DNA of 64,000 nucleotides from Capillidium heterosporum (Eukaryota; Entomophthoromycota; Entomophthoromycetes; Entomophthorales; Capillidiaceae), in assembly GCA_016630905.1 (NCBI GenBank), contig WBMQ01000007.1, positions 1,572,858 to 1,636,857 of the forward strand, given 5' to 3'. The translations under genes were made by a program, and so were the position numbers. A model generated the notes under the pieces. The model saw nothing but the letters and a program-made list of their open reading frames with translations. It was not told the origin of the DNA and made no database searches. Positions within the stretch are counted from its first letter, which is position 1; the number at the start of each line of letters is the position of its first letter. Below are positions 1 through 64,000 of this stretch, piece after piece.

Positions 1-17
1 CGACTTCAACTTTTGGT

Positions 18-23
18 TATAAA
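18..23 (+). promoter_or_regulatory. TATA box of the first secreted-protein gene
   Basis: TATAAA lies 46 bp upstream of the ATG at 69. Similar boxes precede the other secreted-protein genes in the window, at 4281 and 23187 and on the minus strand near 37434. Confidence 0.5.
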
Positions 24-68
24 CATTTAATTCTATTCAAAAGTATCTAATAGTCCCTAGTGTTGAAA

Positions 69-992
69 ATGATCCTTATCGCCAAAACTCAACTTCAAAA
101 CCTAGCTTTGAGCTTCCTTTTAATCAACCTAATAACTTCATCACCAGTCCCTCAGACTGATGACTCAAGTAACTTATATCCATTGAACAGCTTCCCCAAC
201 ATCAACGAAAGCAACTTTCAAATCCCAAGTGGTAATGGCCAATCCGACCCATCCTTATCAACTTCTTCAATAGCTAGCTTGATTCCAACTGATAGTTCAA
301 GTCCTTCTTTGGCAATATCTACTGACAGTCCGACTTTAGCTACTGATTCATTTATACCTACTGACAGTATATCTTTTCCAACTAATAGTTTAGTAACGAG
401 TTCCGATATCAGTATCAGTTTCCCAACTGATCAACTTGCAAGTAGCGGAAGTGTTCTACCAACTGGAACTATAGTTCCAACTGATAGTTCACTTCCAAGT
501 GACTTTTCCTATCCTACCAATAGCGTTCCTACTGATTCCTTGTACCCAATTGCGAGCGATAGTAACATAGTTCCAACTGATACCTCTTATCCTACCAATG
601 TCCCAGTCTCTAGTAGTGCTGTTCCTACTGATTCCCTATACCCGATCGCAAGCGAAAGCAGTCTAATTCCAAGTGACACTTCTTATCCTACCGATGTGCC
701 AATATCTAGTCCTGTACTTCCTACTGATCAACCACTATTCACATCTACTGAAGCAGTACCATCTCCTAGCTACGACAGTTTGAGTACCCGACCTACTAAG
801 AGATCTAGATCTAAGAAGACTAAAAAGACCAGAACTAGAACTTCGGTTGATGTCTATCCTACTGCTACTGGATATCCCGTTGATTCTCAAGTCCCTACTC
901 CTATAGTATCGACTAGCTATCCGGTATCATCGCAGGTTAATCCTAATCCTAATCCTAATCCTAACCTAGTGGCAATCAAAACTTGGATGTGA
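69..992 (+). CDS. Secreted Ser/Thr/Pro-rich protein with PTDS repeats; tail frameshifted
   Basis: Secreted or cell-wall protein of unknown function. The first ATG is at 69; translation from 60 would need GTG. Residues 1 to about 25 form a signal peptide (basic start, hydrophobic core LALSFLLINLI, then TSSPVP). The body is built of degenerate PTDS/PTDTSYPT repeats, including two copies of PTDSLYPIAS. A basic stretch TKRSRSKKTKKTRTRT offers a Kex2-like KR site. The frame ends at 992 in a (CCTAAT)n tract. Immediately downstream, in the +2 frame (about 971-1084), the DNA encodes three 11-residue repeats like NQALDVFWATK and then stops. The same repeat ends the secreted protein at 23245, so the true C-terminus is probably out of frame here. 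No GT-AG intron I tested restores the frame. The 307-residue form listed is the literal open frame. Confidence 0.75.
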   Translation: MILIAKTQLQNLALSFLLINLITSSPVPQTDDSSNLYPLNSFPNINESNFQIPSGNGQSDPSLSTSSIASLIPTDSSSPSLAISTDSPTLATDSFIPTDSISFPTNSLVTSSDISISFPTDQLASSGSVLPTGTIVPTDSSLPSDFSYPTNSVPTDSLYPIASDSNIVPTDTSYPTNVPVSSSAVPTDSLYPIASESSLIPSDTSYPTDVPISSPVLPTDQPLFTSTEAVPSPSYDSLSTRPTKRSRSKKTKKTRTRTSVDVYPTATGYPVDSQVPTPIVSTSYPVSSQVNPNPNPNPNLVAIKTWM

Positions 993-1084
993 TGTGGGCC
1001 ACCAAAAACCAAGCTTTAGATGTCTTTTGGGCCACCAAGAACCAGGCCCTAGATGTCTTTTGGGCTGTCAAGAACAAGAAATAA
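971..1084 (+). pseudogene. Out-of-frame C-terminal repeat tail of the gene at 69
   Basis: In this frame the DNA reads NQNLDVMWATK, NQALDVFWATK, NQALDVFWAVK, NKK, stop: three near-perfect 11-residue repeats. It has no start codon of its own. It matches the tail of the protein at 23245 (NQPLDVKWAVK, DQDLDPMWAANK). It is best read as the original C-terminus of the upstream gene, separated by a one-base indel in or near the CCTAAT repeat at 938-966. A sequencing error would give the same picture. Confidence 0.65.
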
Positions 1085-1599
1085 GAAAATTCAAGTTTGT
1101 GTAATAAAAGATGTTAGCTTTAGTGCTTTTTTGATATATGCCTTTTTGCTGTGTTTTTTATCAAATGGTGGATGCCCCTATATAGATGGTCTTGAGGTTA
1201 TAGTTATAGATGTGAAAGTAGCAAGTAGATTTTATTTCTAGTTTCCAGGTTGATTACTATCCAACTGATAGACAAAAATATTCTAGCTGATTGACTCAGC
1301 TGTAGAGGATGGACAAGTAACACGACTGAACTACCGATTGGATATCAAATTCAACTATATAGTTGAAGCAAATGCTACCACCACCTACCCAACCCATAGC
1401 AAATTGGATAAGTTTCTAATAGACGAGTAATGTATCATTTGTAAATAAAATAAGTTTGATAAGCTAAACCTAAAAGTTTAAAACATTACTTTAGTATGCT
1501 TTTACTCAGATATATATCTAAAGATGTGGGTTCGAAGGTGGAGCGGAGGTAGGAGAGAAGAAATTATCAATTAAAAACTTAAATTATACCTTTTCCTTT
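1085..1599. other. Intergenic, no gene seen
   Basis: AT-rich spacer between the first secreted-protein gene and the 3' end of the minus-strand gene at 1600. A 62-codon frame at 1053-1241 overlaps the repeat tail out of frame and has no coding character. Confidence 0.5.
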
Positions 1600-2220
1600 T
1601 TAGGCTTTCTTAGGTTCAAAGGGAGTAGAGGTAAGAGGCAGTGGACGGACTACCCACCCCTTTTTCCTCTTCTTAACCTGAGCTTGGTTGGCAGAGACAA
1701 TAGAAGCAGATGGAGGATCAAGGGCAAGTAACAGCGAGTGTAGTATCTCCATTATTTCCCATTTGGGCAGCTTCTTAAACAAGCAATAAAGTATACTCTC
1801 ACTTGTATAGAACTAGTTAGCTAAAATGAGATCGTGGTTGTTTATGTGATAATATCCCTTACCTTACGTTCCTTGAGCCCATGCGTGTTGAATTCCTTGT
1901 ATTTATATAAGTTTTTATTCATGTACTTCAACCTTGTTAGATATTCGGAATCTATATATTTGTTGATTTCCATTCCTGCATATTTGGAATTGCCATAGCT
2001 TATTAAAGAGACATGATTGATAAAAATGCTACCTTGATCTACTCCCAAACTTGGGATTCTTTGCTTAAGTTGGTGACCTCCAGGTTACCGACACTTGGAT
2101 TGAATCTAGATTCCTTTGAATTGAGTTTAAAACCATATAAGTGGCTACAGACCAAAGCAAAGTACAAGATGATTGAAACGAATACAACTACTGTAAGCTT
2201 AAAAAGCAAGGTCACTGCTC
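1600..2220 (-). CDS. C-terminal exons of an unrecognised membrane protein
   Basis: Not seen as one open frame; three exons join cleanly: about 2220-2043, 1998-1863 and 1812-1600, with introns of 44 nt (1999-2042) and 50 nt (1813-1862, with gctaac before the acceptor). Both joins keep frame (exon 2 plus carried bases is 46 codons, exon 3 is 71 codons). The product has a hydrophobic span, TVVVFVSIILYFALVCSHLY, then a soluble tail containing VWDYGNSKYAG, LKERKFYTSES, and an Ala/Pro/Lys-rich end (QAQVKKRKKGWVV, stop after PFEPKKA). The N-terminus is unresolved. Open stretches on the same strand up to about 2450 (for example one encoding KFRWVYIAKNAFQLITN) may be further exons, but I could not join them. 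I do not recognise the family. Confidence 0.5.
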
Positions 2221-4280
2221 CTTAACTCATAGGCTTCAATTGCTACCGCTTTTGTTGGTTTATCAATGATTATAATCAATACATTGGTGATCAATTGGAA
2301 TGCATTTTTGGCAATGTATACCCACCTAAACTTGACAGTTGTAAATTAGGATTCAATGGCATGTCTACTTTTTTCAACGTTTAAAGTAATCTGACCTTTG
2401 ACTTGGAGTTTCAAAGGCAATCCTCAGACTAGGTCCATTTAGAAGCTTTTCTATTGAAGTATTTCAGCATTTAGAATTAAGCATTCCGAAATTCTAATTA
2501 AATTGAATACCATACTATTCAAATAAACTTTGTGAAGTTTTACAAGTTCAATTGGCTAAAATCTCAAGTTCTTGTAAACAATTCGCTATTATTTGCACAC
2601 TAGTTTCGGATCAAAGTTTACTGTATTCGTTCTAATATAAATCTGTAAATTCAATATATATTAAATAGTAATTCAGAGATTTATTTTGGAACATAGTCAA
2701 AATCAAAGTTCTTGAATTTCTATATTAATAAAAGTTTTAATTGATTGAAAATTGATAGGAAAAATCGTATTGGGAACATGTATAGTTGGATAAATAGGCA
2801 ATGTAATGAGATCAGGTAGACTATATTGAGATGGAAGGTCGAGAGTAGGGTTTCAGGAAGAACTTTTGTCTATGGAATGGAAATGTGTGCCGGAAAAACG
2901 TTTGGAAGGCATCGTTTAGGATAATTCCATCCAAACTTGTAAATTTATATCCGATGTAAAAGTTTAAATATTTTAATTATGGTAATGGTAGTCTTAACTG
3001 GTATACTTTGATTTTTGGTTGATGGATATGGGTATAGTCGGTTTTACTTTTATTTCTACAGCTAGAGCTAATTCAAATATTTTGGAAATAGAGTTGGAGC
3101 TTTTGTTTTAAATATATAGGTGTGATGACTCAAACTGTATATTATTTATATCGATCAGTGACATTTTGATTGGAACAAGTGATAGGGGCATTGGATGTAT
3201 TTGAATTCAAGTCCAATCAAATGCCAATAAGTAGATTGGGATATAGTTGGGTGTTTTATAAGGATGTTATGAAAGCCTTATAATTGTATATTCAAAATGC
3301 AAGGATATGGACAATATTTTCCATTCTCTATCCGACTGTTTACTAGTAAAGCTTTTAGATGGTAGGACAGGCAATCCAGCCCAGTATCGTACGGACAAAA
3401 TAAATCTACAAAATCCGATGGAGATAAACATATTTTAATTAGCACCTGACGATGTATACGGCGCCAGTGGTACATGACCAGACTAAACTAAAATCACGAG
3501 CGTAATGGATCTATTTTTAACGTTCCTGGGATGGTTCAAGCCCATGTGGTTTTAAAAGGGGATAGGTAGATAACTGATGAGGTCCTTGTAGCTGGTCGGA
3601 GGCCGGAAGATGATTCTTTACTTTGAAAACTGGTTGGGATAGCAAGTCATACTACTTCCCAATACATTTAGATTTTAATTAGACAGCACAGCTGACAGTA
3701 CCAACTTTCCAAGTGACTAATTGCATCCTTGACTGACCCCAGTGCTTGACATCTGATATAGTTGCTCTTTTAATTGGCTGGGACTGTCCAATTCTAAATG
3801 GAAACCTTGCCTTTTGCTGTTGCTTTAAATGTGCTTCTGTTGTAGGCTGTATGGTGGTCGTTAAAAATGCGACGCTAATGTGATTAACTTTAATAATTGT
3901 CGCGGATTAGTTATTGGAACTGCTTCAATGCTAGGCTAGACTCTTCCCTTGACCTTCACTATGAAAACTTTTAGGTTGCCTTGTGACGGCTAAAAGGCTG
4001 AAATCTATGTCACCATTCTATGATTAGTTTTGTGATTGATCTATTTTGACCAATTTCTTGGCAGAAATAACGACTTATTTGGCAGTATATTGTTTTAAGC
4101 GATATCTTAAATGCTTAGCTGTATGGTACATATATATCAAGGGACTTATTTGAGAAATAAGCAGTCATCCGGCCTATGTTAAAATATGTAAAACATTACG
4201 TGAGCTGGTGCAAGGGTTATAGCCTAATTCTTTGTTAATTTGCCCAATGTCGAATGAAAATTTATAAAGGTGGCAAACAC
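2221..4280. other. Long intergenic region; possible 5' exons of the 1600 gene near 2225-2450
   Basis: About 2 kb. The first 230 bases carry minus-strand open stretches that may belong to the gene at 1600. The rest has frequent stops in all frames and nothing I can assign. The 65-codon minus-strand frame at 3278-3475 has no support. Confidence 0.4.
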
Positions 4281-4288
4281 TATATAAA
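4281..4288 (+). promoter_or_regulatory. TATA box of the 4349 secreted-protein gene
   Basis: TATATAAA starts 68 bp before the ATG at 4349. The decayed tandem copy at 6561 has TATGTAAA at the matching place, so the promoter of that copy is damaged too. Confidence 0.55.
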
Positions 4289-4348
4289 CAGGCCTCTGGG
4301 AACTTTTCTTTAGAATAAACCTATTTATTTGTTTTGAGAACATCCATC

Positions 4349-5581
4349 ATGAAATACAACTTTACTCTACTTGCCCTGGTCCTAGTGCTTGGACTTGTCA
4401 AAAGTGACCAAGTTCAAGCCGACAACTCCAACTTGAACCAAGTCTTCAACGATGTTGCCAAGCAGTACGGTGTAGAAGCTAACGTCCAAACCTCGGACGT
4501 CAAGGAAACTTCCAACTTACAGCCTGAAGCTAAACCTAACACTGCCAATCAGGATCAGGTCGCTAAGGACGTTACTAAGGATGTCAAACCCGATACCAAA
4601 TCCCAGGAGCCTAAGCCTGAAGTTAAGACTGATGACTTGAACGATGTCAAAGTTGAAGAGAAGTCTGAAGTTAAGACTGACGACTTGAACGATGTTAAAG
4701 CCAAGGAGAAGCCTGAAGTCAAAACTGATGACTTGAACGATGTCAAAGCTGAGGAGAAGTCTGAAGTTAAACCTGAGGTGAATGCTGACGTCCAAACTGG
4801 CGATGGCCAGAAATCTGAAGACAAGCCGGAAGTCTCCCAAGATCAGGAGCAGATCTTCAAGGATGTTGCCAACCAGTACCAAGTCGAGTCTCTAGAACAA
4901 AAGCCTGAAGCTAAAGCTGACGAAAAGGTTGCTGACTCTGAGAAATCTCTTTCTGCCAGCGTTACCTCCAAGTTGCCTACCGAACCCGTCACTCGAACCA
5001 TCCTTCCCCAGCCTACCTCCAACCCACCTTCCAACTTGGACATCAAGGAGGATGCCAAGGTAGCTACCCCTGAGAAGAAGGTTGAGCAGGCCTTAGATGT
5101 CTACTGGGCCGTACCTCAGTTAAAGACGGATATCTATTGGGCTTTGAAGACTGGTAGCCCTACCGTCATCCCTCCCGCTGTACCTACCCCTGAAGCTCCT
5201 CAGTCTAAGGTTAAGTGCAGCAAGAAGGCCGAAGCTGTCTCAACTGTTGAGCCTACTCCCATCTCCACCACTGGCTCTGCAGCGGTCGAATCCTCAGCCA
5301 CTGAAGCAACCCCTACCTCCCAAGCCTCTACCGATGCTGTTGTTAGCACTACTTCGACTTCCAGCGTTTCCGCCTCGACCACTTCCAAAGTTGCCACTTC
5401 TACTACCACTTCAGTAAGCGTAGCTGCCCTCGAGGACCAAGCTCCCCAACCTACCGATGAGGTCAAGGTTGAAGGTGAAGGCAGTACTGATGTCGTTGCT
5501 AATCAGCAGAAACCAGAAGCTGAAGTCGTAGTTGAAGATAAGCCTCAGGTCGTCGCTGGTGAGGACAAGGTCGAGAACTAG
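4349..5581 (+). CDS. Secreted repeat protein with Lys/Glu-rich repeats and Ser/Thr-rich C-terminus
   Basis: Predicted secreted or wall-associated protein of 410 residues, function unknown. The start is the ATG at 4349; the frame is open from a TTG at 4334, but the signal peptide MKYNFTLLALVLVLGLVKS begins at this ATG. Order of parts: signal peptide (1-20); NQVFNDVAKQYGVE (about 31-44); a charged region with three tandem 16-residue repeats of the type KTDDLNDVK(A/V)(E/K)EK(S/P)EV; a second copy of the first motif (QIFKDVANQYQVE); a short aromatic block ALDVYWAVPQLKTDIYWALK; then a long Ser/Thr/Ala/Val region and an acidic end. The aromatic block matches the WA-K repeats of the proteins at 69 and 23245. 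Codon use is richer in C-ending codons than in its neighbours, suggesting strong expression. A decayed tandem paralogue lies 2.2 kb downstream. Confidence 0.85.
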   Translation: MKYNFTLLALVLVLGLVKSDQVQADNSNLNQVFNDVAKQYGVEANVQTSDVKETSNLQPEAKPNTANQDQVAKDVTKDVKPDTKSQEPKPEVKTDDLNDVKVEEKSEVKTDDLNDVKAKEKPEVKTDDLNDVKAEEKSEVKPEVNADVQTGDGQKSEDKPEVSQDQEQIFKDVANQYQVESLEQKPEAKADEKVADSEKSLSASVTSKLPTEPVTRTILPQPTSNPPSNLDIKEDAKVATPEKKVEQALDVYWAVPQLKTDIYWALKTGSPTVIPPAVPTPEAPQSKVKCSKKAEAVSTVEPTPISTTGSAAVESSATEATPTSQASTDAVVSTTSTSSVSASTTSKVATSTTTSVSVAALEDQAPQPTDEVKVEGEGSTDVVANQQKPEAEVVVEDKPQVVAGEDKVEN

Positions 5582-6560
5582 AACTAGAAACTTTGGCTTT
5601 TAAGTTCGTAAATGTACATTGTGTATATCTCCATCCAAAATATTTTGTGCTTTTCTTCATCAAGCTTATTAAATGCATCTATAAGTAGATTTGGTTTATA
5701 AGTTTTAGTATTGCTGAACTTTACATTTGATTTCGTACTAGTTTTACACTGTAGTTAATTCTTATATAGCTATTCAGTCTAGATTTTTAGTTTTGATCAA
5801 TAAGCAATTATTAAATCAAACTTTATTTGCAAAAATAGATTAGTCAGCTAATTCTGCTAATACTCCCATTACACCTACAACTTCATAAAGTTATGTTTAA
5901 CCAAACTATAGGTTTAGTTGGGAGCTGAGGGAATAATGAAGCTTTGGTTGAAATGGTAAAAGGTCAATAAAAACTAGGGCAGCTGCTTTAGTTTTTAAAA
6001 ATCAAGGCTATAGCTTTCAACTTGAGTAGTACAAGTATGTGTGGTGGTAGTATTTAAAATTTACAATAGATATATGGGCTGTGAAGTAGAGGGCTGCAAT
6101 ATAGGAACCGTGGTCTTTGAAAATCAATGATTTTAATCGACTCATCTCACAAAGCTTTTACAGTACATTTGATTCATATTTTAACTCATAAATGAACTCT
6201 ATATATTTAGAAACATTTTACATCCATACTGTCTTTGATCGTTTTAATTTGAATATACGATATAGAGTTAAATCTGTAGCTTTACAGCAATACAACTATT
6301 ACTGCTAAAACAGATTATACCAGTTACTTCAAGTAGTTAACCTTTAGCGAAATCGTTATCATCGTATGTTTTGGCTTAAATTGGTAGTAATCCGCCTTGA
6401 TCAAAGCATTTAAAGAATTACGTGGTTTGTACAGAGAATATATGGTAGTCCATAGCTAATTTTTTATATCAAATAATTTTGAAATGCTGATAAATACTAT
6501 GTAAATGCTTCCGAGGTAGCCATCTTCACACTTTTAAACTATTTATTTGAATGCTACACC
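5582..6560. other. Spacer between tandem duplicates
   Basis: The 3' flank of the gene at 4349 (about 5582-5630) matches the 3' flank of the decayed copy (about 7260-7310). The promoter-proximal 70 bp also match (about 4280-4348 versus 6495-6560). The duplicated segment therefore extends beyond the coding sequence. No gene is seen in the middle. Confidence 0.55.
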
Positions 6561-7259
6561 ATGAAATATAACCCAATTTTGCTCGCCCTGGTCCTAATAC
6601 TTGGTTACATCAAGGGAGATCAAGTCCAAGCCGACAATTCCAACTTGAATTAAGTTTTCAAGGGCGTCACTAAGCAGTACCATGTAGAAGATACCTTCCA
6701 GAGCTTCAATATTAAGGAAACTGCTAACCAACAACTTGGAGTTAAACCCAACCCTGTCAATCAAAACTAGGCCTGCTCAGAACATCTTTTCTCAGCCTAT
6801 CACCAATCTAGCTTCCAACTTGGATTTCAAGGAAGATGCTAAAGGAACTACTCACGAGAAGGTTGAGCAATACCTCAGCTGAAGATCAATGTCTATTATG
6901 CTTTGAAGACCAAGAACTTTGCTGCTACTCCAGCACCTATTCCTTATTATACCTATTCTAAGGTTAGGTGTAGCAAGACTGAACTTACTCCGGTACCTGG
7001 CCTTATCCTCACTACCGACACTGTAACTGTTGAGTCTTTGGATGTTGATGTGATTCCTACCTCCAAAGCTTCAACTATTACCACAGCTATTATATCGATG
7101 TCCATCACTTCCAAAGCTGTTATTTCTACTACTGTAGCAAATGTAATTAATTTTAAAGATCAAGTTCCCTAATCTACTGATGAGGGGTATGTTGTTGTCA
7201 AAATGGTAGCTGAAGGTGAAGCTCAAGTTGCTGTTAGTGAAGACAAGGCCAAAAGCTAA
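6561..7259 (+). pseudogene. Decayed tandem copy of the 4349 secreted-protein gene
   Basis: It starts MKYNPILLALVLILGYIKGDQ and then VQADNSNLN, matching the gene at 4349 position for position, and ends with a region like its C-terminus (TDEG, then AEGEAQVAVSEDKAK, stop at 7257-7259). It is broken by stops where the parent has Gln: CAA to TAA after NSNLN, CAG to TAG after NQN, and CAA to TAA after DQVP. The block with the KTDDLNDVK repeats is missing and there is a frame change near 6875 (PQLKINVYYALK lies in another frame). The stop at 7170-7172 ends the longest surviving frame (6903-7172). All three nonsense changes are C to T at CpA. The TATA box is also altered. Almost certainly non-functional. 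Confidence 0.85.
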
Positions 7260-8013
7260 AGCTAGAAACTTTGTCTATTAGGTTCGTAACATTACATTGA
7301 GTATGTTTCTATCAGAAATCCTCTATATTTTTACCAAGCTTGTTAAATATATCTATAAACACCTGTGTTTTGTAAACTTTTAGGGTTTGATATTTGTGTA
7401 TTTCGATAAGCTTTTGCGGCCAAGTTTTCAGGTTTCTCATATATACTTTGGCATCTAGCCTATTTAACTTGAGTTACTCATATCAAGTCAGCTTAAGATT
7501 AGATAGGGTCTCCTAATCCTACATGTATGTAGATAAGTTTTATAGATATCAATACCCAGCTACCTTTTACAAACCCTGTATCGAATCGAAGCTTCGGCTT
7601 CTCACCAAAGCCTGTTGGATTGACCACCAGCTTAAACGCCAAGTCGAGGGATGGTAGGATGATAGGGATAAAAGTACCTCCCCAAATTGTAAAACCCTAT
7701 CAATCACAGCCCTCACTTCTAATTAGAAATCTAACTTCTGCAAACCCTTAATTCAGCGCTCCAGACAATTACCAAATAAATCAGGTGACCGATATTGACC
7801 CAAATTGAAATGAAATGGAAGGATGGTGGTTGCGTAGCTTCAAAAATAAGCCAATCATATCGCCAAGTGTGGGGAAAACTCAAGCCCAAACTCAATAGCC
7901 GAAATTGAAAGGTTGGAAGTATAAAAGGTGTCAGCAGTTCCAAAAGTTAGATTTCTGTTTCCTAAACTTAGACGAACCTAAAAATTATATAAACATTAGA
8001 AGATTAGTATACA
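7260..8013. other. Intergenic / promoter of the aminotransferase gene
   Basis: About 750 bp with no supported gene. A 70-codon minus-strand frame at 7731-7943 lies in the promoter of the next gene and has no start context or codon bias. Confidence 0.5.
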
Positions 8014-9339
8014 ATGGTAAAGTTTTCCAATCTGGTAACCCGATCCACCCTCAAGTCCAGCTTCAACATTACTCGTAGTTTCGCAGCCCAAAGTGGCAGT
8101 TCCGAGTTACGTCCACTCTTGGTAAAATTTACTTTTATCCATTTATTTTAACACCGATAAAAGGCCAGCAACCTGACCATAACCAAAACCCAAAACCCCA
8201 AACCCTTACTGCCCAACGAGGAATTGAAGTTTGGTAGGACTTTCACCGATCACATGTTGGTTGTTGATCATAGTGTTGACAAGGGCTGGACCGACCCCCA
8301 AATTTTACCATACGGTAAGTTGAGTATGGATCCCGCCTCCTCAGTCTTCCACTACGCCTTCGAGGTAAAGCTTATCTACTAATAGTTTTTGCTAAACTTT
8401 TTATTCAAGTGCTTCGAAGGTATGAAAGCCTACAAAGGATCCAAAGGTGAACTGCGTCTCTTCCGCCCCGAATTGAACATGGCCCGTCTAAGTGCCTCAT
8501 CCCAGCGTATTTCTATGCCGGTAATTTCTACACCTCTAGCTTATATTAAATCTACCTAGGCTATTGACGGTACTGAGATGATCAAGCTGATCAAAGAACT
8601 CGTCAAAGTCGACGAACGCTGGGTCCCCAGCCAGAAGGGCTACTCGCTATACATCCGACCCACCGTTATCGGTACCCAGGAGTACATCGGAGTAGGCCCC
8701 TCCAACTCGGCCAAGGTCTTTGTTATCACCTGCCCAGTCGGTCCCTATTACCCCACCGGGTTCCAGGCAGTCTCGTTGTACGCCACCACCGAGTTCGTAC
8801 GTGCTTGGCCCGGAGGCACTGGTGGTACTAAGATCGGTGCCAACTACGCCCCTGCCATTTTGCCCCAGATCCACGCCATGGGTAAGCGTTGCCAGCAGAA
8901 TCTGTGGCTGTTCGGTCCTGAGGATCACTTGTCCGAAGTTGGTACCATGAACTGCTTTGTTCTGTTGAAGAATTTGAGTGGTGAGTTGGAGTTGGTTACC
9001 CCACCTTTAGATGGCACTATCTTGCCTGGTGTCACAAGAAACTCTATCTTGAGCTTGGCTAGGTCCTGGAACCAGTTCCAGGTCGTAGAGCGCCCTATTA
9101 CCATGAGTGAGATTGTACAGGCTAGCAAGGAGAACCGTTTGGTCGAGATGTTTGGTGCCGGTACCGCCTGTATCGTGAGCCCCATCAAGGAGATTGTGTA
9201 CAAGGATAAGAGCATCGCCATTCCTTTGGATCCTAACGATAGCCAGGCCCAAGCCGGTCCCATCACCAAGAAGTTCTTTGATACTATCTTGGCGATCCAG
9301 CACGGTGAAATTGAATCCGACTGGTCTGTCGTAGTTTAG
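8014..9339 (+). CDS. BAT1: Branched-chain amino acid aminotransferase, probably mitochondrial
   Basis: PLP enzyme that exchanges the amino group between Leu/Ile/Val and 2-oxoglutarate: last step of synthesis, first of breakdown. Four exons: 8014-8121, 8164-8364, 8410-8520 and 8560-9339, with introns of 42, 45 and 39 nt, giving 399 residues. Residues 1-30 (MVKFSNLVTRSTLKSSFNIT, then RSFAAQSG) are basic and hydroxylated like a mitochondrial presequence. Family motifs follow in order: [40 protein letters not shown] (joined across intron 2), LFRPELNMARL, GTQEYIGVGPS, and GGTKIGANYAPAILPQ, whose Lys is the expected PLP Schiff-base residue. The last motif blocks are present to the C-terminus, so it looks intact. 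It converges on the SLH1 gene with about 120 bp between stops. Confidence 0.95.
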
Positions 9340-9458
9340 TTGCGTTTTGGGGAAGCTTTCTTTTACTCGATCTTTGTGAAATAAATTTGAAATTTAATGT
9401 TATATTTTGTTAGTTTACTGTAAAAATGGGAGGTGTTTATTTCAAGATATTCCAAAGT

Positions 9459-12400
9459 TTACAGCTCCAAGTTGATCTCCACTACAAACTCCAGCCCTAA
9501 GTAACAGTCATTCAGTACAGAGACTACGAGTCCCTTCTTGAAGTAGCTTTCCAGAGCCAAGAAACTCAACTCGAACTTCAGCTTGGTCATGTCCTTCAAC
9601 TTACTTCCAGCTGCAGGTTCGGGGACGCTGACTCTTCTGAAAGTTAAGACTTCGTTGCGCTCGGGGTCGGCCAAAGTTACCCAGAACACTTCACTTTGGA
9701 ATTTGGTCAGACCGGGACAGTACGCCTTTCCAGTGTAAGGACGGTTGCGCTTGACTTCTAAAGTTCCAGTAAGGTGGTTGACTACATTCAACTGCACCTT
9801 CATCCGCTTACTACTTTCATCCACTTGGTCGAACTTGATCTGAGTTTTAGGCAAAAGATCTAAAGCATCCATCAATTTTGCAGCCGGTTGACTATCCAGC
9901 TTCAATACTCTGACTGTATCCAGCTGTTGGCTTCTAGTAGAGTACACCAACTTAGCTAGGTAATCGATACGAAGTTTCGTACTAGCCAACTTCTCCAACT
10001 GCTTGTCATCTTCGACGTAAGGTAAAGTGAGTAAAGATGGCTGATCCGGCCATCTACCCTGCCGTACCGCTTGCAACGCTGACCCCACCATTAGTAAAGT
10101 ATCCAGATACCCTAGGTAAGCAGCGACGTCGGCCATAGCCTGCAAAATACGTACCGCCTGATCCAAAATGGAGCCGGTATCGGTTACATAGTCGGGCATG
10201 GGGAGGGGGTAGTGGCTCAAGTGGGCCATAACTAGAAGCAAAGCCTTGGCGTGGGGGGAGTCGTAAGCTCTTGGAGCGACATCGTAAGGTAGCTGACGCT
10301 CCAATTCCTGGTTGACCAAATCCTCGTTGTGGCGCACGGCATGCTCCTCGTACTCAACGCTGTCACATAGGATGCCGAGAATGGCAGGCAAAGCAAGGTC
10401 AGGCTTCAACTGGTGGTAAAAGTTGCGGATGGTGGCGTGGCTCAAATAGTAGAAGGAGGCAATCTTACCCAGCTTGGTAGGCTTGATAGCGTCAAAGCTG
10501 CTGCCCTCAGAGTCGGGTTCAATACACTTGGCATCCATCAGCTTGTCAAAGGTGCGATCTACCAAAGCGGAGAGGTACTTGTTGACGCTAACGTCTTCAC
10601 CATCCTCCATGCCGTAGTACGACGGATTCATACGTAGGCGCTGGTACAAATAAGTCCAGGTCAGATAGTCCATGGCGTCCTGCTTTGATCGTACACTCTT
10701 GGCCACGATTTCAGCTAGCATATGGTCATCCAAACAGGTGTGCAAACTGGATTCCACGGGGAAGGGCTCATGCAAAAACTTCTTGAAGAAGTTCTTCTTC
10801 TTGTCGGTAACCAAGATGCGTGCTATGCCCGAGGTGTCGAACTGGGGTCGACCGGCTCTTCCCATCATCTGCAGAATGTCGGTTACTGGGTAGTCTACGT
10901 ACCCCTTTGTCTTGGCATCGTAATACTCGGTACCTTTGACTACGACCAAGTGGGCCGGGAAGTTGACTCCCCAAGCCAAAGTCGACGTAGCTACCAGCAC
11001 CTGGATCTTGTTGTTGCAAAATAGTTCCTCGACTACTCTTCTGTCACCTTCCGTCAACCCAGCATGATGTAGGCCGATACCGAAGCTCAACGTCGCTTTC
11101 AAGCTGGCGTCCTGAATCCCTACCAGCAGCATCTCCAGCTCCTCCTCGTTCAATTTCAAGAACTGCCTTGGATTTTCCTCGTTGCCACAATAGGCTATCA
11201 AATCCTGAGCCGTCAAGCGGGTCTGCCTACGTGAACTTACGAAGACAATTACCGGTTGGTTGGGGGAGTGGGTTCGAATAGCTTTGTAGGTGGGTCGGTT
11301 CATGGAAGCCATGCGGGGGCAGTAGTGCTTGCCGCTAAAACCGTCGATGTAGACCTCTAAAGGTACAGGACGCACCGAATGGCGGAAATTGAAGAGCCCC
11401 GTAGTGTTGATGTTCAGCCACCCTGCCAGATCGACAGCGTTGGCCAAGGCAGTAGATAGACCGACCTACCCGCACCTGCTTCTTGGTATGGTTGGCGATG
11501 TAGTTCATCCTACTTACAATAACCTCCAGGATAGGTCCACGGTCGCCACCCAGCAAGTGGATCTCGTCGATTATCACCAAGACCACCTTGCGTACGTAAG
11601 CTCGTGAATGCCACCCACGTGAGATACCATCCCATTTCTCAGGGGTAGTGATGATGATATCCGCCTTCTCCAAAGTCTTCAAGTCGGGCGTGATATCCCC
11701 GGTCAACTCGACCAACGTCTTACCCATGGGACCAACTAAACGCTTACGCCAATCGGCAACTCGTTCTCGGACTAAGGCCTTGAGTGGAGCTACGTAGACG
11801 ACTTTGCCGTTGGGGTTGTCCCTGAAGGCAGCCCACATGGCCAGTTCGGCAGCCATTGTCTTTCCGGAACCGGTCGGCGCACCTAATAGTACGTTCTCCG
11901 TATCATGATACAACTTGTAGAAGACTTGGGTCTGCACCGGGTTGAAGTGGCTGAACCTTTTGGTGCAGATTTCCTCCAAAGTTGGGTTATTCAAGGCACT
12001 TATTGGCAGTGGGCGCAAATTCAATAGGTCGGTATGCTGGGGGAGTAACTTGGGCAGGATCAAGTGCTGGAAAGAGACTGGTTTCAAAGTTTCTGCGCCG
12101 ATCCACCGATCAGATATAGCTCTTATGAATATCTGGTTGGGGAGTGGCTCGACGATAGGTATAGTAAATTTGAGCTGCAACGGCGTGTTGATCGTCTTTT
12201 TGTGCAAAATGAAGGACTCCGAGTGGTACAGCTCCATTTGGTCAGTGTCTTCGACCCACAACCACCAGTGGTCGGCGTGCCCGTGTACTTTGTCATCCCA
12301 TTCAAAGTCGGGAGTTATGGTAACACTAACTCTCAGTACTGTTCGTGTAATTGGATAGATGTCCACTTGCAAATCGACGGTAGGAAACTGCTGCACGCAT

Positions 12401-15400
12401 CTAGCTAGGGTAGGCCCCATCCTTGCGAACCTAACCATATCGCCCAGCTCTGAAGAAGACATAGTCCTCAGCTCTTCAATAGATACTTGGTGGGTGATTC
12501 CTTCCAGTTTAGCCCTGATGTCCATCGGGAGGTCGAACTGGCACAGTGGGTGCTCAAAGGACCACATGCGTCGCTCGATGGACTTGCATAGCGACAGCAA
12601 GACGGCGGCAGTAGGCCCCCAGTTTCGATTCAAAGCAATCTCAAACACAGCTCGTAAGATTCTCCCCGCATTCTGAGCAATGTAGTTGATATCACTTACC
12701 AAGGCAAAGTCCTCGGGGTAAGCCTTGGAAATGTACGACTGCATCAGCACGTTCACTTTATCGGCTGGCCCGTTGATTCCGTTGGCCAGGTGGCAGGCAC
12801 AGTTATCCTTCAACATCTTGTTCAACTCAACGATCTCGTTGTCTCGAACTTTGATGTTCTCAAACTCTTTACTGCTGCTGACCATGTTGAAGACGTTGGC
12901 TTCCGCCATGCGACTACGCATCTTGCTGTTCATAATCTCGACGGAATTATTGGAAAGGTAGTAAAGACTTGAAATACGACCCAGGTCCTTGGGGGTCAGG
13001 TACCCGGTCGCTGGATCGAATACGATCATCTGGTTGTCCATCAATGTCTTGGCAGCCGATACAATTAATTCACGTCTACGGTTGCTCAGAGATGGGTCAT
13101 CCTGGGCCTCCTCGTAATCAACCCCATAAATCATGGGGTTTCGCTTCATCCGCACATAGAGGAAGGTATAGCTCAACCAGGTGACAGCCTCATCAACGTT
13201 AGTTACGGTACCTAGACAAATCTCGGCACACAGGTTGTCAACTAGGTTACCGATGAATCCAGATTCGATGGGATGCTGTTGGGTAATCGCTGACACGTAG
13301 TGGGCTAACTTGTCCCCCGTCGTAAGGATGTACCCCACGCCATGGGTCTCATACTGGGGACGACCAGCACGACCAAAGATCTGGAGGACATCCAAAATGG
13401 ACAAGTCGACGAAGGAACCCTTCTGGGAATCATAGACCTGAGTACCACGGATGATTACGGCGTAGGCTGGCAAGTTGACACCCCAGGCAAGCGTAGCCGT
13501 ACAGCACAGTAACTTTAGGGCACCGTTGGCAAACATCTTCTCGGTCAAGTTACGGTCCGACCTTAGCATACCGGCGTTGTGGACTCCGATGCAGTTCTTG
13601 TACAGCATACGCAGTTCACCGTTACGTGAGCTAGAGACTTCCCGGCTGTGTAAAGTATGGGCTTCCAAGTTGGACTCGTTGGGGGTGAAAAGATCCATGC
13701 ACCCGTCAGCAGCCGCCATCTCCAGCATAGCTTTGGCGACTCGAACCGTCTCCTTACGCGTGTGGACGAAGATCATGACTTGGTGACCTTCAGCTAGCAG
13801 AGCCTGACACTTTTCGAAGCAGGCGCGATCCAAGTTCAAGTTGCTGGCGTTGGACCCTGGTTTTCCACGCACACCCAAAAAGTGCTGCTCCAGGGGTACG
13901 GGCCTAAACCCTCCATCAAAGTAGAACAGACCTTGGTACGGGGAAACTTTCAAGAACTGGGCCACGTCCAAGTAGTTGGGTAAGGTGGCCGACAGCCCGA
14001 CGATTCGAATCATGGATTGGGTAGCTTCGACTTGGCGCAACGTTCGAGCGACAATGCTTTCAATGACGGACCCTCTCGAATCGTGGAGTAGATGCACCTC
14101 ATCGATGATCAACAGCTTGATCTTCTGCACGAGTTCGGTATCACCGGTACCTTTCCTAGTAACAACGTCCCACTTCTCTGGTGTTGTAACTATGATCTGG
14201 GTATTTAGTATTTCAGCTTTGCTTAGCTGCATATCTCCGGTCAACTCACGGACTTGAATCCCCAGCCATTTCAACCGACTACCCATCTTGACAACGACTT
14301 CAGCAGCTAGAGCCTTCATAGGAGCTACGTAAACAATCTTGAAGGCCGACCTCTGGATCCGCAAAGCTGAGGCGTTGTCAGGAGTGGGAGGGGGTGAGCA
14401 GTACAGAGATAGGGTACGGAGGATGGTGAGCATGGCGACGTCCGTTTTACCGGCACCAGTAGGTGCACATAGCAACATGTTCTCGTTGGTCTTGTAGGCG
14501 ATAGGGTAGACGATTGATTGGACTCGGTTTAGTGATTTGTAGCCCTACATTTAACAAGACATTAGGGATTTAAATAGATAAAAATTTACCTTGAACGAGT
14601 TTTTGCAGAGAGAATCCATATCCTCTAACAACACTGTTTTCTCGGTTGTACGCGGTGGCGCCCTGCTGGTGATTGGGATCGTCAGCTCGTCGTAAAACTG
14701 AAATTTGATTAGCCAGCTGTAAATTGTATCCAAGACTTACTTCTCCATTGACACGCTCGGTGCCTTTAGGCAATACGAATTTGGAACCGAACATCGATAG
14801 AGAACTATTGGAAGTATCGGCAGCCTGATATATATTAGGATAGTCGTGCCCCTTTGTCTATCAAAACAAATGTAAATATCTGTAACTAGGGTTAAAAGCA
14901 GTACCTTTGAAAAGGCAGGATGAAATAACGATGGAAGGAGTCTGATTTAAAGCTTCTTCTCGGATACGGCGTAGCTCCGAAGAATCAAGAATAAAACTGC
15001 TGTTCTTATCTAATTAAAATACATGAATAAAAAGCAAAGTCAATTGTAAATACCTTGGCTCGTACCCTTGTTAGCCTGAGCTCCCTTTTTGATATCTTTA
15101 CGTAGTTTCTTCAGCTCCTTCTTTTCCGACTCAGTCATAATCGTAACCTGGGCTCCAAACTGACCTCTATTTCCATTGCTAAGCTCTTTGACCCGCTGTC
15201 TTTGTTTCTGTAAACTGTTCCCAAATTCATCAGTATTTAGCTAAAAATGGATAAGTATTTGATAAGGAGAGGGTGCGTACCTTAGCTGATAGAAGTAGGT
15301 TGAGTTGGTCACGGTGCTGTATCAATGCGTAGAGGAAGTCCATATGGTCGAAACCCAGCCATTCCAACAAGTTCTCTTGGATTGAATCGTCTGAATCGTT

Positions 15401-15857
15401 GGAAGTTAGGAAGTTGGAGATGACTTCAAATAACATAACGGAGTCGAAGTTGATGGTTGGGGAGATCCTGTTGCATTCCCTTTAAAGGCAGATTAATACA
15501 ATAAGCTAAAAAACAACCCACTTTGCCAACCAAGATATATCGTAGAATACTTCACTCGATTCCTGTGTCGGCTCAATAGGTGAGACTGGAGTTAAAGTTC
15601 CACTGTCCGGTAAACTTAGCTCAATTTCATCCAAGTTTAAACTTAAGTTGGAGATTGGGTAAAACTCATAATCTAAATGGTTCTCTCTTTACAAGTTTAG
15701 GAATCATCTTTTAAAGTAGTTACCTGACGGTGTTGGTGAGCTCTTCAAATTTCTTAAACTGGTCGTTTACAAACTGCTGGTAACTTGAGTAGGAAGGGTA
15801 TACTCCATCTCTATTCTCCAAGATCTTCAAGATGTTGGTCGCGTTGATCTCTTCCAT
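9459..15857 (-). CDS. SLH1: Ski2-like double-cassette RNA helicase, ASCC3/Slh1 type; one apparent frameshift
   Basis: Helicase of the ribosome quality-control trigger complex, which splits collided ribosomes; cytoplasmic. The start is ATG at 15857. Short N-terminal exons (joins give TVRENHLDYEFYP, then NGE-FYDELTIPI, then NSFKGYKSLNRVQSIVYP) lead to a long exon. Cassette 1: APTGAGKT, TTPEKWD, DEVHLLH, SATLPNY, then a Sec63-like region. Cassette 2: APTGSGKT, APLKALV, DEIHLLG, GLSTALANA, HHAGL, QMMGRAGRPQFD, then a second Sec63-like region to the stop. SPYQGLFYFDGGFRPVPLEQ places it with ASCC3/Slh1 rather than the spliceosomal Brr2. Total about 2,000 residues, as expected. Near 11461-11475 one extra base shifts frame inside RVVGLSTALANA, so the DNA as given splits into two overlapping frames. 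The exon join near 14900-14930 is ambiguous (a 72-nt gttatt intron, or a one-base slip). Confidence 0.92.
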
Positions 15858-16870
15858 TTATAACCTGTTAATTTAGTCGGTTTTTATTTGGGTTCAGGCT
15901 TTAGTTTTAGGTTCTTTGAAGGTTGCTTTGGGCTTTTATAGCTTGAACGAGCTGCGTAAATTGAAATTTCTCGCTTAGGCTAAAAATATGGATGGAAGGT
16001 TCAGACATTTAGTTGCAAATAAACCAAGTATACTTGATATAAGATATACTGAAATAAGGAATGAATTGAATGCTTAGAATAGGATTTATACTTTTCTTGT
16101 ATAACTGCGCCAAAAGCGACATGTATCGAGCAGTACAGCTATTGAAACTTAATAATAGATAAAGCTACTTCAATCAATTAGTATAGAACCATCAGTCAAT
16201 TGATCATATATTTTGAATTTTTTACTATACATCAACTATATACTTTATTTACCATAGTCTTTTATCACTGAATTTGGATACCAGTGATACTTTACGAATT
16301 TTAGGTCAGATATTTAGATTGCAGTGCAACTTTGGTTTTGATTCACTATCGCTATACTTTTAGCTTTGAAAATTTGAGCTAGGCTCAACTAAACTAATCC
16401 TTTATTCAACTTTTAATTCCATTCCAATAGGTAATAGTTGATCAGTTGAATCATCAAATTCCTATCAATGAAAGGGTATATAGAACGTTGATAAACTGAT
16501 CTTGAAATCAAGTATAAGTTTGAGTGTAAAGAAAATTAGTGCATTTCCATAGCACGATATTGAGCCATCGATTTGAAATTAACAACTGGAGCATACCTCA
16601 TTAAAAAGAAAAAGCAACTTGACTTGAGTTATCTAGCAAGGTTTATTTTCTAGCACATTAGTCTTTGAATCAAAACTAGATTAATATTCCAAATATCCAT
16701 ACCAAAGATATTGAAATCAACCTTTAAAAAGTTGATTATTTATTATCCTATAATCCGCTATGAAACTTGAATAGGAGTTGAGTACTCCAAACCCACTTTA
16801 TTCAAAATAGCACAAGCTAAAATTAGAAAAGTATATACCAATATATTAATTAAATTAAAGTTCTTCATCA
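15858..16870. other. Intergenic, no gene seen
   Basis: About 1 kb of AT-rich DNA upstream of SLH1 and downstream of the LEA2-like gene. No open frame with coding character was seen on either strand. Confidence 0.5.
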
Positions 16871-18330
16871 TCACTTGCAAAAGTAATTCCTCCGCATGTT
16901 GGATTGAGGTATGATATTGGCCCAACTAAACAGACTAAACCGGGCATCAGTAAGGATAGATAAGCTTTGCTGTATGCGATCCTTCTGGACCGAATTGTCA
17001 GGACAAGCCGCCACGAAATTCAACCACTGTTTGTCCTACATCCAAACTTTAGCTTATTATTAAGAAAAAAACTACCTGTTCGCTACCAGTTGCATAAGAC
17101 AGATTGAGGGTCAAATCGAAATAAGCTTCACTCAAAGGCCCCACGTACACATCTTTAGCTTCTCCAACGCCAACTTTGGTATAACTGCCGATATCATATA
17201 CCTATTTACATCAACTTTTTTAGAAAATTTCAAATTCGTTAAAATTACCGTGGCGTTAAGTTTGTTCATAAACAACGGGTAAAAGTTATCATTCCTCAAC
17301 CGAACTTGGTACACCAAATCCAACTTGATGGAATTATAAGTCTCGTTCCGGAAGTAGTTGGGGCCAGCTTTCACTCTAATTTCTGAACTTGGTGCGAACC
17401 CAGGTAACCGTAACCACAAGAAAAAGAGAATCAAACCAATGACAAACAACGAAACCGTAGTAATAACTACACACATCTTGCCAGTACAGAAACAACAGCC
17501 GAAGCAGGATCGTTGTCGAGGTTTCTTGGTACCAAAGTCACTTTGGTGTAAAGGGGTGCCGTTGGGTGGGTACCTTGGTGAAGTTGCGGCTGGGTTATAA
17601 CTTTGAGGGTTGTTGGTTGGGACGTTAGCTGCTTTGACGTGACTGGGGAGTTGGGATTGTAAATTGGCGTACCGGTCGTTGTAGAAATTGCTTAAGGGAC
17701 GGTTGGTCGATGGGGGGTCGAATTCTCCGTACTCTCTATTGTCATCGGCATAGCCGCCTACCAGCTTTTTATTCTCGGCATCACTGTTGGTGTATTGGTG
17801 CCCAGCACTGTACTCACTTTCGGGGCTAGGGTTTCGGTTGAAGCTAGCTGAAGTTACGTTGCTGGGTAAATTGGACAGCTCGACGAACTGGGAGTTGCGT
17901 AGGTCGGAGGTGGATTGCCCACTCGGCTTGCGTTGGTGGACGAGGCGTCCCTTGGGTAAGTTGTCGTGTCCGTATTCAACTGGCACTCCGCCTTGAGTGG
18001 ATTTTTGCGAGTATTTGGAGGCTGGCCGGTACTGCCCTCTTACATCGTTTCTGCTGTAGTCTAAATTGTTAAATAGAATTGATGGATAAATTTACTATCA
18101 GGCTCATGGTAAGTTTCGTTGGATTGGTACGGGTTGATTTGGTTACCTTTGCCGTAAGCATTATTGGGGTACGATGTTGGCTTGTACTCTTCGTAATAGG
18201 TATCGTGGCTGTTTAATTGTTGAGGGTCGGGACGTGGAGGGACAATTCCGCCTTGTTTATTAAACTTACTTTCGGCTGGCCTGCTAAGGTTTTCGTTGCG
18301 GTTGTAGTTGGTGTATCGGTCGTACTCCAT
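16871..18330 (-). CDS. Single-pass membrane protein with LEA2-like external domain
   Basis: Four exons: 18330-18096, 18060-17249, 17201-17076 and 17035-16871, with introns of 35, 47 and 40 nt, giving 445 residues. Residues 1 to about 240 are hydrophilic, rich in Asn, Tyr, Pro and Ser, and probably disordered. A Cys-rich juxtamembrane motif (RQRSCFGCCFCTGKMC) is followed by one transmembrane span (VVITTVSLFVIGLILFFLWL). The C-terminal domain (about 160 residues) reads RVKAGPNYF, LDLVYQVRLRNDNFYPLFMN, KLNATVYDIGSYTKVGVGEA, VYVGPLSEAYFDLTLNLSY, a pattern of the LEA_2/NDR1-like beta-sandwich found in fungal membrane proteins. The Cys cluster next to the membrane could be palmitoylated (inference). 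The exact role is unknown. It is transcribed divergently from the peptidase gene at 19593. Confidence 0.85.
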
Positions 18331-19592
18331 GGCTTTTTAGATTCAGAGCTAAGTTCAATTGCAAATTAACTTGGTCAAAAGGGTACTAAACATGGATTAG
18401 CGTTTGAGTTGTAATCAAAAATTAACGGAGGGGCGATTGCAATAGAACTAAACTAGGAAGTGGAAAATTGGACCGAGTTTAATTTCAACGAGGATGTATC
18501 AGAATTGAATGTTTCCTCTGTTTAATGTAGCTCATATATGATGCAACTGATAGTCAATGAAAGGCCTTTGTTCACACTAGTAGGACTACTTTTGAGGAAC
18601 AGTCTATTCTCCGGTAATATATTGCGGTAGCTACATCAAGTGAAATCAGCCCAACTTGCAGCCGCTACTGATCCCTTCAAGCTAAACAAAGCTATTCCAA
18701 ATGCCCTTACATAACTTTAGTTGAAATTGTATCTTTTAACTAATTGATATGGAGAAATTGAAATAAAAACCAGGAATAATTACATAGTTCTTTAGCCATT
18801 ATTGACTATAAATTGCTTTCATATGGTATTTAGAAACCTTCTATTTCCATTTCTATTATGTTTTTATACTTTCCTAATAGCCATCTAAAGCACTGTTAGT
18901 TTAAATTAAATTCTTTAATTGATTCTATAAACCTCTTTAAAGCACTTTATTTACTCTAAAGCAAATATTATAAGAATGGGATAGGATCTTCAGTCTTTAA
19001 AGATTGATACGTATAGGAAAGTAAGAATCGGCTATTTGAAGAAATTGATTTGTTTGCATTTGTAGGATCTTTGGATCGTATATGGTAATTTGATGGAAAG
19101 AGGACCTCTAAACCAGCTTTTAAAATGATATAAATGTATTAAAAGAAAATTGCTTGATATAGTACTATATTAAACCTTCACTGAGAAAGATTCTGACGCT
19201 ACCTAAACATCAACAAAGGAGATATATGTATGGGATTGTAAGTGTACCTGTAGTATAAACTAAATATATCCCAAACTCGTTTATAGATGCCATTAATTAA
19301 AACTGCATCGTGCAAATTTGAAAATACCAACAAAAATTGAGTTCCACTATCTGGACTTGTAAATCCATCAACTTACCGCTTAATCCAATCATAGTTTAGA
19401 AAATTGGATTCTCCACACTCTATTAGCTTAGCATAATCATCAATTGATTGAATTGTAAATGTCACTAAATCTTATCGTAGATTTAGTTTTGGCAGTAAAG
19501 TCAAATCTATCTTTGTTGAATCAACCTTCAGAGCATTAGATAGATATCGACTGCAGTTAGCTTTCAGTCTTCAAATCTCATACAAACCAAAA
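18331..19592. other. Divergent intergenic region
   Basis: About 1.26 kb separating the starts of two divergent genes (LEA2-like and DPP), so it must hold both promoters. No coding frame is supported. Confidence 0.5.
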
Positions 19593-22364
19593 ATGGAAGA
19601 TGTGCCAGCCGAGTTCAGCCTTTCCAAGTTGAAGTCTCAACTTCCCTTCCCCAACGTATCTATAAGTCAACTTCAATTTTATCAGCCACTAAATAGACCT
19701 ATGAAATTGTTCTTCGTTGGTATGTCGAGCCAGCATCTTTACTCAAGACCGGGCCTCTTTTCAGTAAAAATAGATGACAACAATACGTATCAAAGCCGAA
19801 TGTTTTCTGGGTTGAAATCGCAGCGTTGGCAGTTAGTCTTACCCTACAAAGAACTTTACTCGGGTAACGAGTTGACTAAAAGTCAGATATTGAAGATGGA
19901 GAGGAAGCGAGCTACTAATACGCTAGATTTGAACTTTTTTTTGGATAATGATAATTTGATAGTATGTTGTAATAGCAAAATTTATTTGATAGACCCAACC
20001 AAGGTAAAAGGTTTGAGCTATAGGATATTGGCATTTATAACTTGCTTTTAGGATGGCTTACCATATAAATTACTTACGACGTTAAAAGGTGGCTTTCACA
20101 ACTTTGGACTGGGTGGAGTTAGTAATAGATGGTTGGCGTTTACCGACGCGTGCAACTTGTTCGTAACCAAAGTTAAAGAGCAAAGCCAACCTGTTCAGTT
20201 AACTTTCGACGTCGATGAAGCCGATAGATACTTGAACGGTATACCTGAGTTCGTTATGCAGGTAATTTTTTGAAAATTTGGGTTAGGTTGTTAAATTTCA
20301 AAAGGAAGAGTTCGATCGAACTTGTGGCTACTTTTGGCAGAAGGACCCTATCGATGGCAAGAACAAGATACTGTATACTAGGATCGATCAAAGCGGTGTA
20401 GAGTTGGTTAAAATTGATTTCGATGAGAAGGTGAGGTACCCTAAGCCAGGTACTGATAATGCTAGCTGGCAATTAAGGGTTTGTAAGTTCGATGAGTTTG
20501 AGATGGCTGAGGTAACTTTTAAAATCTTGAGTTTGTTGTTGATCTATTTGAAGCAAGCCAAATTTTCAACTTGGATTCTAAACTTTTGTCAACCGGCGTT
20601 GGAGGCATATACTGGATTCGAGTACTTGGTTCGGCTTGGCTGGATCCCTAGACGTGAGATGTAAATTTTACTTCATTAGCTATTTATATTTACTTGTATC
20701 AGGGTCTGGGTGCAGTTATTAGACCGTATACAGTGTACGACAGTTGTGCTTGCCATACCCCTATCATACTTCCAACCCATCGATACAAACTTCCAACCCC
20801 TTCAAGTTGATGAACCTGTTGTCAAGCTTTGGGAAGAAACTAGCACCAACTGGATCAACGTATATCGCAAATTCCTATCCAATGAATCTAATAAATCCTT
20901 TGTTTTAGATCACTGACCTTTTTTACTTTGTGACACCTACTGTTGATAACAACTTCTTTATCAAAGTTGTATGGACGAGTGAGCTGTCCGGCTACCGACA
21001 TCTCTATTCCGTTGAAGTTGCTGATGCTGGAGGTCAAGTTCAAATTACACAACTGACATCTGGCGATTGGACAATATTGGAAGAAGGTTTGTACGTAGAT
21101 CGGCTGGCAAAACAAATCCTCTTTGTGAACAACGCCACTACACCCATTCGATCTCAAATAGGTAGGCTAGATCTTAAAAGTTTGAAGTTAAGCAGTGTTG
21201 GTGATCCCAACTTCTACTATAAAATCTTGGGTACTAGTAACGATGGGAGATTCGTGGCAGTTTGGAAATCCAACTCGGAAAGTCGGTCCTGCGTCGAGAT
21301 TTTAGATTTGGAGGTGGAGTCGGCCAATGGCACCGTTACACAAAGTGATATTACTAGGTTGAATGACTATCACGAAGTAAATACTTTGCAATATAAAGCT
21401 AAAATTAGCCATTTTCAAGTTCAGGTTGAAGGTGAAATTTAGTTGATTATTTAGTACTAATAAAATTTCAAACTAGGTACCATGTTGCACGCAAAACTTA
21501 TACAGCCGACCCACCTATCGGGGCAGCAGGTATCGCCTCTAATACTGACCATATATGGCGGCCCCAAAGTCCAGGTACTGAAACAACTTTACACCAAACT
21601 TATAAATTCACAACTAGTACGTCACCGACACCTACCCTTTGCCCGAATTCACAAGGTTGATCGCCTTGGCCATGCAGGGGTACAGTACATTGATCGTCGA
21701 TAATCGGGGTAGTGACAACCGAGGCTGTCAGTTCGAATCGGTATTGAGTACGAGCATGGCCCAAGTCCAGCTTCGAGATCAAGTCGAAGTTATTAAGTGG
21801 ATGCAGACCCAAGAGGAATTTAATTGGATCGACTTTCGAAGGATTGCTGTTAGTGGGTGGTCTTATGGTACATTATTTTTTGCATATTTGAATTTAAATG
21901 GTGATATTTAGGTGGCTATCTGGCCCTTATGGCGATTGCTACTTATGGAGATATCTTTAAATTGGCAGTTGCTGGTGCCCCCCTCTGTGACTTTGCTAGT
22001 TACGACTCGGCGTACTCGGAGCGCTACCTCAAGCTCTTACCGAAAGAGGAAAAACTTTATAGAGAGGCTTCCTTACTGCAGTTGGCCGATAAGTTCCCGG
22101 ACCAGTAAGTTTTTGATGTGAAAGGGGTATTAAATTGATTTGGTATGAAATTTTAGGCCTAACCGTGTATTTATTGTTCATGGGGCTTTGGATGAGAACG
22201 TCCATATCAAAACCAACACTTTGGCTTTGATAGACCGATTGGAAAGTCTGGGTAAGCATTACCAGCTGAAAGTTTATAACGACCAGAGGCATGGGCTAAG
22301 GTCTTTCCAGGCGGTTGAAGATTTCGACAAGAGATTCTACATGTGGATCCATAGTTACCTTTAA
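19593..22364 (+). CDS. Dipeptidyl peptidase, cytosolic DPP8/9-like (S9B)
   Basis: Serine peptidase removing dipeptides after Pro or Ala. Ten exons: 19593-20003, 20052-20261, 20305-20511, 20554-20660, 20703-20859, 20909-21431, 21477-21574, 21618-21867, 21912-22104 and 22157-22364. They sum to 2,364 nt, 787 residues. No signal or membrane anchor precedes the beta-propeller, unlike Ste13 and Dap2. The substrate-anchoring double Glu is in QEEFDR-GYFW. The alpha/beta-hydrolase half has IYGGPKVQ, IVDNRGSDNRG and VSGWSYGGYLAL (nucleophile Ser, across intron 8), GALDENVH (Asp) and NDQRHGLR (His). GAPLCDFASYDSAYSERY and HGALDENVH resemble animal DPP8/9 more than DPP4. The 42-nt intron at 20512-20553 is in frame and its boundaries are the least certain. 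Seven of the nine introns end in tag or cag and two in aag. Confidence 0.9.
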
Positions 22365-23186
22365 GAGCTCTGGTGGTAGTCGACTTTGTTCTTGGGGGAA
22401 GTAGGTCGGCATTAGACTAACTTTTTATAATGTAGTTGTACAATGTTACTTTGGCAAATTTGGTGCTTAATAAAATGTTGATAGAGTTCATGTCTTTAAA
22501 TCAGAAATGTTGTTCTAAGTAGTAAAAAATGTCTATTTGGATGAACATATCGCTACTAAATAGATATATTTTGACTTTGGTATTTTAATACTTTATAAAT
22601 TCCAAAACTATGATATCTAGTAGAGTTCGACTTAAGATTAACTCAGCTCTAAATGAGCTGTACTATATAGTCAAAGAGATTAGCTATGGTACGGTTGATT
22701 GAGGGCCCACTGAGTATATCTTTTGAGCTCAATTGAATTTTTTCAAAAGCTGGTTTTGGATTTGGTGGATCTAGCCTACCTAGATACCAACTAGCGGTGG
22801 TATGATAAAAACTACACTTTGAAACTTAATGAAGGCGTAGTGCCCTAGAAACCTTGACTAAATTTCTACTTATGCCTGGCAACGGGTGTTGTTTTTAGAA
22901 CTTTGATTAAAATTTCGACTATGTTTGGTAGCAAGTAATATCTTTGATAAATCAGCTATCTATTGTGGGAACTATACGTCTTATAGCTATTATCTAATTT
23001 AGGCTATCGCTTTACTATAGTTTGCTAAAAGCCTTTTTTATGGTAGCATAAAATCAAGCCTTGAATACTGAGAACATGGCCAATATTTTTATTTTTAATT
23101 TGGCAAAAATATTGGACCACCTATGCAAACTATCATTATTGCACACTGTAATTATGCAAGCTCCGATGGCATACAAGTAGCAAAGG
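22365..23186. other. Intergenic, no gene seen
   Basis: About 800 bp between the DPP gene and the promoter of the next secreted protein. Only short frames. Confidence 0.5.
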
Positions 23187-23194
23187 TATATAAA
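23187..23194 (+). promoter_or_regulatory. TATA box of the 23245 secreted-protein gene
   Basis: TATATAAA begins 58 bp upstream of the ATG, the same sequence and nearly the same spacing as for the gene at 4349. Confidence 0.55.
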
Positions 23195-23244
23195 GAGATG
23201 GATAGAATGAATTTGCTTAGATATATCAAAAAAATAAAGCCAAG

Positions 23245-23811
23245 ATGAAGTATAGCTTAGTATCGATAACCATTTCCGTAGTCCTAGGTGCCTCTCTGCC
23301 TATTACTGACAAGGACCTGTTGGATGTTTTGAACGCGCCAACTAATGCCAACACAAATCCATTCGCCCAGCCACCAGCTCAAGCTAGTGCTCCTTTTATC
23401 TTCGGCTCACCTACCTTTAACAACAACAATAACCTAGCTAATTCGGACATTTCTGATCTATCCAAACTTCCCAAACCCAACACTTATGACTCCACTGCTT
23501 CCGATATATCCGACCTATCCAAACTCCCCATATTCAATGACTCCAACCTAAATGGCAATGACCTTCCCTTACCTAGCCTTGCCGACAATTCGAACTCAGA
23601 TTTACCTTTTAAGTCAGATAAAGTTGACCCATTCGACTTTCCAGATATACCCTCCCAAAATTCAATAAGCGTTGGTGATACTTCACCCATCAAAGATGAC
23701 AGTAAGGACATCAACTGGGCTGTAAAGAACCAACCGCTGGACGTCAAATGGGCCGTCAAAGACCAAGATTTAGACCCAATGTGGGCCGCCAACAAGGTTA
23801 AAAAGATTTGA
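23245..23811 (+). CDS. Secreted protein with C-terminal W-A-x-K repeats
   Basis: Single-exon protein of 188 residues, function unknown. The signal peptide is MKYSLVSITISVVLGASLP (about 1-17), a start very similar to MKYN at 4349. The mature part is rich in Asn, Asp, Pro and Ser, with two copies of SDISDLSKLP (about residues 66-92). The last 35 residues carry three repeats, DINWAVK, NQPLDVKWAVK and DQDLDPMWAANK, ending VKKI. The same unit occurs three times out of frame behind the gene at 69 and twice in the protein at 4349. There are no cysteines and no dibasic KR site between the repeats, so Kex2 release of peptides is not indicated. A strong TATA box precedes it. Confidence 0.85.
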   Translation: MKYSLVSITISVVLGASLPITDKDLLDVLNAPTNANTNPFAQPPAQASAPFIFGSPTFNNNNNLANSDISDLSKLPKPNTYDSTASDISDLSKLPIFNDSNLNGNDLPLPSLADNSNSDLPFKSDKVDPFDFPDIPSQNSISVGDTSPIKDDSKDINWAVKNQPLDVKWAVKDQDLDPMWAANKVKKI

Positions 23812-24548
23812 GAGTTGGACTAGGAGACTTTATAATAAAAAATAATGGTATATGGTTTGAATTAGTTTGTTGATTGTAAAAAATTTGTAGCTACTTCTAC
23901 TGATATGAATTAACAGTTTTCTTTATACATTTGAATGAAGGTACGATGTAGAAGCTCTATACCGGCATCCGACATTTAGGTTAGCAGATGATGTTAGTGA
24001 GGTACTTTGATGTATTTTTACATTTAAACCATAGTATGGTTCAAACCAATTGAAATTTTCACTATTAATTGGCAATTAACAATCAGTTTAAAGTTTAATA
24101 TTAAATGTCAAGGAACAAGGAAATAATCAGTGTATATGACGTTTCTGAAGGTTTATAGAGCTAACTTGATTTAAAATCAGAGTAAAGATCTAGTTAGGCT
24201 TTTTATCGAAAAGAATATAAACTATATATAGATGAAAAGTTTAATTTAGAAACTATTTCTCTTCAGTTTGGGTTTACCTCCCTTTCATCTCAAGAAAGAC
24301 TACACTACATAGATCTAAGCTAAAATAAAAGAAACTTATCAACCCTAAGAGACAATACATCTATATACAAAGATCCAAACAAGAAATACATTTTCACTTT
24401 ATTCTTACTTAACCTTTCCAACCCAAATCACTATATCAAAAACATAAAACTAACTTTACTTCAAGAACCAGCTCCAGTAACTCACCAGGTGCCCCGAACC
24501 ATCACCCCCCTCCTAAAATTAAACTTGAAACGAAATCAAAGAAAGGGA
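23812..24548. other. Intergenic between convergent genes
   Basis: About 740 bp between the stops of the secreted protein and the SIN kinase. No frame with coding character. Confidence 0.5.
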
Positions 24549-27500
24549 TCACAGCTGATGCATCAGCTCTTTAGCCATCTCCCTCACCAACACAGCCGGA
24601 TCATTGAGGGAAAGCTGTTCAATGGTAGCCGCTATATCGTACCTACAGTTCAATAGCTGGGCCTTACTTCCATTTGAATACCCCGAATACTGACTGCCCC
24701 CATAATTGGAAGAGTAGGGGGTTGTCAACGCTACTTGCCCATGGTCGAGTAACGATTTCAAGATCTTGAGTAGGCTGAGACGTACTAGAGCTTTGGGATG
24801 GGTCCTTATCTTCTCAATTAATTTGTTGTTGAACTTGGATTTTCTAGTTATGGCTAATGCCAGTTTGGGAGAAAGCCGTATTATTTTGGGTAGAGGTCCG
24901 ATTAACCCTTCAAATACGATGTTGTTCCTCGAATACACAAAGGTTCGGATGAGGATGTCGAGGTACGTGGATTGGACGAGGACTTGCTCGACTTCCCTAG
25001 GGTCCTCTTGCAACCTAAAGTCAATGAAGTTAGAATAAGTTGAGTATTGGTGAAATTTTACCAGACTAAAATAGCTTCCAATCCGTTGGTCTGCCAGTTG
25101 GGATCGCGTAGGAGTCCCAAATAGAACTGCAACCCGTTGTTCTTCCATAGGAATCTTGCGGCAGACTTTGCCGGCGTGGGCCATGTCACATAGGACAGGT
25201 AAAGCTACATGCTTGAGAGGTGAGTTGATGGCAACGATCTGCTGCAGGTGGGGAATGAGGCCGGCCCTGGCCGCCAGCTCCTGCCTCCTCTTGTTAATGC
25301 GACACATGTTGTACATAGTATTTAGCACGTGATTGCAGATCTCCTACAAGAAAGTAAAATTTAGTGATATGGGAGCTAAATGAAAATTTACCGAAACTCC
25401 AAATTCGTTACGTGGCGTCAAAAAGTCGGTCAAGATGGAGATGGCATCGGCCCGTTCTAAGGTATCTAAGGTGTTGGGATTCATCGATAGGTTTCGGATA
25501 CATTTGAGGATGATTATAGCTAGGCCGATTGGTAGCCTTTGGATCTCGCGCAGCATACCTTGAGTAAAATAAGTAGATGGCAGATGTTCAAACTTACAAT
25601 TCATGATATTGAGCGAGGTACCCATGCTTTCCTTGACGTAGGAGTCGGCCTGGGAAAAGATCAAAAACAAATTGACTATTTTGGCTGTGTACCGTATTAC
25701 TGAAGGTTCCCTATTGCTGAGCGTAAAGCTCAAAATATGGGACAAGGGTTCCAGTAGCCCCAGCTTGGTGAACAATCTACAGAAATCTTGCTTGGGGGTC
25801 GGTGTCTAAAAAGCGGGTTAGTGTTTGGGTTTAAGCTTCTGACTACCTGTAGCTCAAATACCGAGGTGATGCCGTTGATGGCGATCCAGGTGAAATCCCG
25901 TTGTTCGCTGTAGTCCTCAGTAATGAAGTCGACTAGAATTTTGAGGCCTCGACAAGAGATGAACATCTGCAAAGTGAATGTCGAGGTGTGGCACAGCTGC
26001 CTTATGAAGTAAGCCACTTCGAGACGGACGTTCATCGAGTGCCGTTTGCTGGCCAGTCCAATGATGACGGGGATGCCACCTACCAAACATAGGTTCTCTT
26101 GGATCTCCAGGTTGTTGTAGACAATCTAGGGGAATTTAGAAACTTTTGCAAGGTAAAAGGTACCAAGTTGATGATGCGTAGCAGGGAAGCTAGAAGGTCG
26201 TTGGAGTCGCACACTTCCAGCATCTCTAGGATGGGTAGGATCCCATGGTAGTTGAAGAATTTATACCGCATCTGGGGGTTTTCGATCAGCAGGAACTCCT
26301 AAATTTGGAAGTCAGTATAGAGAAGTTGGGCTGCAGTATTTTGATTTTTACTAGTTTGAGGCAGGTGTCCAGCAATGTTCGCTCGTCTTGGTCCGGCTGC
26401 AGGAGCTTAATCAACTGGCGGATTTCGGTCGTCATGCGGGCAAACTTGTCGCGCAGGATGTTGGCTTGGAGATCGGTCTGCTCTAAACCCTCTTCTAAAC
26501 TTTGGAAGGGGTCGTCCTCGTCCTCGTCGGCTGGTAAATTGGAGACGACCGTATACTACATTGTACATGAGTAATTGAAATAAGCCAGCTAACTTACCGA
26601 GGAAGGACTGTTCGATCTGTTACTCGCCGACGCATGCTTAGAAAAGAGCTGCCGGGTGTAGGGATTATCGACTATTGAAAGTTCAATAAAAGTTGAAAAT
26701 TAAACCTTACAAATGACGGCGGTACCAAACAAGCTGTCGTAGTTGTCGTCAGCTGCCTCAGCATACTGGGCCAACGGATCACTGGGCTTGTCGAAGCGAT
26801 CTTCCAAACCCATTTCAGCTTGTGGTTGCAACTATAGACGCGTTAGCCCAGTTTCATGACGAATTTACCTTTAACAAGTTTAACTTCCTTATCATATCGT
26901 TGTCGGATCCTAGAGAATTGCAGTCATCTCCTGAATTCTGCTTGGATTTACGTCCCGGCTTCTCATCTAAGTCTAGGTTAGCATGGATATCAATTATTCA
27001 CGAACCTTTCTTTATCTTGTTGATGTTGATGTCACTGCCCGAGATATCGAAATCATCATCCCAGTTATCCTCCTCTTCTTCGGGTTGAATTGAACTTAAT
27101 TGGTTCATGCGGGATTTCAAAGGATTGGTGGGGGAGGCCGGTGAAAAGTCCATCATGCCTTGGCTGGGAGGTTCTGGGCCTACAGCTGTATCAGAATTTG
27201 ATTTTGTTGATAGTAATACCTTTGATGGTGATCTGGGCGTAAGTAGGGCTTAGTCGGGTCTTCAAGTTGTCGCTGGTATTTTGAGGTGACATATTCCCTA
27301 TGTACTGTAAATACAATAATCGAAAATTTGTGTACTTTTCAGCGCCTCATTCCATTCCTGAACTATCTTGAGATCTTCATCAAAGGTAATAGGGTCTTCT
27401 TTCCTTCGAACCTCCTAAATCCAGTCAGCGAAATAGCACATTTAACCTTACTTTTGTTCGTGCGTTGTGGATCCAAGGATGCTTAAGTAACTTTTTTGAA

Positions 27501-28564
27501 GACACACGTAGATTGCAGTCTTTTTGGAAGCATTGTAGGAGAAAATCGTTGACGGACTTTAAGAAATTAGGTTAGTAAAAGTATGTCTTTGAAATGATAT
27601 TTGGATAGAAATAGATGGACAAATAAAAATTACAGGTGAGGCACCTTGGGGCAAAGGCGGGTGGTCATCCTGTACTATACGGAACAATGCAGCCATAGGA
27701 TCAAGGAAATGGTAGGGTGGGTTGCCTTCCATGAGTTCGATAACCGTACATCCTACACTCCTACAAAAATACTTAGTTGCAAATAGCAAACATCGCATCT
27801 ACCAGATATCGGAGGTTGTGGTTGCTCCTGTAAGTTCAATTACCTCTGGTGCCACTGAAATAAAATTGAGAAAACTAAATTTAAACATAATTACTCCAAT
27901 AGGGTGACCCAACTACTGAATTGTCGTCGTTGGCTATCGTCGCAACCCCAAAGTCGGCCAACTTGACCAACCCTTCCTTTGTTGAAAGTATGTTGGCGCC
28001 CTTTATATCCCTATGTATGACTCCCTGCTCGTGTAGGTATATCAGCCCGTCCAAAACTTGGGCTATGTAGACCCCTGTTAAATTTTCGGGGAATTTTCCG
28101 AACCTTTTGTAGATGCTCTGCAATGATCCATTCTCACAGTACCTAGTTGAACCCTTAGCTTAATAGTTGAAAAAACTGTACTCTATTATTATGTTCATGT
28201 ATGTGTTTGTTTTGACGAATCCCATGTACTTGACTATGTTTTGGTGCTTTACAATTTACAAAATGTTTAATGGCTATCAACAAATTAGCTTACATTCAGC
28301 TTCTTGAGCAGATCTATTTCTTGCTAGCCCTAAAAGTAAATCAATGGTAACCAATCTGAAAAAATACCATCATCACGTCGATACTAATTTTGTTCAAGTT
28401 GACCAGCTTTATTTGCTTGACAGCAACTGCTACCCCGGTTTCCATGTTCAGCCCGCGGTATACGGTGCCGAAGGCGCCTTTACCGATGCAGTCGCCTAGT
28501 TGCTAAGTTGTTTAGTTTGAAGTAGTTGGTGTATTACGTAGCCGTTGATAATGTCGCCAACCAT
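24549..28564 (-). CDS. sepH: SIN/MEN-type protein kinase Cdc7/SepH with C-terminal ARM-like region
   Basis: Ser/Thr kinase of the septation initiation network, acting at spindle poles to trigger cytokinesis. At least eight introns interrupt the kinase half. The best start is ATG at 28564 ([21 protein letters not shown]). Joined exons give the glycine loop [20 protein letters not shown] (Lys), [54 protein letters not shown] (HRD), LADFGVAT (DFG), GSPYW-MAPEV and [32 protein letters not shown] and [10 protein letters not shown] are typical of S. pombe Cdc7, Aspergillus SepH and plant MAP3K-epsilon. An acidic linker (about 27100-26500) leads to a long helical, ARM-repeat-like C-terminus ending [20 protein letters not shown], as in that family. 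The frame is open about 190 nt upstream of the chosen Met, so a longer start is possible. Not every intron in the linker was resolved. Confidence 0.88.
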
Positions 28565-30527
28565 ATTTTGAAAAGCTTGTGAACCTGCGTTCCAAAGTTT
28601 CGAGTGTTTGAAGTGGAATTGCAAGAACCTTTTGAACTCGACTACTTGACCAAAAAATAAGGCTGGATCTACGTCATAGTCTATACCGCCACCCCTTTGT
28701 TGAAAGTTATAGAAGCTTGCGTTGAATCTGGTATTCTCCCTCCAACTGCAGTTCTTAGAATAGGTAGGTTCATCATTTCAATCGTAAAATTACTTTTTAA
28801 GGGAGTTAGTCTAATGTATTAATTTAATTTAAGCTGGGGATTGCAATTGTTCCATTAGGAGCACGCTCTTGGAAAACAGGAATGGTGTAGGATGGTAGGG
28901 GACTAAATCAAGGGTGAGCTTAAGGCTTTATTGCTCGTTTTCTCGGCAAAGTGCGATACTATATCCTCAACGGATGCTTTTTCAGGTTTCTATATAGGTT
29001 TCATTATACTTTATATTGGCTAACTATTGGCAGGAATGGTCCTAAAGAGCTTGGAGCGCTATATGCCTAGTTCCCCAAGTGGCTAGAAGCTACATTATTC
29101 TATTGTAGACGGGTATAAAGCTGTAAGGAGGGCTGAGTTTCAAGTAAAGGGGTACATGATATGTAGTAATTTGCTGTGATCTTCGGCTATAATTGCCCCC
29201 ATCAGATCGAAACGATATAGATGCTAGTTAGCACGTTACATATGGTTTGTAAAGAGCTGTTTCAAGCTATTTTAAATCTGCCTATGACCAGTAATTGGTA
29301 AGCTACACTATCGCATATAGAAATAACTTTGAATAGTTTTTGCCTAATATAGCACAAGGAATACTTTCAATATATATTACAAAATCGCTATAATTTTAAC
29401 CATGTGCTTCAAATCTGCATTTGAATAAACTATCGCTTTGAAGTATAAATCCCTTTGATATATTTCGGCTACGTATACTATATTTAGTTTGTATTTAAAG
29501 CGTTCTGCTATACTAATGGGTTGGCGATCTAGGAGCACCTATACATGTACACTAACTTACTAGTTGACAAATTATAGGACCTTGATACTGTTTCTAGCAT
29601 TTGAAATTGGACATTGGCATCATAGCAAACTGTAGTAAGCCACATCCCTTCTACAACACACAAGACTTGTATTGTAAAAATCATCATCACTTTAACTAAT
29701 CACTGATTCTAGTTCTTGGGTGATAGAATACCAGTTCTGAATGCCATCAATTACTTAAAAGAAATATGGCACCTTTATTTATAGTAGGCCCATTTCTAAT
29801 CTAGATCAATCGGTATAAATGTTGGCTAAGGTATACATGCCTCAGCTGAATAGAATTGGAAATAGGTGGGCTAGCCTGCTACTATACTTTCAAAACCATG
29901 TTATTTTAAGTGCTAGTTTATAATATATACAAACAAGACATTAATAGCCAAAAGCTTTAGTTTCATATTTATTTGAGTGGTAACTGGTATGAAGCTGTTA
30001 CCTACTATATCCATAGCTTTGTATAAACTTCTTTTAGTTAGGTAACGTGTAATAAAAATGACCTTTGAGGTTGGTTAGAAAATGATGCTTGCATTCTAGG
30101 TATTTATAGACACTATATCGTTAGATATCTATATGCTTGATCAAATGGAATTTTAATTGTATATGCTCGAGTATTCTACTATGAGGTTTTATTTTTGATT
30201 GGATTTTGTCACTGAATGCACCTACAACTTCCAAGCCACTTTAGCTATCAGCCAATAAGACATTCCAATTGATTGAAAGCAACCACTCTATATGTTCCAA
30301 TTTAAAGTGCTATTTATATCCAGCTTACATAGGAAAAAGTGACATACTAGATGGGAACATAATTTGTAAAAATTGTCTGATCAAGTTTTTCCATCATCCA
30401 GCTTTACTTGGCATTAACCCTCAAATGAAATAATGATTCGTCAACATTTTGAACCCAAGTTGAAGGGCTAGTTTTAAACTGGCTAAACCCCTAATTCCAA
30501 AGCAAAAGTTAGAGTTCTTTTGAGAGG
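28565..30527. other. Long divergent intergenic region
   Basis: About 2 kb between the divergent SIN kinase and Sec2 genes. The first 200 bases continue the kinase frame without an ATG and could be 5' UTR or an extra exon behind a gtaatt...ctaag intron near 28752-28795. The remainder shows no gene. Confidence 0.45.
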
Positions 30528-32549
30528 ATGGCGAACCTGAGTATGATGGGTGCAACAACTATAGCTATGAAGGAAGAAATAGGTAAAGAAGAATTCAAGA
30601 CGAGTTCGGAGACCATTACAACTGATAGTTTCTATGAGCCTGAAGATGAGTTTTCGTTCAACGACGTTTACAGTAGGAAGCTGGAAGTGGATAAGGAGGC
30701 GTTAGAACGCGCATTACAACAGATAAACGCTTTGGAAGCTAAGCTCGACAAAGAGAAGCTGGAAAAGGAGGAACTGACAACTGAATTAGAGCAAGCCAAA
30801 TCAACGCAAAAAGAAAGCGAAGCTAAAATTACTGCTTTGACCGATGAGCTTGAGAATTGTAAAGAGAAATTGATACCCGATCTGGAGCAAAGGAACTTGG
30901 AATTGCAACGCGACATGGAAACCCTGGGTGAGAAATTGATCGACGAAGCTGAGCGTTGTGCTGAATTGCAGCACTCCAAAGAGATGCTGGAAAATGAAAT
31001 TGAGGACCTGAGCCAAAAGCTGTTCGAAGAGGCTAATGTAATGGTAGCTGATGAACGTAGGGCCAACCATTTGTGGTCTGTCAAGTTTGATAAGCTGCAG
31101 GCCCAACTTACCGATACCAAGACGCTGTTGGAGTTCGAAAAGGCCCAGAGTACTGAGTTGAAAGCCAAGCTGTCAACGCTCCTAGAACCCAACAATCCTG
31201 AAGCCAACTTATTGAGCCCATCCTTCCAACCACGAAGCCGTAGAGCTAGTTCGATGTCTGCTTCCCCATTGCTACGTTCCATTACCTCAAGTGACTCGTT
31301 AGTTATCGACTTCAACGTCAGTTCCGACGAAATTTATACGGACCCCACCACTTTACTCGCTTATAAACTGGATGATATGCGGTATTTGGAGTTCAAAGGT
31401 TTCGTCCTAGCTCCTAAATCGAAAGGTATATACCTGGCCTCCATGTTTATGAAGCGTAGCTTGGCTGAGGATGTCGACCCTACCTTGAGATTCCATCCCA
31501 AAGGTAGTCCTTGGTCCCAACTCAAGGCGTTGAGTGTGGCAGCTCAGCTGGGGAACGTCAATTTACTAACTAACCGCAACCAAGTTAAAAGTGACTCGTG
31601 TTGTAGTTTGTGTGTAGAAAAACTTGCTACCCCCTTTACTTTCTCTATCAAGGACCAGACCGAACCTAATCAACCGCTGTGCTTAGCGTGTAGGAACCGA
31701 TTGCTCTCCGTGTGTGAATTCTACGCTTTGGTGCGCGTGGTACGAGCTGGTGTTATTAAGCAATCAGTCGAAGCTATGTACCTGGATTGTCTCAAGATCA
31801 AGCACAAGATGTTTTTGGCTAGGGCCGGTGCCCGTTTCATCGAAAGTCGGAAGGAAGATGAAGGGACCGATAGTGACTTGGAAGGCTCGGTAAAATCTAC
31901 GCCTGGCCTAACGATTGTACCGGTTTTGGGTAGGCTGAGGGAGTCTAGATCGATGCCCGTCTCCCCACTAGCTACTCAGACTTTTGATAAGGAGGAGGTC
32001 GACGCCAATGGCTTACGAGCTGACGAAGGGGAGGGTAGTCTTAAGCTCAACATCAAAGTTGAATCGAGTGAAGTTGAGACTGTCACCGAAGCTTCAGCAT
32101 CGTTCGATGGGCCGGATGAGGGATCCAAAGTTGAGGAAGATGAACCAACGCTTCAATTGGATATCAACTACCGTCAACCTGAGATTTTGAAGCAGGCTAA
32201 TTCCATTGTAGAAGTTCAACATCAACCGATACCGGTTCAATCAAATGTCAAGGAGGAGGATCAACTTAAGATTCCTAACGGTACGTCGCAAACTTTTAAA
32301 GTGATGGATGATAAAATGGAAAACCAACCTAAACCAATTGAAATTCAAACAGATATTAAGAATGATGGCTGCAACCCTGACCTTAACCCTTGGGCAAGTG
32401 AAATTGTTACTGATAAGGTTGAAGTCACCAAGGATCACGACACCACTAAGGGAGATGGAGGTGAAGTTACCAAGTCTCCAGCTACTACCAATTCAGTCCT
32501 TGGCTTCACCAGCTGCCGGACCTCCTCTACCGCACTTTTAGGTCTTTGA
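30528..32549 (+). CDS. SEC2: Sec2-family Rab guanine-nucleotide exchange factor
   Basis: Exchange factor that activates the secretory Rab (Sec4/Rab8 type) on post-Golgi vesicles for polarised exocytosis. Single exon, 673 residues. Residues about 50-210 form a long coiled coil, and its end carries the Sec2 signature LSQKLFEEANVMVADERR (about 160-178), the Rab-contacting GEF segment. A Ser/Arg-rich hinge (PRSRRASSMSAS) follows. The mid-domain is the one seen in filamentous-fungal Sec2 proteins: LEFKGFV, FMKRSLAEDVDP, two Cys pairs (CCSLC and CLAC), then CRNRLLSVCEFYALVRVVR and YLDCLKIKHKMFLARAG. The acidic tail is low in complexity. No intron is needed and the start ATG is clear. The Cys pairs may bind zinc (inference). 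Confidence 0.9.
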   Translation: MANLSMMGATTIAMKEEIGKEEFKTSSETITTDSFYEPEDEFSFNDVYSRKLEVDKEALERALQQINALEAKLDKEKLEKEELTTELEQAKSTQKESEAKITALTDELENCKEKLIPDLEQRNLELQRDMETLGEKLIDEAERCAELQHSKEMLENEIEDLSQKLFEEANVMVADERRANHLWSVKFDKLQAQLTDTKTLLEFEKAQSTELKAKLSTLLEPNNPEANLLSPSFQPRSRRASSMSASPLLRSITSSDSLVIDFNVSSDEIYTDPTTLLAYKLDDMRYLEFKGFVLAPKSKGIYLASMFMKRSLAEDVDPTLRFHPKGSPWSQLKALSVAAQLGNVNLLTNRNQVKSDSCCSLCVEKLATPFTFSIKDQTEPNQPLCLACRNRLLSVCEFYALVRVVRAGVIKQSVEAMYLDCLKIKHKMFLARAGARFIESRKEDEGTDSDLEGSVKSTPGLTIVPVLGRLRESRSMPVSPLATQTFDKEEVDANGLRADEGEGSLKLNIKVESSEVETVTEASASFDGPDEGSKVEEDEPTLQLDINYRQPEILKQANSIVEVQHQPIPVQSNVKEEDQLKIPNGTSQTFKVMDDKMENQPKPIEIQTDIKNDGCNPDLNPWASEIVTDKVEVTKDHDTTKGDGGEVTKSPATTNSVLGFTSCRTSSTALLGL

Positions 32550-34298
32550 CTTTTTCAATTCTAATACGTGTAGTTCTAACTGTTTTATCTTACTAATTAA
32601 ATACGAGCTTTTATTCCTATGCTCTTATCTTTTTGCCTTTTAAGATGGCCATTAACTACTACCAGTTTAGACTAATTATGAAATATGCTGATGATATATC
32701 TATTAGATTTTGATTTAAGCTTATTGAATGGTAAAGTATTTTGATGCCAGGTATTAAAATGAGGTGACTGCATAGGATTCAATATTCGGTTTTTATATTA
32801 GGAGCTTTGATCACTTCATCCTTTTATTTGTAAATAGAAAAGTTGAGGTAGTTGAAAACTTGAAAATTTTTTGGGAATAAGATCGATTTTTATAAGTAGG
32901 AAAATTGATATGGACTATAGTAGTATTGAAGTTTTGTTGTATATAAAAAATTGGTTAAGGGTTTCATTAGGCTTCTCGTTTGCAAATAGGTTGTAAATGA
33001 TAGAGATCAAATAGTTGATAAAGCTCAAAAAGTTTAGCATGCTTAGATATACAGTTGTCAACTCAACAGTTCACTCATGGTCAGCAGTTTTCAACCTTTC
33101 TGATAACACCGATTTTTCAAAACCCAGTACTAAAAGATGCCGATGATTTCAATAAAATCAGGCTATACTGTCAAAGCAAAGAATTTGCAGCTAAAGCCCG
33201 ACTTTGAGCCAAGCTTTTCTCCAACATCAGTTTCCCAGGCCACCATCCTTACCACTTCTCAGACCGATCATAAGTTAGCTTCTGATCATGTCTACCTAAA
33301 CTTAATTTTTACAAATATAGGTTGCTTTTTCCTATAAATCGTATAATAGAATCTAAAAATATATATTTAAAAATAGAAGAGTTGTCAATGGATGCACATA
33401 GGCACTTTATACATCATCTTTGATGGAGCGGCATTATACCCTAAGCCTGTTTAGGTATTGATGAAAGGATTACAGTAGTTTGCTAGTCCAAGAGGTAGGA
33501 GACAGGACTAGCAGCTTTAAAGGCAGTTGTAACAATTACTAATCTATTGTAGGACGGCGGCAATTAGTACACTTGCCCCCTCTCACTTGAGATTTGTATA
33601 AAGGAACTTTTATATGAAAGTGCTGAACTTGTTACATGTCAGCTGGCCCAAGTCCAGCCTAAAATTTGGCTGCAATTTAATTTTTATGTAATAAACCAAC
33701 TTTAAATTTAATTGGAAGCGGATGCTACAGTACGATAGAGGACAAGCTACAGAACCCCACATTAAATTTTCGGTTCGACAAAACTAACCTCAATACCTAC
33801 AACAGCATCCCAGCTAACTATAAGGCTATATATCTACAGTGCCTCCTTACTCGCTTTGGATAAACTTGAATATAATCCAGCTTCCCCACCAAAACTTCTG
33901 AACTGTTTTGCCCTTAAAATTTTACCTTAGGCAAGTTTTGGGATAACTTGTAATACTTGTGCACCAATTCCATTTGGTTTGCTTAACTTTGATTGGATTT
34001 GCCCGTTCTCATTAATCTGGTTGCTTGAGTTGGTAATTTTGAGATTGTTAGGAAATGAGTTCTTGGCTCTAGACAAAAGTGAAAGTATAGTCTTCAATTC
34101 CGTCTCATTCCCAACTTTAAAACTTCACAGTAGCAGCGTCAATACTAGCACCATATCAACATTTGCCATACCGACTTTGCTGCATCTATTTGATATTTTA
34201 AGCTATAGTTAGATACTTTCTTTAGAAGATTTGCCTACACCTATATTAAATTTCCAATTCACTTTACTCAAATTTATCCACCTTCACTACAACTCCCA
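32550..34298. other. Intergenic, no supported gene
   Basis: About 1.75 kb. Short plus-strand frames at 33137-33337 (66 codons) and 33979-34212 (77 codons, non-ATG start) were inspected; neither shows a domain or splice partner. Confidence 0.45.
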
Positions 34299-35574
34299 AT
34301 GGATATCATCAATTCACTAGGAAAACTCAGCTACCTATCGATACTTTTAAGTTTAGCGCTATGGCTCTGTCTGTTTACAGCCCCACTACATTGTCAAGAG
34401 ACCAACTCTACCAACCAAACCCTAATAAATGCAACCTCTACCGAAACAGGTACTTTGGCCTTAGCAATGTAAACTAACTTGTTTAGAATTGAGTCGGGTG
34501 TGTAAAGGCCCCATACTCTACTGCTCCCCTTTGGAAAGCGACAACTGGTTAATAAACGAGAAGCATGTCATACGGTGGAATCCTCTGTACCCTGACTTGG
34601 TAGTAAGTGGATTGATCGATTTGAACCTCTACATCTCCGACAACTCACGGGTCCCCATATTTAACCTGACCAACTACTCCAACTCAGATGGCACTTACTC
34701 GCTTGACATACCGCGAAGCATGTTCTACCGCTACGACTCCAACCGTGAGTTCCACAGCAAAAATAGGATCGTCAAGACCGCTTGGATAACTATTCGACCG
34801 GCTGGCGACTCCAGGTCGGATATCCCCAGGGGACAGGTGTTCAACGTCATAGATCCCAACCCTCCGTTCTCCTCAACGTCAGCATCCTCTTCGACTCCTA
34901 CTGCTACTTTGATGGTTATGGCGTCCAGTTCATCTTCCGATGACAGCCAAAATGGATCCAACTCGACTACCTTTGACACTCCACCCATGAGTGCATCCAA
35001 AGAGTTCCCAGTCTACGGTATCGTATTAACGACGCTGGGCTCCTTAGCCATCCTATTAATTATTCTGGGTATAATCCTCTACTTGCGCAAGAAAAAGAAG
35101 CAGATCATACTCGAAAGTGCGGCTCCAATCGATGGCAAAGAGAAAGGATTTGCAGCCTCATCGGACGCTGCTCCTAGTAGACGCTTCGGTAGTTCAAGGT
35201 CGGGACGCAATTTGGCCGGCTTTGGCTCACGATCTAGCAACCAAACCTCCGACTCGCAAGCACCCCTTTCCTCGAACCGTGATGCTACCAACCTATCGGC
35301 CAACGACGCCATCATGCTCAGTGAACACTTCCGTGAGCTTATGCGTAAACCTAGTTGGTCTGATGATCCATTAGGCGAGATCAACGATTTGGAGTACAAT
35401 GATATATCTTCAACCCACCACGCCTCTAGTCTAAGACTGGAAGAGGAGTTGGCTCTGGATGGTGTTGGCCTACAGACTTTGGAATCAAGACGGAACTTGA
35501 CGGTTATCCATTCGCACCCTGATGCTGATGAGAATGAGCTGACCAACAAACCTATACCTCATAACCAAAACTAA
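34299..35574 (+). CDS. Type I membrane protein, Psg1/Kre9-like external domain (tentative)
   Basis: Two exons, 34299-34449 and 34487-35574, with a 37-nt intron; 412 residues. Order: signal peptide (SILLSLALWLCLFTAPLHC); short Asn/Thr-rich glycosylation region; an external domain of about 100 residues with VIRWNPLYPDLVVSGLIDLN, NYSNSDGTYSLDIPRSMF and TAWITIRPAGD; a Ser/Thr stalk; one transmembrane helix (YGIVLTTLGSLAILLIILGI); a basic stop-transfer RKKKK; and a Ser-rich cytosolic tail of about 170 residues. The W-N-P start and the beta-strand pattern resemble fungal Kre9/Knh1-like and Psg1 (Pma1 stabilisation in the Golgi) domains, but I am not certain. It is likely in the secretory pathway or plasma membrane. 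Confidence 0.8.
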
Positions 35575-36749
35575 CTACCCTACTAACTCCTAACTGACAT
35601 ACCTTTACTTTTACCGAACTCGCAAGTATCTGACCGGCCGGATTAATATAATAGTATTAAGCCAACTCTCATTGCCAAAATTTTAATTAATTGATTCTTT
35701 ACAGTTGGTGTACTTGAACTTTCATTTCAAAACCATCTTTATAAAGTTCTCATCTACTACGCTTGATTAGCCAGACCTTTTACTGGTAGCTCAGTTGTAA
35801 ACCTCACCGTACACCATACCAACTTAGCAATTAAAGACTAAGGCTATTATCTTATATGCAGTTTTAATATATATTAGTCTATTTTATTGCACTTTATTTG
35901 TTATTTAAGTTTAGTTTTATATATATCCAATATTTAAAACCATATCCTATTTATTAGCCCTTATGTTTTTATACTATCCTTGGTAGGTAATCCATACTTT
36001 TACATAAAATATAATTCAATTATAGAAAATGGATTTTCTGCAAAGAAACCACTAACTTAAAATTGCGGTAAATGATGTAAACCTGCCTAGCTTTGGATTC
36101 AATATCTAGTCAATTTGCTTAGGAATAAATGTAGGCAGGAAATAGCTACCTAACTGGCTCATCTCAATGAACGTAACTAAAGCAGTGTTTTTATGACGAC
36201 CACCTCCCCTTCCTTTCAGTTTAGCTCTTTGATAGACAGCCTTGATTCCTATAAAGCATAAGCTTTTATGGTCCAGAGATTGAAAAAATTCTATTGGTGA
36301 CTGAAATAAATTGAGTAGATAGCTATGGACTAAACTATTGAAACTGTATTAAATAATATATAGTGGATGCTAAGAAAACTAATCCAAACAGCTACAGTAT
36401 AGGTGCTTGCAGATATATACATGTATTCTTCTTTATACAAGAATTGTCACAAATGCAGACTATAAAGCTTATGGCTACTCACAACTAAATGAAAAAGGTC
36501 AGTAACAGTATTCTTTCTACCTAGTATGAAGTTGAGTTGCAAGTGCTCGACATTTATACAATTTAATAAGTTTCCAAAGTATCAATGTTATTGAAAAAAT
36601 AAATTGTAAAAAACATTTGTATTTATTAAACTTTGAAACATCAAAAGCACTGTATGTAAATTGGGAAAGGAGAAACAGATTCAGTAGTTAAACTATACCT
36701 ACAACTTTCAAAAGGGCATTTGTACATGTATATACGCTATCCAAACCAC
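35575..36749. other. Intergenic between convergent genes
   Basis: About 1.2 kb, AT-rich, no coding frame supported. Confidence 0.5.
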
Positions 36750-37341
36750 TTAATGCCTAAAGGTAACGATACGCTTGGCCAAGTTTCGAACTTGGTTCCC
36801 AACTAGGCTTTTGATGCCACTCGCTACATGCACTACCTTTGACTTCAAATTAGATTGAACTTGTTGACTGGGTTCTTCTTGAACTTCTTCATTATCAGCA
36901 TCGTCGAATAAGTCCAAGTCCCTTTTGACTTTCTTGTATTCATCTTGCGAATAGATCATGTGGCGCACTTGATTGGAACTGGAAGCTCTACCAGTGTCGA
37001 CAACTACATTCAAGCTACGCTTGGTTAGGAATTCAGGTTTCAATTGAGGGCATTGAGGTTTCTGGTCATCTTTGGAGCCTTCCTTCTCAGGTAGATACTT
37101 GTAGCAGTGATAGACTTGTGGGTTGACTTCTAACCAGCAGGGTGGGCAATCCTTTTCGCACTTCTTATCCTTATTTCCCTCAATTAAGCAGGCCTTCTTG
37201 TGGGAGGTTTGGAAGTTGGGTTCGGGGATTGAGGTGGGTTGGGCTGAGGACGTAGTATTGGAACTAGTGGAGTTAGGAGGTTGTAGTACTACTGATAGCT
37301 GAAACTAAGGTGAGGAGGATAGGTACTAACGAAAACTTCAT
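36750..37341 (-). CDS. Small secreted Cys-containing protein with Kex2-like sites; frameshift near the signal peptide
   Basis: The ATG at 37341 opens a classic signal peptide, MKFSLVPILLTLVSAISS, but that frame stops about 22 codons in. The adjacent frame then runs unbroken to the stop at 36750. The body starts with a Ser/Thr/Pro segment (STSSNTTSSAQPTSIPEP). Next come six cysteines: ACLIEG, KKCEKDCPPCW, YHCYK and PQCPQ. Then two KR sites, LTKRSLNV and KKVKRDLD, plausible for Kex2 processing, and a Val/Lys-rich end. A one-base slip near 37280-37300 would join the two parts. Introns of 22 or 28 nt would also restore frame, but they would delete the signal peptide, so I favour an indel or assembly error. 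A TATATATA tract lies about 95 bp upstream. Function unknown; possibly effector-like (inference). Confidence 0.65.
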
Positions 37342-37433
37342 TGTGATGTATTGGATTATTTACAGTTGGTAATTTTTTAACAAACGAACTAGAGTAGTTA
37401 AAGTATCGCTTGGTTTTTGGCTTTGCTCAAAGA

Positions 37434-37442
37434 TATATATAC
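37434..37442 (-). promoter_or_regulatory. TATA-like tract upstream of the Cys-containing secreted protein
   Basis: A TATATATA tract about 95 bp before the ATG at 37341 on the minus strand. Its spacing is longer than at the other secreted-protein genes. Confidence 0.35.
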
Positions 37443-38401
37443 AGGGGTGTAATATTGTTGAAGGACCTATTTAGGCTGACAAAATTGAAATCTAGCTAGA
37501 AATTTGTCCTTGAATTTGCCCATTTCCGGTTTTGTTGGAAATTTCACCTCGGATTATTGGAAATTTTGTATAGGTTTGAGACATTGGAAGAAGCTACGTA
37601 TTAAAAATTACAGTAGCTACAGCAAAATATAGCGAAAGTCTAAATATATGTATATATCTGCAATACCCATTATGGTAGTCCAAATAGACTAGTCGACATA
37701 CCAGTTTAGTTAGGTGATGATGGGTATGGGATGGGATGGGATGGACATATTGGACGGATAAATTTGATCACAAATATTTGCCAAAAGACGGAGCTAAATT
37801 TGAAATCTTCACGCATCCTATTAAGGAAGTTGAGGGATTGTACTAGATGGGTTTCGCCAAGTACAGGGTGTAAATTGAAGGATGTTCTTCAGAGTGATAG
37901 ATTTCATATTAAGTTCTAGCTAAAGCTACAGTTTGCAACATCCTCCCTTTCTAACTCGAAATTTCAAATATAGGATGAATACATAAACTCTCAACCTTTA
38001 CAAATCTTATCTAGATGCCTCTTCAAAACTTTAGCTAAAACTTTAATATCAAATTAGCAAAACAATGGAATATAGTCATTCCATTGTTCTATTTCATTCC
38101 CATTTATCTGTGTAAGCATAATACTGAAATATTCAAATTGAGGTTCGTTATAAACAATCAAAGATCCTCAACAAGCGAACCTTCGCTTCTACTGATGAGC
38201 CTACTTGTTCCATTAAATAGGACATTGTAAGTTTATAAGTAGTATTCAAATTAAGCATTTTAATAGAACAAGTTTAATTGCCACATAGATGAAAGCTACT
38301 ATAAAAAGTATTATTTTTGTGCATTTACTTTATATTGAACTGTGCATATCAACTGTAGTTCACCAAATCATTACATATTTGCACGACAATAAACTTGGAA
38401 T
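37443..38401. other. Intergenic, no gene seen
   Basis: About 960 bp. Contains a short GGGAT microsatellite-like stretch near 37724-37745. The 62-codon plus-strand frame at 37731-37919 runs through it and is not credible. Confidence 0.45.
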
Positions 38402-38413
38402 ATAGATTCAGCA

Positions 38414-38947
38414 TTATCGCTGTGCCTCATATAACTTGATTCCTATTCCTTCAGGTAGTAGTTGGTCTTGAACTTGATCTTCACATAGAGCTGTTGATTT
38501 GAGCTTAATTCTTTCTGGATCGGATAAAGTTAATCCAGATATAGATACTCTTACTACTTTATACCGAGCCGAGTAAGTTTTTGGTTGGACTTGCAAAACC
38601 ACCTAGATTTTTGGATCGGAGTACTACATCAAAATTGTTTCAAATATGTAGGTGCACTTTTGCAAATTTATTTGTAAAATCTTATCTATATGTTTTGAAG
38701 TATTGGGCTTACTTCATGCCGATAGTTTTGCATTGTCATTTTCGTTTTGCACTTTGAACCAATTTTCATGAGTAACATCTTTTATGTTAAAACTTGGGAA
38801 ATAATTCATCATAACTGTGTTTCTGAAATAGCAGTCCTCGATATTGATACATCTACTAGCTAATAAATAGTAAAAGGTGTTGGAATGGGTTATGAAAAGT
38901 GGAACGGTTCTATACTCACTATCGGATCGGATTTGAACCAATTCCAA
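38414..38947 (-). CDS. Possible two-exon hypothetical gene
   Basis: Two minus-strand frames face each other across a likely intron: 38947-38714 (77 codons; Cys-containing, HENWFKVQNENDNAKLSA end) and 38602-38414 (62 codons; KVVRVSISGLTLSDPERIKL). A gtaagc donor near 38709 and a tctag acceptor near 38603 bracket the gap, but the donor lies beyond the first frame's stop. The parts do not join without a shift. It may be a decayed gene or chance. I recognise no domain. Confidence 0.25.
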
Positions 38948-39214
38948 ATCCAGTTAATTAGCGCATGTGAAAGTTTTAAAATTCAGCCATCCATAGCCAA
39001 TGGATAAGAGCATGGAAATAGTTCAACCATCCATATCCAAATAAGGCCAATCCAATCAGCCAAAATTCTTCTAAAGGGAAAGTGACGAGGTATTAATTTA
39101 TTTTTAACTCTATACCCGGAACCAAAATCCCTTATCTTTCCCATTTATAAACCGTACTGACGGCTACACTTTTGTCAAGAAATCATACATAATTAGAGTT
39201 TAACTATTAGAGCT

Positions 39215-41831
39215 ATGTCAAAGTGGCAAAACGCACGCAGGTTCAGCAAATTTATCACCCCAAAGGCAGCTTTGACGGTAGCTGGTACCGCCACCTTATG
39301 TGGAGTTGGTGCCAACTACTTATTTAGTGAATCGAAGCTGGAGAAGGAGGCTAGGCAGCAGGATAGGTTCGACCAACAAACGAACTTTTTCAAAAACCCG
39401 ACCATTCAGTTGGAGGCCAAGGATGGTGAAGATAGCAACCAGTTTCATACCTTTTGGACCCCACCCAGCCGCCAGGAACTCATTGAAAAGTTGAAGCTGA
39501 GCGCCCAGAACAAAGATGAAGAATTTGACTTATTAGTTGTAGGTGGTGGTGCCACCGGTGCTGGTGTAGCTTTGGACGCCGCCGCTAGAGGTTTAAAGGT
39601 GGCTTTGGTCGAGAGAGACGACTACGCCTCTGGTAAGTTATTTCAAAAGGTTTATATATGTTTATATGGCTCTAAATAGCCAGTGGCGTTTTTGTTCAAT
39701 TAACTTATCCAAAAATTCATTAGGTACCTCATCGAGATCTACCAAATTAGTACATGGTGGTGTCCGTTACTTGGAGAAGGCGGTACGTAACTTAGACTAC
39801 GAACAGTACAAGCTGGTAGTTGAAGCTCTACATGAACGCGCCGTATTTTTGACAACAGCACCCCACCTGTCCCAACAGCTTCCAATCATGTTGCCCATTT
39901 ACAAGTAATTTAAATAGCAATTCTCAGACGCTCATAACGAAAATAGGTGGTGGCAAGTGCCCTATTTCTGGGCCGGTTCCAAATGCTACGACATCTTGTC
40001 GGGTAAGGAGCGTCTAGAAGCCAGTTACTTTTTGACTCGGGGCAAGGCACTCGAGCAGTTCCCCATGTTGAAGAAGGATAGTTTAGTTGGCGCCATGGTC
40101 TACTACGACGGTACATATATATAAAATACCGACGATAACCTAAATTCTGTAGGTCAACATAACGACTCCAGAATGAACATCTCGTTGATATTGTCAGCCA
40201 TCCACTTTGGAGCCGTAGCTACCAACCACACCGAAGTTTTGGAGCTCATCAAAGAGACCGATGCTAGTGGTACTGCCATAAAAGGAGCCAAAGTTAAGGA
40301 CTGTTTAACTGGTGATACTTTCAACGTTAGAGCAAAGGTAACCTACTTTAGCATACTGGGTTTTAATGCTTTGTTGTATTTAGGGTGTTATCAATGCCAC
40401 TGGACCATTCACTGGTAACTACCGTTTATCGAAATATAGAAACTAATTTTAACAGATGCTATCCGTAAGATGGACGATCTACAAACTAGTGAAATTGTAG
40501 CACCCTCAGCCGGTGTACACATCGTACTGCCCAACTACTACAGCCCTCAGCACATGGGTCTGTTGGATCCCTCCACCTCCGACGGTCGTGTCATTTTCTT
40601 CCTACCCTGGCAGGGTAACGTCGTCGCTGGTACAACTGACACTCCTACCAAGGTGACCCACGATCCCCTCCCAACTGAGGAGGAGATCACCTGGATCTTG
40701 GATGAGATCCGTCGCTACCTTTCCCCAGGTAACCTGGCAAGTTTTATACCCACCTAACCTATTGTAGAAATGAACGTCCGACGTGGTGATGTCTTAGCTG
40801 CCTGGTCGGGTATCCGACCCCTCGTCCGCGATCCCAGTGCCAAATCTACCGAAGGTTTAGTCCGCAACCACATGATTAATGTTAGTGATAACAAGCTCCT
40901 CACCATCGCCGGTGGCAAGTGGACTACGTACCGCGCCATGGCCGAAGAGACCGTAGACAAGGCCATTGAAGTCTTCAACTTGAAACCCAAAACCAAATGC
41001 TCTACCGACACTATCAAGCTCATCGGTTCGCACGGCTACTCGCCCAATCTCTTCATCAAGCTGATCCAGCACTTTGGTTTGGAGACCGAAGTAGCCAAGC
41101 ACCTCAGCCACAACTATGGTGACCGTGCTTGGGCTGTAGCTTCCCTCGCTGAAGTCAGTGGTAGGAGGTGGCCCCTGTTTGGTAAACGTATCAATGATAT
41201 CTACCCCTATATCGAGGCTGAGGTCCGTTACGCCGTACGCAATGAATATGCTGCCAATGCCATTGACGTCCTAGCTAGACGTACCCGACTCGCCTTCCTG
41301 TCGGCCAACGCCGCCAAGGAATCTTTGCCTAAGGTTATAGCTATTATGGCCGCTGAACTCAACTGGGACTCCCAGAAGCAGCAGCAGGAGCACAAAAATG
41401 CTTTGCAGTTCCTGACAACTATGGGCTTAGCTAAGGAAATCGCCAGCCAGACCGAACTAAAGCCTAGTACCCAGCTCGAGCTTGTACACTCTCGAGCCCA
41501 CTTCCAGCCCTACGAACTTACCAAGTACCGTCAAGCCTTTGCCAAATTAGATGAGGATGGTGACGGTCATATCTTGGCTAAATCTCTACCTAAGGTGCTG
41601 CAGCTGTCCGGATTTGAAGATGTCAGTGAAGTTAAATTGAGTCACGCCTTGACACAAGCTGGATTAGATGCCAAGTTGGTGTCGACTACACGCTCCGTGG
41701 AGTTTTACGAGTACTTGGAGGTATTGGCAGCTATCCGAGCCAAGAGTATTCGCGAAGATGATGGTTCAAGCATGAAGGGTAAGGTGGCCCCCAACAAGTT
41801 CTCAACTGATAGATCGGGTGGTGGTGTCTAA
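39215..41831 (+). CDS. GUT2: Mitochondrial FAD glycerol-3-phosphate dehydrogenase with EF-hand-like tail
   Basis: Inner-membrane enzyme oxidising glycerol-3-phosphate to dihydroxyacetone phosphate and passing electrons to ubiquinone (glycerol use and NADH shuttle). Seven exons: 39215-39632, 39724-39904, 39947-40110, 40153-40337, 40384-40414, 40456-40728 and 40768-41831. Their 2,316 nt encode 771 residues; one exon is only 31 nt. N-terminal targeting region ([20 protein letters not shown]) with a hydrophobic span; FAD fold [38 protein letters not shown] (across intron 1); [16 protein letters not shown] (introns 4 and 5); [21 protein letters not shown] (after the 39-nt intron 6). The C-terminus has [14 protein letters not shown], an EF-hand-like loop as in animal GPD2. 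Its twelfth position is Ser rather than Glu, so calcium binding is doubtful. Codons are strongly biased to C-ending, implying high expression. Confidence 0.96.
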
Positions 41832-42801
41832 GTTAAGCAGGATGGGATAATTTATTGTAGTTAAATTCAAGTCAAAATCTATAACAACTATATTACGTTC
41901 TACATATATCTTGATATCATATCAACCTTATCCTATAAATTTTAGTGAATATACAGCTCATAAGATACTACCTATATTATAGTTTGGTTTTAAATGTTCA
42001 GCTGCTTTGTATCGGTGTTTAATTTGTTTTTAGATTTATTTCAATCAATTTTGATACATACATATCAAGGTTTTCAATCCAATATTTTAAAGATAGGATT
42101 CACACAAATACCTTCTTTATGGTAACCAAACTACTGGCTAATTGAAGTAAATGGAAACAGACTAAAATATATTGAAAATATAGCTTCATCAAATAACAGC
42201 TAACTTAAAATTTGGTGATAGGTAATGGGGTTAGCTACCTATAACTCAACCAATTTATCAATATGAGTTTTAACAAAATGAAATATAATAGAAGATTTGC
42301 TATAGAAATTAAGTTTAGATAGAATCCTAGCACTTTCTTTGGCTTCAGTTGATGGAAAAAGGTCAAGTTGAAGCTAAATATATTGATGAAAATGATGTCG
42401 AAAAGATAAAGGTATTTGAGGAGGAACCTCCAAAATTTGATTTGGGTCGTGATGGAGCAATCGGAAACCCATACAAGAATATAAAAAGTCATCGAATAGT
42501 GAAGTCGAGTTGGCTATACGTTTTATTAGGTTTGAAATCAATGAAAGTAGGTCCGTTTGGATTGGGTTGAATCGAGCTGGATATGTGAATTGTAGGTTAT
42601 ATAGGGTAGTTGGGAGCTGATGCTTTTACTTTTTACATTGCTGCACTACCTTAAGCCCTGCTGTTGATTATGAATCTAAAATAAAATAAATTTTGGTTGG
42701 AACATAGATAGTTGCATTTAGTTACCAACTTACTTCAGCTTATATAGGTACAAAGTAGATTTATCAGACATTTATACAACAAATTAAAATATGTATCTGA
42801 A
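41832..42801. other. Intergenic region with one doubtful small frame
   Basis: About 970 bp between GUT2 and the convergent gene ending at 42802. Apart from the doubtful frame at 42352-42570 nothing was recognised. Confidence 0.4.
42352..42570 (+). CDS. Doubtful small protein
   Basis: An ATG at 42352 opens 72 codons with a charged N-terminal half (EKGQVEAKYIDENDVEKIK) and a short hydrophobic part (WLYVLLG). A possible acceptor (ggcttcag) lies just upstream, so it may be the last exon of something larger; I found no partner exon. No family recognised. Confidence 0.25.
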   Translation: MEKGQVEAKYIDENDVEKIKVFEEEPPKFDLGRDGAIGNPYKNIKSHRIVKSSWLYVLLGLKSMKVGPFGLG

Positions 42802-43392
42802 TTAAGAGAGTCCAATGAAGTACCCATCTACCTAAAAGTAAAAAGTAAAGTTACCAAACTATACTCATTCAAATACTTACCATCACTTTCTCCAATAGCT
42901 TGATACAGCGTGGTAGTTGGAACACTAGACTATCCCTATCTATCTTATGCGCCCTAAAGTAGCTGGCAACTAAATTCAAACTGTCGAACCAAATTCCCCC
43001 TTTCATTTCATTTTTAGAATACTTGCCCTCATCTTCCTCTTTACCTTCCTTTTCTTGTTCACTTTCCGAGGCTTCTAAATCTAAAGCAACTTTGATGACG
43101 ACTAGAACTATCAAATTATGAACCTTCTTGGCAACAAATAGAGTGTCGAATATTTGGATTTCGGGTGGTAGTTGTTGCAAGGGGGTTTTAAATTGTGCAT
43201 TGAGTTCTTGAAGTAGGCTGCGGAAGCGGTGCAGGTAAGGTTGGAGGTCTTGACGGGCATTTGGATTTACTTTAGATATAGTTAGGAAAAGTGCAGCTGC
43301 TATAAAAAATATTTACTAAAGTTTTGGTAGAGGGTCAACCCCTCTTGTGAGAGTATTAGGAAGGCTTGAGCTGGGACTAGAGATAGGTCCAT
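42802..43392 (-). CDS. Hypothetical protein, 164 residues, three exons
   Basis: Exons 43392-43317, 43269-42881 and 42831-42802, with introns of 47 and 49 nt, sum to 495 nt (164 residues). Each join uses GT-AG and keeps frame; the last exon is only 30 nt (VDGYFIGLS, stop). The product is mostly helical: MDLSLVPAQAFLILSQEG, NARQDLQPYLHRFRSLLQEL, then FVAKKVHNLIVLVVIKVALDL, an acidic low-complexity insert (SESEQEKEGKEEDEGKY), and FDSLNLVASYFRAHKIDRDS. No signal peptide. I do not recognise a family. The clean gene structure makes a real gene likely. Confidence 0.65.
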
Positions 43393-44205
43393 CGTTTCAC
43401 TTCAGCTTTAGATGAGTAAGAACAAGCAATTTGGATTTTGAACTACTTGGTTACAGAAGTTCTAATTTGACGTCACCAATTAGTATATTTCACAATGGAA
43501 TTCACCTAGAAGCAGAAAACTCATGAATTTACCAAAGAAAGATGTGACAACCAAACTTCAATGACAATAAGGAAATTACCAACCCTACTATATTTCAAAA
43601 GATGGTTGAAACGAAAGGACGATTGGGTAGTGCATCTATCATAAAGTACATCAGAGTTAGATGTAAAGGATATAATTATGTATATGCATCAATCTTCTAG
43701 ACATATAAACTTTGTAAAAATTAGTATGACAGAGAAGTGCAATTGCAAGATAGAACTTGACTACATTTTCTCAAGTCTTTACTTTAATATCACTACCATA
43801 GGCTTCAAAACAAACACTACATCATCTCAACCATTTCTCACCTACTACTAATATCAAAATGTTCCTCTAAAGATCATGGCGTGTTTATATTAGATAGACT
43901 TCTAAAAAGATCGATATCAATCCGATCTATACCACAGGCTTCCTTGGTAACTATTACAAAGTCTACAGAACTATATATAATCATCATCAGCCAGATCTAT
44001 ACAACAAACCTCCTTGGTAACAATCACAAAGCTTGCTGATATATATTAGCTTGGAATATCCAGTCTACCTGATATATGTATAAGTGGAATAGGCTTATTT
44101 TAGAAAAGTATATTTAGTAGCTTATAAATATAAATACCCTTTTCTTTGATTTCAAAGCAAGACGGATGTATTCCTTTCCTTTAAACCAAAAAAGTCCTAT
44201 TACCT
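43393..44205. other. Intergenic, no gene seen
   Basis: About 810 bp. Contains an imperfect duplication: ccttggtaac...acaaag...gata tatat-type segments at about 43945-43980 and 44011-44048, each ending near tatata. No coding frame. Confidence 0.4.
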
Positions 44206-44460
44206 TTATTTTAAAAAGGGCTGTCTTATCCAATTGATCCATAACTGGCCGATGGAAAATTCATCAAGGATCTAGAACAAGTGGTCCACAGCTGCGTAGG
44301 CGTAGCCCAACTCCTTTGTATAAAGTCGAGTACCATCGGGAAGAGGTATAGGGATCTATTTATAGGTTCGGGATAGAAAGCGGCCAAACATCCAATCGAA
44401 ATCCTCGAAAAAATTTGATTAGGTTGAGTCATCTTTGAATTCCAGCACCAATTTTCGACT
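44206..44460 (-). pseudogene. Probable gene remnant with three in-frame TAA/TAG stops
   Basis: One minus-strand frame reads with coding character but is cut by three stops: SRKLVLEFKDDST (TAA), SNFFEDFDWMFGRFLSRTYK (TAG), IPIPLPDGTRLYTKELG then YAYAAVDHLF (TAG), ILDEFSIGQLWINWIRQPF, then a final stop. The stops TAA, TAG and TAG are each one C-to-T change from a Gln codon, as in the pseudogene at 6561. Another frame across the same DNA (44471-44226) is open for 81 codons but has an unlikely composition (many Trp, Ser and Pro). I could not identify the parent family. It lies just downstream of the kinase gene at 44632. Confidence 0.4.
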
Positions 44461-44631
44461 CTAGATAGCAAAAATAATAATAACTTCCAAATATAGGAAA
44501 AGCTACGTCGGTACTAAAAGTAAGTGCCGGCCTTGTAAAAGTAAAGTACATTTGCAAGTTTATTAGGGTGGGGTAGAAGGGAAGGGAATACTGAACGGAC
44601 AAAACTTATAGGTTAGGTTAACTTGGATGAG

Positions 44632-46173
44632 TTAGCTTAAATAGCTATAGTAGTGGTCATCGTCACTGTTCTCAGTACTATGCCACTGGTACTCCCGATA
44701 AGCCGTTAATCGCTTCCGTTCCTCACAAGTTTGATAATCCGTATATAGGAAAGGGTCGGGGATTATCTTTTTTCGCTGGTCGTAGGAGATTATGAACTTG
44801 TGCTTCAAGATGTCGGAAGTGGTAGGGCGTTTTTCGGGGTTGGTAGTTAGCATGTCCTTCAACATGCCTGCCGCTTGGTAAACAACACTTGGGGTATCGG
44901 TCGTTGGGATGTGGACTGAAGTTGTCGATCTACAGGCACTTTGGTAAAAGGTTGTGTTGGATGGACTATGGGAGAGGAAGGTTTCGAGGTGGGAAATGAT
45001 TTTTTCGGTGGTTGAAGAACGAACTAGATTGCCACCTAAATATTGGAGGTCACATCGTGAGATGTAGGGTTCTAGCATCGAGCCGATTATTATACCAGCA
45101 CTGTAGATGTCGATCTTTGGTGTGCATAAAGCGTGGTCCTCAAAGACTTCAGGGGCAATGTAGCCTAATGTTTTGTTAGTAGGGAAGCTTTGGTGGCATC
45201 AAGTACCTGGAGTACCACAAGAAGGGCATATCACCGAGCCGTCAATGAAAGTAGATAGACCAAAGTCAATGAGGACTAGGTCACCCTTCTCGTCGATCAT
45301 AAGATTGGCCGGCGTCACGTCCATATGCACTATGTTACGTTTGTGGATGCCTTGAAGGGCCTACATAGAAAGTTAGTAAAATTCACACTCGCTATACCCA
45401 CCGTAATCAGCTGCTTGGCAACCTTGGCGATATCAATGAGATCCCGCTTGTACATGTTGAAGGGTCTTAAAACCGGCAACACTAGGACGGTGTTGCCTTT
45501 GGCGTCGTCAAAGGTGTCAAGTAATTGAACGACGTGGGGAAGCCCTTTGACCATATCCAAAAATTTGATCTCCCGTTCGGCGTCCTCCTTGTCGAAGACC
45601 GTCTTAAAGGCTAGGGGGGTGAAGTCACAGGAGCGAACACCGAATTCGACTTTGGACATGGTAGTCTATAAAAAGTTAGAAGGCATGGGCTAGTTGGAAC
45701 TTACCGAAATTTTGGGGAGACAGTTGTTGATCAAGTAGATCTTGTCATTTACCACTATCCTACGTTCGCAAGGAGCGACGTAGGCGTGGGCCTTCTCGAT
45801 CTCATCCTTGGTAGGGATGTTGGGAGACGGAGGGGTCGTTGAAGTAGGAATATGGTCATCTATAGGTAAAGGTTAGAGGCAGGGTGGTTCAAATTGTAAT
45901 AAGCTTCATAACTAAACGTTATGCCAACCTAAGTTGAAAGCAATACTACAACGCAACATTACCATCTGAAGAATACAGAGGCTCTTCGTTGATAACGAGG
46001 GAGGGAAGTCGACTTTTGAGCCTAAGTTTCCTTCTAGTTGACGAGGGATGCTCCTCAGAGGCTGGGGGCATGAGGAAGGTTGGTGTGGCGTTCAGGGTTT
46101 TGGATCGGAAGTTCTGTTTGTTTTTGAAGATGTTTTTGTTCATTATGGAGAAGGTGGTGCTGACTACGTTCAT
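44632..46173 (-). CDS. Divergent Ser/Thr protein kinase (HMD instead of HRD)
   Basis: Five exons: 46173-45963, 45859-45705, 45665-45402, 45360-45207 and 45164-44632, summing to 1,317 nt (438 residues). The start is the ATG at 46173; the frame is open to 46209 without ATG. The N-terminal 110 residues are basic and Pro/Ser-rich. Kinase core: LAFKTV (Lys), DAEREIKFLDMV (helix-C Glu), IVHMDVTPANLMI (catalytic loop with Met for Arg), LVLIDFGLSTF (DFG), SCGTPGYIAPEV (across the last intron) and PKIDIYSAGIIIGSM. No proper glycine-rich loop is seen before the Lys (ISTTMSKVEFGVRSC). An insert of about 60 residues with a Ser/Thr-rich stretch splits the C-lobe before MLTTNPEKRPTTSDILKHKF. The insert and DFGLS context recall Cdc7/DDK-like kinases, but only weakly. 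Catalytic Asp and Lys are kept, so it may be active. Confidence 0.82.
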
Positions 46174-48844
46174 CGCTTTATGTTTAGGTTCGTTTATGTT
46201 AACTGGCAATAGAGTTGGATAATGTGGGGAGCTATTTAAAATGTTGATAGTGCTAAACTACTATTGTCGGATTTAGGTTGTGACTATTAGAAAGTCGTAT
46301 TTGGTTAGAATACTGGAATTGAAGTTGAGTGTTGAAGAGTAAAAAGATAAGCGAGTCGTTACATTCTTATGGACTTGATCACATAGATTTATACTTCTTT
46401 TGGCTGGCAATCTATTTTTATCAGTCCAGATAATTCGACTTTTTCATTAGGCTTCTACGCTTGCTATTGGGCAGGTGGAAATCGGTTCAATTAGCAACTG
46501 GCTATCACATTGGATTAAAAATTCTTATCTTTAGTAGGACTATTGGATTAAGCCTTAAGTTCGCGGGGAAGAGGTGCTCAAACCATCCTAAAGTTCTGCC
46601 TTTTGCCAAGCTGGATTGGCTCCATTTTGTAATTTAGCTTGCTTGGAACCATTCTGCTCCGATTTATTGGGCAAAGATCTGCGATTGCATCTGTGGAAAG
46701 CCACCTAGCTTTTGTGAACGCATGCTAAATGAATTTCTGGCAACTTGCTTGAAAATGAGATTTAACCCTCCACACAATAAATTTTCATGCCATTTTTGAT
46801 AAGGGATGGATGACAGTTTCTGGTTCTTTATCCGTTTTGGCCCATCTGGTTTAGCAATGTAATGTTTCAATAGGCTTGATTTGGGCTAGAATTGAATTGC
46901 CTTCCTGATGTATAACTTTCACACTGATTTTCCTGAATCTAGTCACATCATTGAAACTTTAAACGTCACCAACTACACTGTCTTTTCCACAAAGGTGTTT
47001 ATACACTCTGAGAATCAGCCTGCTTTCGATTGCCCACTTGCATATTCCTACCCATCAACCTTTATCGGCGACAGTGAAGGGTTTTCTTTGAAAACCTCTT
47101 TTGCATCCCCAGAATAGTTTTGCAGTACTGTGCGTGTTGCGCCTCTTCAAAGCTAAAGATGATATCAAATTGAAACAGGTCAAAAGGAATAAACTCGAGG
47201 TTTGGATTGGGTAAACTGATGTAATTATGCAAATTTTTGGAGGTTAAGCCGTAGTTTTATCATAGTTGGTCCAAGTGACCCTATCAAGTAGCTCCGTTAA
47301 ATCCTTCCTGTAAAGCTTTGCAGCTGGGATAAGAATTCGTAGCTTATTCTCGATAGTAGTATCTCCGCCTCTATTACTATCTCTACGCGCTTTGACTCAT
47401 CAAAGGCTAAGTAGTAGCAAGAATAATCCAGCCCGGCTAAAAGTAATGGCTTTGCTCCAATTGCATGGCAAGGAATTAGTTAGTTCAAGCTTGGTAGCTT
47501 AAAACTACGTAACTTTAAAGCACTAACCTTTTAAGGTGTGTAAGTTTTACAAGGGAGCGTTGTTGGATGCTGTTATGGAAACAAGCCAAGCCCAACCATC
47601 AATAAAGTAAAGGGAAGCTGAACGACAATCGGAATTTCTTGAGAAACCTAATCCAAGGAGTAGGGGGTGCTATCTCCTTTTGATATAGATACAAGCCCGA
47701 CTAATGAATTTGTCACAGTCAAGTTTCGTTCGATCCTATTTTTAACATGTAAGCGTCTTACTGATATATTTGTAGGAATAGCTGTCCTATTATTCATAAT
47801 GTTCTCGCTATAGTTGTGCTGAATAGAGTATAAAGTTTGTATTCATTCATGACATGACGATTCTAGCACATTAGTATATCTTATCAGTCCATATGTCACG
47901 CCTAGTATTTAAACGGAATGTTGCAAAAGATCTGTATTCTATAGGCAGCATTTAGATAAAGGAACAGTCATCCTGGTTTTCAAGATAGAAGATAAAGCTC
48001 GGATAACATTACCTATCGAAACAATGTGATGGTGTACATTTTCATGCAGTCTATCACTTGTATTTTTATCAAAAGTCGCTTTGTGGAACCATGGTTTTCA
48101 TTTTGTCCTAGAAGCTTTAGGTTTCATAAAATTCTGTAGAAACAGTTGACGACTTTTACAAGTTTATTTGCACTGAATGGTAAATAACTTGCATTTCTTA
48201 AACCCTACAAAGAATATCTGCAATCCTTTTCTACACCAATTTTCATCACTGCGTTACTCAATATTCAAGTATTTATATGTGATAAACAACTATTCACTTT
48301 TAATAGTGATAAGATACTCAAATTTAACATTACTGCTCCTAGACCTTATTCGTACCAGACACCTTTCTTTTACAATAAATTGCTGCTTAAAATACTAGTA
48401 GCAGTGTCTTTTAGTCCGCTGAGATTGAACTGAAGTATTGGTTCACAACTCAGTAGGCTTAGTCCCATTCTTTATACTAAATCATAGTGCAAAGTGCCGA
48501 GAAAGTATATAGAATTGTTCGCCATTTACACTGGTTTGGATTACTGAACAAAGCTCTCAAAAACAACCCACATGCAACTGTTTGGAGAAATTGCAATTTT
48601 GCAAATTTGTAACGTCTCTTACAATTGGCTAATTGACAAATTAATTAGTCTTAAACACTTCCCTTTACAAATGAAGTAATTAAATGGAAAATTTTCGGTT
48701 TATCGTTAGTTTTAAGCCTAAATTAGCAAGTATAATTGAAATTCATCCCAACTTTAGTTATTTCCACTATTTTATCCAGGATCTTGCCATTATTAATCCA
48801 GTAACAGCAGTAGGAACGGAAAGGCACGTTCAGAAGTCTAAGCA
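46174..48844. other. Long intergenic region (2.7 kb), no supported gene
   Basis: Short frames at 46908-47117 (+), 46870-46664 (-) and 48177-48398 (+) were examined. The one at 46908 (69 codons, ENQPAFDCPLAYSYPSTF) has fair codon use but no domain, signal or splice partner. Otherwise AT-rich spacer. Confidence 0.4.
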
Positions 48845-49685
48845 ATGGCGAGCATCGAGATCAAGAAGAAGGATATCTACAAGATAGTTTTGGTAGGCGA
48901 CGGTGGTGTTGGAAAGGTACATTTATTGCTTTGTTTATAATGTTGTTAATTTACCTTGTTCTTTTCAATTCAGACATGTTTACGTAACCAATACATCCAC
49001 CAACGATTTACCAATCGGTACAAAGCAACCATTGGTGCCGACTTTACAGCTAAGGAAATACTCAAAACCAACGGGCGTAAAGTAATGCTACAAATTTGGG
49101 ACACGGCAGGTCAAGAGCGTTTTCAATCGTTAGGAGTTGCATTTTACAGGGGGGCCGACGCTTGTATTTTAGTTTACGACGTCAACAACTACTTGACCTT
49201 TGAAAACTTGGCTCGATGGCGTAACGAATTTTTAAAGTACTGCAACTCGAGCGACCCCGATCACTTTTTATTTGCCGTTGTTGGTAATAAAGTCGATTTG
49301 GATGACAGAGTTGTTACTAAGCGTCAAGTTAAAGCTTGGATAGATTCGGTTGATCCCGATGGCAATAAAGTCTTTTGGTTCGAAACTTCAGCAAAATTAG
49401 GCACCAACGTCGAATCCCTCTTTCAGACGATTGCTGACCATATCCCCGATATGTTGCCGACCGAAGTTAGTGAAAATGGCGCTTTAAATAACTTGCAGTC
49501 GGTAGCTTCTAAACAGTTCTTCTTTACCAATTCACCGTACCGTTTTGAATCCGACCCTTATGATAGGCCTTCGTCACTATATTCTCAGTCTAATGTCCTA
49601 TCTGACACCAGCTCAAACTCGACTTCGTGAATCGCAGAATGGGGATGCCTACTCTAACCCTAGCTCGAGATGTTGTTTCTTTTGA
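48845..49685 (+). CDS. YPT7: Rab7/Ypt7-family small GTPase
   Basis: GTPase controlling late endosome to vacuole transport and vacuole fusion. Exons 48845-48916, 48974-49626 and 49664-49685 give 747 nt (248 residues). P-loop GDGGVGK-T (across intron 1), switch I RYKATIGADF, WDTAGQERFQSLG, GNKVDLDDR and ETSAKLG are all present; YKATIGADF, FQSLGVAFYRGAD and FENLARWRNEFL are Rab7 marks. The long frame stops at 49628 without a lipid anchor. A 37-nt intron (49627-49663, ctaaccctag end) replaces that stop and adds SRCCFF, a double-Cys prenylation end. So the third exon is essential for membrane attachment. The tail before it (about 40 residues, Ser/Asn-rich) is longer than usual. Confidence 0.93.
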
Positions 49686-50527
49686 CCAATTTTAATAATT
49701 CCTAATCTATTATATCCATTATCATAAAAACTAACCTTTAATTTCGTTGCTAGTTAGTGTTATCCTATTTTTGATAGTGATTTTTCTTAATGTAGCGTTG
49801 TTTAGGGAATATAGCCAAGTATGTTTCGATATGTATATAAATAGGCTGGAATATGAATGAGAGATTGAATAAGCTCATATTATAAGAAAGGATAGGTATA
49901 TGTTTGTGTTCAAAAATCAGTTTCTTAATATAGGCTTTTGGGTTAAAATTTTAAAATTCAAGTAGCTAACCTTTAACTTGCTTATATACATCATTGTACT
50001 TGAAAACCAGATATGCTAGTAAAAGTAGTTAAATAGGTATATTATCTTTACTTTAAAACTTTATAAAAATATTAGCCAAATCTAAGTGTGAATAAGCATA
50101 TTGAAGTTAGTGTATACTGCTACAGCTTATTGAAAAGAGCAATATATCCGCTTTCATAACTATAAGAATAAAAAGCTATGTTTATATTGAATCTTATACC
50201 GCTAAGGAAATGAATGTGACTATAATACTAATTAAACAATGGTATACGAATCAATAATCCAAAACTTTTTTGTCAAGTAAAAGTATCAGGGTTATTTTAC
50301 ATATTTTGCTTATGTTTGTCACATATATCATTCATCTATATATTAAAAATCAAACATCCTACTGAATACATACTGCATCCTATATAGCTAGTACCAGACA
50401 TCTCTACTACCATTTTGAACTATGTAAGAAATTCGCGAAAAGTGACCTCATTTCAAGCTCAAAGTTCAATTGTGAACTTTGCTTTTATTGAGAAAGCTCA
50501 AACTCTTTCAACTTCCAATCGACTCCA
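49686..50527. other. Intergenic, no gene seen
   Basis: About 840 bp, AT-rich, between the Rab7 stop and the start of the Ski8-like gene; holds the latter's promoter. Confidence 0.5.
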
Positions 50528-51871
50528 ATGGAATCCACCGAGACGTCAACCAGCCACAATGAAGCTATATGGACGCTAGCGAGCAGTGCTATCCAAGCTA
50601 CCCAAACACCCGGACAAGAAGAAGTCGATATCGAAACGTTGCTAATATCAGGATCTTTAGATGAAACCGTTAAGCTATGGTAGCAAAGCTTACTATTGAC
50701 AAAGCTACTAACATTATACCAATAGGACTTTAGACTCGGAATATGATGAACTGAAAGGCATCGATAAATTCAATTCAAAACTTGCATCACAACATTCGTT
50801 GGCCATTACCTCAGTCGACATCAGTCCAGATGGAAAATGTACTATTGAAGGTTAATTTTGCTAACATGATATTTTCAGTGGCCTGTTCAGCTTCCTTAGA
50901 TAATACAGTGATTATATACTCGATAGAAAGCTTCAAAGTTTTGCACAAGATTGAACTTCCGACAAGTACCATCATTTTTGTTTGTGTATTAATTTGATTT
51001 CCTAGTGAGTTCCTACAAAATCAAATTTTCACCCAACTCTACAACCGTTGCTGTATGTGGTCAATATGGCAAGTTAACGTTATTTAATACCGAAGATGGA
51101 AAGGAGTCGGCATGCCTAGATACCTTGACTGACCATTTTATCATGTCCATTAATTTTGTAATTTTTGGATTTTGCTTTTTTTCTTAACGATATATAGTCC
51201 CCCTGTGGCAACTACTTGGCCTGTGGCACTAACAAAGGACACGTGTACACCTTCCACTTACCTACCCAATCAATAAGCCAGAAGTTTATGGGTATGATTT
51301 AAATTGTTTTCATTTGTTTAAGTTTCTTTTTGATTTAGGCCACAACCTACCTATACGTGCTATCGTGTACTCCACCGATGGGTTGCAGTTGGCAGTTGGA
51401 TGTGATGATGGCAGGATAACTATCTACGATCCGTAAGCTTTCTTTTTCGATTTATTTTGTATATCTAATCAAACCCAAATAGTCTACATCAGAACATCAT
51501 CGGCTCTTTAATAGGGCATTCCAGCTGGGTCACATGTTTGCTCTATACGAAAGATAATACTGGACATCACCAAGTCTTGGTTTCTAGGTAGCTTTTTGCT
51601 GAATCGATTGACTTATATTTAAGTTCCTGTGATACAACACTCAAATTTTGGAATCTAACTACCAAGAGCTGTGCAGCTACCCTCAAAGCCAACTCACAAG
51701 TAAGTCAGTTGTTTGACTCGCTTTTAATGTTGCATTTAGGATTCAGGAACCTCAAATCAGATCTGGACGTTCGTAGCTGTACCCTCGGACGGCCAAAGCG
51801 TATCGAAATTTGTAGTTGGCTTGGAATCAGGTGTTACTAAGGTGATGGATCAGCCCTACTTTAATATCTAG
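50528..51871 (+). CDS. SKI8: WD40 protein of the Ski8/WDR61 family
   Basis: Seven-blade propeller expected; in fungi Ski8 is part of the Ski complex feeding mRNA to the exosome and also has a meiotic role. Nine short exons: 50528-50679, 50726-50838, 50879-50965, 51006-51157, 51198-51291, 51339-51432, 51483-51587, 51624-51699 and 51740-51871. They sum to 1,005 nt (334 residues), close to the usual length of WDR61/Ski8. Blades recognised by AIWTLASS, ISGSLDETVKLW, AITSVDISPDGK, ASLDNTVIIYSIES, IKFSPNSTTVAVCGQYGKL, YLACGTNKGHVYTF, IRAIVYSTDGLQLAVGCDDGRITIYD, SWVTCLLY and SSCDTTLKFWN. The placement with Ski8/WDR61 rests on the IW start and SLD/CDD repeats and is less certain than the WD40 call. 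Confidence 0.82.
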
Positions 51872-52277
51872 AACATAATAAAGGTTAGGTTTTGAATTTT
51901 TAATACGGTGCTGTTACAAAAAGATACTGACACTGTTGTTGCATATTAATTGTATTGTAAGGCTAAGCTATATTTTCACATTCTTGCAAGTGCTTCATCG
52001 GATCAACATACTCCACGACTCAAGTTGCAGATATTTGCAGTGTTTTCCTCTTTCCGATCTATTTGATAAATTATATTGTATAACTTTAGGCAACAGCCAT
52101 CTAGGCTATTGTATTCTATTTAATACAACCAATATACTGTATATTAATTCACACATACAACTAAAGTTCTGTAGTAAATGTAATTGAACCAACATAATTC
52201 ACATCTAGCCTCATATTTGAACACTAAACTACATTTAACAAAGTAACATGAACAAACAACTTTATTAACTAAAACGC
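51872..52277. other. Intergenic between convergent genes
   Basis: About 400 bp between the SKI8 and NhaC stops. An 83-codon frame at 51936-52187 is compositionally AT-driven (Ile/Asn/Cys/Tyr) and is not taken as a gene. Confidence 0.5.
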
Positions 52278-54431
52278 TTACAACTTGATGGGATTATCAA
52301 AGGACTCTTTAGTCTCAACGACGCTGACCCTAGTCTTCTTGAACACCTTGCTACGGATCTTGGAGATCAACGTCTGATCCAAAGTTTCAGTCCGGGTACC
52401 GAACACCATGAGTAAAACTAAGAGCACGGCGATACTAATTAGTAGACCAGCCCAATCGGGGTACAATCCATAACCTAGCGGTAGGTATCCAAAAACGCAC
52501 GATACTAAGAGAACTAGGACGGCGTAAGCAGACTGGGATTTGATGTGCGTACGTACGGGGAGTTTAACAGCCATACAGGTCAGAATACTAGTAGCTGAGA
52601 TGGGTGAGTTCAAATCACCAAACACGGCCCCCGAGAATACAGAGCTGACCGTATATACTAGGTTGGTATCGGACTCGGTGTCTGCAACTAAGGGCATTAC
52701 CAACGGAAGCATGATGGTCATAGTTCCCCAAGAAGTGCCAGTACTGAAGGAAATAATTGCAGACAACAAGCAGGACAGGAACGGGATTAGGGCGGGGTTC
52801 AGGTTCCCTTTAAGGGCACTGATCATGAATGTGGAGACACCTAAATCGTTGAAACAGTCGGCTACACCCCAAGCGAAGACTAAGATGAGCATGGTCTCGA
52901 CCATATCCTTGATACCATACATCATGACCTCCATACCGACCTGGAATCGAATGACGTTCTGGAAATGGTACATAACTAGACACAGGAGGCAGCTGAAGAA
53001 GGAGGCGTACAGCAAAGCACCGTAGGAGTCACCAGCACCAGCTATAGTCGCCAGATCAAAAGTTGGATTCTCGCCTCTTTCAGCCTGGTTTACCAGTTCG
53101 TAGTATCCGGTTACCAACAGGCCAACTATAGTTAAGACAATAATGGAAAAGATGGGTAGTAGGGAGTTGACTAGACGTTTAGGCAAGCTGGGGTCTGATT
53201 TGAGGGGATCCTCCTTAACTTCCTCAATGGTAGTAGTGTTGACTTCGACGACCGAGCCTTCAAAGTAAGCGCGACGCTCTGCCTCTAACATGATACCAAA
53301 GTCTCGTTTAGTTATCAATAGCAGGCCACAGAAGATGATGGCCAATATGGGGAAGAAGCGGCTGGGGATAGTTCTTACAAAGAAGAGGAAGGGCTCTGAG
53401 TCGATCTTCAAGATGGTGAACTGGGTGGCAATCAGTCCCAACATGAAACCGATCCAGGAGGATATGGGGGACAATGAGGTCAGAGGTGCCGAAGTGACAT
53501 GGACGATGAAAGCCAGCTTTTCTCTGCTCAAGGACAGTTTGTCGGTAACACCCAACATATTGGCACCGACAACCATACAACTAGCCAGATCGTCCAAGAA
53601 CAGGATGATGCCTATGATGAAGGTAGCCCACTGACCCTTCCATCGGGTCGTAGCTAGTTTAGTAACGGCGTTGGTAAGTGCTTCAGCACCACCACTCTTC
53701 TGGATGAGGGATACACACGACGACAGGTAAAAGGTGAACATAATAACCTTGGCGTGGTCAGCATTGGCTAGAGCTCGGATGGTGTAGTAATCTAAAGTGC
53801 GCAAGAACCCAGTCAGAGGGTTGAAACCATTGATGAAGGTTGCTGAGATGAAGACACCCAAAAGCAGGGCCAAGGTAGCTTGCGAGGACAGTAAGGCGAC
53901 CAGTAGTACGACCAAGATAGGTAGGAGGGTAACTGGGGCAGGCATACCGTGGATGATACCGTTGAAGGAAGCAAACTCCTGGCCGTTGTTGGAGAGTACA
54001 ACCCAAATCTTACGTTGCACATTGTTGGTAACTTGCAAATCACTAACCAGGTAACCGGACAAGTAGTCACCCTGGGTGATTGTGCTAGTAACCTTGACTT
54101 CGGAACCTTGGCTGGCAGTTAAGTTTCCCGTACCGATGACGGTGGTTGTATCCTTGGTCCACCCTTCCAAGACTTGGTAAGTGATTGTGGGGCTGGCAGT
54201 CACTATTGGGAGACAAAGTTAGTATTTTGAATTGACATGTGAGTAGTTACCATTTTTCCAGCTCAAAGTGATATCGAGGTTCAAGAGGTAGTTGTAGAGG
54301 ACTACCTTGGGCAAGTTGACGGAGTCTAAGCTCGGTAGGTTGGAGTCGAGTTTCGAGGCATCTTGCGTTAGTACGGTTGATAGGTAGAAGGTTAGTAGCG
54401 TGAGTAGGTAGCTTGGTACCACAAGTTTCAT
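52278..54431 (-). CDS. NhaC-family Na+/H+ antiporter with secreted N-terminal domain
   Basis: Ion:proton antiporter of the NhaC superfamily, best known in bacteria. Two exons, 54431-54251 and 54202-52278, with a 48-nt intron; 701 residues. The signal peptide MKLVVPSYLLTLLTFYLSTV precedes an external domain of about 130 residues (VTASPTITYQVLEGW, GDYLSGYLV, NVQRKIWVVLSNNGQEF). About 12 membrane helices follow. NhaC-like signatures: GVFISATFINGFNPLTG, ADHAKVIMFTFYLSSCVSLI, ILFLDDLASCMVVGANM, DKLSLSREKLAFIVHVTSAP then LTSLSPISSW, and near the end SFSTGTSWGTMTIMLPLVMP with SSVFSGAVFGDLNSPIS. The Asp pair in FLDDL is the likely ion site. A loop of about 60 residues with acidic residues (EEVKEDPLKSD) separates the two halves. 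Intact. Confidence 0.9.
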
Positions 54432-55600
54432 TCTAGGTTGGTGATTTATTAATTATCGGTTCAAGTTGGAAGGTGAGAAAAGAGCTACGTTCACCAGTTG
54501 TCAGATTGGACGTATGTAGCTACAACGACGTCTTTACAAAAATTAAATAAAGCTGAAACGTGGAGGGTAGGGATAAAGAGGTGGATCGAGCTTGCTTAAA
54601 TAGTAGGCAGGCCTTTGACGATTGGGATAAGTTGTACTTGGCCGCACCTATACTATTGGCCTCAGTTGATGGTCCCTTGCATTATCTCCCAACCTCATTT
54701 TTCTCTTACAAAGATTACAAAGATCCAAATGGAGCACTAAATTCGAATTTGATCTAAGTTAGGCTCAAGAACTTGGTTATTCTTTAGCGATTTTATGGAG
54801 GCTAAATTTAGTTGGAAACCGATTTCATTTGTTTTCATTTGACAGACCTAGCTTGGCTGAGATATGCTTTTAGAAAGATATGATAACGGACCTTCTGGGC
54901 TTAAGAACCGGTATAAAAGGGAACTACTTGTAGGATCTGATATCGTTAATTTGGAGCGGAGGCCTATAGAAGACATATCAGTATGATAAGTAGGTTTGCT
55001 GACTCGTAAATTTATCTGTCAAACTTTTTTTAGCTTTTGCTTTACCGAATTTTGTTATCCAGAAAGTCAGCTGGACTTGGAAAATGGAAGGAAAAGTCAG
55101 CTGTACTCTTTGACAATGTTTCAAGACTCGAAATACCTGGGCTCTTGGAAACGAACCCCACAATTGACGATTTTTAATACATTGAGTATATCGGGACTTT
55201 TCAAATGGGACTTTGGCGTCCCTGCCTTTTGGTCTTTGGATTTTGAACCTGATATTACAAATATCGGTTGGTCTGCCGTAACTATGAAATGAAACCGATC
55301 CAATAGGGATGTATGTTCAAGCAAGTGGCAAACTAACCAAACCGACGTTAATTTTGCCACAGTATCCTTGAAGGATTTTAATGTTTTATGTGGAAGGTAT
55401 GCGAAATAATGGATTTTTTATCCTGTGATCATGTTTGCACCCTACCGAAATAGTTTGATAGGATTGTATGCCTAGGTAAAACATTTCTTCCATTTCTTGT
55501 TGGCATAGTAGAGGCTTGATATAAACTGGAAAAGCACCATAAAGTACGATCCAAAAAGTTTACCTTCTTTTTATTATAAACTAGGTAAAAAATTGATAGG
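54432..55600. other. Intergenic, no supported gene
   Basis: About 1.2 kb. Overlapping frames at 54996-55292 (+) and 55360-55121 (-) cover the same DNA on opposite strands; neither has a signal, domain or splice partner. GC content falls towards the AT-rich block. Confidence 0.4.
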
Positions 55601-56076
55601 GATAAGGTTTAGCTTATAGTATACTACTTATATTGAGTTTTTACCATAATGTTTACTAATTTAGCTTTTTTTAGTTGTAGTGATAATGCAACTATAAGTT
55701 GTATAAGATAGTAAGACTGTATTTTATAGATACAAACTATAACTTTTAAATAAAAGAATAAAAATTTTAATTTAGTTAGTAATTAGTAAATAATAACTAA
55801 TAAGATTTTTAAGTAAAGGTTTAATAAAGTGTATTAGTTGGATTGTTTTTTATTTTTAATAGTTTAATAAATAGAACTATAATATAGTATACTGTTTTTT
55901 AAAATAGTGTTATTTATATTAAAATTAAGTTTGCCAAAAGTTTAGTTAAATAAACAAAAGAAACTATATCAATTAAAATATTCTATACTATTGTATATAT
56001 ATTATTATAGTATCTTTACTTACTAACCTAAAACCAAATTTTAAAGTTTTATTTTTAGTATAAAATATAATATTAG

Positions 56077-56160
56077 TTATTAAATATTTAGTTACTAGCT
56101 TAGATTTCTAATTAAGTTTAGCTAAACTTAATAAGTTCTTTGTGTAAGGAAATACTTCTA
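56077..56160 (+). repeat. Repeat family A, strongly mutated copy
   Basis: ttagttactagcttagattt...taagtttagctaaacttaataag matches the copies at 60018 (plus) and 57660-57790 (minus), with C to T and G to A at many positions. Confidence 0.6.
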
Positions 56161-56519
56161 ATCAGCTATAGCTTCACTTAATAACTAGAATTCAGTTTTA
56201 CATTCCAGATATATAGATTACCAGTTTGGCATCAATCCTAGTAATGCTAGAAGTTCTATTCTCTTTAGCATGAATTAAATGTTTTATTTAGCATTGACTG
56301 TCTTTAAATCAATTTTGTTATTTTTAGGGTTAATGATAAATGCCCAAAAAACAAGAGAAATAGTATTACTAATGGATTAGGAAAAATATCAATTACCAGT
56401 ACTCAAAGAACCAACTACTAAGGACAAGTCACATATATAAGACTCATGGTGAACTTAGTAGGAGGTTAAGTTATTATTAAATAAACATATTGAATCATTT
56501 GATATTTCTTCTGCTATTA

Positions 56520-56862
56520 GCATAGTATAGACTCTCTGCATAGTATAATGTAAAACTGACAATTGGCATCCCTTAATAGTAGAGAGTTGCACTGATCTGA
56601 ACTAAACAATAGAACTGAACCAAATTAATCTGAACTAAACCCTAAAACCCTCCTGAACCAATAAACCCAACTGTGCTCCTTAGCCTAATGGCTACTCTTG
56701 GAGTATTCCTATCTGCCCACCATCTTTGGATTAAGCTACAAGCATGAGCCTCCTCTTTATATAGCCTTATAGTTAACATTCTTAGCCTTTATAAAGTCCT
56801 GGCTACCATTGCTTTCTGGCTAACCCTAGCTAGTAAATGTTCTTTATGGACATTTTCTAACA
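56520..56862 (-). mobile_element. Possible LTR remnant
   Basis: Read on the minus strand it begins TGTTAGAAAATGTCC, carries a TATA-like ctatataaagagg about 110 bp in, and has a gttcag-rich repeat (ggttcagg, agttcagat, ggttcag, agttcag) near the far end. This is like a retrotransposon LTR with its promoter. I could not fix the other terminus or a target duplication, and no internal coding region is visible nearby. Confidence 0.35.
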
Positions 56863-57083
56863 CTTTGGTATAAAATATAATATATGTCAACTTAGCTCTC
56901 AGGCTAAGTTGGGTGTCGAACATTGGAACATTAATTTTTCATAAGAAACCTATGATTTGGCTACTACTGGACAGAGCATTTTGGGATGATACAGTTACAT
57001 ATTCATCCCTGCGCTTTGAAATACCTACCATTCATTAGTATATATTCTAACTAATAGCAAAGTGCTCAAATTACCTAAGACCG

Positions 57084-57579
57084 ATTTCTATTGAGAAGGT
57101 AAGTTTGGGATTTCAGACTTAATGCCGGATTTCTCTGATGGTTGACTTGCAGAGAAAGTGAATCCAAAATGCGGAGGCAGACAGCAGTAATTAGGATAGT
57201 GACTCTCCAGTTCATTAAGAAAAGAGTTCACTGACAAACCTCCAAATTATGCCTTGTTTTGGATCTACCATATAAGGAGGACAAAGGAGGAAAAGAAAAG
57301 GAGAAAAAAGGGGAGACAGAGAAGAGGAAGAGACAGAGAGAAAAGACAGACAGAGAGAGAAAAGAGAGAGAGGATAAGAAGAGGACAAAAACAGGAAACA
57401 GACCACCAAACAAGAAGAAACAGATAGGAGGACAAAAAGGACAGTAAAAGAACAAGAGGGAAAGAAAAAGAGTTTCTGGATTGCTTTCATCAATAGAGGA
57501 AAAGAGAGTTTCTGAGTCGGTTTATCAGAATTGTTTGGGACCTTTCTTTTGAGTTCGCCCTAATTGTAGATTAAGTTTG
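57084..57579 (+). repeat. Direct repeat B, copy 1
   Basis: A 496-bp segment, from atttctattgagaaggtaag to tagattaagttt, repeated at 58143-58638. It contains a long purine-rich simple-sequence stretch (gagaaaag/gacagagag types, about 57280-57480). The frames seen on both strands across that stretch are repeat-driven and not genes. Confidence 0.85.
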
Positions 57580-57659
57580 GGTTAGGTTGATTATAACATT
57601 TTAAGGGTTCCTAACCAGAAGTGTTGCAAGAATAAAGCTTTTATATTGGATTTAATTGT

Positions 57660-57790
57660 AGGGCAGTTGCTGCATCTATATTAGTCAGCTCACAACATGA
57701 TACACATGTCATGTCCCATGCTGAAGGACTCACCAAGTTTGGCCAAACCCACTTGACTGGAAGTCCAAGCCAGTGGTCAAACACTCAGTG
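57660..57790 (-). repeat. Repeat family A, least mutated copy
   Basis: On the minus strand it reads ggcttggacttccagtcaag then tgggtttggccaaacttggtg and gacatgtgtatcatgttgtg. It aligns over about 115 bases with 60018-60140. This copy keeps most C and G, the others do not. Confidence 0.75.
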
Positions 57791-58142
57791 AGGGCGACCA
57801 GCCAACAATATATATATTGTATTATAGGCTGATTAATATAAATATAATTAAATTTTTTACAATTAATAAAAGTACTAAAAATTCTTAATTTTTACAAAAC
57901 TACTAGCTAAAAATCTTTAAATATTTAATAAAACTAATTTAACTTAATATATGATTTTAAAACCTTAAAAACTTTAAACTATAAAATACTAAAATTCTTT
58001 ATATTTTTAAAATCCTTAATTTTAAGAAAAACTAATTTTTTTTCATATATAAAAGTTATAATATATATATTGTAGCTTAGGAAATAGTTATAACTTAATG
58101 ATATCTAAGTAGCTATCTTTTTTGTAAGCGGAATAAGTATGT
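57789..58142 (+). repeat. Repeat family A/C, AT-converted copy
   Basis: It starts acaatatatatattgtatta and continues with aaaactactagctaaaaatc and, at its end, atatatatattgtagcttag...ttgtaagcgg. It matches 60085-60400 in the same order. Confidence 0.65.
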
Positions 58143-58638
58143 ATTTCTATTGAGAAGGTAAGTTTGGGATTTCAGACTTAATGCCAGATTTCTCTAATGG
58201 TTGACTTACAAAGAAAGTGAATCCAAAATGCAGAGGCGGACAGCAGTAATTAGAATAGTGACTCTCTGGTTTATTAAGAAAAGAGTTCACTGACAAGCCT
58301 CTAAATTATGCCTTATTTCGGATCTACCATATAAGGAGGACAAAGGAGAGAAAAGACAAACAGAGAGAGAAGAGACAGAGAGAAAAGACAGACAGAGAGA
58401 AAAGACAAACAGAGAGAGAAAAGAGAGAGAGGATAAGAAGAGGACAAAAACGGGAAACAGACCACCAAACAAGAAGAAGCAGATAGGAGGACAAAAAGGA
58501 CGGTGAAAGAACAAGAGGGAAAGAAAAAGAGTTTCTGGATCACTTTCATCAATAAAGGAAAAGAGAGTTTCTGAGTTGGTTTATCAGAATTGTTTGAGAC
58601 CTTTCTTTTAAGTTTGCCTTAATCATAGATTAAGTTTG
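58143..58638 (+). repeat. Direct repeat B, copy 2
   Basis: Second copy of the 496-bp repeat, 1,059 bp downstream of the first. In the non-repetitive first 200 bases almost every difference is a transition, many at ancestral CpG (for example ccgg versus ccag, gcgg versus gcag). Confidence 0.85.
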
Positions 58639-60017
58639 TATTATTTTAAAGTTTAGATTTTATTTTATATAGCTAATTAATATAGTAAAGCTAGTTATCT
58701 AGTAATTTAAAGTAAATCTTTAGTAAAAGATAAAGTTTATAACTTAAAGTACATTATTAAAATATAGTATAATATAAGCTAACTATAAAAAACTAACTTA
58801 ATATTATATAAAAAGTTTATATTATACTAATAATAAAGAAAATATTAAATAATTACTTAATCTACTATTAAGTTTATTATAGGCTTTATATATATAACTA
58901 ATCTTTAATAGTAAATATTTTTAAATACTAGTAGTTAGTATTTATTTAAACTTTTAATATTTAAATTTATTAGATTTTTTTAAAAGATTATTATTAGCTT
59001 TATATAAGGTTTAAGAAAGTACTGTTCGATTTAACTAATAATAGTATTATAATAGAAAAATATAATATAAAGGTTTATAATAGTAAAATCAGTACTAATT
59101 ATAGCATTAGTAATATAAATCCAAAAAAGATAAGTTTAAAAGAAAGTAAAGAAAGTTTAAATAAAGTAAGCTAAAAAAGTATAAAAATTAAACTATATAT
59201 TTATATAATATAATAATTAAAAGGCTAACTAAAAACAATACTTTATTTGTAAGTAAAATAAATTAGGCTATTAAAGATAACTATAGTAAAAAAACAAAAT
59301 CAGGCTATTAGAAATAGTTATAATAAAGAAAATAAATTAAACTATTATAATAGCTATAGTTAATAAGTAAGATTAAAAGGTAAGTAACAGTTATTTAGAA
59401 AATAGTAAGGTGGAATATTATTAAAATACTAGCTTTTAATAGTATTTTAAAAATTTAAATACCTTTTTAATATTTTAATATCTAAATACTATTTAATAAA
59501 TATTAAAATCTTTATAGCTAAACTAAGAATATAAACATAATAATCAAAAATATCTAATAAATTAAACTAATTTCTAATTAAAACTAAATATAAATAGCAA
59601 ATATTAAAGATTAGTAAGAGAAAATTAGTATAGTATATAAAAAAATTAATTAATAACTATATATTAAGAATTATAATAATTAGAATTACTACATTTTAAA
59701 AGTATAAGGATTTAAAAGTAGTTAGTATAAAGTTAATTAATTTCTACTAAAAAATCTTTAATTTAATTTAGTTTATAAAGTAAAACTATAGCTAATTTAA
59801 AAATATTTTCTTATACATATATAATATATAATAAATAAAAAGTAGCTAAATATTTATTATTAGTAAATAGTAAAAAGAATATATAATAAAAAGGTTAAAA
59901 AAGCAAAAGTATATACTTTTAGTTTATACTAAGAAAAATATATAAAAGAAAGTAGAAAAAAAGTATTTACTTAGATATTAAAAAAGCAAAAAAAATAAGT
60001 ATTGGTTAGTTGCTTTT

Positions 60018-60400
60018 GCTAAGTATCTGACTACTAGCTTGGACTTTTAGTTAAGTAAGTTTGGCTAAACTTGGTGAGTCCTTTGACATAGGACATAATA
60101 TATATATTGTATTGTAGGCTAGCTAATTTAGATACATTAAACCTTTTATAGCCAATGAAAATCTTTAAAACTTTCTATTTTTGTAAAACTACTAACTAAT
60201 AATATATTTGTTTATTTAGGCTAATCTTTATGAAAATTCTTTCAATCCTCCAAAAATCTTTTTACTTTTTTCAAAAGAATCTTCCTTTCTTCTTATCTTC
60301 CATCTTTGATATATATATTGTAATTTAGAAGATAGTTCTACTTTGGCGTTTTGTAAGTAGATTCTTTTTTAATAAGGGGTAGGTATGCATTTTCATTGTA
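60018..60400 (+). repeat. Repeat family A/C, AT-converted copy
   Basis: The left part (60018-60140) aligns with the minus strand of 57660-57790. The right part (60085-60400) aligns with 57789-58142. Joined, these suggest a longer element of which the other copies are fragments. Confidence 0.65.
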
Positions 60401-60599
60401 GTATTCTATTATTAAGTTAAAACCCAATCATTTATACTTTAAAAGAATAATTAATTTTAAATAAAATTAGATAAATTAAGGGTTGATTAGTATGATACAA
60501 ATGGTTTAAAGTAAATCATTTATAAAAGATAACTTATTATGAAAAATAATCTAATATTTAATATATAATTTCTCTAAAGAGCTAAATTAATATAGTATA

Positions 60600-63500
60600 T
60601 ATTATTAAGAAAATAGTAAAAGTAGAAGAAAGAAAGAATAATAAGTATTTACAGTATATATTATAAAAAAATAAAGAGTAGAAGAAAAAAAAAAAGGTAA
60701 GATAGTAGCCTTATAAACTATTATAGAAAAAGCAAAAAAAAAAAGAGAAGAGGACAGAATAATAGCTCCGTAGGCTACTATAGAGAAGTAGCAGGAAAGA
60801 GAGGAGAAGGGAATAGTAGCCCTTCAGCTACTATAGAGGAGCAGCAGAGAAAGAAGAGAGGAGAAGTAGGGAATAGACCTTCGGGCTACTATAGAGAGCA
60901 GCAGTAGAAAGAGAGGAGAAGGAAATAGTAGCCCTTCGGGTACTAAGAGAGGGCGGCTGGCTACTAGAGGCAGCAGTAGAAAGAGAGGAGAAGGGGACAT
61001 AGTAGCCCATTCGGGTATATAGAGAGGCAGCAGCAGTAGAAGAGAGGAGAAGGGAATAGTACGCCCATTCGGGCTACTATAGAGCGCAGCAGCAGTTAGA
61101 AAGAGAGAGAAGGGGAAATAGTAGCCCTTCGGGCCTACTATAGAGAGGCAGCTAGTAGAAAGAGAGGAAGAAGGGGAAATCAGTAGCCCTTCGGGCTACT
61201 ATAGAGAGGCAGCAGTAGAAAGAGAGGAGAAGGGGAAATAGTAGCCCTTCGGGCTACTATAGAGAGGCAGCAGTAGAAAGAGAGGAGAAGGGGAAATAGT
61301 AGCCCTTCGGGCTACTATAGAGAGGCAGCAGTAGAAAGAGAGGAGAAGGGGAAATAGTAGCCCTTCGGGCTACTATAGAGAGGCAGCAGTAGAAAGAGAG
61401 GAGAAGGGGAAATAGTAGCCCTTCGGGCTACTATAGAGAGGCAGCAGTGAAAGAGAGGAGAAGGGGAAATAGTAGCCCTTCGGGCTACTATAGAGAGGCA
61501 GCAGCAGTAGAAGAGAAAGAGAGGAGAAGGGGAAATAGTAGCCCTTCGGGCTACTATAGAGAGGCAGCAGTAGAAAGAGAGGAGAAGGGGAAATAGTAGC
61601 CCTTCGGGCTACTATAGAGAGGCAGCAGCAGTAGAAAGAGGAGAAGGGAAATAGTAGCCCTTCGGGCTACTATAGAGAGGCAGCAGTAGAAAGAGAGGAG
61701 AAGGGGAAATAGTAGCCCTTCGGGCTACTATAGAGAGGCAGCAGTAGAAAGAGAGGAGAAGGGGAAATAGTAGCCCTTCGGGCTACTATAGAGAGGCAGC
61801 AGCAGTAGAAAGAGAGGAGAAGGGGAAATAGTAGCCCTTCGGGCTACTATAGAGAGGCAGCAGTAGAAAGAGAGGAGAAGGGAAATAGTAGCCCTCGGGC
61901 TACTATAGAGAGGCAGCAGTAGAAAGAGAGGAGAAGGGAAATAGTAGCCCTCGGGCTACTATAGAGGCAGCAGCAGTAGAAAGAGAGGAGAAGGGGAAAT
62001 AGTAGCCCTTCGGGCTACTATAGAGAGGCAGCAGCAGTAGAAAGAGAGGAGAAGGGGAAATAGTAGCCCTTCGGGCTACTATAGAGAGGCAGCAGTAGAA
62101 AGAGAGGAGAAGGGGAAATAGTAGCCCTTCGGGCTACTATAGAGAGGCAGCAGTAGAAAGAGAGGAGAAGGGAAATAGTAGCCCTTCGGGCTACTATAGA
62201 GAGGCGCAGCAGTAGAAAGAGAGGAGAAGGGGAAATAGTAGCCCTTCGGGCTACTATAGAGAGGCAGCAGCAGTAGAAAGAGAGGAGAAGGGGAAATAGT
62301 AGCCCTTCGGGCTACTATAGAGAGGCAGCAGCAGTAGAAAGAGAGGAGAAGGGGAAATAGTAGCCCTTCGGGCTACTATAGAGAGGCAGCAGCAGTAGAA
62401 AGAGAGGAGAAGGGGAAATAGTAGCCCTTCGGGCTACTATAGAGAGGCAGCAGTAGAAAGAGAGGAGAAGGGGAAATAGTAGCCCTCGGGCTACTATAGA
62501 GAGGCAGCAGTAGAAAGAGAGGAGAAGGAGAAATAGTAGCCCTCCGGGCTACTATAGAGAGGCAGCAGCAGTAGAAAGAGAGGAGAAGGGGAAATAGTAG
62601 CCCTTCGGGCTACTATAGAGAGGCAGCAGTAGAAAGAGAGGAGAAGGGGAAATAGTAGCCCTTCGGGCTACTATAGAGAGGCAGCAGCAGTAGAAAGAGA
62701 GGAGAAGGGAAATAGTAGCCCTCGGGCTACTATAGAGAGGCAGCAGCAGTAGAAAGAGAGGAGAAGGGAGAAATAGTAGCCCTTCGGGCTACTATAGAGG
62801 AGGCAGCAGTAGAAAGAGAGGAGAAGGGAAATAGTAGCCCTTCGGGCTACTATAGAGAGGGCAGCAGTCGAAAGAGAGGAGAAGGGGAAATAGTAGCCCT
62901 TCGGCTCCTATAGAGAGGCAGCAGTAGAAAGAGAGGGGAAGGGGAATGTAGCCTCGGGGCACTATAGAGAGGCCAGCAGTGAAAGAGAGGAGAAGGGGAA
63001 ATAGTAGCCCTTCGGGCTACTATAGAGAGGCAGCAGTAGAAAGAGAGGAGAAGGGAAATAGTTAGCCCTTCGGGCTACTATAGAGAGGCGCAGTAGAAAG
63101 AGAGGAGAAGGGGAAATAGTAGCCATTCGGGTTATTATAGAGCGGCCAGCAGTAGACAGAGAGGAGAAGGTGAAATAGTAGCCCTTCGGGCCTACTATAG
63201 AGAGGCATGCAGCAGTAGAAAGAGAGGAGAAGGGAGGAAACTAGTAGGCCTTCGGGCTACTATAGAGAGGCAGCAGTAGAAAGAGAGGAGAAGAAGGGAG
63301 GAAATAGTAGCCCTTCGGGCTACTATAGAGAGGCAGCAGTAGAGAGAGTAGAAAGAGAGGAGAAGGGGAAATAGTAGCCCTCGGGCTACTATAGAGACAG
63401 AAGAGGAGAGGTAGAGCAGCAGTAGAAAGAGAGGGAAGGGGAAATAGTAGCCCTTCGGGCTACTATAGAGAGGGCAGCAGTAGAAAGAGAGGAGAAGGGG

Positions 63501-64000
63501 AAATAGTAGCCCTTCGGGCTACTATAGAGAGGCAGCACAGTAGAAAGAGAGGAGAGAAGGGGAAATAGTAGCCCTTCGGGCTACTATAGAGAGGCAGCAG
63601 CAGTAGAAGAGGAGGGAAGGGGAAATAGTAGCCCTTCGGGCTACTATAGAGAGGCAGCAGTAGAAAGAGAGGAGAAGGGAAATAGTAGCCCTCGGGCTAC
63701 TATAGAGAGGCAGCAGTAGAAAGAGAGGAGAAGGGAAATAGTAGCCCTTCGGGCTACTATAGAGAGGCAGCAGCAGTTAGAAAGAGAGGGAGAAGGGGAA
63801 ATAGTAAGACTCCGGGTACTATAGGAGGGCAGCAGCAGTAGAAAGAGAGGGAAGGGGAAATATAGCCCTTCTGGGGCTTACATAGAGAGGACAGCAGTAG
63901 AAAGAGAGGAGAAGGGGAAAATAGTAGCCCTTCGGGATACCTATATAAGACGGGAAGCCGTAGAAAGAGAGGAGAAGGGGAAATAGTAGCCCTTCGGGCT
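60600..64000 (+). repeat. Satellite array, unit about 58 bp, about 55 copies
   Basis: Tandem units of about 58 bp run from about 60740 to the window end and continue beyond it; degenerate AT-rich units start near 60600. Each unit has a 22-base purine run (agaaagagaggagaagggga plus aa), then a perfect inverted repeat ATAGTAGCCC-TTC-GGGCTACTAT, then agagaggcagcag. Units differ mainly by two or three CAG copies and by small indels. The unit is about 50% G+C, unlike the AT-rich flank. Units are most uniform at 61200-62800 and more ragged from 62800 on, with many single-base indels. The ragged end may reflect assembly quality. Confidence 0.95.

Follow-up and report, generated by a model that had tools for sequence, protein, structure and literature searches.

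Organization of the locus

Three genes for secreted-type proteins in the 64-kb stretch of DNA analyzed here (the window, which forms the right end of contig C42) are associated with short tandem arrays of a DxxWAxK-type unit (Table 1). The first-pass annotation had placed three units behind gene 69, two in the 4349 protein, and three in the 23245 protein, and all eight are indeed present. The array of 4349 is internal, and one of its two units lacks the K. A fourth locus, the 6561 remnant, matches the 4349 protein in two stretches (60% and 45% identity) and is interrupted by one TAG and two TAA codons; as had been described before, it retains just a trace of the repeat, in which D has been replaced by N and W by Y.

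Table 1. Positions of the DxxWAxK-repeat genes and their units (window coordinates, unless a contig is named)
Feature	Position	Strand	Description
Gene 69 ORF	69..992	+	S/T/N/P-rich body with PTDSxYP-type repeats; stops just after the tail begins in the other frame
Three 11-aa units behind gene 69	983..1081 (983-1015, 1016-1048, 1049-1081)	+	Frame differs from ORF 69-992; stop at 1082-1084
Gene 4349	4349..5581	+	410-aa secreted-type protein, leader MKYNFTLLALVLVLG
Two units within the 4349 protein	5093..5158 (5093-5125, 5126-5158)	+	
6561 remnant	6561..7253	+	Disrupted 4349 copy, with the repeat trace at 6885-6908
Gene 23245	23245..23811	+	188-aa secreted-type protein, C-terminal array
Three units of the 23245 protein	23704..23802 (23704-23736, 23737-23769, 23770-23802)	+	
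222-aa family gene	C42:1570696-1571361 (1.5 kb left of the window)	minus	Eight units in sets of 2, 2, and 4
179-aa family gene	C32:821378-821914		Four units

A small gene family within the genome

The genome (29.5 Mb in 44 contigs) was searched with the tail peptide, the whole proteins, the array of the gene on contig C32, and two degenerate DNA patterns. Further genomic copies, for which the first-pass annotation had proposed a search, were found in the form of two more array genes, encoding proteins of 222 and 179 aa. The tally reached by these searches, which scored the best candidates alone and might thus miss divergent copies, is five genes and one remnant (6561), with 20 units at two to eight per gene; five of the six loci fall inside 26 kb close to the right end of C42. 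The strict degenerate pattern gave 6 matches genome-wide, all in family genes, and 3 in its reversed control. The looser pattern gave 26, of which 17 lie in family genes and 9 elsewhere, with 9 in the control as well; no array was seen among the nine outside the family when they were read in their open frames. In short, a small family of DxxWAxK-repeat genes is real in this genome.

Build of the encoded proteins

Residues 6 to 22 contain the strongest hydrophobic stretch of each of the five proteins (crude hydropathy test), and Ser, Thr, Asn, and Pro together account for 30 to 52% of the residues, in agreement with the secreted-type leader and S/T/N/P-rich body described in the first pass. The same hydropathy test revealed no comparable stretch after residue 40 or within the last 40 residues of the five proteins. 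Similarly, a hydrophobic C-terminal GPI signal was not found, as hydropathy averaged over 9 residues peaks at no more than 1.09 within the C-terminal 40 (gene 69 was taken here as its ORF, minus the out-of-frame tail). These profiles thus give no sign of a membrane anchor or a GPI anchor. In Pir proteins, a Kex2 site is present and the C-terminus has a Cys pattern; with zero or one Cys per protein, none of the five has a C-terminus of that type. In four of them the array extends to, or near to, the C-terminus.

The bodies are rich in either Ser/Thr/Asn/Pro or Lys/Glu, and each protein has its own. Tandem repeats unlike the tail unit occur in the bodies of gene 69 (525-728, 96 bp) and 4349 (4613-4770, 48 bp). 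The proteins had initially been called otherwise unlike, which is true of these bodies but not of the leaders, which are partly related and fall into two groups, {69, 222-aa gene, 179-aa gene} and {4349, 23245}. Specifically, the leader of gene 69 aligns with those of both genes outside the window (0 of 500 shuffles as good), the leaders of the 179-aa and 222-aa genes align with each other at p = 0.02, and those of 4349 and 23245 do so at p = 0.006, with the six cross-group pairs giving one p value of 0.044 and five of 0.09 to 0.60 (shuffles; 15 pairs tested, uncorrected). A 252-aa secreted-type protein, encoded at L064:1333-2091 (C42:1538544-1539299), contains PTDSGYPxDSVA-type repeats and a His/Lys-rich stretch and has no W-A unit; it shares body repeats with gene 69, and 0 of 500 shuffles were as good as the alignment of its leader with the leader of the C32 gene.

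The close TATA boxes that had been pointed out are also there: TATAWA is found 51 to 83 bases before the ATG in five genes, the background being 7.7% of 45-base stretches drawn at random from the window, and no TATAWA is found within 130 bases of the 6561 remnant. From its sequences, the family looks modular, each member apparently combining a leader, an exchangeable low-complexity body, and a shared tail.

The frame change in gene 69

The units behind gene 69 cannot be reached from the ORF by simple readthrough of one frame, and the tail frame has stops directly upstream of the units. A GT-AG intron joining the two parts was considered and rejected: with the sole AG available as an acceptor, which lies after the last stop of the tail frame and before the first unit, just one GT (542) of the 44 at 70-969 is in the right phase, and its use would delete 428 bases of the repeat-coding ORF (the check covered GT-AG introns alone). 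Inspection by eye for programmed frameshifting found no canonical slippery heptamer at the frame change. Because the C-terminus that the tail encodes is still basic, as in three relatives, the out-of-frame position reflects either a recent frameshift or an assembly error.

Frame changes are not confined to this gene. An ASCC3/Slh1-like helicase gene (9459-14478, minus strand) changes frame near 11.4 kb, within a conserved stretch, and so falls into two ORFs; the cause is an assembly indel or a real break. The very end of the contig (60966-64000) is taken up by about 50 copies of a satellite of about 58 bp, the unit of which holds the palindrome-like AGTAGCCCTTCGGGCTACT; its larger arrays contain 6 to 16% indels, and it is perhaps subtelomeric, or a low-quality contig end. 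Since the helicase is also frame-split and the satellite is indel rich, an assembly error at gene 69 is plausible; the split helicase favors indels without proving them.

The repeat unit

The consensus unit has 11 residues, x-D-[VTI]-x-W-A-x-[KR]-x-x-x, and the period is 11 aa in each array, with linkers separating the three sets of the 222-aa protein. Five D-x-x-W-A pairs at 11-residue spacing occur in the window, versus none in 200 dinucleotide-preserving shuffles of it. Across the 20 units (the degenerate 6561 trace was excluded), D at position 2, W at position 5, and A at position 6 are each found in 20/20, an invariance that is partly by construction, as the units were gathered via the D-x-x-W-A pattern; this core is accompanied by a basic residue at position 8 in 18 of the 20 (K in 16, R in 2). 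Position 3 is V (14 units), T (3), I (2), or P (1), and position 7 is V in 12 of 20; positions 9 and 10 are less strict (N or D, 6 each, and Q in 11, respectively), and any residue is found at position 4 (N 6, M 4, others) and at position 11. Of the motif originally proposed, [NQ]-x-[LI]-D-x-x-W-A-x-K, the D-x-x-W-A core thus stands, but the [LI] before D does not (L in 11 of 20 units, with K, N, Q, T, or E in the remaining nine), and neither does [NQ] two places further left, which is not general.

The D codons (GAT 14, GAC 6) and A codons (GCC 9, GCT 8, GCA 2, GCG 1) of the 20 units vary silently, with a pS of 0.83 at the D, W, and A codons; for this reason, the units look old and kept at the protein level. 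For the seven core codons taken together, pN/pS is 0.34; for the four that do not encode D, W, or A, where constraint is weak, it is 0.67. The latter value would suit a neutral origin, in which slippage and duplication expanded low-complexity sequence to no function, as would the presence of tandem repeats in the bodies and the state of two loci, 6561 being broken and gene 69 maybe frame-broken. Such an origin is nevertheless hard to reconcile with a D-x-x-W-A core that is kept across two contigs despite high silent divergence, and with TATA boxes and leaders that are kept as well, and we regard it as very improbable.

Could the arrays be a self-assembly element? Each unit might form a beta strand, with L-x-V-x-W-x-V on one face, followed by a short turn, and the units might stack, inside one molecule as well as from one molecule to the next, into sheets or fibrils. 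The alternating hydrophobic pattern and the period of 11 agree with this, and the hydrophobic moment of the strand type exceeds that of shuffles at p values of 0.038 to 0.044 in three of the seven arrays and of 0.075 to 0.18 in the other four, compared with 0.09 to 0.52 for the helix-type moment. However, these effects are weak, with no correction for the seven tests made, position 4 is free, 4349 has just two units, and the single structure model of fair confidence (pLDDT 80), that of the gene 69 tail (37 residues, with three aligned sequences as input), is a lone helix. We consider self-assembly unlikely. The predicted structure of the whole 23245 protein has a mean pLDDT of 46, and structure prediction is uninformative. 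With positions 3 and 7 mostly V and position 4 free, the unit would resemble a short docking motif.

Searches for relatives

In line with the first-pass annotation, which knew of no family with this element, no known family matches in Pfam, NCBIfam, the PDB, bacterial/archaeal or viral contigs, or a large protein database. At cut-off, the Pfam and NCBIfam profiles (the latter made for bacteria and archaea) matched none of the five proteins; two weak matches, with E values of 0.04 and 0.094, remained below it. One search of the large protein database, which includes proteins of three entomophthoralean fungi (Neoconidiobolus thromboides, Entomophthora muscae, and Massospora cicadina), scored 7994 candidates, none at E ≤ 1, and we infer that low-complexity words dominated it. 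Restricted to the array, the search of this database returned one candidate and no match at E ≤ 10; it reaches proteins of 98 to 313 aa that share short words, and distant relatives could escape it. None of the pattern matches in bacterial/archaeal contigs (29) and viral contigs (16) was confirmed with the 24-residue query, a length at which tblastn is weak. The PDB yielded nothing for the array of the 179-aa protein, and a profile retrieved two mesothelin chains at chance level (E values of 1.1 and 1.4). Among the matches listed in literature searches, none concerned a DxxWAxK-type motif, and the passages on secreted and repeat proteins in PMC12387763 and PMC11105155 make no mention of such proteins. 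The best reading of these results is that the DxxWAxK proteins probably represent a small, lineage-specific family, as yet without a name, whose members are probably secreted.

The window also encodes an NhaC-type Na+/H+ antiporter (52278-53945), the best named matches of which are from N. thromboides (67%), E. muscae (59%), and M. cicadina (54%) (best 120 of 734). Among the matches listed, Entomophthorales are the top named ones, followed by bacteria and a few algae and protists, with many entries bearing no name; this pattern could reflect an old gene transfer. Judged by this one gene, the fungus most likely belongs to the Entomophthorales.

Many Entomophthorales are insect pathogens, and the family might consist of host-directed repetitive effectors that bind, for example, an insect or microbial target. 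The proteins are of secreted type, their genes are clustered, their bodies are unlike, and one copy is broken; in addition, the nearest named proteins of the neighboring antiporter, among the matches listed, are from Entomophthorales. What is conserved, though, is the tag and not the body, and an effector role strikes us as very unlikely.

A possible docking tag

A leader, a presumably flexible body, a repeated motif with a fixed aromatic core, and no anchor: because of this combination, the family fits a reading in which the array serves as a multivalent docking tag of a lineage-specific secreted family. This is the reading that we tentatively prefer, at somewhat less than an even chance, its function and partner being inferred. 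The proteins would leave the cell, and the body, probably O-glycosylated, would act as a flexible spacer. All D-x-x-W-A-x-K units would recognize a single site, located on a partner in the wall or outside the cell or else on other copies, such that copy number would set avidity and a single tag could fix unlike bodies to one place. The first-pass annotation had suggested a tag for wall binding or self-assembly, and either role would be compatible with these features. Counting against a docking tag are the lack of any relative outside this genome in the searches made, the internal position of the two-unit 4349 array, the gene 69 tail, which is out of frame in the assembly, the weak constraint at the four other core codons, the partly constructed invariance of D, W, and A, and the uninformative structure predictions.

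A more far-reaching version makes D-x-x-W-A-x-K a novel multivalent code for sorting or anchoring, specific to this lineage: repeats of one short motif would tie secreted proteins with unlike bodies to the same component of the wall or mucilage, a role that GPI anchors or Pir repeats fill elsewhere. We find this doubtful. If the tag does anchor, it would explain how unlike secreted proteins stay at one place, and it would supply a transferable signal for surface display in a group of fungi for which genetic tools are few. If it does not, the result is still an orphan family, cleanly delimited, from a fungal lineage that branched off early. Orphan secreted proteins with repeats are common in fungi.

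Comparison with known systems

In layout, the family comes close to the Kex2-processed repeat proteins (KEPs), which, in the relevant passages of PMC7329392, are described as having a leader peptide, a low-complexity pro-region, and tandem short repeats and as forming small families. According to the same passages, they include yeast alpha-factor precursors and the precursors of ustiloxin-type RiPPs, Zoopagomycota is the phylum richest in them per strain, and they are recognized by at least three tandem repeats of 8 or more aa between KR, KK, RK, or RR sites. As a candidate for the signal peptide of KEPs, hydropathy shows an N-terminal hydrophobic stretch in 5/5 of our proteins. In contrast to KEPs, the DxxWAxK units have no dibasic sites separating them, and just one such site lies inside the seven arrays. 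By a script that tabulated dibasic sites, used in place of the published detection program, three of the arrays in the 69 tail, 4349, 23245, and the 179-aa protein contain no dibasic site and the fourth contains one, so that none shows the site pattern of a KEP. In the 222-aa protein, no dibasic site lies within any of the three sets, and sites at residues 60, 93, 133, and 219 to 221 lie around and between these sets of 2, 2, and 4 units. The repeated secreted peptide that the first-pass annotation offered as one option is accordingly not supported, as a product of Kex2-type processing, for four of the five proteins, and may yet apply to the 222-aa protein. As for a marker of ustiloxin-type RiPPs, DUF3328/UstYa, the genome has no PF11807 match, but neither do 14 control genomes.

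These comparisons bear on whether the family encodes precursors of secreted signal peptides, with cleavage at single Lys or Arg residues separating the units or at the dibasic sites that separate the sets of the 222-aa protein. The leader, spacer, and tandem units are laid out as in peptide precursors, position 8 offers the basic residue, a dibasic site follows several arrays, and those at residues 93 and 133 fall between the three sets of the 222-aa protein, which may release whole sets. On the other hand, four of the five proteins do not have units flanked by dibasic sites in the way that the published criterion demands, units differ within one protein, and the K is missing from one of the two in 4349; precursors of this kind seem to us distinctly unlikely.

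Other comparable systems are wall-bound or repetitive secreted proteins. The Pir cell-wall proteins of yeasts, as portrayed in PMC8975586, are likewise secreted, internally repeated, and wall-linked, but their repeat sequence differs. The repetitive secreted effector Rsp3 of Ustilago maydis, as presented in PMC5923269, is similar by description in being a secreted repeat protein. The DxxWAxK family belongs to a general category that is already known: fungal orphan proteins that are secreted and contain repeats.
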